Below are positions 1 to 64,000 of a stretch of 64,000 nt of DNA, piece by piece. Source of the DNA: Candidatus Coatesiibacteriota bacterium (lineage in GTDB: Bacteria > RBG-13-66-14 > B26-G2 > JAUVZD01); NCBI GenBank assembly GCA_030602715.1, contig JAUVZD010000010.1:1-64000 (forward strand). Reading direction: 5' to 3'. The notes beneath the pieces were generated by a model that saw nothing but the letters and a program-made list of their open reading frames with translations, searched no databases and had not been told where the DNA came from. The position numbers were made by a program, and so were the translations under genes. The number at the start of each line of letters is the position of its first letter. Positions within the stretch are counted from its first letter, which is position 1.

Positions 1-849
1 AGATGGAAGCAGGACCCGGCGGTGGTCTATGAGGAGGGGGTATATAAGATGTGGTTTTCCGCCACCGCATCCGGCGAAAACAGCCGGATATACTATGCCA
101 CATCAACCGATGATGGAGTGAGCTGGACGGTTTCCGCCGATCCGGCGCTGGGTCTGGGTGAGACCGGCAGTTGGGATGGGAAGGATGTCATGAGCCCCAC
201 GGTGTTAAAGGTGGATGGGGTCTATCATATGTATTACGCCGGTTGCTCTAAACTGAGCGGTGTATATGTTCTCGGTCATGCTCTCTCGGAGGACGGCATA
301 AACTGGACTCGGGACCCCGCAAATCCGATACTGATTTATGGCGATGAGGGCGAGTGCGATTACTACGGTCTTTCAAGCCCCACGGTGTTATATGAGGACG
401 GAATGTTCAAACTATGGTATCAGGCGGAGGGTATCTCCTCACAGGATTATCTCCGTCTGCAGTTGGCTTACGCCACCTCCCCCGATGGAACTGACTTCAC
501 CAAGTACCCAGGCAACCCACTGCTTGCGGTGGATGATACCACCGGGGTAGCCTCCCCCTGTGTGGTTTTCGCCGAGGGGAGATACTGGGTCTTCTTCGCC
601 GAATATCCCGACGGCTTCCCCCATCAGGTGGGTCCGATAAGCGTTGCCAGTTCAAGCGACGGGGTGGATTGGGCGATCAGCGAGCGCAATGTTCTTGAGA
701 GGGGATACGCCGGAGATTTTGACGAGAACGGTGTCCACAGCCCCAGCCTGATTTCCGCAGACGGAACTTGGATGATGTGGTATAGTGGAATGAGATATGA
801 CTATTCCACCCAGGAATTTTATTATGGTATCGGGTTAGCCACGCGGTGA
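1..849 (+). CDS. Glycosidase-like five-bladed beta-propeller protein, 5' end outside the window
   Basis: The reading frame is open from base 1 (R-W-K-Q-D-P-A-V-V-Y...), so the GTG at 22 is internal and the N-terminus lies outside the window. At least four blade-like repeats are visible, each with a S-P-(T/S)-V/L element followed by D-G-x-(Y/F/W)-x-M/L-(Y/W)-(Y/F): SPTVLKVDGVYHMYYAG, SPTVLYEDGMFKLWYQAEG, SPCVVFAEGRYWVFFAE and HSPSLISADGTWMMWYSG. This pattern is typical of the GH43/GH32/GH130-type propeller superfamily. It ends in G-L-A-T-R with no T9SS-type tail. Substrate and catalytic activity cannot be assigned, because the acidic residues used by GH43 enzymes cannot be placed with confidence. 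A non-catalytic carbohydrate-binding propeller is equally possible. Confidence 0.75.
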   Translation, partial: RWKQDPAVVYEEGVYKMWFSATASGENSRIYYATSTDDGVSWTVSADPALGLGETGSWDGKDVMSPTVLKVDGVYHMYYAGCSKLSGVYVLGHALSEDGINWTRDPANPILIYGDEGECDYYGLSSPTVLYEDGMFKLWYQAEGISSQDYLRLQLAYATSPDGTDFTKYPGNPLLAVDDTTGVASPCVVFAEGRYWVFFAEYPDGFPHQVGPISVASSSDGVDWAISERNVLERGYAGDFDENGVHSPSLISADGTWMMWYSGMRYDYSTQEFYYGIGLATR

Positions 850-969
850 TAGCCGCCAAGAATCGTTCTTGATTATTTTCAAAAATGCGTAACATGTGAA
901 TTTTTTTACTTAAAGAAGACAGACTATGTTATTCTTTTATCTGATATCTTTATCCACCCCTGGTAAATT

Positions 970-1293
970 ATGCCTCGTAAAATCATCATATCTGAGGCTA
1001 CCAATAATAAAGCCTATGGTGGGCGCTATCTGGAGAAAATTCTCTTTGCCGATGTGCCCACCAAAGGTTGGCTTGGTTTTTCCATTGCCGAATTTGCCGC
1101 CGGGTTTTCCAGCCCTGAGAAAGCCTGGGTGCAGGAGGAGATAGGTTACATACTGGAGGGCAAGTTGGTGTTGAGCTCTGAAGGTGAGGAGATTGAGGTG
1201 GGACCCGGCGAAGCATACCACATTAACAAGGGTGAGAATGTTTCCTTCTTCGCCATGAAGCGAGCCCGGTATATTTGTATAAAGTGGGACTAG
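970..1293 (+). CDS. Small cupin-domain protein
   Basis: This is a 107-aa single-domain protein. The C-terminal half has the cupin pattern: E-E-I-G-Y-I-L-E-G-K-L-V-L, then G-E-E-I-E-V-G-P-G-E-A-Y-H-I-N-K-G, like the second conserved cupin motif (G-D-x-x-x-x-P-x-x-x-x-H). A conserved histidine in the first motif is not obvious, so metal binding is uncertain. It resembles EutQ-like or Cupin_2 small binding proteins. The Shine-Dalgarno signal before the ATG is weak. It stands alone between the propeller gene and a strong terminator. Family is fairly sure; function is not. Confidence 0.75.
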   Translation: MPRKIIISEATNNKAYGGRYLEKILFADVPTKGWLGFSIAEFAAGFSSPEKAWVQEEIGYILEGKLVLSSEGEEIEVGPGEAYHINKGENVSFFAMKRARYICIKWD

Positions 1294-1335
1294 CGGATGT
1301 TTGAAGTTATTTGCCAAGAGGACCTTACGAAAACG

Positions 1336-1370
1336 GCAGGGTAGGAACCCTGCTGGTTCTTTTTTTATTT
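1336..1370 (+). terminator. Rho-independent terminator after the cupin gene
   Basis: A perfect 7-bp stem (GCAGGGT / ACCCTGC) with loop AGGA is followed within 3 nt by a run of T. Confidence 0.85.
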
Positions 1371-1440
1371 GACTGGTAGATGTTTTGGGAATATAATGTA
1401 ACTGTGGGATAGGCGCCCCGCTTTTAAGACAAAAGGAACA

Positions 1441-1989
1441 GTGATGAAACAAGAGTTCCAGGGCAACCTGCTGAGTCCGCTGCCGTTGGCGTTGCTTGGC
1501 ACATTGATTGACGGGCGACCCAACTACTGCGTAATTGGCTATATTTCGCCTTTCAATTTCGGAAACCACATCTTCTTCAGTTTATACAAGAAACGCTATA
1601 CGCGACACGGGATTCAGGAGAATCGGACGTTCAGCGTAAACATCCCGTCGGAGGATCTCCTGGACGAGATAAACATCTGTGGCAGCAAGTCGGGGCGGGA
1701 TTTCGACAAATCTACACTTTTTGACACGTTCTACGGGGAGTTGAAGACCGCCCCGTTGATTCGCCAGTGCCCCTTCAATATGGAGTGCCGTGTTACCGAT
1801 ATCCTTGACTACGGTCCCAACGACGGAATCATCGGCAGAGTGGTCAAATCTTATGCCGACGCTGAACTCGTGAAGGACGACGTTATTGATATGAAGAAAG
1901 CCCGGCTGATTGTCTGGACGATCGCTGGAGACTTCTCCTACTACCGCCTCGGAGAACGGATCACTCCGGAGGAACACGCGAAGGGGTAG
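1441..1989 (+). CDS. Flavin reductase-like domain protein
   Basis: About 181 aa, close to the usual 170-200 aa of stand-alone flavin reductase-like (FMN-binding split-barrel) proteins. The N-terminal part (L-S-P-L-P-L-A-L-L-G-T, then P-N-Y-C-V-I-G-Y) and the central R-x-x-x-H-G-I-x-E-N-x-T-F-S-V-N-I-P-S match that family, in which the 'N-x-x-F-x-V-N-I-P' block is characteristic. Such proteins bind FMN and are linked to flavin reduction or redox sensing. Two starts are adjacent (GTG 1441, ATG 1444) behind AAAAGGA; either is plausible. The gene ends 20 bp before recN and is probably co-transcribed with it. Confidence 0.85.
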   Translation: MMKQEFQGNLLSPLPLALLGTLIDGRPNYCVIGYISPFNFGNHIFFSLYKKRYTRHGIQENRTFSVNIPSEDLLDEINICGSKSGRDFDKSTLFDTFYGELKTAPLIRQCPFNMECRVTDILDYGPNDGIIGRVVKSYADAELVKDDVIDMKKARLIVWTIAGDFSYYRLGERITPEEHAKG

Positions 1990-2008
1990 GGTAACAGGGA
2001 AAACTATA

Positions 2009-3670
2009 ATGCTTAAATCCCTTTCCATAAAGAACTATGCCCTCATAGAGGAGGTGAGGGCGACTTTCAAAGACGGACTGACGGTGATGACCGGGGAGAC
2101 CGGGGCGGGAAAGTCAATGATTGTAGATGCACTGGGACTGGTTTTGGGCGGAAGAGCTGTAGCCGAGGCGGTGCGCAGTGGCTTTGACTCCGCAGTGGTG
2201 GAGGCGGAATTTTCCCGCCTGGGTAGTGAAATCCTGAAAGCTCGCCGAGAGCTGTCCCGACACGGGCGCAATCGCTGTTATCTTGGAGGAGGGAAGGTAA
2301 CCCTTAAAGCCCTGCGGGAGACCGTCGGACCTGTGGTGGACATGCACGGTCAGCACGAGCACCAGACCCTCCTCAATCCCGATAGGCATCTGGAGTTCGT
2401 AGATGGCTTCGGGGGATTGAGCGGAGAGGTGGATGCGGTAACCGAGGCATATAGGATATTCTCCGCCACCAAAAGGCGTTTGAAATCCTTCCTCCAGAAC
2501 GAGGAGGAACGCAGACGGCGCATTGAGCTTCTTGAATATCAGATAGAGGAGCTGGCTTCCGCCGAGCTTAAACCCGGCGAGGAGGAGATGCTGAGGGAGG
2601 AGCGGGAGTTCCTGCGCAGTGCGGAGCATATCGCCGACCTGGCGGAGGAAGCCGGCTCTATTATGGGAAGCGAGGAGGATTTTGCTCTACTTCCCACCAG
2701 CGCACGCCTGAAGGATGTGATGGAGAAGCTGGCACGATTGGACGGTGCGGTCACCGACCACAGCGGGCAGACCACTGAACTCTACTATCAGCTTGAGGAG
2801 CTGGGAAGATTCCTCCGGGATTACCGTGCCTCGCTGGATTTCTCCCCCCAGAGGCTGGAGGAGGTGGAGGGCAGACTGGCTCAGATAGCCATGCTTCTGC
2901 GCAAGTATAATCTGGCAAATGTTGAGGAACTGCTGGACTATGCCGAAAGCGCCGCTCTGGAGCTGGAGGACCTGACCACCACCGTTGAGGGGCGGGAGGA
3001 GCTGGAGAAGCGAATGGGCGAGGAACGGATGGAACTGGGCAGAAGAGCGGAGAGCTTGTCGGAAAAGCGTGAGGAGAAGGCGGAACAGTTTAAGCAGGTG
3101 GTGGAGGAAGAGTTGAACGCTTTAGGTATGAAGGATTGCGCCTTCTTGCCCCAGATAAGGAGCTGGGAGGAGGGAGACACGGTTACTGTATCCGACGGCA
3201 GCGAAGTATTTTGCAGGTCAAGCGGTATTGACCGACTGGAGTTTCTCATCGCCCCCAATCCCGGGGAGGAGCCCCGCCCCCTACTGGGCATCGCCTCCGG
3301 TGGAGAGCTTTCACGAATTATGCTTGCCCTGAAATCGGTTTTGGCGGAGGTGGACCGGGTGGGCACGCTCATCTTTGATGAGATTGATGTTGGTTTGGGG
3401 GGGCGGGCTGCCGCTCAGGTGGGGAAGAGGCTTCATGCCATAGGCGCCCATCGCCAGGTCATCTGCGTCTCCCATCTTCCACAGATAGCCTGTCGTGCGG
3501 ACCATCACTATGTGGTGGAGAAGAGACCTCAAGCTGGACGGACGGTTACCCGGGTGCGGGAGGTTAGCGGAGAGGAGCGGGTGGAGGAGCTGGCTCGTAT
3601 GCTGGCGGGCGAAGAGGTGCCCAGCAGACAGACCATCCAGAGCGCAAGAAAGATGTTAGGTGGCGGATGA
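2009..3670 (+). CDS. recN: DNA repair protein RecN
   Basis: A 553-aa SMC-like ATPase acting in double-strand break repair. It begins M-L-K-S-L-S-I-K-N-Y-A-L-I-E-E, the standard RecN start, so the ATG at 2009 is chosen over the longer frame from 1910, which overlaps the previous gene. Walker A GETGAGKS lies near residue 30. The middle is heptad-rich coiled coil. The ABC signature (A-S-G-G-E-L-S-R-I-M-L-A-L) and Walker B (T-L-I-F-D-E-I-D-V-G-L-G-G) lie in the last third, followed by the SHLPQIA block. Length and domain order are normal for RecN. Confidence 0.98.
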   Translation: MLKSLSIKNYALIEEVRATFKDGLTVMTGETGAGKSMIVDALGLVLGGRAVAEAVRSGFDSAVVEAEFSRLGSEILKARRELSRHGRNRCYLGGGKVTLKALRETVGPVVDMHGQHEHQTLLNPDRHLEFVDGFGGLSGEVDAVTEAYRIFSATKRRLKSFLQNEEERRRRIELLEYQIEELASAELKPGEEEMLREEREFLRSAEHIADLAEEAGSIMGSEEDFALLPTSARLKDVMEKLARLDGAVTDHSGQTTELYYQLEELGRFLRDYRASLDFSPQRLEEVEGRLAQIAMLLRKYNLANVEELLDYAESAALELEDLTTTVEGREELEKRMGEERMELGRRAESLSEKREEKAEQFKQVVEEELNALGMKDCAFLPQIRSWEEGDTVTVSDGSEVFCRSSGIDRLEFLIAPNPGEEPRPLLGIASGGELSRIMLALKSVLAEVDRVGTLIFDEIDVGLGGRAAAQVGKRLHAIGAHRQVICVSHLPQIACRADHHYVVEKRPQAGRTVTRVREVSGEERVEELARMLAGEEVPSRQTIQSARKMLGGG

Positions 3671-3740
3671 GTCGGTTATCCGGCAGATTCGGACCTGATG
3701 TATGAAATTTTTTACCTATCTGGAACAAAAAGGGGAGACG

Positions 3741-3947
3741 ATGACCACCTGTGAAAAGTATGAGGAAAACCTGGTAAAATGCAACTGCACTTATGAACCG
3801 TGTGACAAGAAGGGCACCTGTTGTGATTGCATCTCCTACCACCTGAAGCTGGGGGAGGCGCCGGCTTGCTTATTCCCTGCGGATGTGGAAGCCACCTACG
3901 ACCGCAGTCTAAAGAATTTAGCTCGCACCATCCTGAAGGACGGATAG
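3741..3947 (+). CDS. Cysteine-rich small protein, DUF6485 type
   Basis: A 68-aa protein with the pattern C-N-C-T-Y-x-P-C-x-K-K-G-x-C-C-x-C-I-x-Y-H, then E-x-P-A-C-x-F-P-A-D-V-E-x-T-Y-D-R-S, which I recognise as the small cysteine-rich DUF6485 family common in anaerobes. The seven clustered cysteines suggest metal or Fe-S binding, which is inference. The start at 3741 ([16 protein letters not shown]) follows GGGGAG and matches usual family length. An upstream ATG at 3702 would add 13 residues with no ribosome site. Function unknown. Confidence 0.8.
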
Positions 3948-4242
3948 TGGAGGAGGATTGGGTGAGGGGGTGTTCACGGGTTTTCTTAATGTCCCTTTGG
4001 GGCATATTTGTTTTTCCTTGGTGATGAGCCTGCAGTTTGACGAAGGGGGCGACGAGAGGGAGCTTGCCGAGAGCGGTCTGAAGGATGAGATAACGGTGAT
4101 AGGGCATCTGCGGGAATTGCTCCCCCTCCTGGGTTTTAGGGAATAGAGCGGATTAACGGTTGATTTTTCGCCCGGAAGGTGGTAGAATATTATGTCAGGA
4201 ATGAAAATTGTCATTCTGAGAGATGAGGAGGACTGAGCGGAT

Positions 4243-4629
4243 ATGAAGAACAAGAAATTTCTTATCGCTGTAGCCATCTGTGGAGTGGTATATCTCTCCT
4301 TGGGGTTCGGCGCCCTGAACAAATATGTGCTGAAACTGGGGATGGAGAAGGAGGAGGCTGTGATGGAGGAAGCCTCCGTTGAGGAGACCGAGACGGTAGT
4401 TACCGAGGCTCCCGATACCTCCGAGTTGAAGGCGACTGGTGAGGAGGAGAAGGAGACCGAGGTGGATACTTCCTCCAGCTACACCAAGACCACCAGTATT
4501 TCCAAGACAAAGGGGGAAGGCGAAACCGAGACCACCAGCGAGGAGCCCACTCCCTCCACGGATCTGGGCGACATCCTGGGCGGCGGCGTTGATGATGACG
4601 ACCTTCTGGGGGGTATCGGCGGTAACTAG
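4243..4629 (+). CDS. Membrane-anchored acidic low-complexity protein
   Basis: A 128-aa protein with one N-terminal hydrophobic segment (about residues 5-25, signal anchor or signal peptide) after M-K-N-K-K. The rest is almost entirely Glu/Thr/Ser with a short Lys-containing stretch, ending in D-L-G-D-I-L-G-G-G-V-D-D-D-D-L-L-G-G-I-G-G-N. The tail has two similar L-G-G units around an acidic patch. It follows an AGGAGG-like site (GAGGAGGACTGAGCGGATATG). No family is recognised. An extracytoplasmic disordered spacer or calcium-binding tail would fit, but this is only inference. Confidence 0.65.
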   Translation: MKNKKFLIAVAICGVVYLSLGFGALNKYVLKLGMEKEEAVMEEASVEETETVVTEAPDTSELKATGEEEKETEVDTSSSYTKTTSISKTKGEGETETTSEEPTPSTDLGDILGGGVDDDDLLGGIGGN

Positions 4630-4757
4630 CAATCCTTGCTGGAGATGGTGTCTTACCGTGCTCTAATAATCTCCGGGCAAATATGAGCGTGGTCAAGTTT
4701 TTGGGAAACTTTTGGTAATTTGAGCTTTTTTATAGAGCCCCTTTTAGGAGATTTAGA

Positions 4758-4934
4758 TTGCCCATCTATCAGTTCAAATGTCTGGTCTGCGAGCTGGAAT
4801 TTGAGCAGTTGACCACCCTGGAAAATAAAGATAAGGTGGTCTGCCCCCATTGCGGCTCAAAAGAGGTCAAGGATGTCTTCTCCGCCTTTGCCACAAAGTC
4901 CAGCTGTGCGCCGTCTTCTTCAAACTTTACCTGA
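4758..4934 (+). CDS. FmdB-type regulatory zinc-ribbon protein, 58 aa
   Basis: A short gene with a TTG start 7 nt after AGGAG. The product begins M-P-I-Y-Q-F-K-C-L-V-C-E-L-E-F-E, the hallmark FmdB/putative regulatory protein opening (M-P-x-Y-x-F-x-C-x-x-C-x-x-x-F-E). It continues with V-V-C-P-H-C-G-S-K-E-V-K-D-V-F-S-A-F, giving two CxxC knuckles that bind one zinc ion. It ends S-S-S-N-F-T before TGA at 4932. FmdB-type proteins are of unclear function; the name comes from a regulator next to formamidase/amidase genes. A strong hairpin terminator follows at 4980. Confidence 0.85.
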   Translation: MPIYQFKCLVCELEFEQLTTLENKDKVVCPHCGSKEVKDVFSAFATKSSCAPSSSNFT

Positions 4935-4979
4935 GTAAGCTGATGACCTGGACGGCCGGAGGGGCCTTTTTCAGTAACC

Positions 4980-5001
4980 AGGGCGCAAGCCCTCTTTTTT
5001 T
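4980..5001 (+). terminator. Rho-independent terminator after the FmdB-like gene
   Basis: Stem AGGGC / GCCCT with a GCAA tetraloop, then seven or more T. Confidence 0.75.
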
Positions 5002-5086
5002 ATGCCCAAAATTCCTTTGCCAGCCAGATAGGATATGTTAATATTTCCAAAATACACATTTTTTCCAATTGGAAAAGGGTAAGTTC

Positions 5087-5398
5087 ATGGCTTGGGAGGA
5101 TAAGTTTGAATTAGAGCTGCTGGTCATCTCCTTCTCCTTTGAGGCGGAGTTTCATTTTGTGGCTCCCGGTTTGGGCATAGAGGTTGCGGATGCCAAGGAG
5201 GGGGAGGCATTTCAAGCCTTCCTGGAGCGGATTGCCATAGGTGCGGATGAGGCTATGGAGAAGAATATGCTTCCTCTCTTCGCCGACCACGCCCGGGAGA
5301 GGGGGGATTTCGTCGTGCCCGCGGGTGCAGAGGAACTCTCCGAGCGGACCATTACCCTGGAAATTGAATGTGAACGAGATGAGCGGGAAGAGGGCTAG
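5087..5398 (+). CDS. Conserved-looking hypothetical protein, co-transcribed with TPR gene
   Basis: A 103-aa soluble protein starting M-A-W-E-D-K-F-E-L-E-L-L (ATG 5087; a TTG at 5069 would add six residues). No signal peptide or membrane segment. It is acidic, with an amphipathic middle (E-A-F-Q-A-F-L-E-R-I-A-I-G-A-D-E-A-M-E-K-N) and a beta-like end (E-R-T-I-T-L-E-I-E-C-E-R-D-E-R). No family recognised. Its end overlaps the start of the next TPR gene by 20 bp, so the two are probably translationally coupled and may work together. Confidence 0.65.
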   Translation: MAWEDKFELELLVISFSFEAEFHFVAPGLGIEVADAKEGEAFQAFLERIAIGADEAMEKNMLPLFADHARERGDFVVPAGAEELSERTITLEIECERDEREEG

Positions 5399-6347
5399 CT
5401 ATCTCCAGAAGATTGGCTCCTTGATGATGGAGAGTAAGCTCAAGGAGGCTTTGAAGGTGGCGGAGAAAGGACTTGCCGAGAATCCCGATGACGGCGCTCT
5501 ACACCAGCAATGTGCAGAAATTCTCTTTCTCCAGCGGGATTTCCCCCGGGCTATAGAGGAGTATCGGTGCGCTCTAAAGCTAGGCATGGATAACCCCCAC
5601 CTGCATAAAAACCTGGGCATAGCTCTCCTGGAAGATAGCCGTTATAAGGATGCGGTCGGTGAGTTTGAGCGGGCTTGCCGGATGGAGCCCGGGGATTTCA
5701 CACTGAAGCTCAATTTGGCTGGGGCGTATATACTATCCGGGGAGAGCGAGCAGGCTGAGGAGCTATTCGGTAAACTGACCCGTGAATTCCCCAAGGAGGG
5801 AGAGGTGCACTATCAATACGGTCTCTTTCTCGGAGGGCAACAGCGCTATGAGGAGGCGGTCGCCGCCTATACCAAAGCCATCAAGCGCAAGAAGAAGGAA
5901 GCACGCTACCTGCTCAGCCGGGGTGGGGCTTATGCCTCCCTGGGGAAGCTCCTTGAGGCGAAGGAGGATTTTGAGATGTCCTGTAAACTCCGTCCCGACA
6001 ACCCTCTGGCTTTCAACAACCTGGGCTACTGTTATTTTCTGGAGGGAGCCTACCAACGAGCTATCCCCTTGTTCAGGCGGGTTGTGGAGCTGGATGGGAA
6101 CTATTATCTTGCCTATCAGAACCTGGGAGCGGCTCTGGCTATGAGTGGAGAGCTGGTTGAGGCGGAGAGCGTCTTCCGTCGCTCTACGGAGGTGGACCCT
6201 TCCCAGCCGGAGGGGTTTCACAATCTGGGGCGAACCCTGCACCAGTTGGGTCGTGATGAGGACGCCGTAAAGTCACTGAGAAAGGGCGCTGAGCTGGGGG
6301 ATAAAGCCTGTCGGGAGCTACTGGGAAAGATTGAGGACAAGTTGTAA
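5379..6347 (+). CDS. Tetratricopeptide-repeat (TPR) protein, cytoplasmic
   Basis: 322 aa, built almost wholly of about eight to nine TPR units of 34 aa. Typical cores are visible: A-E-I-L-F-L-Q-R-D-F-P-R-A-I-E-E-Y, N-L-G-I-A-L-L-E-D-S-R-Y-K-D-A-V-G-E-F, Y-E-E-A-V-A-A-Y-T-K-A-I, N-L-G-Y-C-Y-F-L-E-G-A-Y-Q-R-A and N-L-G-R-T-L-H-Q-L-G-R-D-E-D-A-V. The ATG at 5379 is chosen because upstream residues of the open frame do not look like TPR and are coded by another gene in a different frame. No signal peptide. A protein-interaction scaffold; partner unknown. Confidence 0.85.
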   Translation: MSGKRASYLQKIGSLMMESKLKEALKVAEKGLAENPDDGALHQQCAEILFLQRDFPRAIEEYRCALKLGMDNPHLHKNLGIALLEDSRYKDAVGEFERACRMEPGDFTLKLNLAGAYILSGESEQAEELFGKLTREFPKEGEVHYQYGLFLGGQQRYEEAVAAYTKAIKRKKKEARYLLSRGGAYASLGKLLEAKEDFEMSCKLRPDNPLAFNNLGYCYFLEGAYQRAIPLFRRVVELDGNYYLAYQNLGAALAMSGELVEAESVFRRSTEVDPSQPEGFHNLGRTLHQLGRDEDAVKSLRKGAELGDKACRELLGKIEDKL

Positions 6348-6374
6348 TGCCAGCCGGTAATCTGTGGAGGGACG

Positions 6375-7379
6375 ATGAAGAAAAAGGAATACATTGAACA
6401 GATAGCCAGCCTTCTGGCGCAGAGGGATTGGGATTCTGCGGTCAGGCTCGCCGGTGCCGCACTGTCCGAATTTGAGGAAGAGGGGAAGTTCTATGCCCTT
6501 CGCGGTTATGCCTATCTGCGCACCTTCCGCAATCAGGAGTCAAAGGAGGATTTCGCCGAGGCTCTGGATAAGGGTGTCGCCGACTTTGAGAACTACTGTA
6601 ACTATGGAGTGGTGCTGAATCGGCTCAAGATGTATGAGCAGGCTATTGATGCCTTCTCCAAGGCGCTGGCAAAGCGCAAGGGGGATATGGGAGCTCGCCT
6701 GGGTTTGGTCACCGCCCTGCGAGGTGCCCACTCCAACATAGAGGCATGGGACGAACTGAACCGACTGGTTGGCGACTTCCCGGGTAGGGACGAGGTGTAT
6801 AACGCCCGGGGCTATTTCTACGAACAGGACGGAGATTTACAGAAGGCTCTGGGAGACTACGATAAAGCGGTCTCCTTAAGGTCGGATGTAGCGGTCTATT
6901 ATCTGAATCGGGGGAATGTGCGCCTGCGCCTCTTTGACGCCAGAAGTGCGGAGGAGGACTACAAGAAAGCCGCCGAGCTGGAGGCGGGCAACCCGGTGGC
7001 TCAGTTCTCGTTGGGCTACTGTCTGCTTATGCGTCAACTGCACCAGGAAGCCCTGTCCTACTTTGACCGGGCTTTGGAGATTACCCCCTCCTACTACCGT
7101 GCTCTGGTCTTTCGGGGGCTGGCTAAAGCAATGCTAAAATTTTTTCAGAGTTCCCTGGAGGATTTTGAGGAGGCTATCAACCTGGATCCCTTGGGCTGGT
7201 ATGGTTATCTGGCAAAGGCTATGGCTCTCGCGGAGTTGGGAAAGGACGAAGCCGCCAGGCGTGCCATTGAGAACTCCAAAGCCAGGGATGAGCCCCACTG
7301 CCAAAGTTTTTTGAAGACCATCGGAGAGGGTGTGGTAAATTGGGATCTGCGCATCTTTGAGCCGCTGATGCAAAGGTGA
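6375..7379 (+). CDS. Tetratricopeptide-repeat (TPR) protein, cytoplasmic
   Basis: 334 aa with about eight TPR units (A-L-R-G-Y-A-Y-L-R-T-F-R-N-Q-E-S-K-E-D-F, Y-E-Q-A-I-D-A-F-S-K-A-L, N-A-R-G-Y-F-Y-E-Q-D-G-D-L-Q-K-A-L-G-D-Y and similar). No signal peptide. The start follows TGGAGGGACG, 27 bp after the previous TPR gene. The two share architecture but are only loosely alike, so they look like an old tandem duplication. The third repeat region (G-A-R-L-G-L-V-T-A-L-R-G-A-H-S-N-I-E) departs from the consensus. Confidence 0.85.
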   Translation: MKKKEYIEQIASLLAQRDWDSAVRLAGAALSEFEEEGKFYALRGYAYLRTFRNQESKEDFAEALDKGVADFENYCNYGVVLNRLKMYEQAIDAFSKALAKRKGDMGARLGLVTALRGAHSNIEAWDELNRLVGDFPGRDEVYNARGYFYEQDGDLQKALGDYDKAVSLRSDVAVYYLNRGNVRLRLFDARSAEEDYKKAAELEAGNPVAQFSLGYCLLMRQLHQEALSYFDRALEITPSYYRALVFRGLAKAMLKFFQSSLEDFEEAINLDPLGWYGYLAKAMALAELGKDEAARRAIENSKARDEPHCQSFLKTIGEGVVNWDLRIFEPLMQR

Positions 7380-7464
7380 GATTTTGAGGGTGGGAGCGAG
7401 GAAGTATTTATAAGAAATGATGGGAGCGATCAGGGGGCTTTTTTCGTATCCTTATCGGTTTTAC

Positions 7465-9156
7465 CTAGCGGATTATCACCATTCGGGCGTTGTCTTCGCC
7501 TGATGGGGAGGATGCGGACAGGGTATAGACCCCGCTGGCAAGACCGGAGACATCCAGTATCTCTTCCAGCTCGGTGGGCTCGGTAGCCTCAAGTTGTTGT
7601 TTAAGGACCAGCCGCCCAGATATATCGTATAGCGAAAGTTCTACCACACAAGCGGAAGGCAGAGCCAACAGGCAGGTCAGATAATCGGACGCCGGGTTGG
7701 GATAGAGGGCCAGGACGGAGAAGGAGGTAGGCTGCCCGGCTGTGGCTTGAGTGGTGCCCAGGGTCTCCGGGTTTTCATCGGCGAGCACCGCCTCCAGCTT
7801 GTATTCGTAGGCAACGCAGGACTCCACATCCGAATCGGTGTAGGTGTAGGGGTTTTGGCCGGTGATGAGCCCAGTATTGACCTTGGTCCATATGCAGCCG
7901 AGGTTTGAAACCTCGGCTGCAATATTATTATTTATCTCCCGGCGATAGAGGTTGAAGCCCAGGATTTGCTCGCCCCCCGCCATAGGCGGGGTGGTCTCAA
8001 CATCCCAATTGATGACTAACGTGCTATCGCCCTTGGGAACGGCAGAGAAGGTGATGAGGTTAATGCCGGTATAGGGACCATACCAGGCATATTTAAGGAT
8101 GTAAGGGTTTGGATAATAATCTACATATGAAATGTGGGGATTGTCATCCGAGTCTAAGGCAATAGATGTATGTGTGCCAACATCTTCTTCTTGGTCAACC
8201 ACAGATATGTTCCACGATGACCCGTCCCAGTAGGCATACATTAGGCCGTGTATATCATAATTATTATACGAAAAGTGGGGGTGGTCCTCGGAGTCCAGGG
8301 CGATAGAGTTAAACATACCCACATCACCATCATCATCAACTACAGAAATATTCCAGGAGATACCATCCCAGAAAGCATACTTGAGGCAATGATAGTTATA
8401 GGGAAAATACGAAATATGGGGATTATTACTTGAGTCCAAGGCGATAGAGGTTTCCCATATACTCATTGATGTGGTGTCGTCTACTGAAGTAATATACCAG
8501 GCGAAGCCGTCCCAGAAGGCATACATGAGGTCATCGTTTAGCCAATCATAAAAAGAAATGTGGGGATTATCCAAAGAGTCTAGAGCGATAGAGGTGTCAT
8601 CGCTACAATATGTATAAACAGGGTTAATATCCCAGGCGGAGCCATCCCAGAAGGCATACCTGAGACCAGCACCACCATACGAAATGTGGGGTTTGTCCCC
8701 GGAATCAATGGCGATGGAGGTATAAGAGCCAGCCCATTCTTCTGTGTCAACCCAGGAAATATTCCAGGTAGAGCCGTCCCAAAAAGCATATTTGAGGTTA
8801 ATATCCACCAACTCCCAAAAACCACCTACTTCCTCCCATATTTCCTCCTGATACGAAATGTGAGGGTGATCAAAGGAGTCCAAGGCCATTGAGGCATAAT
8901 CGCCCACAAAACCTTCATTATCAACTGTGGTAATATCCCAATCGGAGCCGTCCCAGTAAGCATATTTGAGACGAGTTCCGCCATAACTATAATACGAAAT
9001 ATGGGGGTAGCCAATTGAGTCCAGGGCGATAGATGTATCTCCGAAACTTTGATAGTAGGTGTCCACGGACTCAATATGCCAGCCACCTGCAAAGGAAAGC
9101 CCCGATCCTGAGGTCACCATTGTAAAAAGCAACATCAATACCAAAAAGTAGCGCAT
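7465..9156 (-). CDS. Secreted repeat protein (propeller-like) with T9SS sorting domain, copy 1
   Basis: 563 aa. The start at 9156 (M-R-Y-F-L-V-L-M-L-L) follows AAAGGAGG and gives a clean signal peptide. The body has seven 45-55 aa repeats with the core S-I-A-L-D-S-x-D-x-P-H-I-S-Y ... L-x-Y-A-x-W-D-G-S-x-W-x-I ... V-D, probably blades of a beta-propeller. A linker with an Fn3-like look (G-F-N-L-Y-R-R-E ... Y-T-Y-T-D-S-D-V-E) leads to a C-terminal domain with A-L-Y-P-N-P-A-S-D-Y, L-Y-D-I-S-G-R-L-V and G-V-Y-T-L, typical of type A T9SS sorting domains. Paralogs lie at 27094, 57358 and 60245-61927. Exported cargo; ligand unknown. Confidence 0.9.
   Translation of the reverse strand: MRYFLVLMLLFTMVTSGSGLSFAGGWHIESVDTYYQSFGDTSIALDSIGYPHISYYSYGGTRLKYAYWDGSDWDITTVDNEGFVGDYASMALDSFDHPHISYQEEIWEEVGGFWELVDINLKYAFWDGSTWNISWVDTEEWAGSYTSIAIDSGDKPHISYGGAGLRYAFWDGSAWDINPVYTYCSDDTSIALDSLDNPHISFYDWLNDDLMYAFWDGFAWYITSVDDTTSMSIWETSIALDSSNNPHISYFPYNYHCLKYAFWDGISWNISVVDDDGDVGMFNSIALDSEDHPHFSYNNYDIHGLMYAYWDGSSWNISVVDQEEDVGTHTSIALDSDDNPHISYVDYYPNPYILKYAWYGPYTGINLITFSAVPKGDSTLVINWDVETTPPMAGGEQILGFNLYRREINNNIAAEVSNLGCIWTKVNTGLITGQNPYTYTDSDVESCVAYEYKLEAVLADENPETLGTTQATAGQPTSFSVLALYPNPASDYLTCLLALPSACVVELSLYDISGRLVLKQQLEATEPTELEEILDVSGLASGVYTLSASSPSGEDNARMVIIR
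7893..7921. repeat. Perfect palindrome inside the T9SS protein gene (linker region)
   Basis: Two 14-bp arms (7893-7906 TGCAGCCGAGGTTT; 7908-7921 its exact reverse complement) around a single G. It is translated in frame as part of I-A-A-E-V-S-N-L-G-C and lies after the conserved Y-R-R-E block, where paralogs carry other palindromes. Confidence 0.9.
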
Positions 9157-9196
9157 AACTAAAACCTCCTTTTGTATATCCACCTCACTGTCTTCT

Positions 9197-9225
9197 AATA
9201 TACCATAAAATTCATTATCTGTCAA
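9197..9225 (-). promoter_or_regulatory. Sigma70-type promoter for T9SS protein copy 1
   Basis: On the minus strand TTGACA (9225-9220), 17-nt spacer, TATATT (9202-9197), 41 nt before the start codon. A near-consensus vegetative promoter. Confidence 0.7.
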
Positions 9226-9238
9226 TTATTAACAAGAT

Positions 9239-9269
9239 AAAAAAGCGGATAGGGTAATATACTATCCGC
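9239..9269 (-). terminator. Terminator of the envelope operon
   Basis: Stem GCGGATAG / CTATCCGC (9245-9252 and 9262-9269) followed on the minus strand by six T. It sits just after the end of the large protease-barrel gene. Confidence 0.75.
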
Positions 9270-9320
9270 AGAAGGCGTAATTACATATCAATTGAAGGTT
9301 AAGATAACCTTTATATCCCC

Positions 9321-12182
9321 CTAAAACTCCGGTCCTATGGTGAAGTGCACGTAGGGCTTCTTGTTGATTGACTGGAAGTCGGTGGTCCAAGCCCAGTCAA
9401 TTCGCAGGTCAAAGTAGCCCAGCGCCCAACGCAGACCGGTGCCGAAGCTGGCTTTGGCGTGCACCAGGTGGAAGCCCCCCTCGGTGTCCCAGAAGTCAAA
9501 CTTCTCTCCTCCTGACCATTTCACGCCCCCATCGTCCACTGGTGACCAGGCGGAGCCGATGTCAAAGAAGAAGAGCCCTCTGAAGCCGCCGATGGCGAAG
9601 CCGGGTATGGAGGTGAAGATGGCGTCTATTATGGGGAAGCGCAGCTCTACATTGGCAAGGAAGAACCGTGAGCCGTAGAAGGCGTTGAAGGGGTATCCCC
9701 GCAGGCTGAAGCCCCCCCCCAGGTAGTAATGCTGCGGGTCTCGCCCCAGGCTCGTCCCCAGGACCAGGCGGGTGGCTATGGAGTTACGCTGAGAGAGGTA
9801 GATGTATTTGCGGGCGTCAAGTACCAGGTCGGTGTAGTAGAGGAAGTCCTCGGCGACGGGTATGGTCTGTTCTACGGTGAACTGCATGCGGGAGCCGGAG
9901 GTGGGATGGTAGTAGCCCCACAGGGCGGTGTCCCGCACAAATGAGAAGTCGGCTCCCAGGAGATAGCGGGTCATCTCGGTTGGTTCGTCAATGAAGTCGT
10001 ATTTACGCAAATAGGAGAAGGGGACTATCTCCACCCGCATGGTGCGGGAGAAGGGATAGGCGAAGTAAAAGTCGGCGCCGGAGAGCCTCTCCCAGTAGCG
10101 CCTCTCATTGATGCGGTAATAATCCCGCCAGGTGAGCAGGGTGACGCCGTAGTTGAAGCGGTGGCTCAGGTTGAAATACTGGAAGGCGGCGTCTATGTCC
10201 TCAAAGCTGGAGACCGAGGTGAGGTCAAAGAGGAAGGCGAAGCGGTGGTTGGAGAGCATGTCGGAGAGGGCGATTTCGGTGTAGTTTCTGAACACCCCGC
10301 CGGTGGTGTAGGAGAAACTGCTGGCTACATAGTCGGTGGTCAGCTTGATGCCGTATTTCCTGGTCTCCTCGGCGACCTCCTCCGATGTGGTCAGGGGATG
10401 AAGGGGGGTTACAACCCCACCTTCCGGCGCTTGCTCCAGCACCGGCTCGTAGAAGACCGGCAGGGGGGTATCCAGCACACAGATCTGGTATAACCCCTTC
10501 TCAATACCGCTGTATGCCACCATATCCCCGTGAGGTGAATATTTGGGGTCTTCCGCTCCCACCAGCAGGTTGGAGCGCTGGGTGACCATATGGGTGGTTA
10601 GGTCGTAGGTGAATATGTTCTTTATGGAGGTGTTGCGGGTGGAGACGAAGATTATCTCCTTGCCGTCAGGGGAGAACGAAGGCGAGGTATCCTCCACCTC
10701 CGGGGTGAAAGTGAGCTGTTTTTCGGTGCTACCGTCGGCGCTTATCATCTTCAGGTGGGTGCCGTCAATTGATTCGGATTGGAAGACTATCCACTCACCG
10801 TCAGGAGACCAGTCTGGATAGGTGTCGCTTTCGGGGTCGTCGGTCAGGCGGGTGGTCTTTCCGGTGGTGAGGTCGTATATATAGATGTCCCGGTATTGCC
10901 CCTCCAGACCGGAGAAGGCAATATACCTCCCGTCGGGGGAGAACGCCGGGGACTCCAGATCGGAGTAGGGGATGTCCAGACGACGGACGATCTTTCGCTT
11001 TATCACATCCACGATGAAGATGCGGTCCCGGGTGCCCTTCTTGGCGGCAAAGGTTACGAAATTGCTGTCGGCGGAGAAATCCACCCCGCTGCCGGAGTAG
11101 ACGAAATAGTCATACTTCTTATATGCCCAGCCCTCGGTCAGATTTTCAAAGATGGTGCCGTCGCTGGAGTTGATGAGCAGGATATCCACGAACCTTCCCC
11201 GGTTGCTCATACAGGCGATGAGGTCGCCGGAGGCGGAGAAGCTGGGGCGGAAATAGGAGATGCCGTCCTTCAGCTCTTCGTAAGAGGTCAGCCGGTTGGA
11301 ATATTCCTTGAGGGTGTCCTTTTCAGCGATGTCGGGCAGATATTTGCGCTTGAGCCACAACTGCCAGTCCTCGTTGAACTCGTCCAGACCGATGTTGAAA
11401 GCGTGCTTCAGGGCTTCATCAGCCGAACGGGTGTGCACCCTGCGCATCTCCCGCAGGAAGGTGGCTACCGCATCGCTCCCGTAGGTCTCAGCCATATAGT
11501 CCATAGCGGAGTGACCCAACTGGTATGCAAGATAGATGTCCCAGGGAGGAAGATAGTAAAAGTTCTCCAGGTCCTCCAGGTGGTAGAGATTGTCGTTTAT
11601 CACCGCATCGCGTAGAGTCTGAATCCCCTCCGGGGTCCAGTGTTCGGAGACATACTCGGGGATGCCCTCCATCGCCCACATGGGGGGGGATATGATTGAA
11701 CCGGCAAGAAGGGAGCCGAAGTTGGCAAAGAACATATCAAAGGTGAAGATGTGGGTTATCTCGTGGGTTAGGGTTTTGGCGAACTCCTCCTGAGAGCCGG
11801 AGTAGGGTAGGACAACTCTGCGGTGCATTATCTCGGCGAAACCACCTATCTCCTCGCCTATGGTATCCAGGATGTTGGTCTGCTCCATCTCCCGTCGGGA
11901 TTTGTAGATGATTAGGGGGACGACGCTTTTCGGTTCAAACTCCAGCTTCTCCTTAGCCTGCTCATAAGCCTCCTCCGCCACCTCGGCGACAAACTCAATG
12001 ATGAACTCTTCGTCTTCATAGTAATAGATGTCAAAGTTCTCCGTCTCCAGGATGCGCCAGTCAAAATCAAAGTCCCGCACCTTGTTCATGCCGAAGCCGA
12101 ACACAGCCCCACTGCTAATGGTCAGGATGATTAGGGGAAGTATGACGGCTGTTTTGGGAACGACCTTATCTGGCAAGGACAT
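9321..12182 (-). CDS. Gluzincin-like protease / TolB-like propeller / outer-membrane barrel fusion protein
   Basis: 953 aa, three parts in one chain. After a signal segment, residues 40-290 resemble the peptidase MA/gluzincin fold: T-L-T-H-E-I-T-H-I-F is an HExxH zinc motif and W-A-M-E-G-I-P-E-Y-V-S-E-H supplies the downstream glutamate. Residues 310-600 hold PD40/TolB-like WD repeats (F-S-P-D-G-R-Y-I-A-F-S-G, W-S-P-D-G-E-W-I-V-F-Q-S, F-S-P-D-G-K-E-I-I-F-V-S). The last 320 residues look like an Omp85/surface-antigen (D15) barrel, with G-G-G-F-S-L-R-G-Y-P-F, L-A-N-V-E-L-R-F-P and a terminal aromatic (G-P-E-F). Such proteins are known in metagenomic phyla, with unknown substrates. It overlaps the preceding lipoprotein gene by 17 bp. 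Confidence 0.88.
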   Translation of the reverse strand: MSLPDKVVPKTAVILPLIILTISSGAVFGFGMNKVRDFDFDWRILETENFDIYYYEDEEFIIEFVAEVAEEAYEQAKEKLEFEPKSVVPLIIYKSRREMEQTNILDTIGEEIGGFAEIMHRRVVLPYSGSQEEFAKTLTHEITHIFTFDMFFANFGSLLAGSIISPPMWAMEGIPEYVSEHWTPEGIQTLRDAVINDNLYHLEDLENFYYLPPWDIYLAYQLGHSAMDYMAETYGSDAVATFLREMRRVHTRSADEALKHAFNIGLDEFNEDWQLWLKRKYLPDIAEKDTLKEYSNRLTSYEELKDGISYFRPSFSASGDLIACMSNRGRFVDILLINSSDGTIFENLTEGWAYKKYDYFVYSGSGVDFSADSNFVTFAAKKGTRDRIFIVDVIKRKIVRRLDIPYSDLESPAFSPDGRYIAFSGLEGQYRDIYIYDLTTGKTTRLTDDPESDTYPDWSPDGEWIVFQSESIDGTHLKMISADGSTEKQLTFTPEVEDTSPSFSPDGKEIIFVSTRNTSIKNIFTYDLTTHMVTQRSNLLVGAEDPKYSPHGDMVAYSGIEKGLYQICVLDTPLPVFYEPVLEQAPEGGVVTPLHPLTTSEEVAEETRKYGIKLTTDYVASSFSYTTGGVFRNYTEIALSDMLSNHRFAFLFDLTSVSSFEDIDAAFQYFNLSHRFNYGVTLLTWRDYYRINERRYWERLSGADFYFAYPFSRTMRVEIVPFSYLRKYDFIDEPTEMTRYLLGADFSFVRDTALWGYYHPTSGSRMQFTVEQTIPVAEDFLYYTDLVLDARKYIYLSQRNSIATRLVLGTSLGRDPQHYYLGGGFSLRGYPFNAFYGSRFFLANVELRFPIIDAIFTSIPGFAIGGFRGLFFFDIGSAWSPVDDGGVKWSGGEKFDFWDTEGGFHLVHAKASFGTGLRWALGYFDLRIDWAWTTDFQSINKKPYVHFTIGPEF

Positions 12183-12921
12183 AGCGCTCCTCGTCTATAT
12201 CGTGGGGGGTGAGCTGATAGCGAAATTGGTCAACTACACTGCTGAGCAAGTCCTCATAGATTATCTTGAGCTTGTAGAGGTCCATAGGAAGCTGGGAGGA
12301 CTTGTAGGTCTCTTCAGCCATTGCGGTGTAGGTCTTATCCATAGCAAGTTGACTCCTCTCCACATTTAGAGCCTTTATGGAAAGGTTCATGTGGTAGCGG
12401 ATGGTCACATCCCAGTCACGCATGGAATAACTGGGACCCTTGTCAATGTAGGGGGCATATGGCTGGTCGGCGGTGTAGCGTTCGTTGGGAGCGTAGCCCA
12501 GCTCGCTGTATTCCTCGGCGAATATCTCATAGGAGCCGTAAATCACATAGTTGACCCTTAGCTCCTTACCCAGATCGTAAGCGAACTGCATGGAGGTGGG
12601 TTTGCGGTCGGCAAACTCCTCACTTTTCAGGGTGGAGTTCAGTTCCTCGTCGGAGATAATCAAGAAGTTGGTCAGCTGGTCTATGGATCGGTGGACTTCC
12701 TCGTTGGTCACCTGATGAGCATCTACCTCATAGTCCTCTCCGAGCAGAGGTAGTATAGCCACGGTGGTCCCCTGGCTCACTCTGATTATCGGCTCACTCT
12801 CCACCTGGATGTAAACGGTCTCGCCTGCGCCCTTACAGCCCAAAAAGGTCATGAGAAGAAAGGCGAGCGGAAGACCTGCAAAGAGAACCGCTACTTTAAT
12901 CTTACTGTATGTTGTTGACAT
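12166..12921 (-). CDS. Outer-membrane lipoprotein, CsgG/GNA1162-like
   Basis: 251 aa with a lipoprotein signal: hydrophobic stretch followed by M-T-F-L-G-C-K (lipobox L-G-C). The mature part opens with T-V-A-I-L-P-L-L-G-E, like the V-A-V-(L/F)-P-F strand of CsgG/TolB-N-type periplasmic domains, and includes Y-V-I-Y-G-S-Y-E-I. This fits curli-CsgG-like or GNA1162-like lipoproteins but is not conclusive. It overlaps both neighbours (20 bp upstream, 17 bp downstream), so it belongs to a tightly coupled envelope operon with the TPR lipoprotein and the protease-barrel fusion. Confidence 0.75.
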   Translation of the reverse strand: MSTTYSKIKVAVLFAGLPLAFLLMTFLGCKGAGETVYIQVESEPIIRVSQGTTVAILPLLGEDYEVDAHQVTNEEVHRSIDQLTNFLIISDEELNSTLKSEEFADRKPTSMQFAYDLGKELRVNYVIYGSYEIFAEEYSELGYAPNERYTADQPYAPYIDKGPSYSMRDWDVTIRYHMNLSIKALNVERSQLAMDKTYTAMAEETYKSSQLPMDLYKLKIIYEDLLSSVVDQFRYQLTPHDIDEERYVLAR

Positions 12922-13246
12922 TTTTAAACCTCGTCAGGTTTTCGTAAATCTCCTGGTTTGCGGGGTCCAGCTTCAGGGCGGATTCGTATTCCGCTAAAGC
13001 CTCGTCTATCCTCCCTTGTGCTTCCAGAGCCACCCCTAAATTATTGTGATAGATAGCCATCAGGGAGTCCAACTCTAGTGCCTGTTGGAAGCGGAGCTCC
13101 GCCTCCCGCCATAGCCCAACTTTAATACATTTTATGCCGTATTTGTTCAGTTCGTCCGCCCTCTTTGCTGTATCCGGAGCTTTGCAGGAGGTGGAGGCGA
13201 AGACCACCAGAAAGAGAACGGATATAACAATAAGAATCTTTTGCAT
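12902..13246 (-). CDS. TPR lipoprotein
   Basis: 114 aa from ATG 13246: M-Q-K-I-L-I-V-I-S-V-L-F-L-V-V-F-A-S-T-S-C-K, a lipoprotein signal with S-T-S-C. Two TPR units follow (A-E-L-R-F-Q-Q-A-L-E-L-D-S, N-L-G-V-A-L-E-A-Q-G-R-I-D-E-A-L-A-E-Y). The open frame extends upstream to an ATG at 13354 that has the better ribosome site (AGGAAG), but that form would bury the signal peptide behind 36 mostly charged residues, so I prefer the shorter start. A small periplasmic interaction adaptor is likely. Confidence 0.75.
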   Translation of the reverse strand: MQKILIVISVLFLVVFASTSCKAPDTAKRADELNKYGIKCIKVGLWREAELRFQQALELDSLMAIYHNNLGVALEAQGRIDEALAEYESALKLDPANQEIYENLTRFKNVNNIQ

Positions 13247-13373
13247 CACCGAAACTTTGGCAGAACGGATTTTGTTTCTAATTTTAATGGTCGGATGAAA
13301 GGCGGTTCGTAGGTGGAGCTCGGGATTTTTTGAAAAGTTTTTATCGCACAACATATTCTCTTCCTTCTGTTGT

Positions 13374-14414
13374 CTATTCCTCGTCCTCGGTTTCTATTAC
13401 CTCATCTGCGACCACTTCATCCTTCTCCAGCTTAGGCGCCTTGGGGACGAAGGGATAGAAGGAGTGGGGTTTGGCGTTGAAATGGGTGAAGATGTCGGCA
13501 AGGGAGAGGACGATGGATGCCTCACACATGGCATAAGAGCGATAGACGGAGAATTCGGACTCATCGTAGCGCACGGTCTTGATTATCCTGGGTTGGTGAT
13601 AGGTGACTTTGTTCTTGAAATATGATGCCATCTCCAGAAAGGATATTGGTCGCCCTATGCACAGCCCAAACCCGGATAGATTGAAATCATTCTCCAGCAC
13701 CTTGACCAGAGACCCGGGAATGGTATCCTTCCCCCAGTAGATTAAGCCGGCAAGGGCTTCGTCATTTGCCCGCTCCACATTTATCTGGGGAGACGATTGG
13801 TTGGTGTATGATATGGAGACGGTTCGTGGCTGGTCTATGACCGAGATGAGGGAGTCTTTGCCCTCCTTGAAATTACCGGCGTCAATGTCTTTGATGAGAT
13901 AAAGGATGTTGACCGCCCACAGCAGATCGCAGGTTTCCACCGTCTCCCATTCGCCTTCGGTGGTTGTATCCTGGGAGAGGGAGGTTTTTAGAATTTGCTC
14001 CTGGCGCCGTTCATAGGTGGGGGAGACGACCATCTCCAGGACCGTCTGAGAAAAATAATCTCTGCTCTGGTCATCCCCCTCGGCAAAACCCTCCATGGTC
14101 TTCTCCAACAGGCGGTAAGCCTCCTCGCCCTGGCGAGTTAGATAAAGGCACTTGGCGGTGAACATAGTCGCTCTAAATGCTGTATCCTCGCCGGCATACT
14201 GCTGGTAAAACTGAGCCACCTCCAGAGCGGTATTATATTTGAACTCGTGGTGGAGTTTATCTATAAACGCCTCAATTCTTCCGGCGCTGATTTGGGTGAG
14301 GATGCCCTCGCTCAGCGTAACCGTGAGCCCATATATACTGACCTCATCGCTTGATGCAGAGTTTAACGGTAAAAAAAAAGCGAGTATGGCAAGCCAATAT
14401 ATCCTCTTTTTCAT
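13374..14414 (-). CDS. Exported hypothetical protein, first gene of envelope operon
   Basis: 346 aa from ATG 14414 (GAGAGGAGAG upstream), with signal peptide M-K-K-R-I-Y-W-L-A-I-L-A-F-F-L-P-L. The longer frame from 14456 hides that signal. The mature protein is mainly helical, with T-M-F-T-A-K-C-L-Y-L-T-R-Q-G-E-E-A-Y-R-L resembling a TPR-like helix pair, and ends in a very acidic tail (E-V-I-E-T-E-D-E-E). No family recognised. It precedes the TPR lipoprotein by about 125 bp and reads the same way as the CsgG-like lipoprotein and protease-barrel genes. Confidence 0.7.
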   Translation of the reverse strand: MKKRIYWLAILAFFLPLNSASSDEVSIYGLTVTLSEGILTQISAGRIEAFIDKLHHEFKYNTALEVAQFYQQYAGEDTAFRATMFTAKCLYLTRQGEEAYRLLEKTMEGFAEGDDQSRDYFSQTVLEMVVSPTYERRQEQILKTSLSQDTTTEGEWETVETCDLLWAVNILYLIKDIDAGNFKEGKDSLISVIDQPRTVSISYTNQSSPQINVERANDEALAGLIYWGKDTIPGSLVKVLENDFNLSGFGLCIGRPISFLEMASYFKNKVTYHQPRIIKTVRYDESEFSVYRSYAMCEASIVLSLADIFTHFNAKPHSFYPFVPKAPKLEKDEVVADEVIETEDEE

Positions 14415-14502
14415 CTCTCCTCTCCACTCAGAAGCCAATTTAGCATACCTGCGCACTGATTGTCAATATGATACCATTTTGTGAACTGAAGGAGAGAAAG
14501 GC

Positions 14503-14531
14503 TTGACAGTGAGGATAAATCTTAGTATCTT
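14503..14531 (+). promoter_or_regulatory. Possible promoter of the glycosyltransferase cluster
   Basis: TTGACA at 14503-14508, 17-nt spacer, TATCTT at 14526-14531, about 30 nt before the TTG start. Confidence 0.4.
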
Positions 14532-14559
14532 TTTTAACAAGGTATTGTAAGGGGGTTCC

Positions 14560-15669
14560 TTGGCTCAAAGAGTGCGGGTGACATTTTTTATACCCCAACT
14601 GGAGTTGGGGGGAAGTGAGGGTCAGCTTATCCTTCTGGCTGACCGCTTAAATACCAGCGTATTTCAGGCATCTATTATAACCTTTAAATGCACTGTGGAG
14701 GTTCCACATCATATCCACCTGCGGGTGCTGGCAAAAGGAGTGGGAGTGGATATTACCTTTCTGCCTCGCTTGCTTTCTTCCCTCAGGGAACTTCAGCCTC
14801 ACATTTTGCACACCGTATCCAGCACCGCTAATATATGGGGACTTGCCGCCACCCTCTTCAATAAGCCTGCGGTGACTTTGGGTGCGATAAGGGGACGGGA
14901 GTGGGGGCTCAGCCGATGGCATCATCGTTTGGGGCGGATGCTATACCGGCGCTTGGATCGCATGATCGTCAACTCCCCCAGCCTGAAAACTTTGGTCGCC
15001 GGCAGGTATGGGCTTCCCCCGGAACGGATAATCTGCATTCCGAACGGCATAGAGACCGACAGGTTCCGCCCTCCCCTGGAGAATGAAAGGAAGGATGGAA
15101 ATCTGAAGAAACTCAGGGGTGCAAACTGCGTTGTCGGGTGGGTGGGCAATATCCGCCCGGAGAAGGGTTTTGCCCACCTTGTAGCGGTAGCCGACTTGGT
15201 GGTCGCTTCCAGGTCCGGGGTCAAATTCCTGGTGGTCGGCGGGGGTCCGGGCTTTGAAGTCGCCCGTCGGATGGTTCAGGATGTGGGTCTTGAGCGATTT
15301 TTTCTCTTTGCCGGGCAGGTGGAGGATGTGGCGCCGTCGTATCGGCAGATGAATTTATTGGTCAATACCTCCCTCTCCGAGGGGATGTGCACTTCAATTT
15401 TGGAGGGGATGGCTAGTGGACTCTCGGTGGTGGCTAGCGATATCCCCGCCAACAGACAGCTGGTGAATGACGGCGTGGATGGGTTTTTGGTGCCTTTGGG
15501 TGACCACCAAACTTTTGCCCGAAGGATAGTGGAGCTTGCCGATGATGTCTCCTTTGCGGTGGGTATGGGCAAGCGGGGACGTCGCAAGGTGGTGGAGGAG
15601 TTTTCCGTGCAGAGGATGGTTGCAAACTACGAAGAACGGTATACCCAGTTGATTGGGGAGAGGAGTTAG
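14560..15669 (+). CDS. Glycosyltransferase, GT4 family
   Basis: 369 aa with the two-Rossmann GT-B layout. The N-terminal acceptor domain has Q-L-E-L-G-G-S-E-G-Q. The donor domain has V-G-W-V-G-N-I-R-P-E-K-G-F and the E-x7-E motif S-E-G-M-C-T-S-I-L-E-G-M-A-S-G, followed by V-V-A-S-D-I-P-A. These are hallmarks of GT4 retaining transferases that use nucleotide sugars for polysaccharide or glycolipid synthesis. Start is TTG after AAGGGGG. First of three glycan genes. Confidence 0.93.
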   Translation: MAQRVRVTFFIPQLELGGSEGQLILLADRLNTSVFQASIITFKCTVEVPHHIHLRVLAKGVGVDITFLPRLLSSLRELQPHILHTVSSTANIWGLAATLFNKPAVTLGAIRGREWGLSRWHHRLGRMLYRRLDRMIVNSPSLKTLVAGRYGLPPERIICIPNGIETDRFRPPLENERKDGNLKKLRGANCVVGWVGNIRPEKGFAHLVAVADLVVASRSGVKFLVVGGGPGFEVARRMVQDVGLERFFLFAGQVEDVAPSYRQMNLLVNTSLSEGMCTSILEGMASGLSVVASDIPANRQLVNDGVDGFLVPLGDHQTFARRIVELADDVSFAVGMGKRGRRKVVEEFSVQRMVANYEERYTQLIGERS

Positions 15670-15673
15670 TTCT

Positions 15674-16729
15674 GTGGCGGAAAGGGAGCTTCCAGTAGTT
15701 ACAGTGATAATGCCCGTGCGCAACGAGTCGGTCTATATCCGCCGGGCGGTGGAATCGGTCATCAATCAGGACTATCCCTCCCATCTGCTCAATATTCTCG
15801 TCTTTGACGGTCGCTCCAGCGATGCCACTCGCACCATCGTCAGCTATTTGGTGCGCTCCTACGGCTCTCGCATCACCCTGTTGGACAACCCCCGTCGGAC
15901 CGTTCCCTTTGCCATGAATCGTGGTTTGGAGGTGACCACGGGCGAGGTGGTCATCCGTCTGGATGGGCACTGTTCCTTGCCCCCCAACTATGTCTCCACT
16001 TGTGTGCAGAGGTTACTTTCCGGCGACGCCGACGCGGTAGGCGGGCGGGTGATGGCTGAGGGGGAGGGCATCTTACCGCAGACCATCGCCTGGGCGATGT
16101 CCTCCCGCTTCGGGGTGGGGGCTAGCTACTTCCGGGTGGGGGGAGAGGAGCGTTTTGTAAACACCGTAGCTTTTGCCGCCCACTGGAAGGAACAGTTGCA
16201 GGGGGTGGGACGCTTCTTTGAATATTTGCGGCGGAACTCCGACGATGAGTTCAACTTCCGTTTCCGGGAGGCGGGCTACTCCATACTTATGATTCCCCGG
16301 CTGAGCATCACCTACTGGTCAAGAGCGAGCTTACTTCATCTGGCAAAGCAATTCCTTCAATATGGTTTCTACAAGCTTCCGGTCCTGTTGCGCCATCCGA
16401 AATATGTCAGTGCTCGCCATCTCTTGCCGGCGGTCTTCATCGCTTTGGGTATCGCCGTGGTAATATTATTAATCTTTGCGCCGTTTTGGGGGCTTCTCCT
16501 GTTGATACCATACATACTCTACCTGGCGGGTCTTTTTGCCTACTCACTTCTCTCCCGCTTTGCCAGAAGCTTCAAGCATCGCCTGCTCTTTCCTGTGGTG
16601 GTGTTAGCCATGCATGTGAGCTATGGTTTGGGTTTCTTCTGGTCGGTCATTTGTCTTCCCTTCAATATAAGGGAGATAAAGAGGATGTTGTTCGCCGGAG
16701 CTGGCAAGCCTAAGAAGGATAAAAAATAA
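15674..16729 (+). CDS. Glycosyltransferase, GT2 family, membrane-bound (ExoA-like)
   Basis: 351 aa from GTG 15674 behind GAGGAG. N-terminal GT-A domain: V-V-T-V-I-M-P-V-R-N-E-S, N-I-L-V-F-D-G-R-S-S-D-A-T and V-V-I-R-L-D-G-H-C with the metal-binding acidic residue. A C-terminal pair or trio of membrane helices follows (around residues 255-340). This layout resembles ExoA-type enzymes that extend lipid-linked repeat units on the cytoplasmic face. It starts 4 bp after the GT4 gene and is surely co-transcribed. Confidence 0.9.
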   Translation: MAERELPVVTVIMPVRNESVYIRRAVESVINQDYPSHLLNILVFDGRSSDATRTIVSYLVRSYGSRITLLDNPRRTVPFAMNRGLEVTTGEVVIRLDGHCSLPPNYVSTCVQRLLSGDADAVGGRVMAEGEGILPQTIAWAMSSRFGVGASYFRVGGEERFVNTVAFAAHWKEQLQGVGRFFEYLRRNSDDEFNFRFREAGYSILMIPRLSITYWSRASLLHLAKQFLQYGFYKLPVLLRHPKYVSARHLLPAVFIALGIAVVILLIFAPFWGLLLLIPYILYLAGLFAYSLLSRFARSFKHRLLFPVVVLAMHVSYGLGFFWSVICLPFNIREIKRMLFAGAGKPKKDKK

Positions 16730-16810
16730 TTTAAAGGTGGAATTTTGTTACTTTTTGTGATATATTACTATGGTTAAAAAGATAAACACTCACCACTAAA
16801 TAAATTTGCT

Positions 16811-17461
16811 ATGAAACGCTATCCTATCTTAAAAAGGGCATTTGACCTAACGAGCGCCTTTTTCAGCCTGTTGTTGCTTCTCCCCATTATGGTGGTGGTA
16901 GGTTTTATTGTGAGCATTGAGTCGCCTGGAGGACCTCTATTTATTCAAAGGCGGGTGGGAAAGGGAGAGCGGATTTTCCGTATGTTAAAGTTTCGCACCA
17001 TGTGCCGAAATGCCGATAAGATGGGCTCTTCCGTCTCCGGCAACGACGACTGGCGTCTAACCCGCATCGGTAAATATCTGCGCGATACCAAGCTGGATGA
17101 GTTTCCCAATCTGCTCAATGTCCTTTTGGGGCAGATGAGCGTCGTCGGACCCCGACCGGAGCTTCCTCAGTTCTTGCCGTTTTACAAGGACGGCTATCGG
17201 GAGATATTTGATATCTGCCCGGGGCTTACCGGACCAGCCCAGTTGACATACTTCTTTGAATATACCCTCTTACCCAAAGAAAATGTGGAGAAATTCTATA
17301 AGAGCAAGATTATGAAAAGGAAACTTTCCATGGACCTGGACTATGTTAGAAACTACAACCTGCGCCGGGATGCCTCGTTAATCACCTCCACCGTCTTCCG
17401 CCTGTTCATCCACGAGAGTAGCCAGACCCCAACGGAGGAAAGAACAGGGTCTCGGCGATGA
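16811..17461 (+). CDS. Polyprenyl-phosphate sugar-1-phosphate transferase (bacterial sugar transferase)
   Basis: 216 aa, the short single-domain form. One N-terminal membrane helix after K-R-A-F-D-L-T-S-A, then G-G-P-L-F-I-Q-R-R-V-G, F-R-M-L-K-F-R-T-M, K-L-D-E-F-P-N-L-L-N-V-L-L-G-Q-M-S-V-V-G-P-R-P-E, which are the defining motifs of the PglC/WcaJ catalytic domain. It starts glycan assembly by moving sugar-1-P to undecaprenyl-P. Its 3' end overlaps the convergent VWA gene by 56 bp. Confidence 0.93.
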   Translation: MKRYPILKRAFDLTSAFFSLLLLLPIMVVVGFIVSIESPGGPLFIQRRVGKGERIFRMLKFRTMCRNADKMGSSVSGNDDWRLTRIGKYLRDTKLDEFPNLLNVLLGQMSVVGPRPELPQFLPFYKDGYREIFDICPGLTGPAQLTYFFEYTLLPKENVEKFYKSKIMKRKLSMDLDYVRNYNLRRDASLITSTVFRLFIHESSQTPTEERTGSRR

Positions 17462-19331
17462 GCAGTGCCAAGGCTAAACAGATGAGAACGGCGGTCAGGG
17501 AATAACCCCTGGCCGTCCTGCTTTTTTTAGAAAATTCAGCCGGGTCTTCAATCTTTACCTCTCCCCCCTCAAAGCCCCCCGCAACCAGTTTAAGAGCCTG
17601 CTCGTTTCCAATGGGCGGGTTTATCCCCGCCACATTGACCGCCGCCAACGCCTCTTTTTCCCCCCCTCCGCTCAGATGATATATGCCGGGAAGCTCAATT
17701 GTCCCGGTCATCTCCCCATTCACCAGTGGAAGGAGCAGTTCCGCCTTCCTTTCCACCAGTTGTTGTCCGAGTTGGAGGTGGGGTGTGGGCTGCCAGCAGA
17801 TGCCTTTGACCAGGCTGTCCATCAAAGGGAGGAATACCATAGATGTGGTTAAATTGCTATAACTTCGGCTGAGGGGGATGAGTATCGCCGCCATCTTCCC
17901 TCCTAAGAGGCATCCTCCCCCCACAACTGCCGCGCTACCGTCGGATAGGCGGGCGAGCACCACCCTCTCAGGTCCCTGCCAGTGCGGGCTTACGGTCACC
18001 TGCACCTCCTCCAGGGGAAAGTCGGGGGGTATGAGGTTGGGATTGGTGCCGGTTGCGGTGATATTGAACTGTCCGCTTTTAGGGGAAGCGGTTGGAGCGA
18101 CGCCGAGAGCTTCAATCAGGAGTTTTTCAGCCTTATCCTGAAGGAGCCCGTCTCCAGCCAGCAGGATACTTCCTCCTGTGGATAGAAAGCCCCTCAGCTC
18201 CTCCAGACCGACATCGGATAACATCGCCTCATCTATTACAAGACAGGTATCCGGTCCCAGGGAGGTTATTTCATGCGGGGATATATAGGTGACCTGGTAG
18301 CGGTGGTCCTGCTCACCCAAATCCAGGGAGCGGGCAAGGGGATTATAACCCTCAGAATATGCCGGCACCAGCAGGGCAACCTTGGGCGGTCGGTGAGCTA
18401 CAAAATAGACGGTGTTGTTCCAGGTGAGCGAGTCGCCTTCCATAGTAAGCTCCGCATAGCCCCAATCCTCCCCGGCGATGGACAGCACCACCTCCTGGGG
18501 GACCTCGTCGGTCAACTCCACCCGTTTCTGCACCTCATTCTTTCCGCTGTGGACGGTTATCAGGGCGCTACCTCCCATACCCCGGGCATAAGCTTGCAGA
18601 GAGACGGTGAGAATACCTTCGCCTGCATCCACGCTTAAAAGCCTCAAGGAGGCGTCGGGCTGGCTCTGATTGAACAGGACCAGGTCCAGGTTGCATCCCC
18701 CTAAATCAACAGGGGTGTCTATCTCGTAAAGCCAGCGTCCGTCGCTTGGGCAGATGATGCGCCCGCCCTCCTCGCCCAGAAGACGGACGCACTCGGCAAT
18801 CGCCAGGGGGAAGTCCTCCGGCTGAGGTGAGGATTTCAGGTGGGGGAGGATGTTTTGCAGGGTGTATGCTTCCTGCCACGAGAGACCTCCGACTTCAGCG
18901 AGCCGGGGGTGGCTTAGCAGAGCGGTCTTGGTTTGGGGCGGGAGGGCTGAGATGAATTGAACCACCAGCTCCTTGGCTAGTTCCAGCTTGCTTTCGCCAT
19001 CGTTCAGGGTGGTATCCATAGGATAGCCGACATCCATCAGGATGACCGTCCGTTTTTCCCCTTCCCCCTGCGGTGCTTTGGCGGGGTAGATGGTGGGGGC
19101 AGCGGCGGCAAGAGCAAGACTTGCCAGGGCGGTCATGCGCAGAATGAGCAGGAGGATGTCCCGAAGGCGGAAACGGCGCCGACTCTCCTCCTCGGTTTTG
19201 CGAATCAGCCGTATGTCCGGAAATAGCTGAATGCGGTAGCGCTTTTGTTTGGTGAGATGGAGCAGGGGAGGGAGCAGGGTGAGCCCCAGAAGCAGGAGGT
19301 TGAAAGGGTGGAGGAAGGAGAGCGAGGGCAT
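17406..19331 (-). CDS. BatA-type membrane protein with degenerate VWA domain
   Basis: About 641 aa. It opens with the two-helix BatA N-terminal domain (S-F-L-H-P-F-N-L-L-L-L-G-L-T-L-L-P-P-L-L-H, then a second helix around 60-80). The VWA-like domain starts R-T-V-I-L-M-D-V-G-Y-P-M, where the usual metal site D-x-S-x-S is D-V-G-Y-P, so metal binding is probably lost. A terminal helix (A-V-L-I-C-L-A-L-A-L-L-I-A-E-T-L-F-F) ends the protein. The ATG at 19331 overlaps the stop of the DUF58 gene (TGATG), indicating coupling. Role in envelope stress or assembly, as for Bat proteins, is inference. Confidence 0.85.
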   Translation of the reverse strand: MPSLSFLHPFNLLLLGLTLLPPLLHLTKQKRYRIQLFPDIRLIRKTEEESRRRFRLRDILLLILRMTALASLALAAAAPTIYPAKAPQGEGEKRTVILMDVGYPMDTTLNDGESKLELAKELVVQFISALPPQTKTALLSHPRLAEVGGLSWQEAYTLQNILPHLKSSPQPEDFPLAIAECVRLLGEEGGRIICPSDGRWLYEIDTPVDLGGCNLDLVLFNQSQPDASLRLLSVDAGEGILTVSLQAYARGMGGSALITVHSGKNEVQKRVELTDEVPQEVVLSIAGEDWGYAELTMEGDSLTWNNTVYFVAHRPPKVALLVPAYSEGYNPLARSLDLGEQDHRYQVTYISPHEITSLGPDTCLVIDEAMLSDVGLEELRGFLSTGGSILLAGDGLLQDKAEKLLIEALGVAPTASPKSGQFNITATGTNPNLIPPDFPLEEVQVTVSPHWQGPERVVLARLSDGSAAVVGGGCLLGGKMAAILIPLSRSYSNLTTSMVFLPLMDSLVKGICWQPTPHLQLGQQLVERKAELLLPLVNGEMTGTIELPGIYHLSGGGEKEALAAVNVAGINPPIGNEQALKLVAGGFEGGEVKIEDPAEFSKKSRTARGYSLTAVLICLALALLIAETLFFPPLGSGYSRG

Positions 19332-20233
19332 CACCACAACCTCTTGCGCTTTGCCAGGTAGGCGGCTAGGGATTTTCCGTGGTGTTGGTCGGTGGTCAGC
19401 ACAACATAGTCGGCGCCCATCTCGCCCAGGGTCTTGTCCAATGTGTCCAGCCTCTGCTCTAAATTGCGACGATAAGCCTCTCGCTGACGGGGCGTCCAGG
19501 GGAGTTTCCCTCCCCCTTCCATGTCCTCAATGATTACCGGACGGTTTAGGGAGATGTCCATCTCCAGGGGGTCGAGCAGATGGAAGACGATGACCTCGTG
19601 CTTCTTCTCCCGGAAGGCACGCAGACCACTGATGATGCTTGAGAGCTCATCCCAGAGGTCGCTTATCAATATGAGCAGACCCCTGCGGGTCAGGCGTTCT
19701 CCCAGGCTCATCAGACTCTTCCCCAGGTCGGTGCACATTGCCGGGCGGATGCGGGTCAGCTCCACCAGCAGATGGTGCAGATGGCGGGTGGTGGAACGTG
19801 GGGGCATCAGGGTGCGGACGGCGGTGTCCATAACCGCTAAGCCCACCGCATCGCGCTGGCGGATGAGCAGATATGCGAGGGCGGCGGAGAGCTGGACCGC
19901 ATATTGAAGCTTGCTTATCTTGGAAAGCCCCTTAAAACCCATGGAGTTGCTGGCGTCAAAGGCAAGGATGGCGGAGAGGCAGGTCTCAGCCTCAAATTCC
20001 TTTATGTGATAGCGGTCTCGCTTAGCCCACAGCTTCCAGTCTATATAGCGGATGTCGTCGCCCTTCTGGTAGGAGCGATGTTCGGCAAACTCCACCGAGA
20101 AACCCTTGAAGGGGGAGCGGTGCATGCCGGCAAAATAGCCCTCCACCACCTGGCGAGCCAGGATGTCCAGCTGACCTATAGCCGAGAGGGTCTCGGGGTC
20201 AAGTAAGGCAAACGCTTTGTTCTTTTCTGTCAT
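19331..20233 (-). CDS. DUF58 domain protein
   Basis: 300 aa with the full DUF58 signature: G-F-S-V-E-F-A-E-H-R-S-Y-Q-K-G-D-D, I-R-Y-I-D-W-K-L-W-A-K-R-D, then A-I-L-A-F-D-A-S-N-S-M-G, an intact VWA-like D-x-S-x-S. DUF58 proteins usually sit with MoxR ATPases and BatA/BatB. Here only the BatA-like partner is adjacent; no MoxR gene is in the window. No membrane segment seen, so it is presumably cytoplasmic and peripheral. Confidence 0.93.
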   Translation of the reverse strand: MTEKNKAFALLDPETLSAIGQLDILARQVVEGYFAGMHRSPFKGFSVEFAEHRSYQKGDDIRYIDWKLWAKRDRYHIKEFEAETCLSAILAFDASNSMGFKGLSKISKLQYAVQLSAALAYLLIRQRDAVGLAVMDTAVRTLMPPRSTTRHLHHLLVELTRIRPAMCTDLGKSLMSLGERLTRRGLLILISDLWDELSSIISGLRAFREKKHEVIVFHLLDPLEMDISLNRPVIIEDMEGGGKLPWTPRQREAYRRNLEQRLDTLDKTLGEMGADYVVLTTDQHHGKSLAAYLAKRKRLW

Positions 20234-20271
20234 GCGGGTGGTGCCTTGGCGGAGAGGTCTTTGAACGGAGC

Positions 20272-20964
20272 CTATCCCGACCAGCCGGCCAGGACTGCCA
20301 CTCCGGTCATAGCCCAGCCGGAGGTGATGGGAATGGTGGCGTTGTCGTCTAACCAGCGAGCCAGCTTCTTGCCGACTATGAGGTGGAAGGGAAAGACCTC
20401 CACAACGGCGGCGGCGAAAGCCCCGATGATGGATAACTGCCAGGGGAGCAGGATAAGACCCACGGCGAAGGCGAATATGAAGAGGGCCAGGAAGCCCTGC
20501 AGGCTTTTTTCCCCGCCAAAGAGCTTGATGGTGCCGAAGCGGCGACCGACCAGACAGGCGATTGGGTCGCCGACGGAGAGCATGAAGATGGCGGTGGCGG
20601 CGATATATGGGGGGAGGAAGAAGATGACCAGGGTGGCGGAGAGGAAGTAGTAGGTGGAGCCGTTGAAGCGGGTGGCTTCGTCGGATTTGATGAAGCCTTT
20701 GAGGGTGCGGGTGATGAGCTTGTTCCAGGCGGGCCAGATGAAACGGAGGATATCGGCGGTGAAGAAGCCCAGAAAAATTGCAAGTAGTATGCCTGAGAAA
20801 AGAATCCGGTCGGTTACCAGGGTGAGATATATGGTGGGAATCACCAACCCAAAGCCGTGATAGAGGGTGCGCAGTATGCCGGTGTCGGGCTTGGTAAGTT
20901 CCGCAGAGAAATGGGTATCATCCAAATGTGCTATAGTTTCGTCACCGTCCCTCTCTTCCTTCAT
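20272..20964 (-). CDS. CTP-dependent polyprenol/phytol kinase-like membrane protein
   Basis: 230 aa, about six to seven membrane helices after a charged N-terminus. Family motifs of the SEC59/DGK1/VTE5 group are present: T-L-Y-H-G-F-G-L-V, S-V-G-D-P-I-A-C-L-V-G-R-R-F-G, and F-G-G-E-K-S-L-Q-G, then V-E-V-F-P. Such enzymes phosphorylate dolichol, phytol or diacylglycerol with CTP. The substrate cannot be told from sequence. Ribosome site AGGAGGGGGGAG precedes the ATG. Confidence 0.85.
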   Translation of the reverse strand: MKEERDGDETIAHLDDTHFSAELTKPDTGILRTLYHGFGLVIPTIYLTLVTDRILFSGILLAIFLGFFTADILRFIWPAWNKLITRTLKGFIKSDEATRFNGSTYYFLSATLVIFFLPPYIAATAIFMLSVGDPIACLVGRRFGTIKLFGGEKSLQGFLALFIFAFAVGLILLPWQLSIIGAFAAAVVEVFPFHLIVGKKLARWLDDNATIPITSGWAMTGVAVLAGWSG

Positions 20965-21007
20965 GAACTCCCCCCTCCTACATAATATTATATCCAGACA
21001 GTTTCGG

Positions 21008-21370
21008 TTACCACTCGTATTCCAGGGTATTGAACTTCTCCCACAGAGCTTTCATCAGGGCGCTGTGGGCGGATTGGTCCAGGTTACCCAGGGCTATCTG
21101 CTCGCTCAGCAGGGCGCCTATTCGGTTTATCTCCGATTTGGTCTCGCTGTAGGTGAGATATAAGAGCACCTCTCCCTCCATATCCTCCAGATTATCAAAG
21201 ATAGCTTGGTAGTCCTCTGCCAGGTCGCTGTCAGTGATGAGGGCGAACTCCTCTGGCAAGGCGGTCTCCCCCTCGCCGGTAAGGGCGAAGGTGGACGGCG
21301 TTAAGAGGGTTATGGAAACGATGATGCAGGAGAGTGTCAAACCCCAGCTTATCTGTAAAACTTTTCGCAT
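21008..21370 (-). CDS. Small exported hypothetical protein
   Basis: 120 aa. Signal peptide M-R-K-V-L-Q-I-S-W-G-L-T-L-S-C-I-I-V-S-I-T-L-L plausibly cut after S-T-F-A. The mature 90 residues are acidic and helical (S-D-L-A-E-D-Y-Q-A-I-F-D-N-L-E-D-M-E-G-E). No cysteines in the mature part and no family recognised. Good ribosome site (AGGAGG). It lies 43 bp before the kinase-like gene and reads the same way. Confidence 0.7.
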   Translation of the reverse strand: MRKVLQISWGLTLSCIIVSITLLTPSTFALTGEGETALPEEFALITDSDLAEDYQAIFDNLEDMEGEVLLYLTYSETKSEINRIGALLSEQIALGNLDQSAHSALMKALWEKFNTLEYEW

Positions 21371-21384
21371 ATCCTTACCTCCTG

Positions 21385-21640
21385 ACGGATTTTTTCTGAG
21401 ATTTCTTGTAATATATCATCTATTCCCTCGTTTTGGTAGCGTTTAAAAAAAATATCCCATCGCTTATTTCGCTCAAAGCTCTCCCAACTCTTCCTCAAGG
21501 TATGGTCGGCGGTTGAAGACGCTTGACCAATAGACAGTTGTCGCCTTTATAGAGATTAAGTGGGGAGATGTTGGCACCAGTATTTTTTCAGGGAGTTCTT
21601 CAATGATATTTTGGAAAAAACCAGGTTCTATTTCATCTCC
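21385..21640 (-). pseudogene. Possible frame-broken gene remnant
   Basis: Two protein-like reading stretches on the minus strand lie in different frames with no good start codons. One (21640-21473) reads G-F-F-Q-N-I-I-E-E-L-P-E-K-I-L-V-P-T and ends at TGA. The other (from 21546 down) reads W-E-S-F-E-R-N-K-R-W-D-I-F-F-K-R-Y, then D-D-I-L-Q-E-I-S-E-K-I. Their composition looks coding and their junction could be a frameshift. No family assigned; it could also be chance. Confidence 0.25.
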
Positions 21641-22770
21641 TCAATGAACTTCAGGTAGTCTTTGGTCACCTCGTATGCTTCCTCGTCCCGGGTGGTGAGC
21701 ACCTTGGCGAAGATCAAGCCCCCCAGTATAGCCGGGGAGATGACCATATCCGCACCGGCGCTTTTCAGCTTGTCCACCGATTTTTCCGTTGCCGCTTTTG
21801 CCACCACCATCATTTTGGGTATGGTGCTTTTAATGGAGAGGGTGACGAAGGCGTTTTCTGCATCGTCCTCGTGCAGGGCGGCGACCCCGATGGATTTCTT
21901 CAGATTGGCTTTCGCCATTACCTCCTCGTCGGTGGCGTCTCCGGCGATGACATTGTAACCCCTTCCGTTCAATTCATCGGCAAGCTCCGGGCTGGCCACG
22001 ATGAGCAGATAGCGAAAATTTCTGCTCCTTAAAATCTGTATCAGATTTCTTGCCTCTGCGGAATATCCGGCGATAATTATGTGGTTCTTCATTCTGCCTA
22101 CCCCCCGACCTACTTGGGTAAAAAATTCCCTTAGTTTGACCATTAGTAGTGGACCGATCAGCAATATAACCGCGGTATAGACGGCTCCTAACCCCATCAC
22201 CACCAGGCTGACCACAAAAAGGCGAGCAAAGGGGGTTGTGGGGACATAGTCTCCATATCCCACGCTGGAGATGGTGACGATGGTGAAATAGACGGCTTCG
22301 GAGACGGTGTTGATATTGGGTTCAAACTGGTTTCCTATCCACTGACAGACCAGGATGCCGTAAGCCAGGACCGAAACCACGGCGAAAAGAGCTACCAGAT
22401 GTTCTATCTTGACATCCAACCTTTGATAGAAGAAGCGGAAGGTGAATAGAAGCAGGGTGATTAAGGGGATGTGGATTATGGAGGGAAGCAGGAAGTCATG
22501 GCTAAGGTAGTGCCCTCCGAGTGCGGTTATGGAGAAGACGAGGGTGAGTAGCCAGGCTATCACCGAGCAGCGAAAAAGACCGATGGAGAGGAAGAGCAGG
22601 AAGATTCCGGCGACGACCGAGGAGATTCCTCCCAGAAGAAAGGTCTTATCGGCGAATTCCTGGGTTAAGCTGATGTTCTCGTAAAGAAAGTAGATACCGC
22701 TGATAATATTGGAGATGCCTAAAAACAGGGTATAGATGCTGAGACTTCTGATTATCCACTGTCTCCACAT
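21628..22770 (-). CDS. Ion channel with TrkA-N (RCK) regulatory domain
   Basis: 380 aa. Several N-terminal hydrophobic helices occupy residues 1-140. A pore loop with the K+ selectivity filter follows: V-T-I-S-S-V-G-Y-G-D-Y-V-P near residue 170, then the inner helix. After about residue 225 a Rossmann RCK domain begins I-I-I-A-G-Y-S-A-E-A-R-N-L-I, with A-G-D-A-T-D-E-E-V preserved. This is the MthK/Kch type of ligand-gated potassium channel, although the extra N-terminal helices make it longer than two-helix MthK. It acts in the inner membrane. Confidence 0.93.
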   Translation of the reverse strand: MWRQWIIRSLSIYTLFLGISNIISGIYFLYENISLTQEFADKTFLLGGISSVVAGIFLLFLSIGLFRCSVIAWLLTLVFSITALGGHYLSHDFLLPSIIHIPLITLLLFTFRFFYQRLDVKIEHLVALFAVVSVLAYGILVCQWIGNQFEPNINTVSEAVYFTIVTISSVGYGDYVPTTPFARLFVVSLVVMGLGAVYTAVILLIGPLLMVKLREFFTQVGRGVGRMKNHIIIAGYSAEARNLIQILRSRNFRYLLIVASPELADELNGRGYNVIAGDATDEEVMAKANLKKSIGVAALHEDDAENAFVTLSIKSTIPKMMVVAKAATEKSVDKLKSAGADMVISPAILGGLIFAKVLTTRDEEAYEVTKDYLKFIEEMK

Positions 22771-22826
22771 AATCTGCGATTCCTTATTGGCAGTGGTTAT
22801 CGGGGAACTCGCCCATCTCGGGGATG

Positions 22827-22860
22827 CCCCCCAGCAGGATTATGAAACCGTTGAAGGGCT
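22827..22860. repeat. Short imperfect repeat, copy A (flanks hicBA remnant)
   Basis: 34 bp matching 23496-23529 at 29 positions by my count. In one minus-strand frame both encode P-(F/C)-N-G-(F/Y)-x-x-L-L-G-G, here followed by I-P-E-M-G-E-F-P-D-N-H-C-Q and a stop at 22794. This suggests two decayed 3' ends of the same gene family. Confidence 0.55.
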
Positions 22861-23125
22861 CCTGGTCGTGATTTCGTAGGTAGTTGATACTAAAGCAAAG
22901 ATAAAAAATTCCTCTTTAGTTAATTCGGCTTGTTTTATTATGGTGATTAATGTTCCCTTCGGGATGGCTTTTCTTCTGGGAATAATCACAAGCATCGTTC
23001 TTCCGTTATCCTTCTTGACCATCGCCATGTGGCTTCCTTTTCCCCGCTTAGGCAGCATAATTGAAACCCGTTTTTAACAAAGCGTTTGTTATATCCTTAG
23101 ATGATAGTATAGGTAGCTTCGTCAT
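22840..23125 (-). pseudogene. hicA: HicA toxin gene, frameshifted
   Basis: The ATG at 23125 overlaps the stop of hicB (TGATG), the usual hicBA arrangement. It reads M-T-K-L-P-I-L-S-S-K-D-I-T-N-A-L-L-K-T-G-F then meets TAA at 23048-23050. The rest of HicA continues in a neighbouring frame: K-R-G-K-G-S-H (the family G-S-H catalytic motif), P-K-G-T-L-I-T-I-I-K-Q-A-E-L-T-K-E-E-F. Dropping one base near 23050 restores a single HicA. HicA is a small mRNA interferase with a dsRBD-like fold. The C-terminus runs on into the remnant repeat at 22860. Not expected to be functional. Confidence 0.85.
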
Positions 23126-23361
23126 CAAGCGGAGACTTCAAGAAGTGTTGTGTAACGGTCGTCTGATTTTAATGCCGGTTCAATGTCGGGGAAAAATCCA
23201 AGTAGCTCGGCATTTTCAATATATAGTTCTACCGCTTCCTTCAAGTTTTCCAATGCTTTTTCCCGTGTGTTGCCGGTGCTGGCGACGCCCAACTAAGGGC
23301 ATTTTGATACGAACCCCTCTGGTTCTCGCCAGACGACGGCAGATACTTTATACCTTTTCGT
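23125..23361 (-). pseudogene. hicB: HicB antitoxin gene with in-frame TAG
   Basis: Translation gives Y-K-V-S-A-V-V-W-R-E-P-E-G-F-V-S-K-C-P, then TAG at 23293-23295, then L-G-V-A-S-T-G-N-T-R-E-K-A-L-E-N-L-K-E-A and V-E-L-Y-I-E-N-A-E-L-L, ending L-L-E-V-S-A. HicB proteins have C-P-E-L-G-x-x-S-x-G-x-T at this place, so the stop replaces a single Glu codon (GAG to TAG). No ATG starts the frame; an ACG sits where M is expected (23361), behind AAGGAAG. Two lesions in hicB and one in hicA mark the whole module as dead unless these are sequence errors. Confidence 0.85.
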
Positions 23362-23485
23362 TCGTTCTTCCTTCTTTTTTTATTTAGGTCTGCAAAAATT
23401 GGCTTTTTATTCACCTTAATCATAATAGCACATAAAAACTACAAATCCCAGAATATTCAATCCTTAATCAAAGCTAGTAGATGAA

Positions 23486-23644
23486 TTACACCAATCCCCC
23501 CAGCAGGGCTGTGTAACCGTTGCAGGGCTTGCGCCAGGTTATCCCCCCGGCATAGGGGTTGGGCGTTATCCGTTGGATTTCCTCTAAATTGCCGCTTTTT
23601 CCCAGCGCCCAACCCAAATTGACACACGACACCCTGGGAAGCAT
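23486..23644 (-). pseudogene. Fragment of a protein C-terminus (possibly asparaginase-like)
   Basis: A 52-codon frame from ATG 23644: M-L-P-R-V-S-C-V-N-L-G-W-A-L-G-K-S-G-N, then L-E-E-I-Q-R-I-T-P-N-P-Y-A-G-G-I and P-C-N-G-Y-T-A-L-L-G-G. The first half faintly recalls the M-x-P-E-x-A-x-x-K-L-x-W-x-L-G end region of type I L-asparaginases, which is only a guess. No ribosome site. It is probably a leftover 3' end. It lies 74 bp after asnA on the same strand. Confidence 0.35.
23496..23529. repeat. Short imperfect repeat, copy B (flanks hicBA remnant)
   Basis: Partner of 22827-22860, same orientation, 29 of 34 matching by eye. The two copies bracket the hicBA pseudogenes. Confidence 0.55.
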
Positions 23645-23718
23645 ATCCAGAAAGGTCTAGCGCCCTTGACTTGCATATTGGACGGATGTATGAAGCGTAT
23701 TACCAGTGTAAACCCTGT

Positions 23719-24849
23719 TTACTCCAGGACGTGGATGTTCTTCTCCCTGCACATGTCCTTGAGTATCTTCGGCCATACGGTGACGCTGACCTCTCCGAGG
23801 TGTGCAGTCCGTAACAGGTACATATAGGTGCGAGACTGTCCGATGCCCCCGCCGATGCAGAGCGGAATCTCGTCGTTCAGGATCGCCTGGTGATACGGCA
23901 ATTTGAGGAAATCGGTCTGACCGGTCATCTCCAGCTGTTGTTTGAGCATCTCCTTGGTCACCCGGATCCCCATGGAGGTCAGCTCGTGGCGGCGTTTGGT
24001 CACCGGGTTCCAGACGAGAATGTCGCCGTTTAGCCCGTGCATGAGTCTGCCGTCCGCAGAGGTGGTCTCCGTGACCCAGTCGTCGTAGTCCGCCGCCCTC
24101 ATTTCGTGCGGGTAGCCGTCCGCAAGCGTCCAGCCGATCCCGTAGATGAAGACAGCGGAGTATTCCTGCACAATCGCCGTCTCACGCTGTTTGCGGGGCA
24201 GGTCGGGATACTTGTCAAGGATCTCCTCGGCGTGCAGGAATGTCAGCTCCTCGGGGATGTCGGGATACTTGTCCATTTTGAGCTGGGGAAAGAGCTCCCG
24301 GGCGTAAAGACCGGCGCCCCTGATGACCTTCCAGATTTTCTTTACCGTTTCGGTAAGGTAATCCAGGGTGCGGTCCTCGGGTTTGATCACCTTCTCCCAA
24401 TCCCATTGGTCCACATAGGCACTGTGGTCGTGGTCCAGGAAGTAGTCTTTACGCACAGCCTTCATGTCGGTGCAGATGCCCTCACCCACCTGGCAATCAA
24501 ACTGCTTCAGTGCGATGCGCTTCCACTTGGTCGCCGCCTGCACCACCTGGGCGTCAATGGGATTTTTATCGTAGTCGTTGGAGATGTAGAACTGGATGGG
24601 GGTGCGTGAGCCGTCACGGTCCAGGTCGTCGTTCACCCCGCTCTTAACATCCACGATCAGAGGAACCTGAACCATGAATAGATTGAGTTCTTTGCACAGG
24701 TTCTCCTCAATGTAGTCCTTAATAGCAAAGATAGCCTTCTGCGTCTCCTTCGGGGTCAGTAGAGAGGTGTAGTCCTGCGGCAGGATTTTCTCCAACTCAT
24801 TATAGTCCCCGATGCCCGGTCCCGCCAGGTCTGCCTTCTTGTCTGCCAT
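23719..24849 (-). CDS. asnA: Aspartate--ammonia ligase (asparagine synthetase A)
   Basis: 376 aa, slightly longer than the 330-aa E. coli enzyme. AsnA makes asparagine from aspartate, ammonia and ATP and has a class II tRNA-synthetase fold. Diagnostic segments: V-D-V-K-S-G-V-N-D-D-L-D-R-D-G-S (often V-S-G-x-N-D-x-L in the family), I-D-A-Q-V-V-Q-A-A-T-K-W-K-R, and near the end C-I-G-G-G-I-G-Q-S-R, the ATP-binding motif 3. The start follows AAGGAAGGG. It is intact although flanked on both sides by gene debris. Confidence 0.97.
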   Translation of the reverse strand: MADKKADLAGPGIGDYNELEKILPQDYTSLLTPKETQKAIFAIKDYIEENLCKELNLFMVQVPLIVDVKSGVNDDLDRDGSRTPIQFYISNDYDKNPIDAQVVQAATKWKRIALKQFDCQVGEGICTDMKAVRKDYFLDHDHSAYVDQWDWEKVIKPEDRTLDYLTETVKKIWKVIRGAGLYARELFPQLKMDKYPDIPEELTFLHAEEILDKYPDLPRKQRETAIVQEYSAVFIYGIGWTLADGYPHEMRAADYDDWVTETTSADGRLMHGLNGDILVWNPVTKRRHELTSMGIRVTKEMLKQQLEMTGQTDFLKLPYHQAILNDEIPLCIGGGIGQSRTYMYLLRTAHLGEVSVTVWPKILKDMCREKNIHVLE

Positions 24850-25188
24850 TCTGTCCCTTCCTTATGGTTCTATAGTTAATGAATCTTTTCCAAGGGAGAT
24901 AAACTCCCACAATGTTTGCGTAGTTGGTTCTGGAATAAATCCTCCTTAGTTTCGCCCCTGTAACCCTTGTATATGTCTTTGCGTTCCTCTATGTGCGGAA
25001 TAATATCCTCCGGGCGGAAATTTCGGATGGGAAAGATAACATGGATTGTTTATTAAGGCAAGGGGTTTTGAACGGTTTAAGGAACTGGCGAGTTGAAGCC
25101 GGCGAGCCAGGTTCGCCATTGAAAAATCTTCGGGGTTCTGTTAACATCGTTATCCTATCATCCATCAACACATTCTAGTAAGGTCACT
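24850..25188. other. Non-coding gap with a possible coding fragment
   Basis: No intact gene seen. On the minus strand 25049-24876 reads protein-like (F-P-I-R-N-F-R-P-E-D-I-I-P-H-I-E-E-R-K-D, then G-E-T-K-E-D-L-F-Q-N-Q-L-R-K) but has no start codon and is bounded by stops. It may be a decayed gene. No terminator or consensus promoter for leuC could be identified. Confidence 0.35.
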
Positions 25189-26442
25189 ATGAGCCCACCG
25201 CAAACATTCGTTCAGAAGGTCCTGGCGGAAAATGTGGGCAGAGCGAGCGTCGCCCCGGGCGAAATTATTGAAGCCTCTCCCGACGGGGTGATGTCCCACG
25301 AGAACGCCGGTCTGGTCATGCGCCAGTTTCAGGCTATGGGTGCGGAGAAGGTCTTTGACCCGGAAAAGATTCACATCATCTTTGACCACCGGGTGCCGGC
25401 AAACAGCGAGAAGACCGCCGAGGGGCAGGCTGTGGTGCGCCGATTCGTCTCCGCCCAGGGGATAGCCCACTTTCACGATGTTGGCGACGGTGTCTGCCAC
25501 CAGGTGATGATGGAGGAGCATTACATCAGGCCCGGGGGCGTCTATCTGGGCACCGACAGCCACACCACCAGCTACGGCGCCCTCTCGGCATTCTCCACCG
25601 GCATCGGCGCCACCGAGATGGCTTCGGTCTGGGCTACGGGAAAGATATGGCTTCGGGTTCCCCAAACACTGCGCATACTGGTGGACGGCGAGTTTCCGCG
25701 AGGGGTATATGCCAAGGACTTGATACTCAGCATAATTCGGGATGTTACCGCCGAGGGTGCAAACTATATGGCTGTGGAGTTTGACGGTCCCGCACTGGAG
25801 CGCTTATCCATCTCCGAGCGCTTCACCCTCTGCAACCTATCCATGGAGATGGGGGCTAAGTCCGCAGTCTGCCCTCCGAATAAAAAGCTCAAGGACTATC
25901 TGGGAAAGGATTTTCGTGAAGCCCCCTGGTCTGATGGTGACGCCGGGTTCTTCTGCACTATGGAGTATGACCTGGCAAAAATTGAGCCGGTGGTCGCCTG
26001 TCCCCATCGGGTGGACAATGTCAAGCCCATCTCCGAGGTGGCGGGGCTGGAGCTCAACCAGGTCTTTCTCGGCTCCTGCACCAACGGCAGGGAGGACGAT
26101 TTAGCCGTCGCCTCCGAGATTATCAAAGGGAAGAGGGTTCACCCCCGCATCCGCCTGATAATAGCACCTGCCAGCCGGGAGGTTATGTTGGCGTCTATCG
26201 CTTCCGGTCACCTGCAGGAGCTGATAAAAGCCGTGGGAACGCTCATCACCCCCGGATGCGGTCCCTGCCTGGGCGCCCATCAGGGGCTTCTGGCTGGCGG
26301 GGAACGGGCGCTTGCCACCTCCAACCGCAACTTCAAGGGGCGCATGGGGTCGCCGGATGCGGAGGTCTATCTGGCAAGCCCGGCGACTGCCGCCGCCTCC
26401 GCCCTTAGCGGAGTCATCGCCGACCCGAGGGAGTTTTTATAA
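25189..26442 (+). CDS. leuC: 3-isopropylmalate dehydratase-type large subunit (LeuC/homoaconitase family)
   Basis: 417 aa, the shorter archaeal/anaerobe form of LeuC. Motifs: I-I-F-D-H-R-V-P-A-N-S, V-Y-L-G-T-D-S-H-T-T-S-Y-G, F-L-G-S-C-T-N-G-R-E-D-D and T-P-G-C-G-P-C-L-G-A-H; the three cysteines of the last two motifs hold the [4Fe-4S] cluster. The enzyme isomerises 2- to 3-isopropylmalate in leucine synthesis. Close relatives act on homocitrate or citramalate, and without leuA/leuB in the window the substrate is not certain. The stop overlaps the leuD start region (TAATG). Confidence 0.93.
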   Translation: MSPPQTFVQKVLAENVGRASVAPGEIIEASPDGVMSHENAGLVMRQFQAMGAEKVFDPEKIHIIFDHRVPANSEKTAEGQAVVRRFVSAQGIAHFHDVGDGVCHQVMMEEHYIRPGGVYLGTDSHTTSYGALSAFSTGIGATEMASVWATGKIWLRVPQTLRILVDGEFPRGVYAKDLILSIIRDVTAEGANYMAVEFDGPALERLSISERFTLCNLSMEMGAKSAVCPPNKKLKDYLGKDFREAPWSDGDAGFFCTMEYDLAKIEPVVACPHRVDNVKPISEVAGLELNQVFLGSCTNGREDDLAVASEIIKGKRVHPRIRLIIAPASREVMLASIASGHLQELIKAVGTLITPGCGPCLGAHQGLLAGGERALATSNRNFKGRMGSPDAEVYLASPATAAASALSGVIADPREFL

Positions 26443-26456
26443 TGGGGAGGGAGACT

Positions 26457-26945
26457 ATGGCTATCATTGAAGGACCGGTAATCAGGCTGGGCGAGAACAT
26501 AGATACCGACCTGCTCTTTCCGGGCAAGTATCTGCACATATTTGATGCAAAAGAGATGGCACAGCACGCCCTGGAGGGGGTTGACCCCGCCTATCCGGGG
26601 AAGATAGGCGGTAGGGGGATAATCGTCGCCGGGCGCAACTTCGGCTGTGGCTCCAGCCGGGAGCAGGCGGCGACCTGCCTGGCGTCCGTCGGCATCAAAG
26701 CCATAGTAGCCCCCAGCTTCGCCCGCATCTTCTTTCGCAACGCCATCAACCAGGGCATCATCCTGGTGCAGGTTGCGGAGGAGCTGGCGGTGGAGGACGG
26801 CGATTCCATCACCATTGACCTAGACGGTTCGCTGATTAAGTATGACCGCAAGGAGGTGGGCTTCACCCCCCTGCCGGAGTTCCTGCTGGAGATTGTGGAG
26901 AGCGGGGGGCTGGTGGAATATACCCGGAGGAGGTTGGGTGGGTAG
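26457..26945 (+). CDS. leuD: 3-isopropylmalate dehydratase-type small subunit
   Basis: 162 aa from ATG 26457, chosen for the GGGGAGGG site; ATG 26442, overlapping the leuC stop, would add five residues. Swivel-domain motifs are [25 protein letters not shown], and [17 protein letters not shown]. It forms the heterodimer with LeuC. A second small subunit lies at 54360. Confidence 0.95.
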
Positions 26946-27026
26946 GGTGTGGAGCATTGGATGAATAACTAAAAAAACCACAAGGACTGGGGGCTTTTTA
27001 TATGTTGGATTTTCAAAGGATAACTC

Positions 27027-27056
27027 TTGACATATTTGTTAGAAATGTTATATTAT
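27027..27056 (+). promoter_or_regulatory. Sigma70-type promoter for T9SS protein copy 2
   Basis: TTGACA at 27027-27032, then TATTAT at 27051-27056 (18-nt spacer) inside a TATATTATAATAT tract, about 40 nt before the ATG. Confidence 0.65.
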
Positions 27057-27093
27057 AATATAAGAAGAGATTTTCTTAAAAGGGGGTTTAGAG

Positions 27094-28881
27094 ATGAGAT
27101 TAATATGTGTGTTGATGTGTATTTTTGTGTCACTTGCGTTAACTACAGGTGTTTCACTGGCTAAAGCTTGGCAATATTCGTTTATGGACTCAGGATGTGA
27201 TGAAATTGATGGAAGCTCAATTGTTATAGGCAACAATGAACAATATCCTTACTTCATTGAAGAAAACACTATAAAAGACCTAAAGTATGCCTATTGGACA
27301 GGTAGCGAGTGGAACATTCAGACTGTAGATTCAGAGGGGAGTGTGGGAAAATGGACTTCGATAGCCCTAGACAGCCAAGATTTCCCTCATATTTCATATT
27401 ATGAGTATATTGACTACTACACCGGTGCCCTCAAGTATGCACAATGGACAGGAAGTGAGTGGTATATCCAGGTAGTTGATTTTGATGGTAATGTGGGTAG
27501 ATATTCCTCCATTGCTTTAGATACTCAGGATTGTGCTCATATTTCCTATTATGATGACAATGACAATAACCTCAAATACTGTAAATGGACGGGTAGCGAG
27601 TGGGAAATCCAGACTGTGGATTCATATGACACCACGGGAAAATACACCTCAATCGCCCTAGACTCTCAGGATAATCCGCATATATCATATTGTTTTGGTG
27701 GATACTATACTAACCTTAAGTATGCCTACTGGACGGGAAGCGTCTGGGAAATATATACCGTTGATGGTAGTCCGCATGCTGGTTTACATAGTTCTGTTTC
27801 CGTTGACTCCCAAGACTACCCACATATCTCGTATTCTAATCAGTATGTTGTTAATTCTCTTTGGTATGCAAAATGGAATGGTAATTTTTTTGAAAAACAG
27901 GTTGTAGACACAGGTGAGGCAGGCAGATTTAATTCAATAGCCATTGATTCTCAAAACCAACCTCACATATCGTATAAAGGTGGAAGTGGAAATCTAGAGT
28001 ATGCCCATTGTACGGGTAGTGGGTGGGATAAACAAATTGTGGATGATGGATTTGCGTTTTCAGGAACCTCAATAGCTATTGATAGCCAAGATTATCCCCA
28101 TGTATCCTATTATGCCGCTAAAAATGAAGATCTTAAGTATTCATACTGGACAGGTGAAGATTGGGAAATACAGGTTGTGGACTCTGAATTGGAAGTGGGT
28201 AAGTATAGTTCCATTGCTCTAGATGATCACAACTACCCCCATATCAGCTATTTTTATTTAGGTTGTCAATTAGGAACAGATGTGGAACTTATCTCCTTTA
28301 ACGCTCAAGCAAAAGGGAATACCATTTCCATCACCTGGCACGTCCAAACCACCGAGGGCGAGCAGATCGCCGGCTTCAACCTCTACCGCCGGGAGATGAT
28401 AGATGAAATGACCTCGCTCGGCGAGGATAGGTATCCTCGCCTTCTGGAAGATAATTGGCAGAAGATAAACCCCGACCTCATCACCGGCGAGAACCCTTAC
28501 TCCTACACCGACTCACATGTGGATTTCGGCGTAGCCTACCAATACAAACTGGAGGCGGTGCTCGCCGCCGACGCCCCGGAAATACTGGGCACCACCCAAG
28601 CGACAGCAGGACAGCCCATCTCCTTCTCCATCCTGGCCCTCTATCCCAACCCCTCATCCGATAATCTTACCTGCCTGCTGGCTCTGCCCGAGGCAGGACC
28701 AGTGGAACTTACCCTATACGACATCTCCGGGCGGCTGGTGCTTGAACGGCGATTTGAGGCTACCGAGCCCACCGAGATGGAAGCGGTGATTGATGTCTCC
28801 AATCTGGCTAGCGGGGTTTATACCCTGCGGGCGAACCAAGGGGGCTTAGAGGCTAGCGCCAGGGCAGTGGTGTTGCGGTAA
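27094..28881 (+). CDS. Secreted repeat protein (propeller-like) with T9SS sorting domain, copy 2
   Basis: 595 aa with signal peptide M-R-L-I-C-V-L-M-C-I-F-V-S-L-A-L. Eight repeats carry the family core (S-I-A-L-D-S-Q-D-x-P-H-I-S-Y ... L-K-Y-A-x-W-T-G-S-E-W-x-I-Q). The last is cut short before the linker G-F-N-L-Y-R-R-E-M, then the T9SS sorting domain (A-L-Y-P-N-P-S-S-D-N, L-Y-D-I-S-G-R-L-V, G-V-Y-T-L-R-A, ending A-V-V-L-R). The repeat part is clearly AT-richer than the last 560 bp, suggesting a mosaic gene in which a GC-rich export cassette was joined to, or homogenised among, paralogs. This copy is intact. Confidence 0.92.
   Translation: MRLICVLMCIFVSLALTTGVSLAKAWQYSFMDSGCDEIDGSSIVIGNNEQYPYFIEENTIKDLKYAYWTGSEWNIQTVDSEGSVGKWTSIALDSQDFPHISYYEYIDYYTGALKYAQWTGSEWYIQVVDFDGNVGRYSSIALDTQDCAHISYYDDNDNNLKYCKWTGSEWEIQTVDSYDTTGKYTSIALDSQDNPHISYCFGGYYTNLKYAYWTGSVWEIYTVDGSPHAGLHSSVSVDSQDYPHISYSNQYVVNSLWYAKWNGNFFEKQVVDTGEAGRFNSIAIDSQNQPHISYKGGSGNLEYAHCTGSGWDKQIVDDGFAFSGTSIAIDSQDYPHVSYYAAKNEDLKYSYWTGEDWEIQVVDSELEVGKYSSIALDDHNYPHISYFYLGCQLGTDVELISFNAQAKGNTISITWHVQTTEGEQIAGFNLYRREMIDEMTSLGEDRYPRLLEDNWQKINPDLITGENPYSYTDSHVDFGVAYQYKLEAVLAADAPEILGTTQATAGQPISFSILALYPNPSSDNLTCLLALPEAGPVELTLYDISGRLVLERRFEATEPTEMEAVIDVSNLASGVYTLRANQGGLEASARAVVLR
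28420..28441. repeat. Palindrome in the linker of T9SS protein copy 2
   Basis: Arms GGCGAGGATA and TATCCTCGCC around GG, translated in frame as G-E-D-R-Y-P-R. It matches the palindrome at 60687-60710 and half of it recurs in intergenic hairpins at 57268, 59134 and 60193. Confidence 0.9.
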
Positions 28882-28914
28882 ATCCAATAAAGTATAAAAG
28901 ATTTTCGTGAGATG

Positions 28915-28950
28915 AAAAGCCCCCCCGCCTTTGGCGGGGGGGGGCTTTTT
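28915..28950. terminator. Bidirectional terminator
   Basis: A very GC-rich stem (AAAAGCCCCCCCGCC with its complement) ends in T5 on the plus strand and is preceded by A4, so it can serve both the T9SS protein gene and the convergent DUF1847 gene. Confidence 0.85.
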
Positions 28951-28978
28951 CGTTGTCAAATTGTATGATTGAAATGGC

Positions 28979-29584
28979 TCACTCCTCCAATCCCAGCACA
29001 CTCCTCCGCAGATACCGTGAATAGACCGCTGACAGGGGGTTGTGTGCCAGCAGGCGGTCCTTGGCTATGATAGTGGTGACAGGAGCCTTTGAGAGGCGGG
29101 TGAAGACCGCGTCGTGCCCCATACACAAGCCCACTATGCCGTTCAGCTGGGTTTTGGCTCGGTTGAGGGCTTCGGCTTGGGCTACCGGGTTGCAGGCGGT
29201 CTCCAGCTCATTCCGGGGATTTATCCTGGGCAGGGAGAAATCGCTTTTTATCTGGGCGCAGACTTTACAGCAGACCGAGGAGACCTTTAGGTGCTTGGAG
29301 AGGTATCGCTCTATGACCTCCGCCTCGGCTGCAAGACCGATGCAGAAGGCGAGTCCTACATGCTCAAATCCGGCAAATTGAGCAAAGGTGAGGAACTCCT
29401 GAATGCGCCCCAGTTTGCAGTAGTGTTCCGCCTCCAGGCGGGCGGCGGTGCGGAGGAGAGGACCCAGCTCTTCGTCCGCCAGGGCGGAGGCAAGCTGAGG
29501 ATGCTCGCCGGGCTGGCAGTCCACCCCCCGATGGCAGGTCTTGTCCGGGCAGGGGGCGCATCTGTGGGGGAGTCTTTCACTCAT
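28979..29584 (-). CDS. DUF1847 metal-binding protein
   Basis: 201 aa. The N-terminus R-C-A-P-C-P-D-K-T-C-H-R-G-V-D-C and the middle V-G-L-A-F-C-I-G-L-A-x-E-A, V-C-C-K-V-C-A, E-T-A-C-N-P-V-A-Q-A-E-A-L-N and L-N-G-I-V-G-L-C-M-G-H-D-A are the defining segments of DUF1847, a cysteine-rich family of anaerobes presumed to bind metal. No signal peptide. Function unknown. Ribosome site GAGGT before ATG. Confidence 0.9.
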   Translation of the reverse strand: MSERLPHRCAPCPDKTCHRGVDCQPGEHPQLASALADEELGPLLRTAARLEAEHYCKLGRIQEFLTFAQFAGFEHVGLAFCIGLAAEAEVIERYLSKHLKVSSVCCKVCAQIKSDFSLPRINPRNELETACNPVAQAEALNRAKTQLNGIVGLCMGHDAVFTRLSKAPVTTIIAKDRLLAHNPLSAVYSRYLRRSVLGLEE

Positions 29585-29738
29585 AGGTTACCTCTTTGTT
29601 TCAGCAAAGGGACATATTTTGTTTTTGTCCGTCTCTAATTTGTGGCTGCTGGCACAGTTTATAAATTTTCATAGTCTAATAATGCGTGGTCTTATCTATC
29701 ATACGCTTTCTGCGGGTTACCCCGTCGGCGAGGGGGAA

Positions 29739-31052
29739 TTATTCAAGGATGACCTTCCTGGAAATTACATTTTTTATCTTGTCTTGCAGGTTCTCCGCCA
29801 GCAAGGCGAAATCACCGATGAGTTTCTCCTCGTCAATTCTGGTGGAAAAGCCCCCGGAGATTATCTTCTCGCCAGCCACCCAGAGATTGACTACATCCCC
29901 ACGTGAGGCGCAGAGGACGATGTTTTCTACTATATTGCCCCTCTCGCCGGGATATATCGGCTGGAGGTGGGGCTGAATAAGATTGATGGTGAACATATCC
30001 GCCCGCTTGCCCACCGAAAGACTGCCGGTCTCCTTTTCAACGCCGAAACAGCGGGCGCCGTCTATGGTCGCCAGGCGTAGGGCATTCTCCGCACTTAGAG
30101 AATTGGGGGCGGTGGTCAGGCGGTGCAGGAGGCAGGCGACCTTGGCTTCTGCAAGCATGTCGTTGCCGTTGTTCCATAAGGCGCCGTCGGTGCCCAGCCC
30201 CACTTTGACCCCCGCTGAGAGCAACCTGGGAAGAGGGGCTACCCCGTCGCCGAGTTTCATCTCCGAGGTTGGGGTGTTGACTATGGCGGTCGCATTTTTC
30301 GCCAGAAGGGCGATGTCGTCCTCATCCATCCACACTCCGTGCACCCCTACAGTTCCTGATTCAAGTGTGCCGAATTTATCCAGGGCGGCTACCGGTGAGG
30401 CGTTGAAGCGGTCCTTGGCTATCTGCCACCGCCAGGTGGTCTCCGCCAGATGAAGATAGAGGGGAACTCCCAGTTTGTCCCTCAGGCGGGCGTAGCCGGT
30501 CAAGGTCTCCTCGGTCCAGTCCTCCTCGCCCGGGGCGTTGATGTAGGGGAGGAAGCCCCCTTCGGCTACCATTTGGAAGTCTTCCGGTGCCGTCTTCTCC
30601 CCCAGGGTCAGTCCCCCCCAGACGCCCACGGTCCTGAAAGGCTCGCAGATGTCCCCTTTGATGGTGGTGAAGGCGTGGTCCAGGATGAAGGTGGTCCCCC
30701 CTTTGGCGCACTCCAGGTAAGCCAGCTTGCGGATGAGGGGGGTATCCTTCGGCGTCAAAAGCTCATTTAGCCGGCATGTTGGATGATACTGTTCTATGAG
30801 GGTCAAGCCCTCCAGAAGCCCTCTGAATATTACCGCTTCTGAGTGGATGTGTCCGTTTATCAGCCCGGGGAGGAGCGCCTGACCGGAGAGCTCCTCTTGG
30901 GATATGCCGAGATACCGCCCGGGCATATCCTCCGCCGGTCCCAGCCAGGCAATGCGTCCTTTCTCCACCACCAGGTTCCCCACAAAGGGCTTGCTCCCTT
31001 CGGTGTCCAGGGGGACGATGACCGCACCGCTGAGTTGGAAAGTGGAAGCCAT
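29739..31052 (-). CDS. Amidohydrolase, MtaD/chlorohydrolase-like
   Basis: 437 aa from ATG 31052; the frame is open 31 codons further but those residues do not look like the family. Metal-dependent hydrolase motifs: P-G-L-I-N-G-H-I-H-S-E (H-x-H), L-Y-L-H-L-A-E-T, G-V-H-G-V-W-M and G-L-G-T-D-G-A-L-W-N-N-G-N-D-M. Together these point to the subgroup deaminating methylthioadenosine/S-adenosylhomocysteine or guanine-type substrates. The exact substrate is open. It acts in the cytoplasm. The ribosome site is weak. Confidence 0.88.
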   Translation of the reverse strand: MASTFQLSGAVIVPLDTEGSKPFVGNLVVEKGRIAWLGPAEDMPGRYLGISQEELSGQALLPGLINGHIHSEAVIFRGLLEGLTLIEQYHPTCRLNELLTPKDTPLIRKLAYLECAKGGTTFILDHAFTTIKGDICEPFRTVGVWGGLTLGEKTAPEDFQMVAEGGFLPYINAPGEEDWTEETLTGYARLRDKLGVPLYLHLAETTWRWQIAKDRFNASPVAALDKFGTLESGTVGVHGVWMDEDDIALLAKNATAIVNTPTSEMKLGDGVAPLPRLLSAGVKVGLGTDGALWNNGNDMLAEAKVACLLHRLTTAPNSLSAENALRLATIDGARCFGVEKETGSLSVGKRADMFTINLIQPHLQPIYPGERGNIVENIVLCASRGDVVNLWVAGEKIISGGFSTRIDEEKLIGDFALLAENLQDKIKNVISRKVILE

Positions 31053-31253
31053 GGTTTTACTCGTTTCGTGTAATCTCTGTATGTTATCATACTCATTGGA
31101 GGATGACAAGTATGCAAGCCCAACAGAGGAGGCTGGATTGGTCAAAACCTGACAAAAAATTAATAGAAAAAACTCTTGATTTGGATGGATTTTTATGATA
31201 ATTTATCACAAAAGATTCTGGAACTTATCCTGAAATTCTGAAGGAGGAGATTA

Positions 31254-31601
31254 ATGCGCAAGGTAATAGCTCTCAGCGTGTTTCTGCTGGTTCTGACTGC
31301 AGCAAGCTCGACAATGGCTGACGTTACTGTGTATTGCGATTACTGTGGACGGGCTTTTAATGTGGATGAAGGCTTGTATAATTTCGCTTGTCCCTACTGC
31401 GGATACGAGTATGATAGCTGGCACTGTAGCGAGTGCGATGCCATAAACTTTGTTCCCCTGGCTTGGGATGACTATGCCTGCTGGAGCTGCGGCACCACCA
31501 GCGACGGTTGGATCTGCTGGAGTTGCGGGGAGTATAACTTCGTACCTCGCTACTGGGACTCGTTCTACTGCTGGGACTGTGGCGAGTACAACGAGAAGTA
31601 G
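31254..31601 (+). CDS. Exported triple zinc-ribbon protein
   Basis: 115 aa. A clear signal peptide (M-R-K-V-I-A-L-S-V-F-L-L-V-L-T-A-A-S-S-T-M-A) precedes six CxxC knuckles: CDYC, CPYC, CSEC, CWSC, CWSC, CWDC. Paired in order they could form three zinc ribbons. Between them are repeated units x-(I/Y)-N-F-V-P-(L/R)-x-W-D. The protein is rich in Tyr, Trp and Asp. Zinc ribbons of this cytosolic type are unusual outside the cytoplasm. No family name assigned. GGAGGAG site; own terminator at 31625. Confidence 0.8.
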   Translation: MRKVIALSVFLLVLTAASSTMADVTVYCDYCGRAFNVDEGLYNFACPYCGYEYDSWHCSECDAINFVPLAWDDYACWSCGTTSDGWICWSCGEYNFVPRYWDSFYCWDCGEYNEK

Positions 31602-31624
31602 TAAAGACAGACCATAGAATGTCC

Positions 31625-31660
31625 TTTGACCCGGGCAAAGCCAGCCCGGGTCAAAATTTG
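31625..31660 (+). terminator. Terminator of the exported zinc-ribbon gene
   Basis: Perfect 12-bp stem (31625-31636 with 31644-31655, TTTGACCCGGGC and complement), with a weak T-rich tail. Confidence 0.65.
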
Positions 31661-31692
31661 TGCCGGGACAATTTTTATTTTATGACAATAAA

Positions 31693-31721
31693 AGAACCGT
31701 CGCCCAAAGGACGACGGTTCT
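31693..31721. terminator. Hairpin terminator downstream of iorB
   Basis: Stem AGAACCGTCG / CGACGGTTCT (arms 31693-31702 and 31712-31721) with T-rich flanks on the minus strand, where it follows iorB. Confidence 0.65.
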
Positions 31722-31741
31722 CATTTTATAAGTCAAATACT

Positions 31742-32329
31742 CTACACTTGCTTTTCGCCTACCTCCCAGCCTTTCTGAAATGCTTTCAGGTTTACCTGCA
31801 CCGCCTTTTTGGGGACCCTCTCCTTAATGGCTGAAAGCCAGCTCTCCTTGTTGAGGTCCAGTTGGCTGGCAAGGGCTCCGAGGATGACCACATTGACCGC
31901 CCGCACCTCGCCCAGTTCTTTGGCAATGTTGTAGGCGTCTATCTTGATGACCTTGCGTCCGGTCTGAACTAGAAGCTGGTCCAGATTCTGGGGATATTTT
32001 GCCTTACCGGAGGCGACGGTGATGGGGTAAATCTCCTGGTCGTTTACGATTATTACCCCGTCAGGCTTGACCGCCTGGGCGGTGCGATAGGCTTCCAGCT
32101 TTTCAAAGCCGAGGAGGATGTCCGCAGTGCCGGATTTGATCAGTGGTGAGAAGACCTTCTGCCCGTAGCGCAGAGTGGAGACCACGCTACCACCGCGCTG
32201 GCTCATCCCGTGCACCTCAGCCTTCTTCACATCCAGCCCCTCTTTCATCGCAGAGAGAGCGATAATCTCCGAGGCGAGGATGATGCCCTGACCTCCGACG
32301 CCGGCTATGAGCACATCAGCCTTCTTCAC
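31742..32329 (-). CDS. iorB: Indolepyruvate:ferredoxin oxidoreductase, beta subunit
   Basis: 195 aa, usual size. The N-terminus V-L-I-A-G-V-G-G-Q-G-I-I-L-A-S-E-I and H-G-M-S-Q-R-G-G-S-V-V-S-T-L-R are the gamma-domain hallmarks of 2-oxoacid:ferredoxin oxidoreductases. The GTG start lies 1 nt after the iorA stop, so translation is coupled. With IorA it oxidatively decarboxylates aryl-pyruvates from aromatic amino acids to aryl-acetyl-CoA, reducing ferredoxin. Confidence 0.95.
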   Translation of the reverse strand: MKKADVLIAGVGGQGIILASEIIALSAMKEGLDVKKAEVHGMSQRGGSVVSTLRYGQKVFSPLIKSGTADILLGFEKLEAYRTAQAVKPDGVIIVNDQEIYPITVASGKAKYPQNLDQLLVQTGRKVIKIDAYNIAKELGEVRAVNVVILGALASQLDLNKESWLSAIKERVPKKAVQVNLKAFQKGWEVGEKQV

Positions 32330-32330
32330 T

Positions 32331-34082
32331 CTATATCACCGCCCTCTCAAGGATTGCCTCCTCGGGACAGACCTGAGCGCACACGCCACAGCCGGTGCAC
32401 AGCACCCGGTCTATCACCGCTATTTTCTCCTTCATGCTGAGAGCCGGACAGCCCACCTGCAAGCAGAGGCGACATCCGTTGCATGCCTCCACATCAACAC
32501 GCAGTGCTGGCTTCCACTCATCACGGACTATGAGGGCGCAGGGGCGCTTGCTGATGACCACGGAGACGCCTTCGCTTTCGGAAGCCTCCTCAAGCGCCTT
32601 GCGGGTTTTGGCAAGGTCGTAGGGGTCCACCTCGGCGACATAGCTGGCGCCGCAAGCCCTGGCGAGTTCAGCCAGGTCCAGCTCGTGGGTGGTCTCACCC
32701 ATAAGGGTGACGCCGGTGGCTGGGTTGGGCTGATGTCCGGTCATCGCGGTCGCCCGATTGTCAAGAATTATGAGGTTGGTGTTACCCTTGTTGTATATGC
32801 AGTTGACCAGCCCGGTGATGCCGGAATGGATGAAGGTGGATTCACCGATGACGGCAAAGAGGTTCTTGTTGAACTCCTCGCCTAAAGCCTTCTCCAGCCC
32901 CAGGGCGTTGCCCAAGCTCGCTCCCATACAGACGCAGGTGTCCATCGCCGAGAGTGGGGGAAGCGCCCCCAGTGTGTAACAGCCGATGTCGCCGGTTGCA
33001 CGGGCTTTCATGCGGTGCAGGTTGTAGAAGACCCCGGTGTGGGGGCATCCCGGGCAGAGGACCGGGGGACGGTTGGGAATATCCGACGGCATCGGAGGAC
33101 TTATGGGATCCGGTTCACCCTTCAGGGCGGCTTCCACCCGCTCCGGGTTCAGCTCATAGAGAACCGGCACTACATCCTTACCCTTCTTGGGGAAGATGCC
33201 CAGGTGGTTTAACTCCATTTCTATGAAGGGGTCCAGCTCCTCAACGATGTAGAGCTCCTTGACCGAATCTGTGAATTTCCTGACCAGCTTGGGCGGAATG
33301 GGATAGACCATCCCCAGCTTGAGGGTGGATAGCTCTGGGGCTACCTCGCGGACATGGTGATAGGTGACCCCGCAGGTGATGACTCCAGCCTTCTTGTCCC
33401 GTATCTCCATGATGTTTAAGGGGCAATCTTCACCCCACTCGATAAGTTTCTTCAGCCGTTCCTCCACTTTTATGCGCATTTTGCGGGCAATGGCGGGAAG
33501 TATCATCCGCTGGTTTACATCTTTCTCGTAGGTGGCTTTGTTGGGCTTTACGGGTTCCCCCAACTCAACCACCGACTTGGAGTGGGAGATGCGGGTGGTA
33601 AGGCGCAGGATGACCGGGGTGTCAAATCTCTCGCTTATCTTGATGGCCCAGACGGTGAAGTCCTTTGCCTCCTGGGAGTCGGCAGGCTCCAGGACCGGAA
33701 CCTTGGCGTGCCTGCCGTAGTTGCGGTTGTCCTGCTCGTTCTGCGAGGAGTGCATGGAGGGGTCGTCAGCGGAGACGATGACCATCCCCCCGGTAGCTGA
33801 GCCGATGTAGGCAAGGGAGAAGAAGGGGTCGGCGGCGACATTGAGCCCCACATGTTTCATGGCTGAGAGGGAGCGCACCCCCCCGAAGGAGGCACCAATA
33901 GCCACCTCCACAGCCACCTTCTCATTGACCGACCATTCGCAGTAGATGTCCGGATAGTTATCAGCCACCGCCTGCAGTATCTCCGTTGAGGGGGTGCCGG
34001 GATAAGCGGTGGCGACACGGATGCCCGCCTCGTAAGCTCCACGAGCCACCGCTTCGTTGCCGGAGAGTAGTACTTTTTGCAA
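32331..34082 (-). CDS. iorA: Indolepyruvate:ferredoxin oxidoreductase, alpha subunit
   Basis: 583 aa. Order: pyrimidine-binding domain (G-N-E-A-V-A-R-G-A-Y-E-A-G, Y-P-G-T-P-S-T-E-I), TPP domain (C-P-G-C-P-H-T-G-V-F-Y, G-D-I-G-C-Y-T-L-G, and G-E-S-T-F-I-H-S-G-I-T-G), and a C-terminal two-cluster ferredoxin domain (C-N-G-C-R-L-C-L-Q-V-G-C-P and C-T-G-C-G-V-C-A-Q-V-C-P). The first cluster has C-x2-C-x4-C, as in other IorA. Start is TTG; the ribosome site is weak. Upstream lies the MNT/HEPN pair, then buk. Confidence 0.96.
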   Translation of the reverse strand: MQKVLLSGNEAVARGAYEAGIRVATAYPGTPSTEILQAVADNYPDIYCEWSVNEKVAVEVAIGASFGGVRSLSAMKHVGLNVAADPFFSLAYIGSATGGMVIVSADDPSMHSSQNEQDNRNYGRHAKVPVLEPADSQEAKDFTVWAIKISERFDTPVILRLTTRISHSKSVVELGEPVKPNKATYEKDVNQRMILPAIARKMRIKVEERLKKLIEWGEDCPLNIMEIRDKKAGVITCGVTYHHVREVAPELSTLKLGMVYPIPPKLVRKFTDSVKELYIVEELDPFIEMELNHLGIFPKKGKDVVPVLYELNPERVEAALKGEPDPISPPMPSDIPNRPPVLCPGCPHTGVFYNLHRMKARATGDIGCYTLGALPPLSAMDTCVCMGASLGNALGLEKALGEEFNKNLFAVIGESTFIHSGITGLVNCIYNKGNTNLIILDNRATAMTGHQPNPATGVTLMGETTHELDLAELARACGASYVAEVDPYDLAKTRKALEEASESEGVSVVISKRPCALIVRDEWKPALRVDVEACNGCRLCLQVGCPALSMKEKIAVIDRVLCTGCGVCAQVCPEEAILERAVI

Positions 34083-34143
34083 GGGTGAACCGCCTGGTCT
34101 GTTGGAGAGGGGAGGGGTGGATATAAAAATTTTTTAGAGGATT

Positions 34144-34563
34144 TCAGCCTTGCTCAATTTTAAAATAGTTCTTGCTGAAAATAATGAATTCTTTGGCTTT
34201 TCTTAAGGACACCTTAATATCTTTCTCGGATATTGAGGGTTTTAAAGCATAATCCGCTTTACTGCGATTATCAAAAGCGTTCCGAATTGTTTTTCCAACA
34301 TCTTTATCAATGATGCCTGTGGAAATATATTCGCTGGTGAAGGTGCTTATTAGACCACTGTGGCTTTTTACCGAGAGTTCCTTGGAGGCGATAAAGGCGG
34401 ACATTAGATAGAAAAAAATATAATAGATTCTATTTGCGGCAGATCTTAGGTCCCCAATTTCTATCAATCTTTCAACGGTGTGAACCAAATTTTCCGCATC
34501 ATCTATTCTTATGCGAATATACTCTTTAGTCTCATCCAATTTCAATACCCTCTCTTGAGACAC
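34144..34563 (-). CDS. HEPN-domain protein of an MNT/HEPN toxin-antitoxin pair
   Basis: 139 aa, all helical. HEPN signature: R-S-A-A-N-R-I-Y-Y-I-F-F-Y, S-H-S-G-L-I-S-T-F, and F-D-N-R-S-K-A-D-Y in place of the catalytic R-x4-6-H, the R-x-x-A-D-Y variant common in this branch. It overlaps the nucleotidyltransferase gene by 32 bp and starts at GTG. AT-richer than its neighbours, hinting at transfer. HEPN is usually the RNase toxin neutralised by MNT through AMPylation; the missing His makes RNase activity uncertain here. Confidence 0.88.
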   Translation of the reverse strand: MSQERVLKLDETKEYIRIRIDDAENLVHTVERLIEIGDLRSAANRIYYIFFYLMSAFIASKELSVKSHSGLISTFTSEYISTGIIDKDVGKTIRNAFDNRSKADYALKPSISEKDIKVSLRKAKEFIIFSKNYFKIEQG

Positions 34564-34876
34564 TTTTTATAAACGGTGATTTTTCTCCCATAGACCATTC
34601 TAAATCATTAGAATCGAAGACAATTATTGATATAAGAACTCCTGAATTGACCAGTATTTCTCCGGCAATGTCGCTCATCTGCTGTTCTTCTTCGCGTTTT
34701 AGCCCCTCAACAACCACCAGAATGTCAATATCAGCTTCCTCTCTGCCCTCACCCCGGGCTTTAGAGCCGTAGAGGATTAGTTTAATGAGCCGATCGCCCA
34801 ACATCGCCCGGAGAGCAGCGGCGAACTCCTCCACTGTGGAGCGATCCTTCTCACTGAGTATGGATAAGTCACTCAT
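34532..34876 (-). CDS. MNT-type minimal nucleotidyltransferase (antitoxin)
   Basis: 114 aa. Pol-beta-like active site: L-Y-G-S-K-A-R-G-E-G-R-E-E-A-D-I-D-I-L, the G-S-x10-D-x-D motif. Size and the overlapping HEPN gene fit the MNT/HEPN type VII toxin-antitoxin arrangement. In that family MNT modifies a tyrosine of HEPN. Starts 2 bp after buk ends, so it seems inserted into, or carried with, the buk transcript. Confidence 0.9.
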   Translation of the reverse strand: MSDLSILSEKDRSTVEEFAAALRAMLGDRLIKLILYGSKARGEGREEADIDILVVVEGLKREEEQQMSDIAGEILVNSGVLISIIVFDSNDLEWSMGEKSPFIKSVSREGIEIG

Positions 34877-34878
34877 AA

Positions 34879-35958
34879 CTACCTATACTCCTTAGCCTTC
34901 TCTTCTCCCCTAAGCACCCGAAGCACCGCAGACGCCAAAGCGGACATCTCCCCCTCGCCGGGATAGACCCTGACCTCCTTGCCCATCCAAGCCACCTTTC
35001 GCTCTATCTCCTCCACCAGAGATTTGTCGTGGGCGGTCCCGCCGGTGAGGATGACGCAATCAAATTTCCCCTGAAGGGTTGCCGCCGACGCCCCAATCGC
35101 CTTTACCAGCTGAAAGATGAACGCCTTCATCACTAAAACCGCTTCCTCATCCCCCTCTGCCACCCTCTGCACCACCTTGCGCATGTCGCTCTCCCCCAGA
35201 TAAGCCAAGAAGCCCCCTTGCTTGGTCACCCGCTTGATTAATGCCCTCTGGTCGTATTTTCCGCTGTAACATAGCTTGATTAAGCCGGTGGTGGGAAGAC
35301 TACCGCTCCGCTCCGGGCTCATGGGGTCGCCGTCGTTGGCGTTGTTGACATCTATCAACTTTCCCTGGCGCAAGGTGGCTACCGAGACCCCACTCCCCAG
35401 ATGGACCACCACCGCCGAAAGGTCGCTGAAGGCTTTGCCCAGCTCATCGGCGGCACGATGGGCGACGGCGCGGATATTGAGCGCATGAAGCAGGGAGATG
35501 CGGGGCAGTTCCGGAAGACCCGACAGCCGGGCTTCAGGGACGAACTCGTCAACCGATACCGGGTCGGCGAAGTATGCCGGCTTGCCCGCCTCCTGGGCGA
35601 GTTCGTTAGCCATGAGTGAGCCCAGATTGGATACGTGGTCGGCGGCGACATTTCCGGATAGTATGTCCTCAAGCAGAGCCTGGTTGACCCGGTAAGTTCC
35701 TCCAGCTAACGGCTTGAAGGCTCCCCCTCTGCCGATGACTGCGGTGAGTTCTCCCAGCTCCACCTTCCTCTCGCCGAGGAAGTTGCGCACCGCCCTAAGA
35801 CGTGGAAGATACTGTTCGTTTGTGGGCAGTTTGACGATGTCGTCGTCGTGGTAAAGGGTCTCGCCCTCTTCCTCCATATCGCCTGAAAAGATGGATACCT
35901 TGGTGGAGGAGGCGCCGGGGTTGATGACCAATATCAAAGGTTCCATATTAGGTGTCAT
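34879..35958 (-). CDS. buk: Butyrate kinase (branched-chain/acyl kinase)
   Basis: 359 aa, normal size. Acetate/butyrate kinase family motifs: L-V-I-N-P-G-A-S-S-T-K-V, V-V-V-H-L-G-S-G-V-S-V-A, D-G-D-P-M-S-P-E-R-S-G-S-L-P, and I-L-T-G-G-T-A-H-D. It converts acyl phosphate and ADP to the free acid and ATP. Two starts are possible (35958, or ATG 35946 before E-P-L-I-L). Ptb lies one gene upstream on the same strand. Confidence 0.95.
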   Translation of the reverse strand: MTPNMEPLILVINPGASSTKVSIFSGDMEEEGETLYHDDDIVKLPTNEQYLPRLRAVRNFLGERKVELGELTAVIGRGGAFKPLAGGTYRVNQALLEDILSGNVAADHVSNLGSLMANELAQEAGKPAYFADPVSVDEFVPEARLSGLPELPRISLLHALNIRAVAHRAADELGKAFSDLSAVVVHLGSGVSVATLRQGKLIDVNNANDGDPMSPERSGSLPTTGLIKLCYSGKYDQRALIKRVTKQGGFLAYLGESDMRKVVQRVAEGDEEAVLVMKAFIFQLVKAIGASAATLQGKFDCVILTGGTAHDKSLVEEIERKVAWMGKEVRVYPGEGEMSALASAVLRVLRGEEKAKEYR

Positions 35959-35986
35959 CTCTGTGGTTGAAGCCGGGATTAGTTTG

Positions 35987-36643
35987 CTAGTATATGTAGT
36001 AGCTGAGAATTACCGGGAACTGAACCGACTGCAGTCCGGAGGAGTACTCTCCGCCATCGTCGCCGATGTAGACCCGGGTGTAATGCCAGAAACTACCTAC
36101 ATTTATGGAGAACTTGCGCTCAATGCCGAAGAAGAACTCCACCCCCCCGCCGAATCCCAGGTCGCTGGTAATGCTTCTATCGTTAAACTCGGAGTGGACC
36201 GAGGCGAAGGCGAAATTGAGCTGGGCATAGGGGCTTATTCGGGAGTAGTGCAGGGGCTGGATGGCGAGCCCCCCGCCGACCTCATACTTGCTCAATCTGG
36301 TCCCCTCTGCCAACCCGTTGTGACGGTGGTAGCTGAATATCGCCTGGGCTACGACATAACTGCTGGTGGGATAGGAGAAGCGCACTCCCAGCTTGGCGAA
36401 GGGTCCATTCTTGAAATGGTTAGCCCAATCACCGAGCAGGACGGAGTAGCCCCCGCCGAAGGATACCGCCAGGCGGATATCGGGGGGCGGGAGAATGGGG
36501 CGGCGGATCTCCTCATCGCCGTTGGCGGGTGTTACCTGAGCGAAGAGTATCCCGGTGAGAAGAGACATAGCCAAGGCGAGGAATGTCACCTTCCTCGCTG
36601 CTTTCCCCGGTATTTCTTTCTTGTGGAAGTTAGATGGTCGCAT
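35987..36643 (-). CDS. Small outer-membrane beta-barrel protein
   Basis: 218 aa. An N-terminal signal (L-A-L-A-M-S-L-L-T-G-I-L-F-A-Q) is preceded by a long basic stretch. Afterwards the chain alternates aromatic and small residues in about eight strands (G-G-G-Y-S-V-L-L-G-D, A-K-L-G-V-R-F-S-Y, V-G-G-G-L-A-I-Q-P) and ends in S-Y-Y-I-Y, the aromatic end needed for barrel assembly. OmpA/OprF-type eight-strand barrel likely. It sits between ptb and buk and may be unrelated to them. Confidence 0.7.
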   Translation of the reverse strand: MRPSNFHKKEIPGKAARKVTFLALAMSLLTGILFAQVTPANGDEEIRRPILPPPDIRLAVSFGGGYSVLLGDWANHFKNGPFAKLGVRFSYPTSSYVVAQAIFSYHRHNGLAEGTRLSKYEVGGGLAIQPLHYSRISPYAQLNFAFASVHSEFNDRSITSDLGFGGGVEFFFGIERKFSINVGSFWHYTRVYIGDDGGEYSSGLQSVQFPVILSYYIY

Positions 36644-36693
36644 TGGATTATTGGTTGAGTTTTACAAATGCATTCATTATAGCTTAGATTACT

Positions 36694-37602
36694 CTAACCG
36701 TTTACCCCGACGGCAGTTCCCAGGGCGATGGAGCGGAGTTTGGTCTGGGCGTCGTCGGCTCGGGAGAGGAGGATGATGGGGGCGGACGCTCCCATGACGA
36801 TGCCTGCGGCTTGAGCCCCGCCCAGATACATAAGCCCCTTTGCCAGGATATTTCCGCACGCCATATTGTGCACCAGGAAAATATCGGCGTCTCCTGCCAC
36901 ATCGCTCTTTATCTTCTTTACTTGAGCTGATTCCTTGCTCACCGCTATGTCTAAGGCTAAGGGACCGTCAACGATGCCGCCTGAAATCTGACCTCTCATA
37001 GCCATCTCGGTGAGCACTGCGGCGTCCAGGGTGTCCTGCTGTTTCTCGTCCACCGTCTCCACGCCGGCAAGACATGCTACCTTGGGGTTATCATAACCCA
37101 ATCTGCGGGTGCAGTCTATGGCGTTCTGCACGATATTTACCTTGGCGGATAGGTCGGGTGACAGGTTCAAACCACCGTCGGTGATGAACAGCAGCTTGTG
37201 GTAGGTGGGGATGGAGAGGACGGCGATGTGGGAGAGGAATCTACCGATATTTAAGCCCTCCTCCTTATCCAGGATGCCTTTCATGAACAGAGCGGTGGGG
37301 AGGTCGCCCTTCATCACCACCTGGGCTTTGCCGGCTTTGACCAGGTCGCAGGCGGTCTTCACCGCTGAAATGGGGTCCGGTTGGTGGACAATCTCCGGGG
37401 TCTCTTTGGCGGGGAAGATTTTTCCGGTTATCTCTTTTATCTTGGCAGAATCGCCGATAAAGAGAGGGAGGGCAATTACCTCATCGGTAGCCATCTTAGC
37501 CGCTTCCACGACCGTTGATGTCTCAACAGCCACCACGGCAACCTTACGCTTGTGCTTTTTTGCTAAATTGAAGACGGCGCTGAAGTCTTTGAGGACGGTC
37601 AT
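36694..37602 (-). CDS. ptb: Phosphate butyryltransferase (acyl-CoA phosphotransferase)
   Basis: 302 aa, typical of Ptb (Pta-like fold, short form). Blocks include A-V-V-A-V-E-T-S-T-V-V-E-A-A (early), V-M-K-G-D-L-P-T-A-L-F-M-K, G-I-V-D-G-P-L-A-L-D-I-A-V-S, D-I-F-L-V-H-N-M-A-C-G-N-I-L-A-K and G-A-S-A-P-I-I-L-L-S-R-A-D. It turns acyl-CoA plus phosphate into acyl phosphate, which Buk uses for ATP. Confidence 0.95.
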   Translation of the reverse strand: MTVLKDFSAVFNLAKKHKRKVAVVAVETSTVVEAAKMATDEVIALPLFIGDSAKIKEITGKIFPAKETPEIVHQPDPISAVKTACDLVKAGKAQVVMKGDLPTALFMKGILDKEEGLNIGRFLSHIAVLSIPTYHKLLFITDGGLNLSPDLSAKVNIVQNAIDCTRRLGYDNPKVACLAGVETVDEKQQDTLDAAVLTEMAMRGQISGGIVDGPLALDIAVSKESAQVKKIKSDVAGDADIFLVHNMACGNILAKGLMYLGGAQAAGIVMGASAPIILLSRADDAQTKLRSIALGTAVGVNG

Positions 37603-37726
37603 AGGTGCTCCCGGAAGAGGAGTTGGTGAGTGGGGGTAAGATTAGCGATTAGTATGTGAAAGATAACACAGACTGTGTGAGGTGTCAATTGGAAATGGGG
37701 GTAGAGAGTATGTTTAGTGCGCATAA

Positions 37727-38434
37727 TTAGAAGGTTACACTCATCCCCACAAGCTGGAATTCCTCTTGGAGCATGGGTCGGTCGTCAAGGAGACGGTAGT
37801 TGTCCAGAGAGTTGTAACCTAGCTTATCATAGGTTGCTGGGTTTATCGGGATCTTATCAGAACCACGCCCAATAATAAGAAGTGGAATACCTATTCCCGC
37901 TAGAACCAAACCAGAGAGGAGTAATGGTATACCTACAATAAGAACGACAGGGATGCCTTCGTCTGCTTTTTCGGGCAAAGATATTAAAGCAAAAGACCCC
38001 CCAATGTTACATATACCAATGATCGTCATCCATTTGCCTGCATTGCGCATAGTGGGGTGTTTTTTTACTTCATAGAAGAGTTGGAATTGGTTAGAATCGG
38101 TTTGCGGTTTTTCTTCTTCGCAGTAGGGACAATAGTCTTCATCAAGTTTCACATACTCTCCACATTCAGGGCAAAGCCACCGCAGGTCGCCAATCTTGCC
38201 CTCCTCAGGCTTCTGTTCCTGTCGTTCATATCCACAGGATGGGCAGATAGTTTCAATGAAAGAAATAAACTCACCACACATAGGACAGACCCATATTGAA
38301 TCTTCTGTATTTTTCTGTGGAGTGGTTTCTTCTTCATTCTCATAGTCTTCGTCAGCGAATATAATCCCATTCAGGGGGATAATCAGTATGGTGAGGGCTA
38401 GAAAAAGGGATATTAGCTTAAAAGGGTTATTCAT
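37727..38434 (-). CDS. Membrane protein with extracytoplasmic zinc ribbons, paralog 1
   Basis: 235 aa. A signal-like helix (F-K-L-I-S-L-F-L-A-L-T-I-L-I-I-P-L-N-G-I-I-F-A) is followed by two zinc ribbons: W-V-C-P-M-C-G-E ... I-C-P-S-C-G-Y-E and W-L-C-P-E-C-G-E-Y-V ... Y-C-P-Y-C-E-E-E. Then come two hydrophobic segments (I-G-I-C-N-I-G-G-S-F-A-L-I and V-V-L-I-V-G-I-P-L-L-L-S-G). The end reads D-D-R-P-M-L-Q-E-E-F-Q and stops in S-V-T-F. If the first helix is a cleaved signal, the ribbons face the periplasm. 33-residue blocks match the next gene. Function unknown. Confidence 0.75.
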   Translation of the reverse strand: MNNPFKLISLFLALTILIIPLNGIIFADEDYENEEETTPQKNTEDSIWVCPMCGEFISFIETICPSCGYERQEQKPEEGKIGDLRWLCPECGEYVKLDEDYCPYCEEEKPQTDSNQFQLFYEVKKHPTMRNAGKWMTIIGICNIGGSFALISLPEKADEGIPVVLIVGIPLLLSGLVLAGIGIPLLIIGRGSDKIPINPATYDKLGYNSLDNYRLLDDRPMLQEEFQLVGMSVTF

Positions 38435-38551
38435 TCAGACCTCCCAGGTTTAAATGTGAATTAAGTTCCACTAGTTATTGCTTTTCAAGCGCTTCCAAGT
38501 CATTATGAATTATTTGCCTTGTAAGCCCTGATATTATAATAGATGTTGTTT

Positions 38552-39238
38552 TTAGAAGGTGAAGTTCATTCCAATAATCTGGAAATCTTCTTGTAGAGTT
38601 GGACGGTCATCAAGTAAACGATAGTTATACATAGAGCTAGAACCAAGAAAGTCGTATAGCTTTGGGTTTACCGGAACCATATCAGAAGATGTTCGTCCTA
38701 TAGTATAAAATAATACGCTAATGCCGGTAAAAGCTCCAGTGGCAATAGTCGTAGATGTGAAAAATTTGGGATCATGTTTATATTCGCTAATGAGGACATA
38801 AGTGAGACCAACAATAGAACCTCCAAGAGCAATTGCGCCACAAATCATTGTCCAAAATCCTATACTGCGCATACTGGGATGTTTATCAATTTTGTTAAAG
38901 AGTTGATACTGGTTAGAATTGGTCGCTGGTCTCTCCTCTCCGCAGGAGGTGCAGAATAACTTATCAAAATGCACAAACTCTTCACATTGTGGGCAGGACC
39001 ACCTAAGATTCTTGGTTTTTAGAGGACGCTCCTCATTACAGTAGGGACAGATGGTTTTAACAAAAGGTATATACATACCACAACTAGGACAAAACCATCC
39101 TAGGTTTTCAATATTATGTTGCCGTGTAATTTTATCCTCATTCTCCTGGCCTTCAGTTGCGAGTATTACTCCATTCAAAGAGATAATCAGTATGGTGAGG
39201 GCTAGGAATAAGGAAATTAACTTAAATGGGGTATCCAT
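38552..39238 (-). CDS. Membrane protein with extracytoplasmic zinc ribbons, paralog 2
   Basis: 228 aa, a tandem paralog of the protein encoded at 37727-38434. Same order: signal-like helix (P-F-K-L-I-S-L-F-L-A-L-T-I-L-I-I-S-L-N-G-V), two ribbons (W-F-C-P-S-C-G-M ... I-C-P-Y-C-N-E-E and W-S-C-P-Q-C-E-E-F ... F-C-T-S-C-G-E-E), two membrane segments, and the shared tail Y-N-Y-R-L-L-D-D-R-P. The near identical leaders and tails with diverged middles suggest fairly recent duplication. GGGAG ribosome site. Confidence 0.75.
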   Translation of the reverse strand: MDTPFKLISLFLALTILIISLNGVILATEGQENEDKITRQHNIENLGWFCPSCGMYIPFVKTICPYCNEERPLKTKNLRWSCPQCEEFVHFDKLFCTSCGEERPATNSNQYQLFNKIDKHPSMRSIGFWTMICGAIALGGSIVGLTYVLISEYKHDPKFFTSTTIATGAFTGISVLFYTIGRTSSDMVPVNPKLYDFLGSSSMYNYRLLDDRPTLQEDFQIIGMNFTF

Positions 39239-39271
39239 TCTTAACTCCCTTTTTTAGATAGTTTAAGTCGA

Positions 39272-40276
39272 CTACGCTGTAGCCGGCTTCTTCTTTTTCT
39301 TCTTGCTCGGAGGTTCCATTAGCACGCCCATGTTCTGCAGTTTCATCGCCGCCTGGGCGGTGGTCAAGCCGGGAGGTCCGATGTGCATTCTGCACTCAAA
39401 GTTGGGGCAGAGCACCGTCTCGGTATCAATCTTGGTCTTACACCTGGGGCAGTATACCTCCATATCCGCCTTGAAGGGGATGCGCTTGCCGCAGATGTTG
39501 CATATTAGATTGTAGTCTTTGGGCTGGGCGAGCTTCTGGCAGTGTGGACAGTGCACTTTAGCCCGTATGATGGGTCTGTAGGGCGAAAGCATGAGCAGGT
39601 CCTTGATGCGGGCGCCGGTCAGTCGTCCCATAATGACCATCAGCGGAAGGACCAGGATGGCGGCGTAGATATTCCAGGTGAGCAGGAAGTTAAAGAGCCC
39701 GTGCAGAAAACTTGCCAGGATAAGTCCCTTCAGGACCATAGCTTTTCCCCGCTTGAACTTCTTTCGCCCCAAGCCGTAGCCCCACATAGCCGAGAAGTAG
39801 ATGTGTGCCAATGTGGACAGGAAGAAGCGTAAGATGAATATGAAAAGCATTCCTTTAACATCAGCGGCACTAAGGATATACAGGATGTTTTCCAGGGTGG
39901 CGAAGCCTAAGGCGGCGGCGACAGCGTAGATGACCCCATCAACCGGCTCGTCAAAGTTGCGGTTGCGGTAAATAGAGATACGCACCGCCAGATATTTACT
40001 GAACTCCTCTATGGGTCCTACCCCGAAGAAGAAGACCACAAATATCTGCAGAGTGTCTCGCCAATCGGTGACCTTCCCGGTTGCCAGTTCCATTGGAGCT
40101 ATAAAGGCATTGAAGAGTTCTTCTAATATGAAGGTGGGTATGACGGAGAGAACCCCGGCGAAGAAGACCAGGGCGATGAGCCTCTTGGGCTCGGGGTTAT
40201 ATTTATCCTTGCGGTAGAAAAACCAAAGCCAGAAGATTCCGGGGATTATTCCTAAAAAGACGGCAAGTAAAGCCAT
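39272..40276 (-). CDS. PrsW-type intramembrane protease with C-terminal zinc ribbon
   Basis: 334 aa, about eight membrane helices. PrsW/M82 signature: F-Y-R-K-D-K-Y-N-P-E-P, G-V-G-P-I-E-E-F-S-K-Y (catalytic E-E-x-x-K), L-G-F-A-T-L-E-N-I-L-Y-I-L, and a conserved H-G-L-F-N-F in S-F-L-H-G-L-F-N-F. After the last helix come zinc-ribbon knuckles (C-P-H-C, C-N-I-C, C-P-R-C) and a final C-P-N-F-E-C-R-M-H. PrsW proteases cut anti-sigma factors in the membrane. The two zinc-ribbon membrane proteins downstream are possible partners or substrates (inference). Confidence 0.9.
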   Translation of the reverse strand: MALLAVFLGIIPGIFWLWFFYRKDKYNPEPKRLIALVFFAGVLSVIPTFILEELFNAFIAPMELATGKVTDWRDTLQIFVVFFFGVGPIEEFSKYLAVRISIYRNRNFDEPVDGVIYAVAAALGFATLENILYILSAADVKGMLFIFILRFFLSTLAHIYFSAMWGYGLGRKKFKRGKAMVLKGLILASFLHGLFNFLLTWNIYAAILVLPLMVIMGRLTGARIKDLLMLSPYRPIIRAKVHCPHCQKLAQPKDYNLICNICGKRIPFKADMEVYCPRCKTKIDTETVLCPNFECRMHIGPPGLTTAQAAMKLQNMGVLMEPPSKKKKKKPATA

Positions 40277-40383
40277 GACGGGCTCCTAAGTGGCGAGTTA
40301 TGCTTTCTTGATAAGATAGCAAATCAGCTTGTGGGAAGTCAAGATAAATGATGGTATGTGGGTTTTTGGGGAGTTTTAGGCTA

Positions 40384-40411
40384 TTGACAAACATTTGACT
40401 GGATGTTATCT
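40384..40411 (+). promoter_or_regulatory. Possible promoter for hppA
   Basis: TTGACA at 40384-40389, 16-nt spacer, TTATCT at 40406-40411, about 80 nt before the start codon. Confidence 0.45.
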
Positions 40412-40490
40412 TTCAAAAAATTCATCCTTGTAAAGGGTGTTTTTTTATCAGTTGGTTTTTAAGATTTTTAGGGAGAGGGTGGTAATCTCA

Positions 40491-42734
40491 ATGGATTTTC
40501 TAAAGATTCCGTCTGAGTCAATTCCGTCATTTGAGAACCTTTCCATCTGGGTGGTTCTGGGTTGTGCGTTTATCGGCATTTTATATGGCATCTATCTCAT
40601 CCGCCATATTCTCGTAAAGGATGCCGGCTCCAAAAAGATGCAGGAGATTGCCAAGGCAATCCAGGAGGGTGCTCGGACTTACCTGAATCGCCAGTTCAAA
40701 ACCATCGTCTTCTTCACAATCATCCTTGGGGTTCTTCTATATCTCACCGCAATCCCCAAGGACCATTTCACCGGCAGATTTGACTTTTTTGATAGCATCG
40801 CCATCGGCAGGATGTTAGCCTTCTTTCTGGGGGCATTCTTCTCCGCCCTGGTGGGCTTTGTGGGTATGAGCCTTGCAGTGCGCGCCAATGTGCGCACCGC
40901 CCATGCGGCAAAGACCAGCTTTCAGGAGGCGCTGACCATAGCCTTCCGCAGCGGCAGCGTTGCCGGGATGTTCACCGTGGGTTTGGGGCTTCTGGGGGCG
41001 ACGGTCATCTTCCTCATCTTCCGGGAGGAATCCTACGAGGTTTTGATCGGCTTCGGCTTCGGGGGGTGTATGCTGGCTCTGTTTATGCGAGTCGGCGGAG
41101 GCATCTTCACCAAAGCCGCAGATATAGGCGCCGACCTGGTGGGCAAGGTGGAGGCTGGCATCCCCGAGGACGACCCCCGCAACGCTGCGGTCATAGCCGA
41201 CAATGTGGGCGATAATGTCGGCGATTGTGCCGGGATGGCGGCGGACATATTTGAGTCCTACGAGGTGACCCTGGTAGCCTCTATGATACTGGGACTTGCC
41301 GCTTTTCCCGGCAGTTTCGTGGGGGTCTTCTTCCCCCTTCTGGTGCGGGGAGTTGGGGTGCTGACCTCTATATTCGGCACCTATGTGGTAAAAGCGGGCA
41401 AGAAGGAGACCCACGCTATGCGAGCCATCAACCGCGGTTTCATCATTAGCGCGGTCCTCTCCGCCGTCGGCTTCTTCTATTTCGCCTACGCTTATGTGAA
41501 GGATATGCGGGTCTTCTGGGCTACCGTGGTCGGCTTGTGTCTGGCGGTGGTCATCAGCCTCATAACCGAGCACTTTACCTCCATCAAGCGCAAACCGGTT
41601 AAGGAGATAGCCGCCGCCACCAAGACCGGCACCGCGACCAACATCCTCTCCGGAATTGCCGTCGGTATGGAAAGCTCGGTATGGGCAATCCTGGTCATCG
41701 CCTTAGCCATCTTCGTCTCCGTGCTTCTTGCCGGAGCCAACGCTTCCTTTTCCATGATTCTTTACCTTATCTCCCTGGTGGGGATGGGGATGTTAACCAC
41801 CACCGGGGTAATTATCGCTATGGATTCCTTCGGTCCGGTAGCGGACAACGCCCAGGGGATAATTGAGATGTCCAAGGAGGGGGATGAGAAGACCTCCCGC
41901 ATCATCGCCGGGCTGGATGCGGTGGGGAATACCACCAAAGCCATCACCAAGGGCTTCGCCATCGCCAGTGCGGTGATAGCCGCCACCAGCCTCTTCGGCT
42001 CCTACTTCACCGAGATCGGCAAGGTCGGCTCCAAAATCTCCGCTATCAATATCTCCAGCCCGGTGGTCTTCATCGGACTGCTCATCGGCGGAGCGGTGCC
42101 CTTCCTGTTCAGCTCCTTTACCATCCGAGCGGTAGGTCGGACCGCCGGCGAGGTCATCAATGAGGTGCGGAGGCAGTTTCGGGAGATTAAAGGATTGATG
42201 GAGGGCAAGGCACAACCGGAATACACCCGCTGTGTGGATATCTGCACCCGCTCGGCTCTGCGCGAGCTTATAAGCCCCGGAATTCTAGCCATCGTCACCC
42301 CCATCGTGGTCGGATTTGTCTTCAAGGAAGCGGCTCTTGGCGCCTATCTTGCCGGCACCATACTGGTGGGTCAGTTGTTGGCGGTCTTCCTGGCAAACTC
42401 CGGCGGAGCCTGGGACAACGCCAAAAAATCCATTGAGGACGGTCTCTACGGTGGCAAGGGCTCCGATTGCCACAAGGCGGCGGTGGTCGGCGACACCGTG
42501 GGCGACCCATTCAAGGATACCGCCGGTCCGGCTCTCAACCCGCTAATCAAGGTGATGAGCCTGGTGGCATTGATCATCGCTCCCCTTGTGGTTAGTTATA
42601 AGGACTGGGATTGGCGGTTGGTGGTGCTCGTCTGCTGCGGGCTCATCCTCTTGGTATATGCCGTCTGGTCCAGCAAGCGTAGCTCCTTCAAACTGGAGGG
42701 GGAGAGGAAAGCCAAGACAAAGGGCAAGAAGTAG
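40491..42734 (+). CDS. hppA: Membrane-bound H+-translocating pyrophosphatase
   Basis: 747 aa from ATG 40491 (GGGAGAGGGTGG site); the open frame begins 18 codons earlier without support. About 16 membrane helices. PPi-binding motifs are [21 protein letters not shown] and [13 protein letters not shown], with the late [11 protein letters not shown]. The selectivity motif reads [10 protein letters not shown]: Lys and Thr at the two diagnostic positions, the signature of K+-independent H+-pumping enzymes rather than K+-dependent ones. It pumps ions with energy from PPi. Confidence 0.97.
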
Positions 42735-42757
42735 TCTTATAGGATAAAATTTCATTC

Positions 42758-42786
42758 GGGGGGGATATTACAAAGCCCCCCCTTAA
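42758..42786 (+). terminator. Terminator after hppA
   Basis: Seven G (42758-42764) paired with seven C (42776-42782) across a short loop, with a weak TTAAAA tail. Confidence 0.6.
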
Positions 42787-42816
42787 AATTGTGATTTGAG
42801 AGCAAATGGTGTTACC

Positions 42817-42845
42817 TTGACAGTGAGTTTAGTTTGGGTTAATAT
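42817..42845 (+). promoter_or_regulatory. Sigma70-type promoter for the DUF362 gene
   Basis: TTGACA (42817-42822), 17-nt spacer, TAATAT (42840-42845), 29 nt before the ATG. Confidence 0.65.
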
Positions 42846-42874
42846 TCTCCAGTTGATTAGTGGAGGAAGGGAAA

Positions 42875-44004
<1,130 letters not shown>

Positions 44005-44005
<1 letters not shown>

Positions 44006-44523
44006 TGCGTGCCTTAGCCGGCATAGTTGTATTCCTTATCCTGCTCAATCTTTTGAGTGGGACTGTTATTGCTCGGGAGCAGGACGGCTATTCCGCCAGG
44101 CTGATCGTCGCAGAGGTGGGGCTGGGGGCGGCAGGCGCCGCAGGAGGATTCATTACCGGAGTAGCCATAGGCAACCTGGTCTATAAGACCACCCCACAGC
44201 ACGCCGGTGGGGGGCTGGTGGGGGGGATGGTCGGTTGGTGCGTGGGAGGCTCGCTGGGGGTCTATTTTGCCGGGGAGTATCTGGGTGACGACAGCGCCAA
44301 CGACCCCCTCACCTTCGGAGCAACCCTGGGGGCGGGGCTGTCATTGCTGGTGCTGGGGTCCCTGCTTGATATAGGACCTTTGACCACCTGGGGGACGCTC
44401 ATCTCCCCCCTGGTGTCGCTTATCACTTACAACCTGGTAAAGCGACCGGCGCCGATTGAGGAGGGGGCGGGACAGGTGAAGGATAGGACGATAATGGTGC
44501 CGATAATCTCTTTTACATTTTGA
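44005..44523 (+). CDS. Glycine-rich membrane protein
   Basis: 172 aa. ATG 44005 overlaps the DUF362 stop. A leader (M-R-A-L-A-G-I-V-V-F-L-I-L-L-N-L-L) is followed by very Gly/Ala-rich hydrophobic segments (G-L-G-A-A-G-A-A-G-G-F-I-T-G-V-A-I-G and G-G-G-L-V-G-G-M-V-G-W-C-V-G-G-S-L-G-V), recalling glycine-zipper proteins. It ends P-I-I-S-F-T-F. No family assigned; coupled translation suggests a role with DUF362. Confidence 0.65.
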
Positions 44524-44723
44524 GGGTAGCGCTAAGAGGCGATATTTATAGCCTTTAATTGACGAAAGTCCTGCTTATTTTTGGCATCCATCAAGTAAAA
44601 CTTGTTTCTGGATACTGTATTTTTTGAGGTGCAATCAGCTACGCTTCGGCTTTGACCAAACCATTTCAACCGGATTTGAAGAACTTGATTTTATTGTGTG
44701 GCTTAATGTAGGAGACCATAAAG

Positions 44724-45566
44724 ATGGAGTGTATATTTTCAGTTGATGTTGAGGACTGGTTTCACATCTTGGACATTCCATCCGCTCCGAAGATATCGGA
44801 ATGGGATTCATTGCCATCGCACGTTGAGAAGAATTTTAGAAAGCTTTTGGACATCTTCAGTGAGAAGGATGTTCAGGTCACCTGTTTCTTTCTGGGTTGG
44901 GTGGCCCAAAGATTTCCCCATCTGGTGAGGGAAGCGGCTGGTAGAGGGCACGAGATAGCTTCTCATGGCTATTCCCACAAACTAATCTATCGGATGACCG
45001 AGCAGGAGTTCTTTCAGGATGCGGTGAAATCTAAGGCTATCATTGAGGAGATTACCGGGCGTCCGGTTTCAGGGTATCGCTGCTCGGGGTTTTCGGTTGT
45101 AGAGGATACCGATTGGTTTTTTGATGGACTGATGGAGGCTGGATACGGTTACGATTCTTCGGTGTTTCCCGCTCCCCGGGGGCACGGAGGAATGAAAAGC
45201 GGCAGATGTGCGCCCTATTTGGTCGCCGGTGGTTCCAGGAGGCTCGTAGAATTTCCCATCACCATTACAAGAGTATTCGGAAGACCTCTGTGCTTATTTG
45301 GCGGTGGCTACTTGAGGTTTTTCCCATATTCTCTCATTAAAAAGACCGCTTTGAATGTATTGAGGGAGGGTCGTCCGGTAATCTTTTACATCCACCCCCG
45401 GGAGATAGAGCCCAACCATCCCCGTCTGCCTATGAGCGTCAGGCGAAGATTCAAATCTTATGTAGGTCTAAAGAAGACGAGAGGGAAGATAATGAGGATA
45501 CTTGACGACTTTGAGGTGACGACCTTTGAGAGATTCATCGCAAAGTATAGACTATTAGGGAGCTAA
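44724..45566 (+). CDS. Polysaccharide deacetylase, XrtA/PEP-CTERM-locus type
   Basis: 280 aa. NodB-fold motifs: F-S-V-D-V-E-D-W-F-H (catalytic and metal Asp), H-E-I-A-S-H-G-Y-S-H (metal histidines), G-Y-R-C-S-G-F-S, and F-Y-I-H-P-R-E. The V-D-V-E-D-W start and the H-P-R-E-I-E-P-N-H-P end are typical of the deacetylase subfamily found in exosortase/EPS loci. No exosortase is in the window. It removes acetyl or formyl groups from a surface polysaccharide. AGGAG site precedes. Confidence 0.92.
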   Translation: MECIFSVDVEDWFHILDIPSAPKISEWDSLPSHVEKNFRKLLDIFSEKDVQVTCFFLGWVAQRFPHLVREAAGRGHEIASHGYSHKLIYRMTEQEFFQDAVKSKAIIEEITGRPVSGYRCSGFSVVEDTDWFFDGLMEAGYGYDSSVFPAPRGHGGMKSGRCAPYLVAGGSRRLVEFPITITRVFGRPLCLFGGGYLRFFPYSLIKKTALNVLREGRPVIFYIHPREIEPNHPRLPMSVRRRFKSYVGLKKTRGKIMRILDDFEVTTFERFIAKYRLLGS

Positions 45567-45568
45567 TA

Positions 45569-46213
45569 ATGCCAAAGAAGGGAACATCGCAATTTTTTAA
45601 TTCCTACGCCCGGGGTTTTAATGTAATCTACGGAAGCGAGAATACCCTTCTCAATAGAATAATAAACGGATTATTCGGAAGGAGTATGAGACTTAGGTTT
45701 ATCAAGACCATTGAGGGTTGTGAGCCGATAGAGGGAAGAAGTGTCATTGATGTAGGTTGTGGCTCCGGTCATTATGCAATCGTACTGGCGCAGAGAGGAG
45801 CAAAATCTATATTGGGGATTGATTTTGCCAAGGGGATGATTGAGCTGGCTGATGGCAATGCCCGGCTTGCCGACGTTGAGGATAGGTGTAACTTCATCTG
45901 TTACGATTTTTTAGTCTATCCCCTAAAAGGGAAGTTTGATTATTCGGTGGTTGTAGGTTTTATGGATTATATTGAGCACCCCGAAGAAATCATCAAAAGG
46001 GTGTTAGCTATTACAAAAACCAGAGCCTTCTTCAGTTTTCCTCTGGAGGGAGGTATTTTTGCCCGGCAGCGGAAGATTCGATATAGAAGGAAATGCGATC
46101 TGTTTTTATATAAAGAGGAAGAGGTTCGTGAGTTATTTGCTGGCGAAAGTTACGAGAAGCTGGAAGTGGAGAGGATCAGTCGCGACCTCTTTGTTACCGT
46201 CCACATGAGATAA
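45569..46213 (+). CDS. SAM-dependent methyltransferase (class I)
   Basis: 214 aa. Motif I is V-I-D-V-G-C-G-S-G-H-Y-A, followed by I-L-G-I-D-F-A-K-G-M-I-E-L-A and Y-S-V-V-V-G-F-M-D-Y-I-E-H. It starts 2 bp after the deacetylase stop, so both probably act on the same glycan or lipid. Substrate not inferable. Confidence 0.9.
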   Translation: MPKKGTSQFFNSYARGFNVIYGSENTLLNRIINGLFGRSMRLRFIKTIEGCEPIEGRSVIDVGCGSGHYAIVLAQRGAKSILGIDFAKGMIELADGNARLADVEDRCNFICYDFLVYPLKGKFDYSVVVGFMDYIEHPEEIIKRVLAITKTRAFFSFPLEGGIFARQRKIRYRRKCDLFLYKEEEVRELFAGESYEKLEVERISRDLFVTVHMR

Positions 46214-46280
46214 GCTCTTGCTACCACAATTATTATGTGCCCATCAACTTATTTACATTTTGAGAATGAACGGCGATTAC

Positions 46281-46314
46281 AAAAAAGCGGAGTGGTTTCC
46301 CACCCCGCTTTTTT
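46281..46314. terminator. Bidirectional terminator
   Basis: AAAAAAGCGG(A)GTGG / CCAC(C)CCGCTTTTTT around TTTC; serves the methyltransferase (+) and ABC permease (-) genes. Confidence 0.85.
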
Positions 46315-46322
46315 GTTGAAGT

Positions 46323-47126
46323 TTATTTTATCTTCCGCTTGCTGAATATCACCAGGGAGAAGCCGAGTAGCAACAACAGGTAGAATATTCCCACAAAGAA
46401 TGAATACCACTCGGCGCTCGGGGGTGTCTTTCCGCTCATCACTCCATCAGCCAGATTCTGGATGTCAGCGAAGGGTGGGGTTAGGGCATAGATTATCTGG
46501 GATATAGCCTTCACCACAATATTTTGGGGAAGGACGGTTATCATCTCCTTGACCGATTCTATTCCCAGAACGAAGCTGAGGATATAAGCGATTACGGTCA
46601 GTAAGCCTGCGGCAATGCGGGGGATTAGGAGGCTGAGAAAACCGGCCAGAGCCACCGCCAGGGCGAAACCCAGAGCGGTGATGACTATCCCGTACCATAG
46701 CAATAGGTCCAGATAGCCTAAGCGGAAAGCGATGACGAGAATGGCCAGGACGGTGAGAGCCGATGTTGCCAGCAGGGTGAACCCCAAAGTCCCCAGATAG
46801 CGCCCCAGTAAGAACTGAATACGGGATGTGGCTTTGGATAAGGCTTTATTCCCCAGGCTTTCTGTCCGCTTCCCGGTATAGGAGCTCATTCCCAGGAAGA
46901 TCCCCAACACCACACCCCAGAATGCAACTAATTGGAGGGAGATGGAGCGGGCTATTCCCACTACTTGGACACAGTCCAGGTGGGGACAGTTTGCTGATGA
47001 GGTGGGGGAATAGAAGAGTGCTGAAAATATCAGATAGACCGCTCCCAAAGCCAGGAGAAGATAGACCGCCCAACGTCCTGCGTTCTCCCTTAAGGTGTAG
47101 GCGATAATAGCCCACAGAGCCCGCAC
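46323..47126 (-). CDS. ABC-2 type transporter permease
   Basis: 267 aa, six membrane helices with a loop after the first. It begins M-R-A-L-W-A-I-I-A-Y-T-L-R-E-N (GTG start behind GGTGAGG), a common ABC-2 permease opening, and has I-F-L-G-M-S-S-Y-T-G-K-R-T-E-S and K-A-L-S-K-A-T-S-R-I-Q-F-L-L-G-R-Y, as in NosY/ABC-2 permeases. No ATPase gene is adjacent in the window, so the partner must be elsewhere. Confidence 0.85.
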   Translation of the reverse strand: MRALWAIIAYTLRENAGRWAVYLLLALGAVYLIFSALFYSPTSSANCPHLDCVQVVGIARSISLQLVAFWGVVLGIFLGMSSYTGKRTESLGNKALSKATSRIQFLLGRYLGTLGFTLLATSALTVLAILVIAFRLGYLDLLLWYGIVITALGFALAVALAGFLSLLIPRIAAGLLTVIAYILSFVLGIESVKEMITVLPQNIVVKAISQIIYALTPPFADIQNLADGVMSGKTPPSAEWYSFFVGIFYLLLLLGFSLVIFSKRKIK

Positions 47127-47367
47127 TATCCCTCACCTTTCTTGGGTTTGGCTTTTGGTTTGTATTCACCCTTTGCAATCATTTATAATATTTCTACCTA
47201 ACGGATACATCTATTTCTACTTTTTTTTCTTCCTCAAATAATTCCAGTGTGGGGTGCATTTCGCAAATAAACAGCGATTTCTAACCCTTGACGGTCCGGA
47301 AGAACTTCCCCAGACCGCAATCCAAACGAGCGAACTCACTGTGACTTAAACAAGATCTAATACGGAT

Positions 47368-48186
47368 TTATTCGTAGCTCGAGTGCTTTACATCTACACC
47401 GGCGTCCATTACTTCTTTGGATTTTTCTTCTGAGGTTATTATTTCTTCTGCCAATCTGAGATATGCCTGGGCTCCTGCAGAGGAGATGTTAAAGAGTATT
47501 GCCGGTTGTTTGTAAGCCGGGGCTTCCGCAAGTGCGGCACTGCGTGGGATGACTATGTTGAAGACCTTGCCAGGAAATCTTTGCCTTAGCTTTTGCTTAA
47601 TATTGGCAGAAAGGCGGGTGCGTGGGTCGTACATGGTGAGAAGGAAGCCTTCAATTTCTATTGATGGATTAAGGCCGTAGCGGATGGTGCGGATTAACTT
47701 AATGAAGCTTTCGAAAGCGTGGTAGGAATAATATTCACTCTGCACCGGGATGATGATGCTGTCTGCAGCGGTAATGCCTGCAACGGTAATGTGGCTTAAG
47801 GAGGGGGGGCAGTCGAACAGAATGTAATCGTATACGAAAGTGACTTCATAGAGCGAGTTGGCAAGAATGCTTCGGTTTTTACTGCCCTGTACCATTTCCT
47901 CTTCAGCGATGTTAGACCAGATATTGGCGGGTATTATGTCAAGATAGGGTATTTCCGTCCGGTATATTAGCTCAACGATTGGTACCTTTTTAACAAATAG
48001 GTCGTAGATGCCCCGCATCGCCCTATTATTGGTGATGCCGCAGGCGATACCGGCACAACCCTGGGGGTCAAGATCAATGAGCAGGATGCGTCTCTCTAAG
48101 ATGGCGAGGGAAGCGGCAAGGTTGACCGATGTGGTCGTTTTACCAACACCACCTTTTTGACTGGCAATGGCAATTTTTTTTAACAT
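47368..48186 (-). CDS. ParA/Soj-family ATPase
   Basis: 272 aa. Deviant Walker A K-G-G-V-G-K-T-T-T, then L-L-I-D-L-D-P-Q-G, and Y-D-Y-I-L-F-D-C-P-P-S-L. The usual ParA fold is complete and slightly longer than Soj, with a charged C-terminal tail. No parB is adjacent; instead the upstream gene of the same direction (50 bp away) codes for a 955-aa coiled-coil protein. ParA ATPases of this kind position chromosomes, plasmids or protein clusters. The context favours a positioning role with the coiled coil (inference). Confidence 0.93.
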   Translation of the reverse strand: MLKKIAIASQKGGVGKTTTSVNLAASLAILERRILLIDLDPQGCAGIACGITNNRAMRGIYDLFVKKVPIVELIYRTEIPYLDIIPANIWSNIAEEEMVQGSKNRSILANSLYEVTFVYDYILFDCPPSLSHITVAGITAADSIIIPVQSEYYSYHAFESFIKLIRTIRYGLNPSIEIEGFLLTMYDPRTRLSANIKQKLRQRFPGKVFNIVIPRSAALAEAPAYKQPAILFNISSAGAQAYLRLAEEIITSEEKSKEVMDAGVDVKHSSYE

Positions 48187-48235
48187 ATTCCATCCTACTA
48201 AGTAATTTGGTTTTAGCTCGCCTAAATAATAATTT

Positions 48236-51103
48236 CTAGAAGTCCATGTTAGTTTTTTCCTTACCCTTAATATATGATTCCAGTCGATTGATTTCAGATT
48301 GAAGCATACTGACGCGCCTATCGGCCTGGTGAACGATCTCCAGTTTTGTATCTACATCTTTTAGTTTTCTTTCCAACTCACTGAATAGTCGCGCCTGTTC
48401 TTCCAACCTTTGTTGTCGTTGTTCGATCTGCCTTAAATTCTCGTCCAGTCGGCTTTCCAGCTCGCCGATCCGGAAAAGCTGGGAGGAGACTTCGGCGACC
48501 TTGTTGTATTTTTCACTTACCTCTGTTGACTGCTTCTTGACCCTATCATTGATAGTCATAAGGTCGTCTATCTGGTTGCGCAGTTGGGCGATGCCATCAG
48601 CATTTTCTTGCAAGTTTTTAAAATCTTCTTTTACCCCGGCTGAGAGCTTGCTGAGACCACGAAGCTCCTGGTAAACGGTAAGGACTTTATCACGGTCCTC
48701 ATTGATAGATTTGATACGTTCCTCCAGGTCGTCGCTGAGCATGGTGATGGCGTTAAGCCTTTCGTCAACCGTCGTGAGAGTTTCATGCTGTTCGGTGATA
48801 TTTTGTGCCTGTTGCTCCAACTTTACCGCGATCTCCTCAACACGAGCCAGCGAAGTTTTTGCCTGATTGACGAACGTTTCAACGCTCTTTTTGTCGGAGG
48901 TTATCTTTTCTGTGGTGGACTTAAAATCTTTTCTAATAGACTGTAACTCGCCAAGAGTTTTCTCTACATCGTTGGCGAGGGTCTTATAGTCTTCAGTGGC
49001 AGCTTCCGCCCGGGTTTTTATCTTGAGGAGGTCGTTGAGCTTATCACCAATCTCCTCCAGTTCACCCTCACCCTTGAGGACGGATTTTTTCTTTTCTTCT
49101 ACACGGGTTATCGCCAGACTGAGGTCGGACAATTTCATTTCAAGAGCCTTAAGCCGGGCATCCTCACGATTCAGCAACAGCATTCGTTCGCTAATATCGT
49201 CAACGAGCCTATCCATAGTTTCCATTCTTTGGGAAACAGCATCGACAATCTGTTGCCTTGTCTTTACCTCTGTGGTCTGATTATTGAGCTCGGCCCAAAG
49301 GGAGCGCATGGTTTCAATACTATTTTGATAATCCTGGGTAAGTTCAGATTTCACCTTTTTTTGCTCGCCGAACAATTTGGTAATATTCTCATTTTCCTCT
49401 CTTATGCTTTTAAGAGTACTTTCGGCAGCTCGGAGTTCGGTTGTTGCCTCCCCCAGCATATCAAACTCACGGGAAAATTCTTTGAGCCTATTTTCAATTG
49501 TAGAAAGGTAAGATTCCTGGCTTATGATCTCGTTTTCCCGTGCCACGATGGATTCTACCACCGTTGAGAGGTGATTCGATTTTTCGGTCAGACTCTGCAG
49601 AAGCGATTGCCTTTCGGATAGGTCCGCCTTGAACTTATCAAGGGTTGTCCCCAGCTCAAATATTTCTGAGAAGTTATCCCTGATCTCTTTGATCTGAGCG
49701 CCCTGCTCCTGAAGAAAATCGTATTGGCGACCTATTTCTTGGATTTTATCGCCTGCCTGGGTGATCTCTGAGAGAAACCTTTCAGCCTTGGCGATATTTT
49801 CGGTAAGGGAGGTCTGTTTTGTGTCCAGTTCTTCCATTTGCGCTGCAAACTGCTGGAAATTCTGTGAGTATGTGTTCAATTGTTCAATAGTATTTTGGGC
49901 TTCCGCTTTGATATCTATTAATTTGAGGAATTTCTCCTCCAGCGATGAGGTTATCTCGTTAAAAGAGGAAACCTTTTCCTCAACTTTTCTAATCTCATCC
50001 TGTTTGCGGTCCAGCTCGGCGAATTTGCTTTCTATTTCCCAAGCCAGGACATCCAGCTTACCCACCTTCTCGTTTACCCTTTCTATGACTGTTCGGTGGT
50101 CTTCCAGAAGGTTTGTCTTCAATTCAATTTGTTCAATCAAGTCATTAAGCTCTGCAATGTTACTTTCCGCCTGTTTGTATCTCTCAGCTTCTTTTGCAAG
50201 AAATTCTAATCTTTCCGACAACACGGTTGTTCTTTCTTCCTGCCCGGAAATAGTTTGCTGAACCCCATCCACTCTATTTCTGACCTGAGCAACATTCTTC
50301 TCGAACTCTTTCAACATGCCGTGCACCTGGAATATAAGTTCGGTGCTTTGCTGGATTTCCCTCTGTGCCTTAGTGGTAGATTCAAGCTGGGTACTGATGG
50401 TTTCAGAGCGTTCGCTAATGGCGTTTAGCTTGACCTCAAATTTCTCAACAGAGGGTACAATCTTGTTAATTTTCTTGGTATAATGTTGCAGTTGTTGAAA
50501 TTGCTCCGTGATCTGTTCCAGCTCATTGCGAATCTGAGCTGTTTTCTGCGTGGTTTGAGCTTCAGATTGGTTTACCTTTTCGGATAAGGTCGTCGTTTCC
50601 CGTTCTAACTCGGTTATTTTCTGTGAGAGGGAAGTTTCCGTTTCGGATAGGTTCTTGGCTATCCCTTCATACTTGTCCGCCCTCTCCTGCAGGTTGTTAA
50701 ATTGACCAGCAAGTCGGGTTATATTGTTGCTTAGTTCCTGGAAACCTTCCTTAAGTCTTAAAAACTCATCCTGCTTTGCAAGAACTGCATCCAGGTGGCT
50801 TTTCGCTGCTAATGTTCTTTCGTTTATGGAACTTAGCTGTTCTTCGGTCTTCTGTGCATTTTCCCGAACAGTTTTTATTGTTTCGGTGGATTTTGCCGTT
50901 TGTTCAGCGAATGTTTGAATTTGTTCAGTTCTACGTTCCAGCTCGGCTAGTTTGGTTGCCATCTCATCCGCCTTTTGTTTTTGTGTCGCCAGTTCGTTTC
51001 CACGTTGATAGACTTCTTCCAGCAAACGTCTGAACTCCGCTCCCTTATCGTCGAGACTATCGAGAAACTTTTCGCTGTCTGACTCTTTTTTCTTTCCGAA
51101 CAT
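48236..51103 (-). CDS. Giant coiled-coil protein paired with ParA
   Basis: 955 aa, almost entirely heptad-patterned Glu/Gln/Leu/Lys with hardly any proline and no Walker motifs, so it is not an SMC ATPase. It begins M-F-G-K-K-K-E-S-D-S-E-K-F-L-D. Loose repeats of about 100 residues recur, with forms of 'I-x-x-L-x-x-R-x-x-x-L-x-x-x-x-E-x-x-x' and turns like K-x-D-V-L-A-W-E. No signal peptide or membrane helix. It is a likely cytoplasmic fibrous scaffold. GGGAGG site. The locus is AT-richer than its surroundings. Confidence 0.85.
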   Translation of the reverse strand: MFGKKKESDSEKFLDSLDDKGAEFRRLLEEVYQRGNELATQKQKADEMATKLAELERRTEQIQTFAEQTAKSTETIKTVRENAQKTEEQLSSINERTLAAKSHLDAVLAKQDEFLRLKEGFQELSNNITRLAGQFNNLQERADKYEGIAKNLSETETSLSQKITELERETTTLSEKVNQSEAQTTQKTAQIRNELEQITEQFQQLQHYTKKINKIVPSVEKFEVKLNAISERSETISTQLESTTKAQREIQQSTELIFQVHGMLKEFEKNVAQVRNRVDGVQQTISGQEERTTVLSERLEFLAKEAERYKQAESNIAELNDLIEQIELKTNLLEDHRTVIERVNEKVGKLDVLAWEIESKFAELDRKQDEIRKVEEKVSSFNEITSSLEEKFLKLIDIKAEAQNTIEQLNTYSQNFQQFAAQMEELDTKQTSLTENIAKAERFLSEITQAGDKIQEIGRQYDFLQEQGAQIKEIRDNFSEIFELGTTLDKFKADLSERQSLLQSLTEKSNHLSTVVESIVARENEIISQESYLSTIENRLKEFSREFDMLGEATTELRAAESTLKSIREENENITKLFGEQKKVKSELTQDYQNSIETMRSLWAELNNQTTEVKTRQQIVDAVSQRMETMDRLVDDISERMLLLNREDARLKALEMKLSDLSLAITRVEEKKKSVLKGEGELEEIGDKLNDLLKIKTRAEAATEDYKTLANDVEKTLGELQSIRKDFKSTTEKITSDKKSVETFVNQAKTSLARVEEIAVKLEQQAQNITEQHETLTTVDERLNAITMLSDDLEERIKSINEDRDKVLTVYQELRGLSKLSAGVKEDFKNLQENADGIAQLRNQIDDLMTINDRVKKQSTEVSEKYNKVAEVSSQLFRIGELESRLDENLRQIEQRQQRLEEQARLFSELERKLKDVDTKLEIVHQADRRVSMLQSEINRLESYIKGKEKTNMDF

Positions 51104-51564
51104 TGAGACCTACCTCCCTTGCGGAACCTTTGCAGGGTGTTTCAAAAGATATATGTAATATTTCATGAAACAAGGTAACACTTGCATTATGTACTTAAGT
51201 TCCGTTTCGTAACTGCTCTCTTCCGCGAAATGGTTTTCTCACAGTATATAATTACTTCTATTTATAATCACCTTGTTTGCGTTATTATACATCTAGTCTG
51301 TTACCTATGTCCTGTTACTCTTTCGCTACTCATGTTATGTTATGATATTTTCCTGTTGAAATCAATAGAAAATAACTCGCAATCATAATATTTTTCATTT
51401 TCTCTAATCACGCATATGCTTGCGCACGGGTGATATTGGGGGAAGTAGCTTATAGGCCTGCATAAGTTTTATTTCTGCGCTGAACAGGATTGGCTCCCCC
51501 AGTTGGAGATGATGAGACACGGAAGGAGGCTTTATATTTCCCTAATCAAGCTGTTGGACTGATA
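51104..51564. other. AT-rich intergenic gap upstream of the coiled-coil gene
   Basis: No gene supported. A 68-codon plus-strand frame at 51182 is hydrophobic AT-rich noise. A possible minus-strand promoter lies at 51173-51146 (TTGTTT, 16 nt, TATCTT), 43 nt upstream of the coiled-coil start. No parS-like inverted repeat seen. Confidence 0.4.
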
Positions 51565-51996
51565 CTATTCCTCCCCTGCCCCAAGTGAATTCTGAGCCTC
51601 CCGTATGTTTTGGGAGACGGTGAGGATTTCCGTATAATATTTTTCAATATATGAAGACAGCATGTTCAGCGCATCCAGGAAGTGACTGCCTTGCATGTTC
51701 TCCGTGGGCACCTCCACATTCAGGGAGACGGTCCCCTCCTCCTCCATTACAAACTTGGCGAAGTTCATCTCAAAGTTCTTTCTGAGCAGGTGGTGATATA
51801 ATCCCAATCGGCATTCCTCTTTGACCTTGATGGATAGGGGCATCTGCAAAAAAATCCAATGCTCGGTGAGGGTGATGAAAATGCGAAAGGAACCGGATGA
51901 GGTCTTGATGCCCGTCTGCCAGAGGGGTTTGTCCTCAATGCGATTGTAAGGCCAGCCGTCCCCTTTGAGCAATTTCTCTATGGTGGAAGGGTCCAA
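51565..51996 (-). CDS. CesT/YbjN-like chaperone-fold protein
   Basis: 143 aa. The layout (short N-terminal helix, I-F-I-T-L-T-E-H-W-I-F-L-Q-M-P-L, L-Y-H-H-L-L-R-K-N-F-E-M-N-F-A-K-F, then V-S-L-N-V-E-V-P and a long C-terminal helix) matches the type III chaperone-like/YbjN alpha-beta fold. No type III secretion genes occur here. Starts at TTG after GGTGAGG. Partner unknown. Confidence 0.6.
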   Translation of the reverse strand: MDPSTIEKLLKGDGWPYNRIEDKPLWQTGIKTSSGSFRIFITLTEHWIFLQMPLSIKVKEECRLGLYHHLLRKNFEMNFAKFVMEEEGTVSLNVEVPTENMQGSHFLDALNMLSSYIEKYYTEILTVSQNIREAQNSLGAGEE

Positions 51997-52070
51997 TTTA
52001 ACCTCACCGGGTGTAGCAAGCGGACTGCGATTAAAAAATATTATAGTGAAATGTGAAGATTATGCAACGA

Positions 52071-52110
52071 AAAAAGTAAGAGCCGGGGGAGGAGTTCACC
52101 GGCTCTTTCT
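52071..52110 (-). terminator. Terminator after the PorV-like gene
   Basis: Stem AAGAGCCGG / CCGGCTCTT (52078-52086 with 52099-52107) followed on the minus strand by a T-rich run. Confidence 0.7.
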
Positions 52111-52127
52111 GTTAAACCACTGCGATT

Positions 52128-53063
52128 TTAGAAGCCCAAACCCAGAGTGATGCGGTGAGCGTCGCCGAAATCAGCCTCGCTTATGGTGGAGTAAGAGTAA
52201 TCCACCCTGAGACCGATCCCGCCCAGGTCGTGGCTTACACCAACACCGGTGGAGTATTCCTCAAGGTCCGTGTTTCCCTTGTAACCCAGCCGAATGAGAA
52301 TCGTATTGATGACGGTCAACTCTGTGCCCAGGTTATACTGCAGTCTGTTTCCCTGGGGCTTGACCAGGTCAAAGGCGGCTAACAGGGAGAAATTCTCGTC
52401 GGGGATGGGCAGGGTGTAGGCGAATCCCCCTCTCATAACAATGGGTAGTTTGGCGCTCTCATTTATGAATTTCAACTCGGTTCCCATATTGGCGCCGGAG
52501 AAACCCACGCACAGTCCTCTGAGCGGTGTGTCGTAAAGGACGCCGAGGTCGCCGGCATAAGCGCTCCCGCTCTCCGACCCTATCTTCTGCTGAATATATT
52601 TGAAGTTAGCCCCCACATGGATGTCGGTAAATAGACTGCGGGCATATGATAGATAGACTGCCATATCCTTGGCGGAGAATATTCCCGTGGGGTTGCCCAT
52701 CTCATCGTAACCGGCAATGTCGCCGTAGCTCAGATAGCTGAGTCCGCCCCCGAAAGTGCCAAGTCTTCCCAGGCTGTAACCGATGCTGAAGAATTCATAG
52801 CGGGTGTCAACCAACCACTCGTTGTGGGTGAAGGTGAGGTCGCCCTTCTCTATCCTGACCAGACCGGCTGGATTCCAGTAGATGGAGCTGGAGTCGTTGG
52901 TGGTCGCTACCTGAGCCTCTCCCATAGCGGTAGCCCGGGCACTGACCCCTATCTTCAGGAAGGGTGCGGCGTATGTGCCGGTATTTTCGTCTGCTGTTGC
53001 GGCAAAAGGCGGAAGGATGAGCAAAATAAGCAGAGTCAATGCTATTGTTTTACAGGTTTCCAT
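52128..53063 (-). CDS. PorV/PorQ-family outer-membrane barrel
   Basis: 311 aa. Signal peptide, then A-P-F-L-K-I-G-V-S-A-R-A-T-A-M-G-E-A-Q-V and S-S-I-Y-W-N-P-A-G-L, the clear signature of the FadL-like PorV/PorQ/UPF0164 group. It ends in H-R-I-T-L-G-L-G-F. In T9SS bacteria PorV shuttles cargo from the translocon to the attachment complex and PorQ is related. Which of the two this is cannot be told. The strong promoter upstream suggests abundant expression. Its presence fits the T9SS-tailed proteins in the window. Confidence 0.9.
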   Translation of the reverse strand: METCKTIALTLLILLILPPFAATADENTGTYAAPFLKIGVSARATAMGEAQVATTNDSSSIYWNPAGLVRIEKGDLTFTHNEWLVDTRYEFFSIGYSLGRLGTFGGGLSYLSYGDIAGYDEMGNPTGIFSAKDMAVYLSYARSLFTDIHVGANFKYIQQKIGSESGSAYAGDLGVLYDTPLRGLCVGFSGANMGTELKFINESAKLPIVMRGGFAYTLPIPDENFSLLAAFDLVKPQGNRLQYNLGTELTVINTILIRLGYKGNTDLEEYSTGVGVSHDLGGIGLRVDYSYSTISEADFGDAHRITLGLGF

Positions 53064-53095
53064 TATATCCCCCCTTTGGTGATTTAACCTTATAT

Positions 53096-53124
53096 ATTAT
53101 AACCTTAATCACCCGATTCGGCAA
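53096..53124 (-). promoter_or_regulatory. Sigma70-type promoter for the PorV-like gene
   Basis: Minus strand TTGCCG (53124-53119), 17-nt spacer, TATAAT (53101-53096). Confidence 0.7.
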
Positions 53125-53225
53125 GGTTTTTTTGAGAGATTTCAAATGCTTATCCGCTTAATGTCCCCTAAAAGGCTTGATTTGTATCCACTTCAGATAT
53201 ATGATTGCCAGTCGGGAGGTGGCGG

Positions 53226-53705
53226 ATGAATCTTTTAAGGGTATCGGTCGTCGTGGGGATGGTTCTGCTCGCAGGTTTGCCTTTCGTCTGCTCCTGCTCG
53301 CCAAAGGCGAAGATTGAGCGGCTCAAAGAGGAGTGCTCCGTTCAGGTCAGCGATGTGCGGGTGGAGGCGATTACCCTTCTGAATATGGAGCTTGCGGTTG
53401 ACCTGGTCATCCTGAATCCCACCAGCGAGAGCCTGACCGCAAAGAAAATCACCTATACCATCTCGCTTAACGATGTTAAGGTGGGACATGGGTTGGTGGA
53501 GCAGGAGCTTGAGCTGGTCAAGATGGGGGAGACCGCCTTCACGCTACCGGTCAATATCTCCCTGATATCGCTCACCGGGGGCGCGGAGCGGATATTGACC
53601 GAGAGGCGAGCCGAATGCACTGTTGAGGGCTACATTCTGATAGATCTGTTCCTTGCCGACTTCCAGCTTCCTTTTCAGGTGAGGAAAGAGGTTCTGCTGA
53701 AATAA
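53226..53705 (+). CDS. LEA14-like (WHy domain) lipoprotein
   Basis: 159 aa from ATG 53226 (GGGAGGTGGCGG site). Signal M-N-L-L-R-V-S-V-V-V-G-M-V-L-L-A-G, then F-V-C-S-C-S, a lipobox. The mature part has V-R-V-E-A-I-T-L-L-N-M-E-L-A-V-D-L-V-I-L-N-P and I-T-Y-T-I-S-L-N-D-V-K-V-G-H-G, the LEA_2/WHy beta-sandwich pattern (N-P-x-x-x-x-x). Periplasmic, function unknown in bacteria; often tied to stress. Confidence 0.82.
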   Translation: MNLLRVSVVVGMVLLAGLPFVCSCSPKAKIERLKEECSVQVSDVRVEAITLLNMELAVDLVILNPTSESLTAKKITYTISLNDVKVGHGLVEQELELVKMGETAFTLPVNISLISLTGGAERILTERRAECTVEGYILIDLFLADFQLPFQVRKEVLLK

Positions 53706-53742
53706 TCAGAGTGAGGCGTCGGTTACGGGAAGGGGTATCTCA

Positions 53743-54342
53743 ATGAAATTGGGAGAGTTTCTCTTCCGCTACCGCTCTTATACTCCCATCCCCCTGATAA
53801 TTCTGGTGTTGGTCTTCTCCCGCCCCACCCTGGGTGGCATAATTGTGGGCTATCCGATGGTCGTCTGCGGAGAGCTTCTGCGCTTATGGTCGGCGGCACA
53901 CATCGGAGGGAGTTCGCGCAGCTGTCGGGTGGGCGCCCAGCACCTGGTCACCACCGGTCCCTACGGCTACATTCGCAATCCCCTCTATCTGGGAAATGTG
54001 ATAATCGCCTGCGGGGAGACCATAGCCGCAAGTTCCCTCTTTCCCATAATGCTTCTCGTGGTGCTCGCTTTCCTTTGCATCCAGTATGCTCTGATTATCC
54101 CCCTTGAGGAGGGTGAGCTTTCCGCACGCTTTCCCCGCTTCGTCTCCTACCGCAAGAATGTGCGCCGCATCATCCCCCGGGCTGGCCCTTATGGGGGTGA
54201 GGGGGAAGCCGACTGGCGGGTGGGTCTGCGCTCGGAGAGGGCTACCTTGATTTTGCGGGTGGTGCTTTTGGCGGTGATTGTGGGGATGGGGCTCTGGGGG
54301 GGGGACCTGAGCAATCTGCAATTTGCGACCATATTCGGCTGA
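53743..54342 (+). CDS. Isoprenylcysteine carboxyl methyltransferase-family membrane protein
   Basis: 199 aa, about five membrane helices. ICMT/PEMT-type motif: H-L-V-T-T-G-P-Y-G-Y-I-R-N-P-L-Y-L-G-N, and later L-E-E-G-E-L-S-A-R-F-P-R-F-V-S-Y. The R-N-P-L-Y element binds SAM. Bacterial members methylate unknown lipids or small molecules. GAAGGGG site. Confidence 0.9.
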   Translation: MKLGEFLFRYRSYTPIPLIILVLVFSRPTLGGIIVGYPMVVCGELLRLWSAAHIGGSSRSCRVGAQHLVTTGPYGYIRNPLYLGNVIIACGETIAASSLFPIMLLVVLAFLCIQYALIIPLEEGELSARFPRFVSYRKNVRRIIPRAGPYGGEGEADWRVGLRSERATLILRVVLLAVIVGMGLWGGDLSNLQFATIFG

Positions 54343-54359
54343 TAATGGGGGGATTTTTT

Positions 54360-54860
54360 ATGACTGAGATATTTGAGGGGGTGGCCTGGGTCTGCGGTGA
54401 TGACATTGATACCGACCAGATATACCACGGTCAATATCTCCCGCTGACCGACCCCAAGGAGATGGCGAAGCACGCTATGGAGTATGTGCCCGGCCTGGAG
54501 GACTTCGTGAGCAAGGTTAAGCCCGGCGATGTGGTGGTAGCCGGCAAAAACTTCGGCTGTGGCTCCAGCCGGGAGCATGCGGTCATCTGCCTGGCTGAAA
54601 ACGGCGTCTCCTGCGTGGTGGCAAGCTCCTTTGCCCGCATCTTCTACCGCAATGCGGTCAATCTGGGCTTCCCGGTCCTGGAATGCCCCGGGGTGAATAA
54701 GCATTTTAAAAGCGGGGATGGAATCAGGGTGAATCCCAAGACCGGCGAGGTGGAAAACCTGAGCTCCGGAGAAAAACTTCAAGGAAAGCCCGTCTCCGGA
54801 CTGGAGGAGGAGATAGCCCGTGCCGGGGGCTTGCTGGAGTATCTGAGGAAACGGGAATAG
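54360..54860 (+). CDS. leuD: Second 3-isopropylmalate dehydratase-type small subunit
   Basis: 166 aa from ATG 54360. Swivel motifs [27 protein letters not shown] and S-S-F-A-R-I-F-Y-R-N-A-V-N-L-G. The substrate-specificity loop differs from the first LeuD (Y-H-G-Q-Y-L versus F-P-G-K-Y-L), so it may serve another substrate, such as homoaconitate or methylmalate. No large subunit is next to it; it starts 17 bp after the ICMT gene. Confidence 0.9.
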   Translation: MTEIFEGVAWVCGDDIDTDQIYHGQYLPLTDPKEMAKHAMEYVPGLEDFVSKVKPGDVVVAGKNFGCGSSREHAVICLAENGVSCVVASSFARIFYRNAVNLGFPVLECPGVNKHFKSGDGIRVNPKTGEVENLSSGEKLQGKPVSGLEEEIARAGGLLEYLRKRE

Positions 54861-54881
54861 GGGTATCTTTGCTTATGAACC

Positions 54882-54912
54882 AGCCCCCCATCTTTTTTGG
54901 GGGGCTTTTAGT
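54882..54912. terminator. Bidirectional terminator
   Basis: AGCCCCCCA / TGGGGGGCT with a T-rich loop and TTTTAGTTT tail between leuD (+) and the convergent outer-membrane gene. Confidence 0.75.
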
Positions 54913-54927
54913 TTGTTTAAATCATCC

Positions 54928-55728
54928 CTAGAACACGAACGCCGGACCGCCCACAAACATAAGCAAATAGCCCCCGTCGGTAAACTGGCGATAGTCCAGA
55001 TAGGTGGTGGCGCCGATGTGCTCACTGAAGTAAAAGACATTGCGGTTGACCAGATTGACGGTGTTCTTCTTATCCACATCGTCAAAACAGCGCTTGTAGT
55101 AGAATTTTGTCACCAGGTTGATGAAGGGCAGGGGCTTGTAGCCGAAACGAGCGCCGAAGAGGATGGATTTGTATCGCTCCTTTATGTCTGGGGGCATGGG
55201 GCTTTTGAAATCAATATTGACCATATCATACATAAAGCCCACCCAGGGGTTTAAGTAGGAGCCGTATTTGCCGAACTTATATTTTACCCCGACCAGGGGA
55301 AAGGGGGTGATGATGTCGGTATCCACAGTATCCGTGCAGTTGAATATGGTCACCAAGCCGAAGCCGGCGTTTATGCTGAAGCTGCCCTTGATGTAGGGAT
55401 AGACATCCATATAGGCGATATTCCCGATGGTCTTGATCTCCCCGAGCTTAGCGTAAAAGGGATATACCTCAAAGATGATGCGCTTATGAATGCCGTGCAC
55501 CAGGGCGCCGATGGACCAGCCGTCGCTGACCTGCAGGTCATCCGCTTGTGGCCCCCCTCCTCCTTGGGGCTGAGCGAAACGGACGAAGCCCGGCTGAGGG
55601 GAGATGACCCAGGTGAAGCCCTCACCGTGAACCGCTGTCGCTTGATTTGTGGAGATGGCGGATGAGAAGATGACGGCGACTACAATTATGAAAAGCCACA
55701 TCTTGACTGCAGAGCCGTTGGGTTTCAT
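54928..55728 (-). CDS. Outer-membrane protein, unknown family
   Basis: 266 aa from ATG 55728, where AAAGGATGG lies at normal spacing. Signal region M-K-P-N-G-S-A-V-K-M-W-L-F-I-I-V-V-A-V-I-F. The mature chain alternates aromatic and polar residues in many beta strands (I-F-E-V-Y-P-F-Y-A-K-L, V-K-Y-K-F-G-K-Y-G-S-Y) and ends V-G-G-P-A-F-V-F. Barrel of unknown function. Confidence 0.7.
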   Translation of the reverse strand: MKPNGSAVKMWLFIIVVAVIFSSAISTNQATAVHGEGFTWVISPQPGFVRFAQPQGGGGPQADDLQVSDGWSIGALVHGIHKRIIFEVYPFYAKLGEIKTIGNIAYMDVYPYIKGSFSINAGFGLVTIFNCTDTVDTDIITPFPLVGVKYKFGKYGSYLNPWVGFMYDMVNIDFKSPMPPDIKERYKSILFGARFGYKPLPFINLVTKFYYKRCFDDVDKKNTVNLVNRNVFYFSEHIGATTYLDYRQFTDGGYLLMFVGGPAFVF

Positions 55729-55909
55729 ACCAACCATCCTTTGTTAGTGGGTTTGGAATGATTTGTGTTATGTTAACAAGATTCACGCCAAATACAAGAT
55801 TAAAACCGTTCCCAGGATTTGGGTTGAATATAGCTGGTGAAGGGGGTATAATCTTGAAAATCTGACTTCTTTGAGCGGATACTTACAATCACAATAGGAG
55901 GCTTGGTAA

Positions 55910-57268
55910 GTGCGGGTTAACCCCCGAATTTTCCGTGAGTATGATATCCGTGGTCTGGTGGATGTTGACCTCAACGATACCAGCGTGGAGTTGATAGGCA
56001 AGGGGGTAGGCACCTACCTGCGTAAGAGGGATGTTTCCCAAGCCTCTTTGGGCTGGGACTGTCGGCTCAGTTCGCCAGGCTACCGGGATGCAATTCGGCG
56101 GGGACTGCTCTCCACCGGCGTCGGTGTGGTGGAGATAGGCTCGGTGGCTACCCCGGTCTTCTACTTCGCCAATTATCACTACAACCTTCCGGGCGGGGTG
56201 ATGATAACCGGAAGCCACAACCCGGCGGAGTTCAACGGCTTCAAGGTGGCTTGCGGTAGGGGGACCATCTTCGGGGAGGATATCGGGGAGATATACGAAA
56301 TTATCAACCGAGGGGACTTCCAGAGCGGTGAGGGCAAGGTCAGTAGTATTGACCCCCTGCCGGAATATAAGTCCCACCTGCTCTCCCTCATCAGCAGAGA
56401 TGCTCCATTGAAGGTGGTGGTGGATGCCGGCTCGGGAATGGCTGGTCCCATCGCCCCGGAACTACTTGAAGCCTGTGGCTGTCAGGTAATCCCCCTCTAC
56501 TGTCAGCCGGACGGTCGCTTTCCCCATCACCATCCCGACCCCACGGTTCTGGAGAATCTTGCCGACCTGATAGCAACAGTAAAGAAGGAGCAGGCGGATG
56601 TGGGCATCGCCTTTGACGGCGACGCCGACCGCATCGGCGCCACAGATGAGCGAGGCGAGGTGGTCTTCGGCGACCGCCTGTTAGCTCTCTACGCCCGGGA
56701 GGTGCTGGCAAAACATCCCGGCGCTAAGATAATCTTTGAGGTCAAGTGCTCCCAGGCGCTGATTGAGGACATTTCCGCTCACGGCGGGGTGCCCATTATG
56801 TGGAAGACGGGTCACTCGCTGATAGAGCGGAAGATTCACCAGGAGAAGGCGCTACTGGCGGGGGAGATGAGCGGGCATATCTACTTTGCGGACAACTACT
56901 ACGGCTACGACGACGCCCTCTATGCCTCCCTGCGGCTGGTGGAACTTCTTGCTGAGGCGGGGCGCCCCCTCTCCCAAATGCTCGCCGAACTGCCCCAATA
57001 TGTCTCCACCCCGGAGATACGGATTGATTGTCCCGATGATGTCAAATTTGATGTGGTGGAGGAGCTCACGGAGTTCTTCAGTAGGGATTATGACACCATA
57101 ACCGTGGACGGTGTGCGGGTCAACTTCGGCGACGGCTGGGGGCTCATCCGCGCCTCCAACACTCAGCCGGCGCTGGTCCTGCGCTTTGAGGCGAAGACGG
57201 AAGAACGGTTGGAGGAGATTAGGGGGTTGATGGAGGGTAAGCTGGAGGAAGTGATGGGGAAAAGATAG
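55910..57268 (+). CDS. Phosphomannomutase/phosphoglucomutase
   Basis: 452 aa. GTG start behind AGGAGG. All four functional loops of the alpha-D-phosphohexomutase family are present: phosphoserine loop M-I-T-G-S-H-N-P-A-E-F, metal loop F-D-G-D-A-D-R-I-G, sugar loop G-E-M-S-G-H-I-Y-F and phosphate loop R-A-S-N-T-Q-P-A-L-V-L-R. G-E-M-S-G-H is the dual-specificity PMM/PGM form (AlgC-like). It supplies mannose-1-P or glucose-1-P for glycan synthesis. Confidence 0.95.
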   Translation: MRVNPRIFREYDIRGLVDVDLNDTSVELIGKGVGTYLRKRDVSQASLGWDCRLSSPGYRDAIRRGLLSTGVGVVEIGSVATPVFYFANYHYNLPGGVMITGSHNPAEFNGFKVACGRGTIFGEDIGEIYEIINRGDFQSGEGKVSSIDPLPEYKSHLLSLISRDAPLKVVVDAGSGMAGPIAPELLEACGCQVIPLYCQPDGRFPHHHPDPTVLENLADLIATVKKEQADVGIAFDGDADRIGATDERGEVVFGDRLLALYAREVLAKHPGAKIIFEVKCSQALIEDISAHGGVPIMWKTGHSLIERKIHQEKALLAGEMSGHIYFADNYYGYDDALYASLRLVELLAEAGRPLSQMLAELPQYVSTPEIRIDCPDDVKFDVVEELTEFFSRDYDTITVDGVRVNFGDGWGLIRASNTQPALVLRFEAKTEERLEEIRGLMEGKLEEVMGKR

Positions 57269-57369
57269 GCGAGGATTAACATACTCGCTTTTTTGGGAGT
57301 GAAAAAGAGGGCGGTTGAGCCGCCCTCTCGTTTTATTTGGATAAACTCCGTTCTATCTCACCACCACCG
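57267..57369. repeat. 103-bp direct repeat, copy A (3' end of T9SS protein copy 3)
   Basis: Matches 59133-59235 without gaps and with three mismatches by my count. It contains a GGCGAGGATT hairpin, a second hairpin (GAGGGCGG / CCGCCCTC), the stop codon and the last codons (V-V-V-R) of the T9SS tail. The hairpins probably terminate transcription from both sides. Confidence 0.95.
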
Positions 57370-59034
57370 CCCTGGCGCTAACCTCAGCGCCGTGGTAAGA
57401 CGCCCGCAAGGTGTAAACCCCGCTCGCCAGACCGGAGCATCCAGTATCGCTTCCAGCTCGGTGGGCTCGGTAGCCTCAAGATGTTGGCTGAGCACCAGCC
57501 TTCCCGACAGGTCGTATAGCATAAGTTCCACAGGACCGGCTTCAGGCAGAGCCAGCAGGCAGGTCAGCATGTCGGACGCCGGATTGGGGTAGAGGGCTAA
57601 GATGGCGAAGGAGGCTGGTAGTAGCCCGGCTGTTGCTTGAGTGGTGCCCAGGGTCTCCTGGCTGTCATCGGCGAGCACTGCGGATAGCTTGTATTCGTAA
57701 GCGACGCCGGGTTCCACATCCGAGTCGGTGTAGGTATAAGGATTCTCGCCGGTGATGATGGTGGGATTAATCTTTATCCAGTCGTCTTTAATGCCATGAT
57801 GGGCGATGTCGGCGAGGGAAGACTGTTCCGCGGACAACTCCCGGCGGTAGAGGTTGAAGCCGGTTATTTGGTCGCCCTCGGTTATATCCACACTCCATCG
57901 TAAGGAGATGGCGGAGTTATCTGGTTTGGCGGTGAAGTGGTCCAGGGTGATTTTGCTTATTGTTCCATACCAAGCATATTTTAGGTCTTGATTGGAGATG
58001 GCGTAATATGAGATATGAGGATAGTCTTGGTTGTCCAAGGCGAGGGAGGTATACCAGCCCACTTTTCCTTGATAGTCAACAACTTGGATGTCCCATTCAC
58101 TACCTGTCCAATGTGCGTATTTGAGATCACCGTTGGTGTCGTCATAATACGATATGTGAGGGTAGTCCTGGCTGTCGATAGAAAGGGAATTTTCATCACC
58201 TACATGCCCATTGTCGTCCACAGTCTGAATATCCCAGTTACCACCAGTCCATTGGGCATACCTAAGGTGTTGGAAGGGGTAGTCATCATAGGCATACGAG
58301 ATATGAGGATTCTCTTCACTGTCTAGAGCTATGCAGTTAAACATGCCAACAAACCAATAGTAGTCAATTGTCTGTATGTTCCATTCACTCCCCGTCCAGC
58401 AGGCATACTTGAGGTCGCCGGTGTAGCCACCAACGTAATATGAAATATGTGGGTAGTCATCACCGTCTAGGACGAGGAAGTTATGAGGTCCTGCAAACTC
58501 TTCTGAATCCACAGTCTGTATCTCCCATTCAATTCCCGTCCAACAGGCGTACTTGAGGTTGCTGTCGCCATAAAAAGAGATGTGTGGATGGTCTTGGCTA
58601 TCTAGGGCGATGGAGCTTTGTTCACCTATACCCGCAGCAGAGCCCACAATCTGGATTTCCCATTCACTGCCATTCCATTTGGCATACTTGAGGGCACCGG
58701 TGTAGTAGTCAATATACTCATAATACGTAATATGAGGGAAATCTTGGCTGTCTAGAGCGATTGAGGGCCTACTGCCCACATCCCCTTCTGAGTCCACAGT
58801 ATGAATTTCCCATTCACTCCCCGTCCAACAGGCATACTTGAGGTCGTATTCAAAATCCTCAGAATACGCATATGAGATATGAGGATAGCCCTGACTGTCA
58901 AGAGCCATAGAGGAAAATACTCCAACTATCCCCTCATAGTCCACAATGGTGGTATGCCAGTCTTGAGCAAACAATATATTCCCACCAAGTATGAAAGTTG
59001 CCAAAAAGGCAATCACTACCGCTAAATTGCGCAA
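57358..59034 (-). CDS. Secreted repeat protein with frameshifted T9SS sorting domain, copy 3
   Basis: 558 aa as read, TTG start behind AAGGAGG. Signal M-R-N-L-A-V-V-I-A-F-L-A-T-F-I-L. Seven family repeats, Y-R-R-E linker and sorting domain up to T-E-L-E-A-I-L-D. From there the frame reads A-P-V-W-R-A-G-F-T-P and ends G-R-W-W, while the other frame gives the normal S-G-L-A-S-G-V-Y-T-L-R-A ... V-V-V-R, ending at 57353. One A is missing on the plus strand near 57437/57438 compared with paralog 60245. The sorting tail is therefore broken unless this is a sequence error. Confidence 0.9.
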   Translation of the reverse strand: MRNLAVVIAFLATFILGGNILFAQDWHTTIVDYEGIVGVFSSMALDSQGYPHISYAYSEDFEYDLKYACWTGSEWEIHTVDSEGDVGSRPSIALDSQDFPHITYYEYIDYYTGALKYAKWNGSEWEIQIVGSAAGIGEQSSIALDSQDHPHISFYGDSNLKYACWTGIEWEIQTVDSEEFAGPHNFLVLDGDDYPHISYYVGGYTGDLKYACWTGSEWNIQTIDYYWFVGMFNCIALDSEENPHISYAYDDYPFQHLRYAQWTGGNWDIQTVDDNGHVGDENSLSIDSQDYPHISYYDDTNGDLKYAHWTGSEWDIQVVDYQGKVGWYTSLALDNQDYPHISYYAISNQDLKYAWYGTISKITLDHFTAKPDNSAISLRWSVDITEGDQITGFNLYRRELSAEQSSLADIAHHGIKDDWIKINPTIITGENPYTYTDSDVEPGVAYEYKLSAVLADDSQETLGTTQATAGLLPASFAILALYPNPASDMLTCLLALPEAGPVELMLYDLSGRLVLSQHLEATEPTELEAILDAPVWRAGFTPCGRLTTALRLAPGRWW

Positions 59035-59077
59035 TGTATAACCTCCTTAGTTAATCTCTTATCATTCCACCTTTATC

Positions 59078-59107
59078 ATTTTACCACATCCACACCGCAT
59101 TTGTCAA
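59078..59107 (-). promoter_or_regulatory. Sigma70-type promoter for T9SS protein copy 3
   Basis: Minus strand TTGACA (59107-59102), 18-nt spacer, TAAAAT (59083-59078). Confidence 0.65.
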
Positions 59108-59132
59108 GTGTTAGATTTATTAAAATGATAAA

Positions 59133-59235
59133 AGGCGAGGATTAACATCCTCGCTTTTTTGGGAGTGAAAAAGAGGGCGGTTGAGCCGCCCTCTCATTTT
59201 ATTTGGATAAACTTCGTTCTATCTCACCACCACCG
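59133..59235. repeat. 103-bp direct repeat, copy B (3' end of an unrelated gene)
   Basis: Copy of 57267-57369. Here the first hairpin is perfect (GCGAGGA / TCCTCGC followed by T6). It supplies the final V-V-V-R-stop codons of the membrane protein at 59219-59962. Confidence 0.95.
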
Positions 59236-59962
59236 GCGATGCAGAGCGGTCGAAGGGGTTGGTGCGCAATGCTAGAGAGAAAAGATAGGGATAACTCTCC
59301 TTGAGGTGATTCATGTATGCCAGCCACTCAAGTATCAACTGGACATAGGTTCGTTTTATGTCGCCTGCCAGGTGGGTGTAGTCGGATGGTGGTAGTTTGC
59401 CAAGGTCGTCTCTGTGAGCCAGCTCTTCGGTCAGGTGGAAGACCGCCCACAGGAGGTTGGTGAAGGAGTCGTGCTCCAGCAGGTTGGGATTTTCCAGGAG
59501 GCGGAGCATGAAGTCCCGCCGTTTTACAAGGAAGTCGCGCAGTCGGGGGAGGTCTCCTTTCAGGCTGTCTATTCGGTAATCTTTTTCCTGTATCGCTTTG
59601 GTGACCAGCCGGAACTGCGCACCGGACCAATCGTTGCTGATAATAAGTTTGTCAATGACATCCGCCGGGTCGGGGTCGAAATCTATGGTGAACTTCAACA
59701 GGTCAATCCCCACCTCGCTGAAGAAAGCCCCAATCACCATATTCATCTTTTGCATCAAAGCCCGCTTTTCCCTAATGGTCAGTAAGCGGTGGATGAACAG
59801 GGTGACCAAGAGAACCTCAATAGGGACGAAGGCGATATCCCCCACCAAATAGATGAAGATGTGGTGAGAATCATGGAAGGCGGTGTAATGGATGAGATAG
59901 ACGATGATTGAGGTTGCGATTAGGGCTAATGCCACCTTTACCTGCCAGTTTATCTTTTTCAT
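59219..59962 (-). CDS. Membrane protein with large cytoplasmic helical domain
   Basis: 247 aa. Two N-terminal membrane helices (A-L-A-L-I-A-T-S-I-I-V-Y-L-I-H-Y and I-F-I-Y-L-V-G-D-I-A-F-V-P-I-E-V-L-L-V-T-L-F) followed by a helical soluble part with F-F-S-E-V-G-I-D-L-L, R-D-F-L-V-K-R-R-D-F-M-L-R-L-L-E-N-P-N and H-L-T-E-E-L. I recognise this only as a conserved hypothetical type. The very end (S-P-V-V-V-R) comes from the duplicated 3' end of the T9SS paralog. Confidence 0.8.
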   Translation of the reverse strand: MKKINWQVKVALALIATSIIVYLIHYTAFHDSHHIFIYLVGDIAFVPIEVLLVTLFIHRLLTIREKRALMQKMNMVIGAFFSEVGIDLLKFTIDFDPDPADVIDKLIISNDWSGAQFRLVTKAIQEKDYRIDSLKGDLPRLRDFLVKRRDFMLRLLENPNLLEHDSFTNLLWAVFHLTEELAHRDDLGKLPPSDYTHLAGDIKRTYVQLILEWLAYMNHLKESYPYLFSLALRTNPFDRSASPVVVR

Positions 59963-60159
59963 GGGTGTTTCCTTCCTTTATTTGGGATTTTTTTTGATGC
60001 TTGGAACGATTGCTGAGCTGTTCAATCCCTCTTCACCAAAATATGAATCATGGCGGAGCCGACGATAGCCCCAAAAACCCATTTCATATGGTGAATATAC
60101 TCAAGGGGGGAGTTTATGTCAAGGGAAGATGGGGGAGGGGGGGGGTGATATGAAAGCAT

Positions 60160-60189
60160 AAAAAAGCTGATGGGGAATTACCCCATCAG
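60160..60189 (-). terminator. Terminator after T9SS protein copy 4
   Basis: Stem CTGATGGGG / CCCCATCAG followed on the minus strand by GC and T6. Its layout and the AGAAGGCG flank resemble the terminator at 9239-9269. Confidence 0.8.
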
Positions 60190-60244
60190 TAGAAGGCGAG
60201 GATACACGGACATAGAAGGCGGATATATATATTCTCCCAGTGTT

Positions 60245-60787
60245 CTATCTGACCACCACCGCCCTGGCGCTCACCTCAGCGCCGTGGTAAGACGCCCGCA
60301 GAGTGTAAACCCCCCTCGCCAGACCGGAGACATCCAGCGTCGCTTCCATCTCGGTGGGCTCGGTAGCCTCAAGTTGTTGCTTAAGCACCAGCCGCCCCGA
60401 CAGGTCGTATAGGGCTATCTCCACCAAACCAGCCTCGGGCATAGCCAGCAGACAGGTCATATAATCCGACGCCGGGTTGGGATAGAGGGCGAGTATGGTG
60501 AAGGAGGCTGGTGGTAGTCCTGCGGTGGCTTGGGTGGTGCCCAGGATCTCCGGGCTGTCATCGGCGAGCACCGCCTCCAGCTTGTATTCGTAGGCGACGC
60601 CGGACTCAACATCTGAGTCGGTGTAGGAGTAGGGGTTTTGTCCGGTGCTGAGGTCGCCATTAATTTTCAACCAATCATGCACCGGAAGGCGAGGATACAT
60701 ATCCTCGCCTAGGGGGGACATCTCAGCTACCAACTCCCGCCGATAGAGGTTAAAGCCGGCGATTTGCTCGCCCTTAGTGGTCTCCAC
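60245..60787 (-). pseudogene. C-terminal part of T9SS protein copy 4, cut off by an in-frame stop
   Basis: Contains the linker (G-F-N-L-Y-R-R-E) and an intact T9SS sorting domain (A-L-Y-P-N-P-A-S-D-Y, L-Y-D-L-S-G-R-L-V, ending A-V-V-V-R). It is in the same frame as the repeat protein at 60854-61927. Between them lies only TAA at 60854-60856, after which S-F-S-A-Q-Y-E-D-G-A-V-A-R-E-W-S reads on exactly as in the paralogs. The GTG at 60787 has no ribosome site, so this part is expressed only by read-through, reinitiation, or not at all. Confidence 0.85.
60687..60710. repeat. Palindrome in the linker of T9SS protein copy 4
   Basis: Arms AGGCGAGGATA (60687-60697) and TATCCTCGCCT (60700-60710), read in frame as G-E-D-M-Y-P-R. 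Same place and nearly the same sequence as 28420-28441. Confidence 0.9.
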
Positions 60788-60853
60788 GCTCCATTCCCGG
60801 GCTACGGCGCCGTCCTCATACTGAGCGGAGAAGGAGAGGAGGAGAACATCGGC

Positions 60854-61927
60854 TTAGGGATTATATCTGGCATACTTCAGAGCACCATTAGCATAATTAT
60901 AATAATAATAAGAAATGTTGGGGTAATCTAAAGAATCCAAAACTATTGAGGTATATTGGCCCACATCGTCAGCAGTGTCCACGAAGGTGATAGACCAAGC
61001 GGAACCGGTCCAGTAGGCATACTTCAGGGCACCATTAGGAAAATCATGATAATAATAAGAAATGTGTGGGTTATCTGAAGAATCTAAGGCTATTGAGGTA
61101 TTATGCCCTACATTTCCAGCTGTGTCAACGGAGGCAATAGACCAGGTCGAACCATTCCAGTAGGCATACTTCAGGTCAAAATTAGTATCATCAAAATAAG
61201 AAATGTGCGGGTAATCTGAAGAATCTAAAGCTATTGAGTTATCAAACCCCATATATCCAGTGGCATCCACGGAGACGATAGACCATTCGGAACCGGTCCA
61301 GTAGGCATACTTCAGGTCATTATTAGACCCATAATAAGAAATGTGCGGGTAGTCTGAAGAATCCAAGGCTATTGAGTTATTATACCCTACTACATTTCCA
61401 ATGGTGTCCACGGAGGTGATAGACCAGGTCGAACCGGTCCAGTAAGCATATTTCAGGTTACCATTAGTGTAATCAAGATAAGAAATGTGGGGGTAATCTG
61501 AAGCATCCAAGGCTATTGAGGTATGCAACCCTACGTCTCCAGCGGTGTCCACGGAGGTGATAGACCAGGCGGAACCATTCCAGTAGGCATACTTCAGGTC
61601 TTGGTTAGGATAATCATCATAATAAGAAATGTGCGGGTAGTCTGAAGAATCCAAGGCTATTGAGGTATACGCACCCACATTTCCAGCGGTGTCCACAGAG
61701 GTGATTGACCAGGCGGAACCATTCCAGTAGGCATACTTCAGGTCATAATTAGTACCATCACAATAAGAAATGTGGGGGTTATCTGAAGAATCCAAGGCTA
61801 TTGAGGTACACTTCCCCACATCTCCAGCGGTGTCCACAAACTGGATAAACCAGTTCTCGTTGTCAGAAAAAGTAGAACATGAAACAATCACCAATAAAAA
61901 GGCGAGAAGAATTGCAATCTTTATCAT
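60854..61927 (-). CDS. Repeat (propeller-like) lipoprotein, copy 4, N-terminal part
   Basis: 357 aa. Signal M-I-K-I-A-I-L-L-A-F-L-L-V-I-V-S-C-S is a lipoprotein signal, unlike the other three copies. Seven highly regular repeats follow (T-S-I-A-L-D-S-S-D-Y-P-H-I-S-Y ... L-K-Y-A-Y-W-N-G-S-A-W-S-I). The frame stops in the last, short repeat at L-K-Y-A-R-Y-N-P-TAA. The repeats here are nearly identical to one another, so the array is young or homogenised. The truncated protein could still be made as a lipoprotein without T9SS export. Confidence 0.9.
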   Translation of the reverse strand: MIKIAILLAFLLVIVSCSTFSDNENWFIQFVDTAGDVGKCTSIALDSSDNPHISYCDGTNYDLKYAYWNGSAWSITSVDTAGNVGAYTSIALDSSDYPHISYYDDYPNQDLKYAYWNGSAWSITSVDTAGDVGLHTSIALDASDYPHISYLDYTNGNLKYAYWTGSTWSITSVDTIGNVVGYNNSIALDSSDYPHISYYGSNNDLKYAYWTGSEWSIVSVDATGYMGFDNSIALDSSDYPHISYFDDTNFDLKYAYWNGSTWSIASVDTAGNVGHNTSIALDSSDNPHISYYYHDFPNGALKYAYWTGSAWSITFVDTADDVGQYTSIVLDSLDYPNISYYYYNYANGALKYARYNP

Positions 61928-61966
61928 CCTAATACCTACTACGGTTAAGGTTGGTTAAAAACAGAA

Positions 61967-61995
61967 TATATAGTCAATGCAAATTGCTTTTGCAA
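61967..61995 (-). promoter_or_regulatory. Sigma70-type promoter for T9SS protein copy 4
   Basis: Minus strand TTGCAA (61995-61990), 17-nt spacer, TATATA (61972-61967), 40 nt before the ATG. Confidence 0.6.
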
Positions 61996-62047
61996 GGCGT
62001 TGAACCTCCACCACAAAAATATTGCCTATTTTTATTGCCTGCACCTA

Positions 62048-62908
62048 TTATTGGGGCTTTTCCCCTCCTTCACCCACCACTGGTATGGCGCAGATTCTTT
62101 CCCCCTCCTCTTTGAACCGTGCAAATGTCACCTGCGGGTCGTGCTGGAAGATGACCAGCCAGTCTTGGGCTAAAACCCGCTGGGTGAGCCGTTTGCGCAC
62201 ATCCATCACCGTGAGGGGGAAGAGGTCAAAGGCGGGAACATAGGCGGGGTGGATGTGGGCTGTGGAGGGCATAATGTCCGCCAAAAAGAGCGCCTTGTTG
62301 CCCTTGGACTGTATCCTTACCATCTGGTGGGAGGAGGTGTGCCCCCCGGTGACCCAGGTGGATATCCCCCGGCTGACATGATAGTGACCGGTGATCAGCT
62401 TGAGCTGACCGGCTTTCTTCAGGGGGAGGAAGTTCTCCGCCAGATAGGTTGCCTGGGTGCGCTCGTTGGGGTGGTTGGCGTCCTCCCACTCCTGGCTCTG
62501 GATGTAATAGACCGCATTGGGGAAGGTGGGCACCACCCTGCCGGAGGATTGATAGCGGGTAGCCCCGCCGGCGTGGTCAAAGTGGAGATGGGTGAGCAGG
62601 ACGATGTCAATGTCCTCCGGCTTCAAGCCCAGAGAAGCCAATGAGGAGATGGTATCGGTCTCCTTCTCTATTCCCCAGATCTGGCGTTGTTTGGCGGAGT
62701 ATTTATCCCCCAAGCCGGCGTCTATCAGGATGTTCTTGCGCTTGGTCTGCACCAGCAGGCAGTTTACCGCCAGCTTGATACGGTTCAAATCGTCCGGCTC
62801 AACCAGTTTGCTCCACAGCACCTTGGGGATGATGCCGAAGGCGGTGCCCCCGTCGGTCATAAAGGAGCCGTCGGGAATGATGTGTAGTTGGATGTTGCCG
62901 AAATCCAT
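62048..62908 (-). CDS. MBL-fold metallo-hydrolase
   Basis: 286 aa. Metallo-beta-lactamase signature L-L-T-H-L-H-F-D-H-A-G-G, with further metal ligands in I-T-G-H-Y-H-V and L-F-L-A-D-I-M-P-S. The layout resembles quorum-quenching lactonase/MBL hydrolases (N-C-L-L-V-Q-T-K-R-K-N-I-L-I-D-A-G-L-G). Cytoplasmic, substrate unknown. No Shine-Dalgarno signal seen; an isolated gene. Confidence 0.9.
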   Translation of the reverse strand: MDFGNIQLHIIPDGSFMTDGGTAFGIIPKVLWSKLVEPDDLNRIKLAVNCLLVQTKRKNILIDAGLGDKYSAKQRQIWGIEKETDTISSLASLGLKPEDIDIVLLTHLHFDHAGGATRYQSSGRVVPTFPNAVYYIQSQEWEDANHPNERTQATYLAENFLPLKKAGQLKLITGHYHVSRGISTWVTGGHTSSHQMVRIQSKGNKALFLADIMPSTAHIHPAYVPAFDLFPLTVMDVRKRLTQRVLAQDWLVIFQHDPQVTFARFKEEGERICAIPVVGEGGEKPQ

Positions 62909-62998
62909 AGTTTTTACTTAATGGTATCGCTTTTATAGAAGATTATAACATAGCCCCGGCGAAGTAGTCTAAAAAACTCTTGCCGGCTTGCGATTGCC

Positions 62999-64000
62999 TC
63001 AATGTGCGGAAAGCCAGTTCTTCCCCACACCCGCATCCACCACGATGGGAACCTCCAGTTCGGTTACGCCCTCCATGATGGGCTTGACCGTGTCTATCAT
63101 CTTCTGCTCACTGCCCTCCGGCACTTCAAATATCAGCTCGTCGTGGATGGTCAACAACATCCGTCCCAGTTGGACTTCCTCGGAGAGCCGGCGCTCTATG
63201 GCGATCATAGCCAGCTTGAGCAGGTCGGCGGCGGTCCCCTGGATGGGCATGTTGATTGCCGCTCGCTCGGCGGCGGAGCGCAGGACGGGATTCTTGCTGG
63301 TAAGCTCCGGCAGGTATCTGCGGCGACCGAAGACGGTCTCCGAGTAACCCTGCTTGTGGGCTCTCTCCTTTAGCTCGTCCATGAAGGCTCTCACTTGAGG
63401 GTAGCGTTCAAAATAGGTCTTGATGTATTCGGTAGCCTCCTCCTGGCTGATGTCCAGCTCCTGGGAAAGCCCGTAGGGGCTTTTTCCGTAGATTAAGCCG
63501 AAGTTGATGGCTTTGGCTCTGGCACGCAGTTTGCGGTCTATCTCTTGTCCGGCGAAGAGCTCCCGGGCGGTGGCGGCATGGATGTCCTCCCCCTTGCGGA
63601 AGGCGGATATCAGGTTCTCGTCGCCGGAGAGGGTGGCGAAGATGCGTAGTTCAATCTGCGAGTAGTCCAGGGATACCAGCAGATGTCCCTCGGGGGCGAT
63701 GAAAGCCTGGCGCACCTTGGCGCCCAGCTCGGTGCGGATGGGGATGTTCTGCAGATTCGGGTCCCGGCTGGAGAGCCTGCCGGTTGCGGTGGAGGTCTGC
63801 AGGAAGGTGGTATGGATGCGACCGCTTTCCGGATTGACCGCCTCCGGCAGGGCATCTATATAGGTGCCCTTCAGCTTGGAGAGGGTGCGGTATTCCATGA
63901 CCATCTTGGGCAGGGGGTGTAGCGCCCCCAGCGTGGTGAGCACCTCGTTGTCCGTGGAGTAGCCGGTCTTGGTCTTTCTCTGCAGCGGCAGTTGCAGTTT
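62999..64000 (-). CDS. polA: DNA polymerase I, C-terminal part (5' end outside the window)
   Basis: The frame runs through the right edge (reading K-L-Q-L-P-L-Q-R-K-T-K-T-G-Y-S-T-D at the edge), so the GTG at 63943 is internal. It covers the fingers and palm of family A polymerase: T-A-T-G-R-L-S-S-R-D-P-N-L-Q-N-I-P, motif A L-D-Y-S-Q-I-E-L-R, motif B R-A-K-A-I-N-F-G-L-I-Y-G and motif C I-H-D-E-L-I-F-E-V, ending N-W-L-S-A-H. Confidence 0.98.
   Translation of the reverse strand, partial: KLQLPLQRKTKTGYSTDNEVLTTLGALHPLPKMVMEYRTLSKLKGTYIDALPEAVNPESGRIHTTFLQTSTATGRLSSRDPNLQNIPIRTELGAKVRQAFIAPEGHLLVSLDYSQIELRIFATLSGDENLISAFRKGEDIHAATARELFAGQEIDRKLRARAKAINFGLIYGKSPYGLSQELDISQEEATEYIKTYFERYPQVRAFMDELKERAHKQGYSETVFGRRRYLPELTSKNPVLRSAAERAAINMPIQGTAADLLKLAMIAIERRLSEEVQLGRMLLTIHDELIFEVPEGSEQKMIDTVKPIMEGVTELEVPIVVDAGVGKNWLSAH

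Follow-up and report, generated by a model that had tools for sequence, protein, structure and literature searches.

Short palindromic repeats, probably REP-like, recur in loops of T9SS-tailed proteins in a Candidatus Coatesiibacteriota genome

The stretch of DNA considered here (the window) is 64,000 nucleotides long and belongs to a Candidatus Coatesiibacteriota genome of 2.31 Mb in 18 contigs. It carries paralogous genes for T9SS-tailed proteins, with short palindromes inside and between them:

7465..9225, minus strand: T9SS-tailed secreted protein of 586 aa (TIGR04183, 30.9 bits), with palindromes at sites A and B
7893..7921, minus strand: class-2 (GTAGCGGAG-like) palindrome at linker site B, 14-bp arms and 1-nt centre, in frame (AAEVSNLGC)
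7975..7991, minus strand: site-A palindrome of gene 7465..9225, 17 bp (CCCCGCC-ATA-GGCGGGG), reading TTPPMAGGEQ where paralogs without it have TTEGEQ
27094..28881, plus strand: T9SS-tailed secreted protein of 595 aa (TIGR04183, 38.2 bits; PF18962, 46.6 bits)
28420..28441, plus strand: class-1 palindrome GGCGAGGATA-gg-TATCCTCGCC at linker site B, 10-bp arms, in frame (GEDRYPRL)
28920..28942: terminator-like hairpin in the 3' flank, containing CCCCGCCTTTGGCGGGG
57268..57289: intergenic class-1 copy, right arm broken
57306..57328: 3'-flank hairpin AGAGGGCGGTTGAGCCGCCCTCT
57358..59034, minus strand: T9SS-tailed paralog without a site-B palindrome, its tail frameshifted by one base relative to the paralog at 60245
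59134..59155: intergenic class-1 copy GGCGAGGATTAACATCCTCGCT, a good hairpin with 8-bp arms
59172..59194: 3'-flank hairpin, an identical copy of that at 57306..57328
60245..61927, minus strand: T9SS-tailed paralog in two ORFs, its translation interrupted before the tail by an in-frame stop
60687..60710, minus strand: class-1 palindrome at linker site B, 11-bp arms, in frame (GEDMYPRL)

Two of the window proteins were tested against TIGR04183 and both score above its cut-off of 23 bits, so that each has the type A sorting domain of T9SS cargo; about 35 matches to this tail are found across the genome. The paralog at 60245-61927, split by its stop, is possibly a pseudogene.

The palindromes at 7893-7921, 28420-28441 and 60687-60710 had been pointed out in an earlier, sequence-only reading of the window. 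They are exact, with arms of 14, 10 and 11 bp respectively, and all three lie in frame in the same linker (site B), after the F-N-L-Y-R-R motif of the T9SS-tailed proteins. As that reading had also proposed, the first is of a different class from the other two; this class has further members in the genome, including an identical copy in a paralog (G000:C14:22351-22833). In predicted structures, confidence is lower at site B than at any other loop (pLDDT 55-65). In 8 of the 12 closest paralogs the site-B linker holds a perfect palindrome with arms of at least 10 bp, whereas codon shuffling produced 0 such genes in 300. The palindromes of this single loop fall into at least four sequence classes: class 1 (three paralogs, one copy apparently inverted), class 2 (two), GTAAGG 28-mers (two) and GACCCCGCC...GGCGGGGTC (one). 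In one paralog (L044) the site-B palindrome has decayed, and many T9SS paralogs have no palindrome at all.

The palindrome classes found in genes recur between them. With up to three mismatches, the class-1 sequence GGCGAGGATANNTATCCTCGCC has 15 matches in the 2.31-Mb genome and 0 in the reversed control, which is beyond chance, and 12 of the 15 copies lie outside T9SS genes. Of three intergenic GGCGAGGAT hairpins reported previously, only the one at 59134 is sound; at 57268 the right arm is broken, and at 60195 there is no matching arm. The genome was examined by pattern searches and by stretches totalling about 722 kb (31% of it). A census of 442 kb, a sample biased by having been picked partly around class-1 matches, yielded 31 palindromes with arms of at least 10 bp and a centre of at most 4, where 2.0 were expected; the two that were inspected in other credible genes appear to be due to chance. 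Elsewhere, the class-1 pattern was found in none of 40 relatives, a search of plasmid records found none, the palindromes have no match in Rfam, and a literature text search for the GTAGGGGCG string returned unrelated papers only. A contig scan gave two weak Chloroflexi matches and one close match, Ca. Coatesbacteria CP070755.1, the closest named relative found, in whose linker there is no palindrome.

A shorter class of 17 bp (CCCCGCC-NNN-GGCGGGG) occupies two further loops of the T9SS tail: site A, before GFNLYRR, and site C, near the C-terminus. The sequence-only reading had spoken of one fixed protein loop; site B does recur, but two more tail loops and loops of unrelated proteins are also used. 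In the same biased 442-kb sample there are 33 copies of this class and 0 of the mirror control, and it is rarer in 280 kb chosen elsewhere (5 copies). It is largely intragenic and stands in frame in many other long ORFs, some of which are perhaps not genes. In tyrosyl-tRNA synthetase the 17-mer lies where the protein has 5 inserted residues in comparison with solved homologs, directly before the C-terminal domain; in a methylase it coincides with a 12-residue insertion, judged likewise against solved homologs, and two methylases that are 45% identical have a common palindrome-bearing loop before NPPY. A QueC-like protein matched nothing in the PDB at 1e-10. In comparison with paralogs without it, a 17-bp palindrome at site A or C makes the gene longer by a net 12 bp, and at one methylase site the palindrome is present with no change of length, which argues for replacement rather than clean insertion; no target-site duplication was seen.

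Several other occurrences of this class deserve mention. Each of two Eco57I-like methylases (L021:5221-8256; L239, a 974-aa ORF on the minus strand) contains several 17-bp palindromes, of which some occupy loops that correspond in the two proteins, and a group of Mu-like, prophage-looking genes (L026:4870-8856; family judged by eye only) has several in frame. At L027:14110-14138 and 14713, 17-bp palindromes are nested in GTAGCGGA...TCCGCT hairpins, which looks like the entry of one class into another.

The palindromes turn over faster than the genes that carry them, since adjacent recent duplicates differ in every palindrome: the neighbours L037 and L039, whose tails are closely similar, are unlike each other at all three sites (A, B, C) and also behind the stop codon. 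L039 and L042 have a common palindrome in which one symmetric pair is different, and the tree of the tails, which is poorly resolved, needs at least seven changes of palindrome class. Moreover, the two arms change together. In class 1, changes fall on both sides in 5 of 9 pairs, and the covariation score of the 28-bp class is 0.408 against 0.121, with 0 of 500 shuffles as high in either case; the search patterns behind both sets hold part of the stem constant, so that weight attaches only to the free columns, above all columns 10-14 of the 28-mer.

The nearest relative (G001), of the same order but another family, has GTAAGGGAGAATTATAATTCTCCCTTAC in three T9SS linkers. The same 28-bp family is found there in frame in the gene of a REP-associated tyrosine transposase (RAYT; NF047646, 119.5 bits) and at an adjoining intergenic site, so that one palindrome family is common to T9SS linkers and a RAYT gene. 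In other members of the phylum (G002, G003 and G012), RAYT-like genes carry the GTAG...CTAC palindrome of their own genome, placed in frame after the HuH motif (MPNHxHGI); genes with this motif score below the curated cut-off of the RAYT model, whereas the G001 gene is above it. An in-frame palindrome follows the motif in 5 of the 6 such genes examined, and no palindrome remains in the sixth (G004:C75). Two genomes outside the phylum have the same arrangement (L138, L139). Word searches of a few RAYT papers and a literature search found no mention of such internal copies. RAYT-like genes with the genome's own palindrome embedded lie at L220-L226, and the gene in G003:C7 is also flanked by the same 28-mer or a one-pair variant. 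On a broader scale, 45 of 290 genomes contain GTAGGGGCG...CGCCCCTAC palindromes, whose centres vary but are mostly self-complementary, and Y1 transposases are commoner in these pattern-positive genomes (38/45 vs 133/245; Fisher P 1.2e-4), yet G150, with 147 palindrome copies, falls outside the set with a Y1 match. RAYTs of this phylum have canonical GTAG hairpins on their flanks. Two models found no RAYT in the window's genome, which consequently has no known mover of its palindromes.

In our opinion, the palindromes are probably REP-like elements that have spread into permissive loops and whose arms are kept perfect at the DNA level. Most likely they would descend from elements moved by RAYTs, which could enter or replace short DNA stretches and survive in genes wherever they fall in frame within a flexible loop, the peptides they encode there being presumably neutral. 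T9SS-tailed genes would be favoured as hosts by the size of their paralog family and the tolerance of their loops, and copies might then spread among the paralogs by duplication and gene conversion. That the arms stay perfect despite sequence change is most simply explained if DNA is copied from arm to arm, a process that would run via template switching or fold-back synthesis, or if each copy is laid down palindromic. The RAYT may have been lost from the window's genome. Counting against this reading are that no RAYT was detected there and no target-site duplication seen, that replacement fits better than clean insertion, that an unpaired GTAG tag is mostly absent, and that G150 lies outside the Y1-matching set. 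The earlier suggestion of a small mobile element like those of Rickettsia gains from the presence of the same palindromes between genes, in unrelated gene families and in the RAYT genes of relatives; mobility itself is something that we infer from distribution and turnover. A more speculative extension, which we regard as possible but doubtful, is that the cognate palindrome inside the RAYT gene is kept at a fixed loop because it is functional, either as an autoregulatory binding site or as a template for new palindromes, and that the same system colonises T9SS loops and so diversifies the linkers of surface proteins.

It seems unlikely that no mobile element is involved and that template switching at chance imperfect inverted repeats both makes and perfects palindromes in unconstrained protein loops. 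Template switching is documented in coding DNA (PMC8604942) and in hairpins (PMC8794818), and it would account for the perfect arms, their covariation and the replacement without clean insertion, but not for the finding of the same classes at unrelated loci as well as in RAYT genes. We consider it quite unlikely that the hairpin is selected for an mRNA or DNA role in T9SS cargo genes, such as pausing, stability or co-regulation. That it recurs at one and the same linker among paralogs, even in another family of the order, that the arms covary and that hairpins also stand after stop codons would all suit such a role; the many paralogs without a palindrome, the decay in L044 and the 17-bp class in unrelated genes speak against it, as do the 20 departures from arm pairing, which include 5 G-T and 6 A-C and hence no G-U excess. 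With no Rfam match either, the purely RNA-structural option of the sequence-only reading is weakened. Recombination seeding, whereby the palindromes would shuffle the tails and loops of surface proteins, is improbable: L038 and L040 are identical over the linker and diverge on either side of it, and two window paralogs are broken, but such identity tracts are few and short and a palindrome also lies in an essential gene that has nothing to do with surface proteins. Chance or ordinary codon conservation can be rejected, given the 0 of 300 codon shuffles and the symmetric arm changes that alter the protein (GEDMYPRL vs GENTYSRL).

The palindromes resemble several known systems in part. Like them, REP elements are dispersed palindromes, of 20-40 bp, often right behind stop codons, with complementary stem changes and sometimes within ORFs (PMC3733652, PMC2817692, PMC8266576). 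Classes 1-3 (22-30 bp) have the length of GTAG REPs and REPtrons, the 17-bp class being shorter, and class 1 is likewise dispersed and mainly extragenic, whereas the 17-bp class is largely intragenic. Most copies, however, are without the unpaired GTAG tag: class 1 is tagless, the GTAG-like ends of class 2 are largely paired and the GTAAGG ends are paired, whereas canonical unpaired tags are seen in relatives. The RAYT association, too, is missing from the window's genome but present in G001, G002, G003 and G012. Since both the unpaired tag and a resident RAYT are lacking there, we do not claim membership of the GTAG superfamily. Their repeated occurrence in one loop of a family of secreted proteins further distinguishes these palindromes from REPs and REPtrons. 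Like the Rickettsia palindromic elements, of which RPE-4 and RPE-6 are classed as CGTC REPs (PMC3733652), they occur both between genes and in frame within unrelated genes (here those of TyrRS, two methylases and T9SS proteins); compared by description only, RPE-1 is longer (PMC3733652) than the 17-30 bp found here. The coding palindromes of Nematomorpha mitochondria (PMC6649704) are also perfect inverted repeats retained within coding sequence, but they reach 284 bp and lie in conserved protein regions, unlike the dispersed repeats in loops described here. Inverted repeats homogenised by template switching (PMC8604942, PMC8794818) have arms that change together as well, but they do not form a family of dispersed sequences.

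REPs inside genes and the Rickettsia palindromic elements are already known; what is notable here is that palindromes recur at fixed loops, turn over fast and occur within RAYT genes themselves. Short palindromic repeats have been written repeatedly into the same permissive loops of at least three protein families with their arms still perfect, and they can be seen as short repeats that proteins are able to take in undamaged. The palindromes within RAYT genes offer a direct lead on how REPs are recognized or manufactured, and a genome rich in such elements, in which no RAYT was found, may serve as a natural control for loss of the mobiliser.
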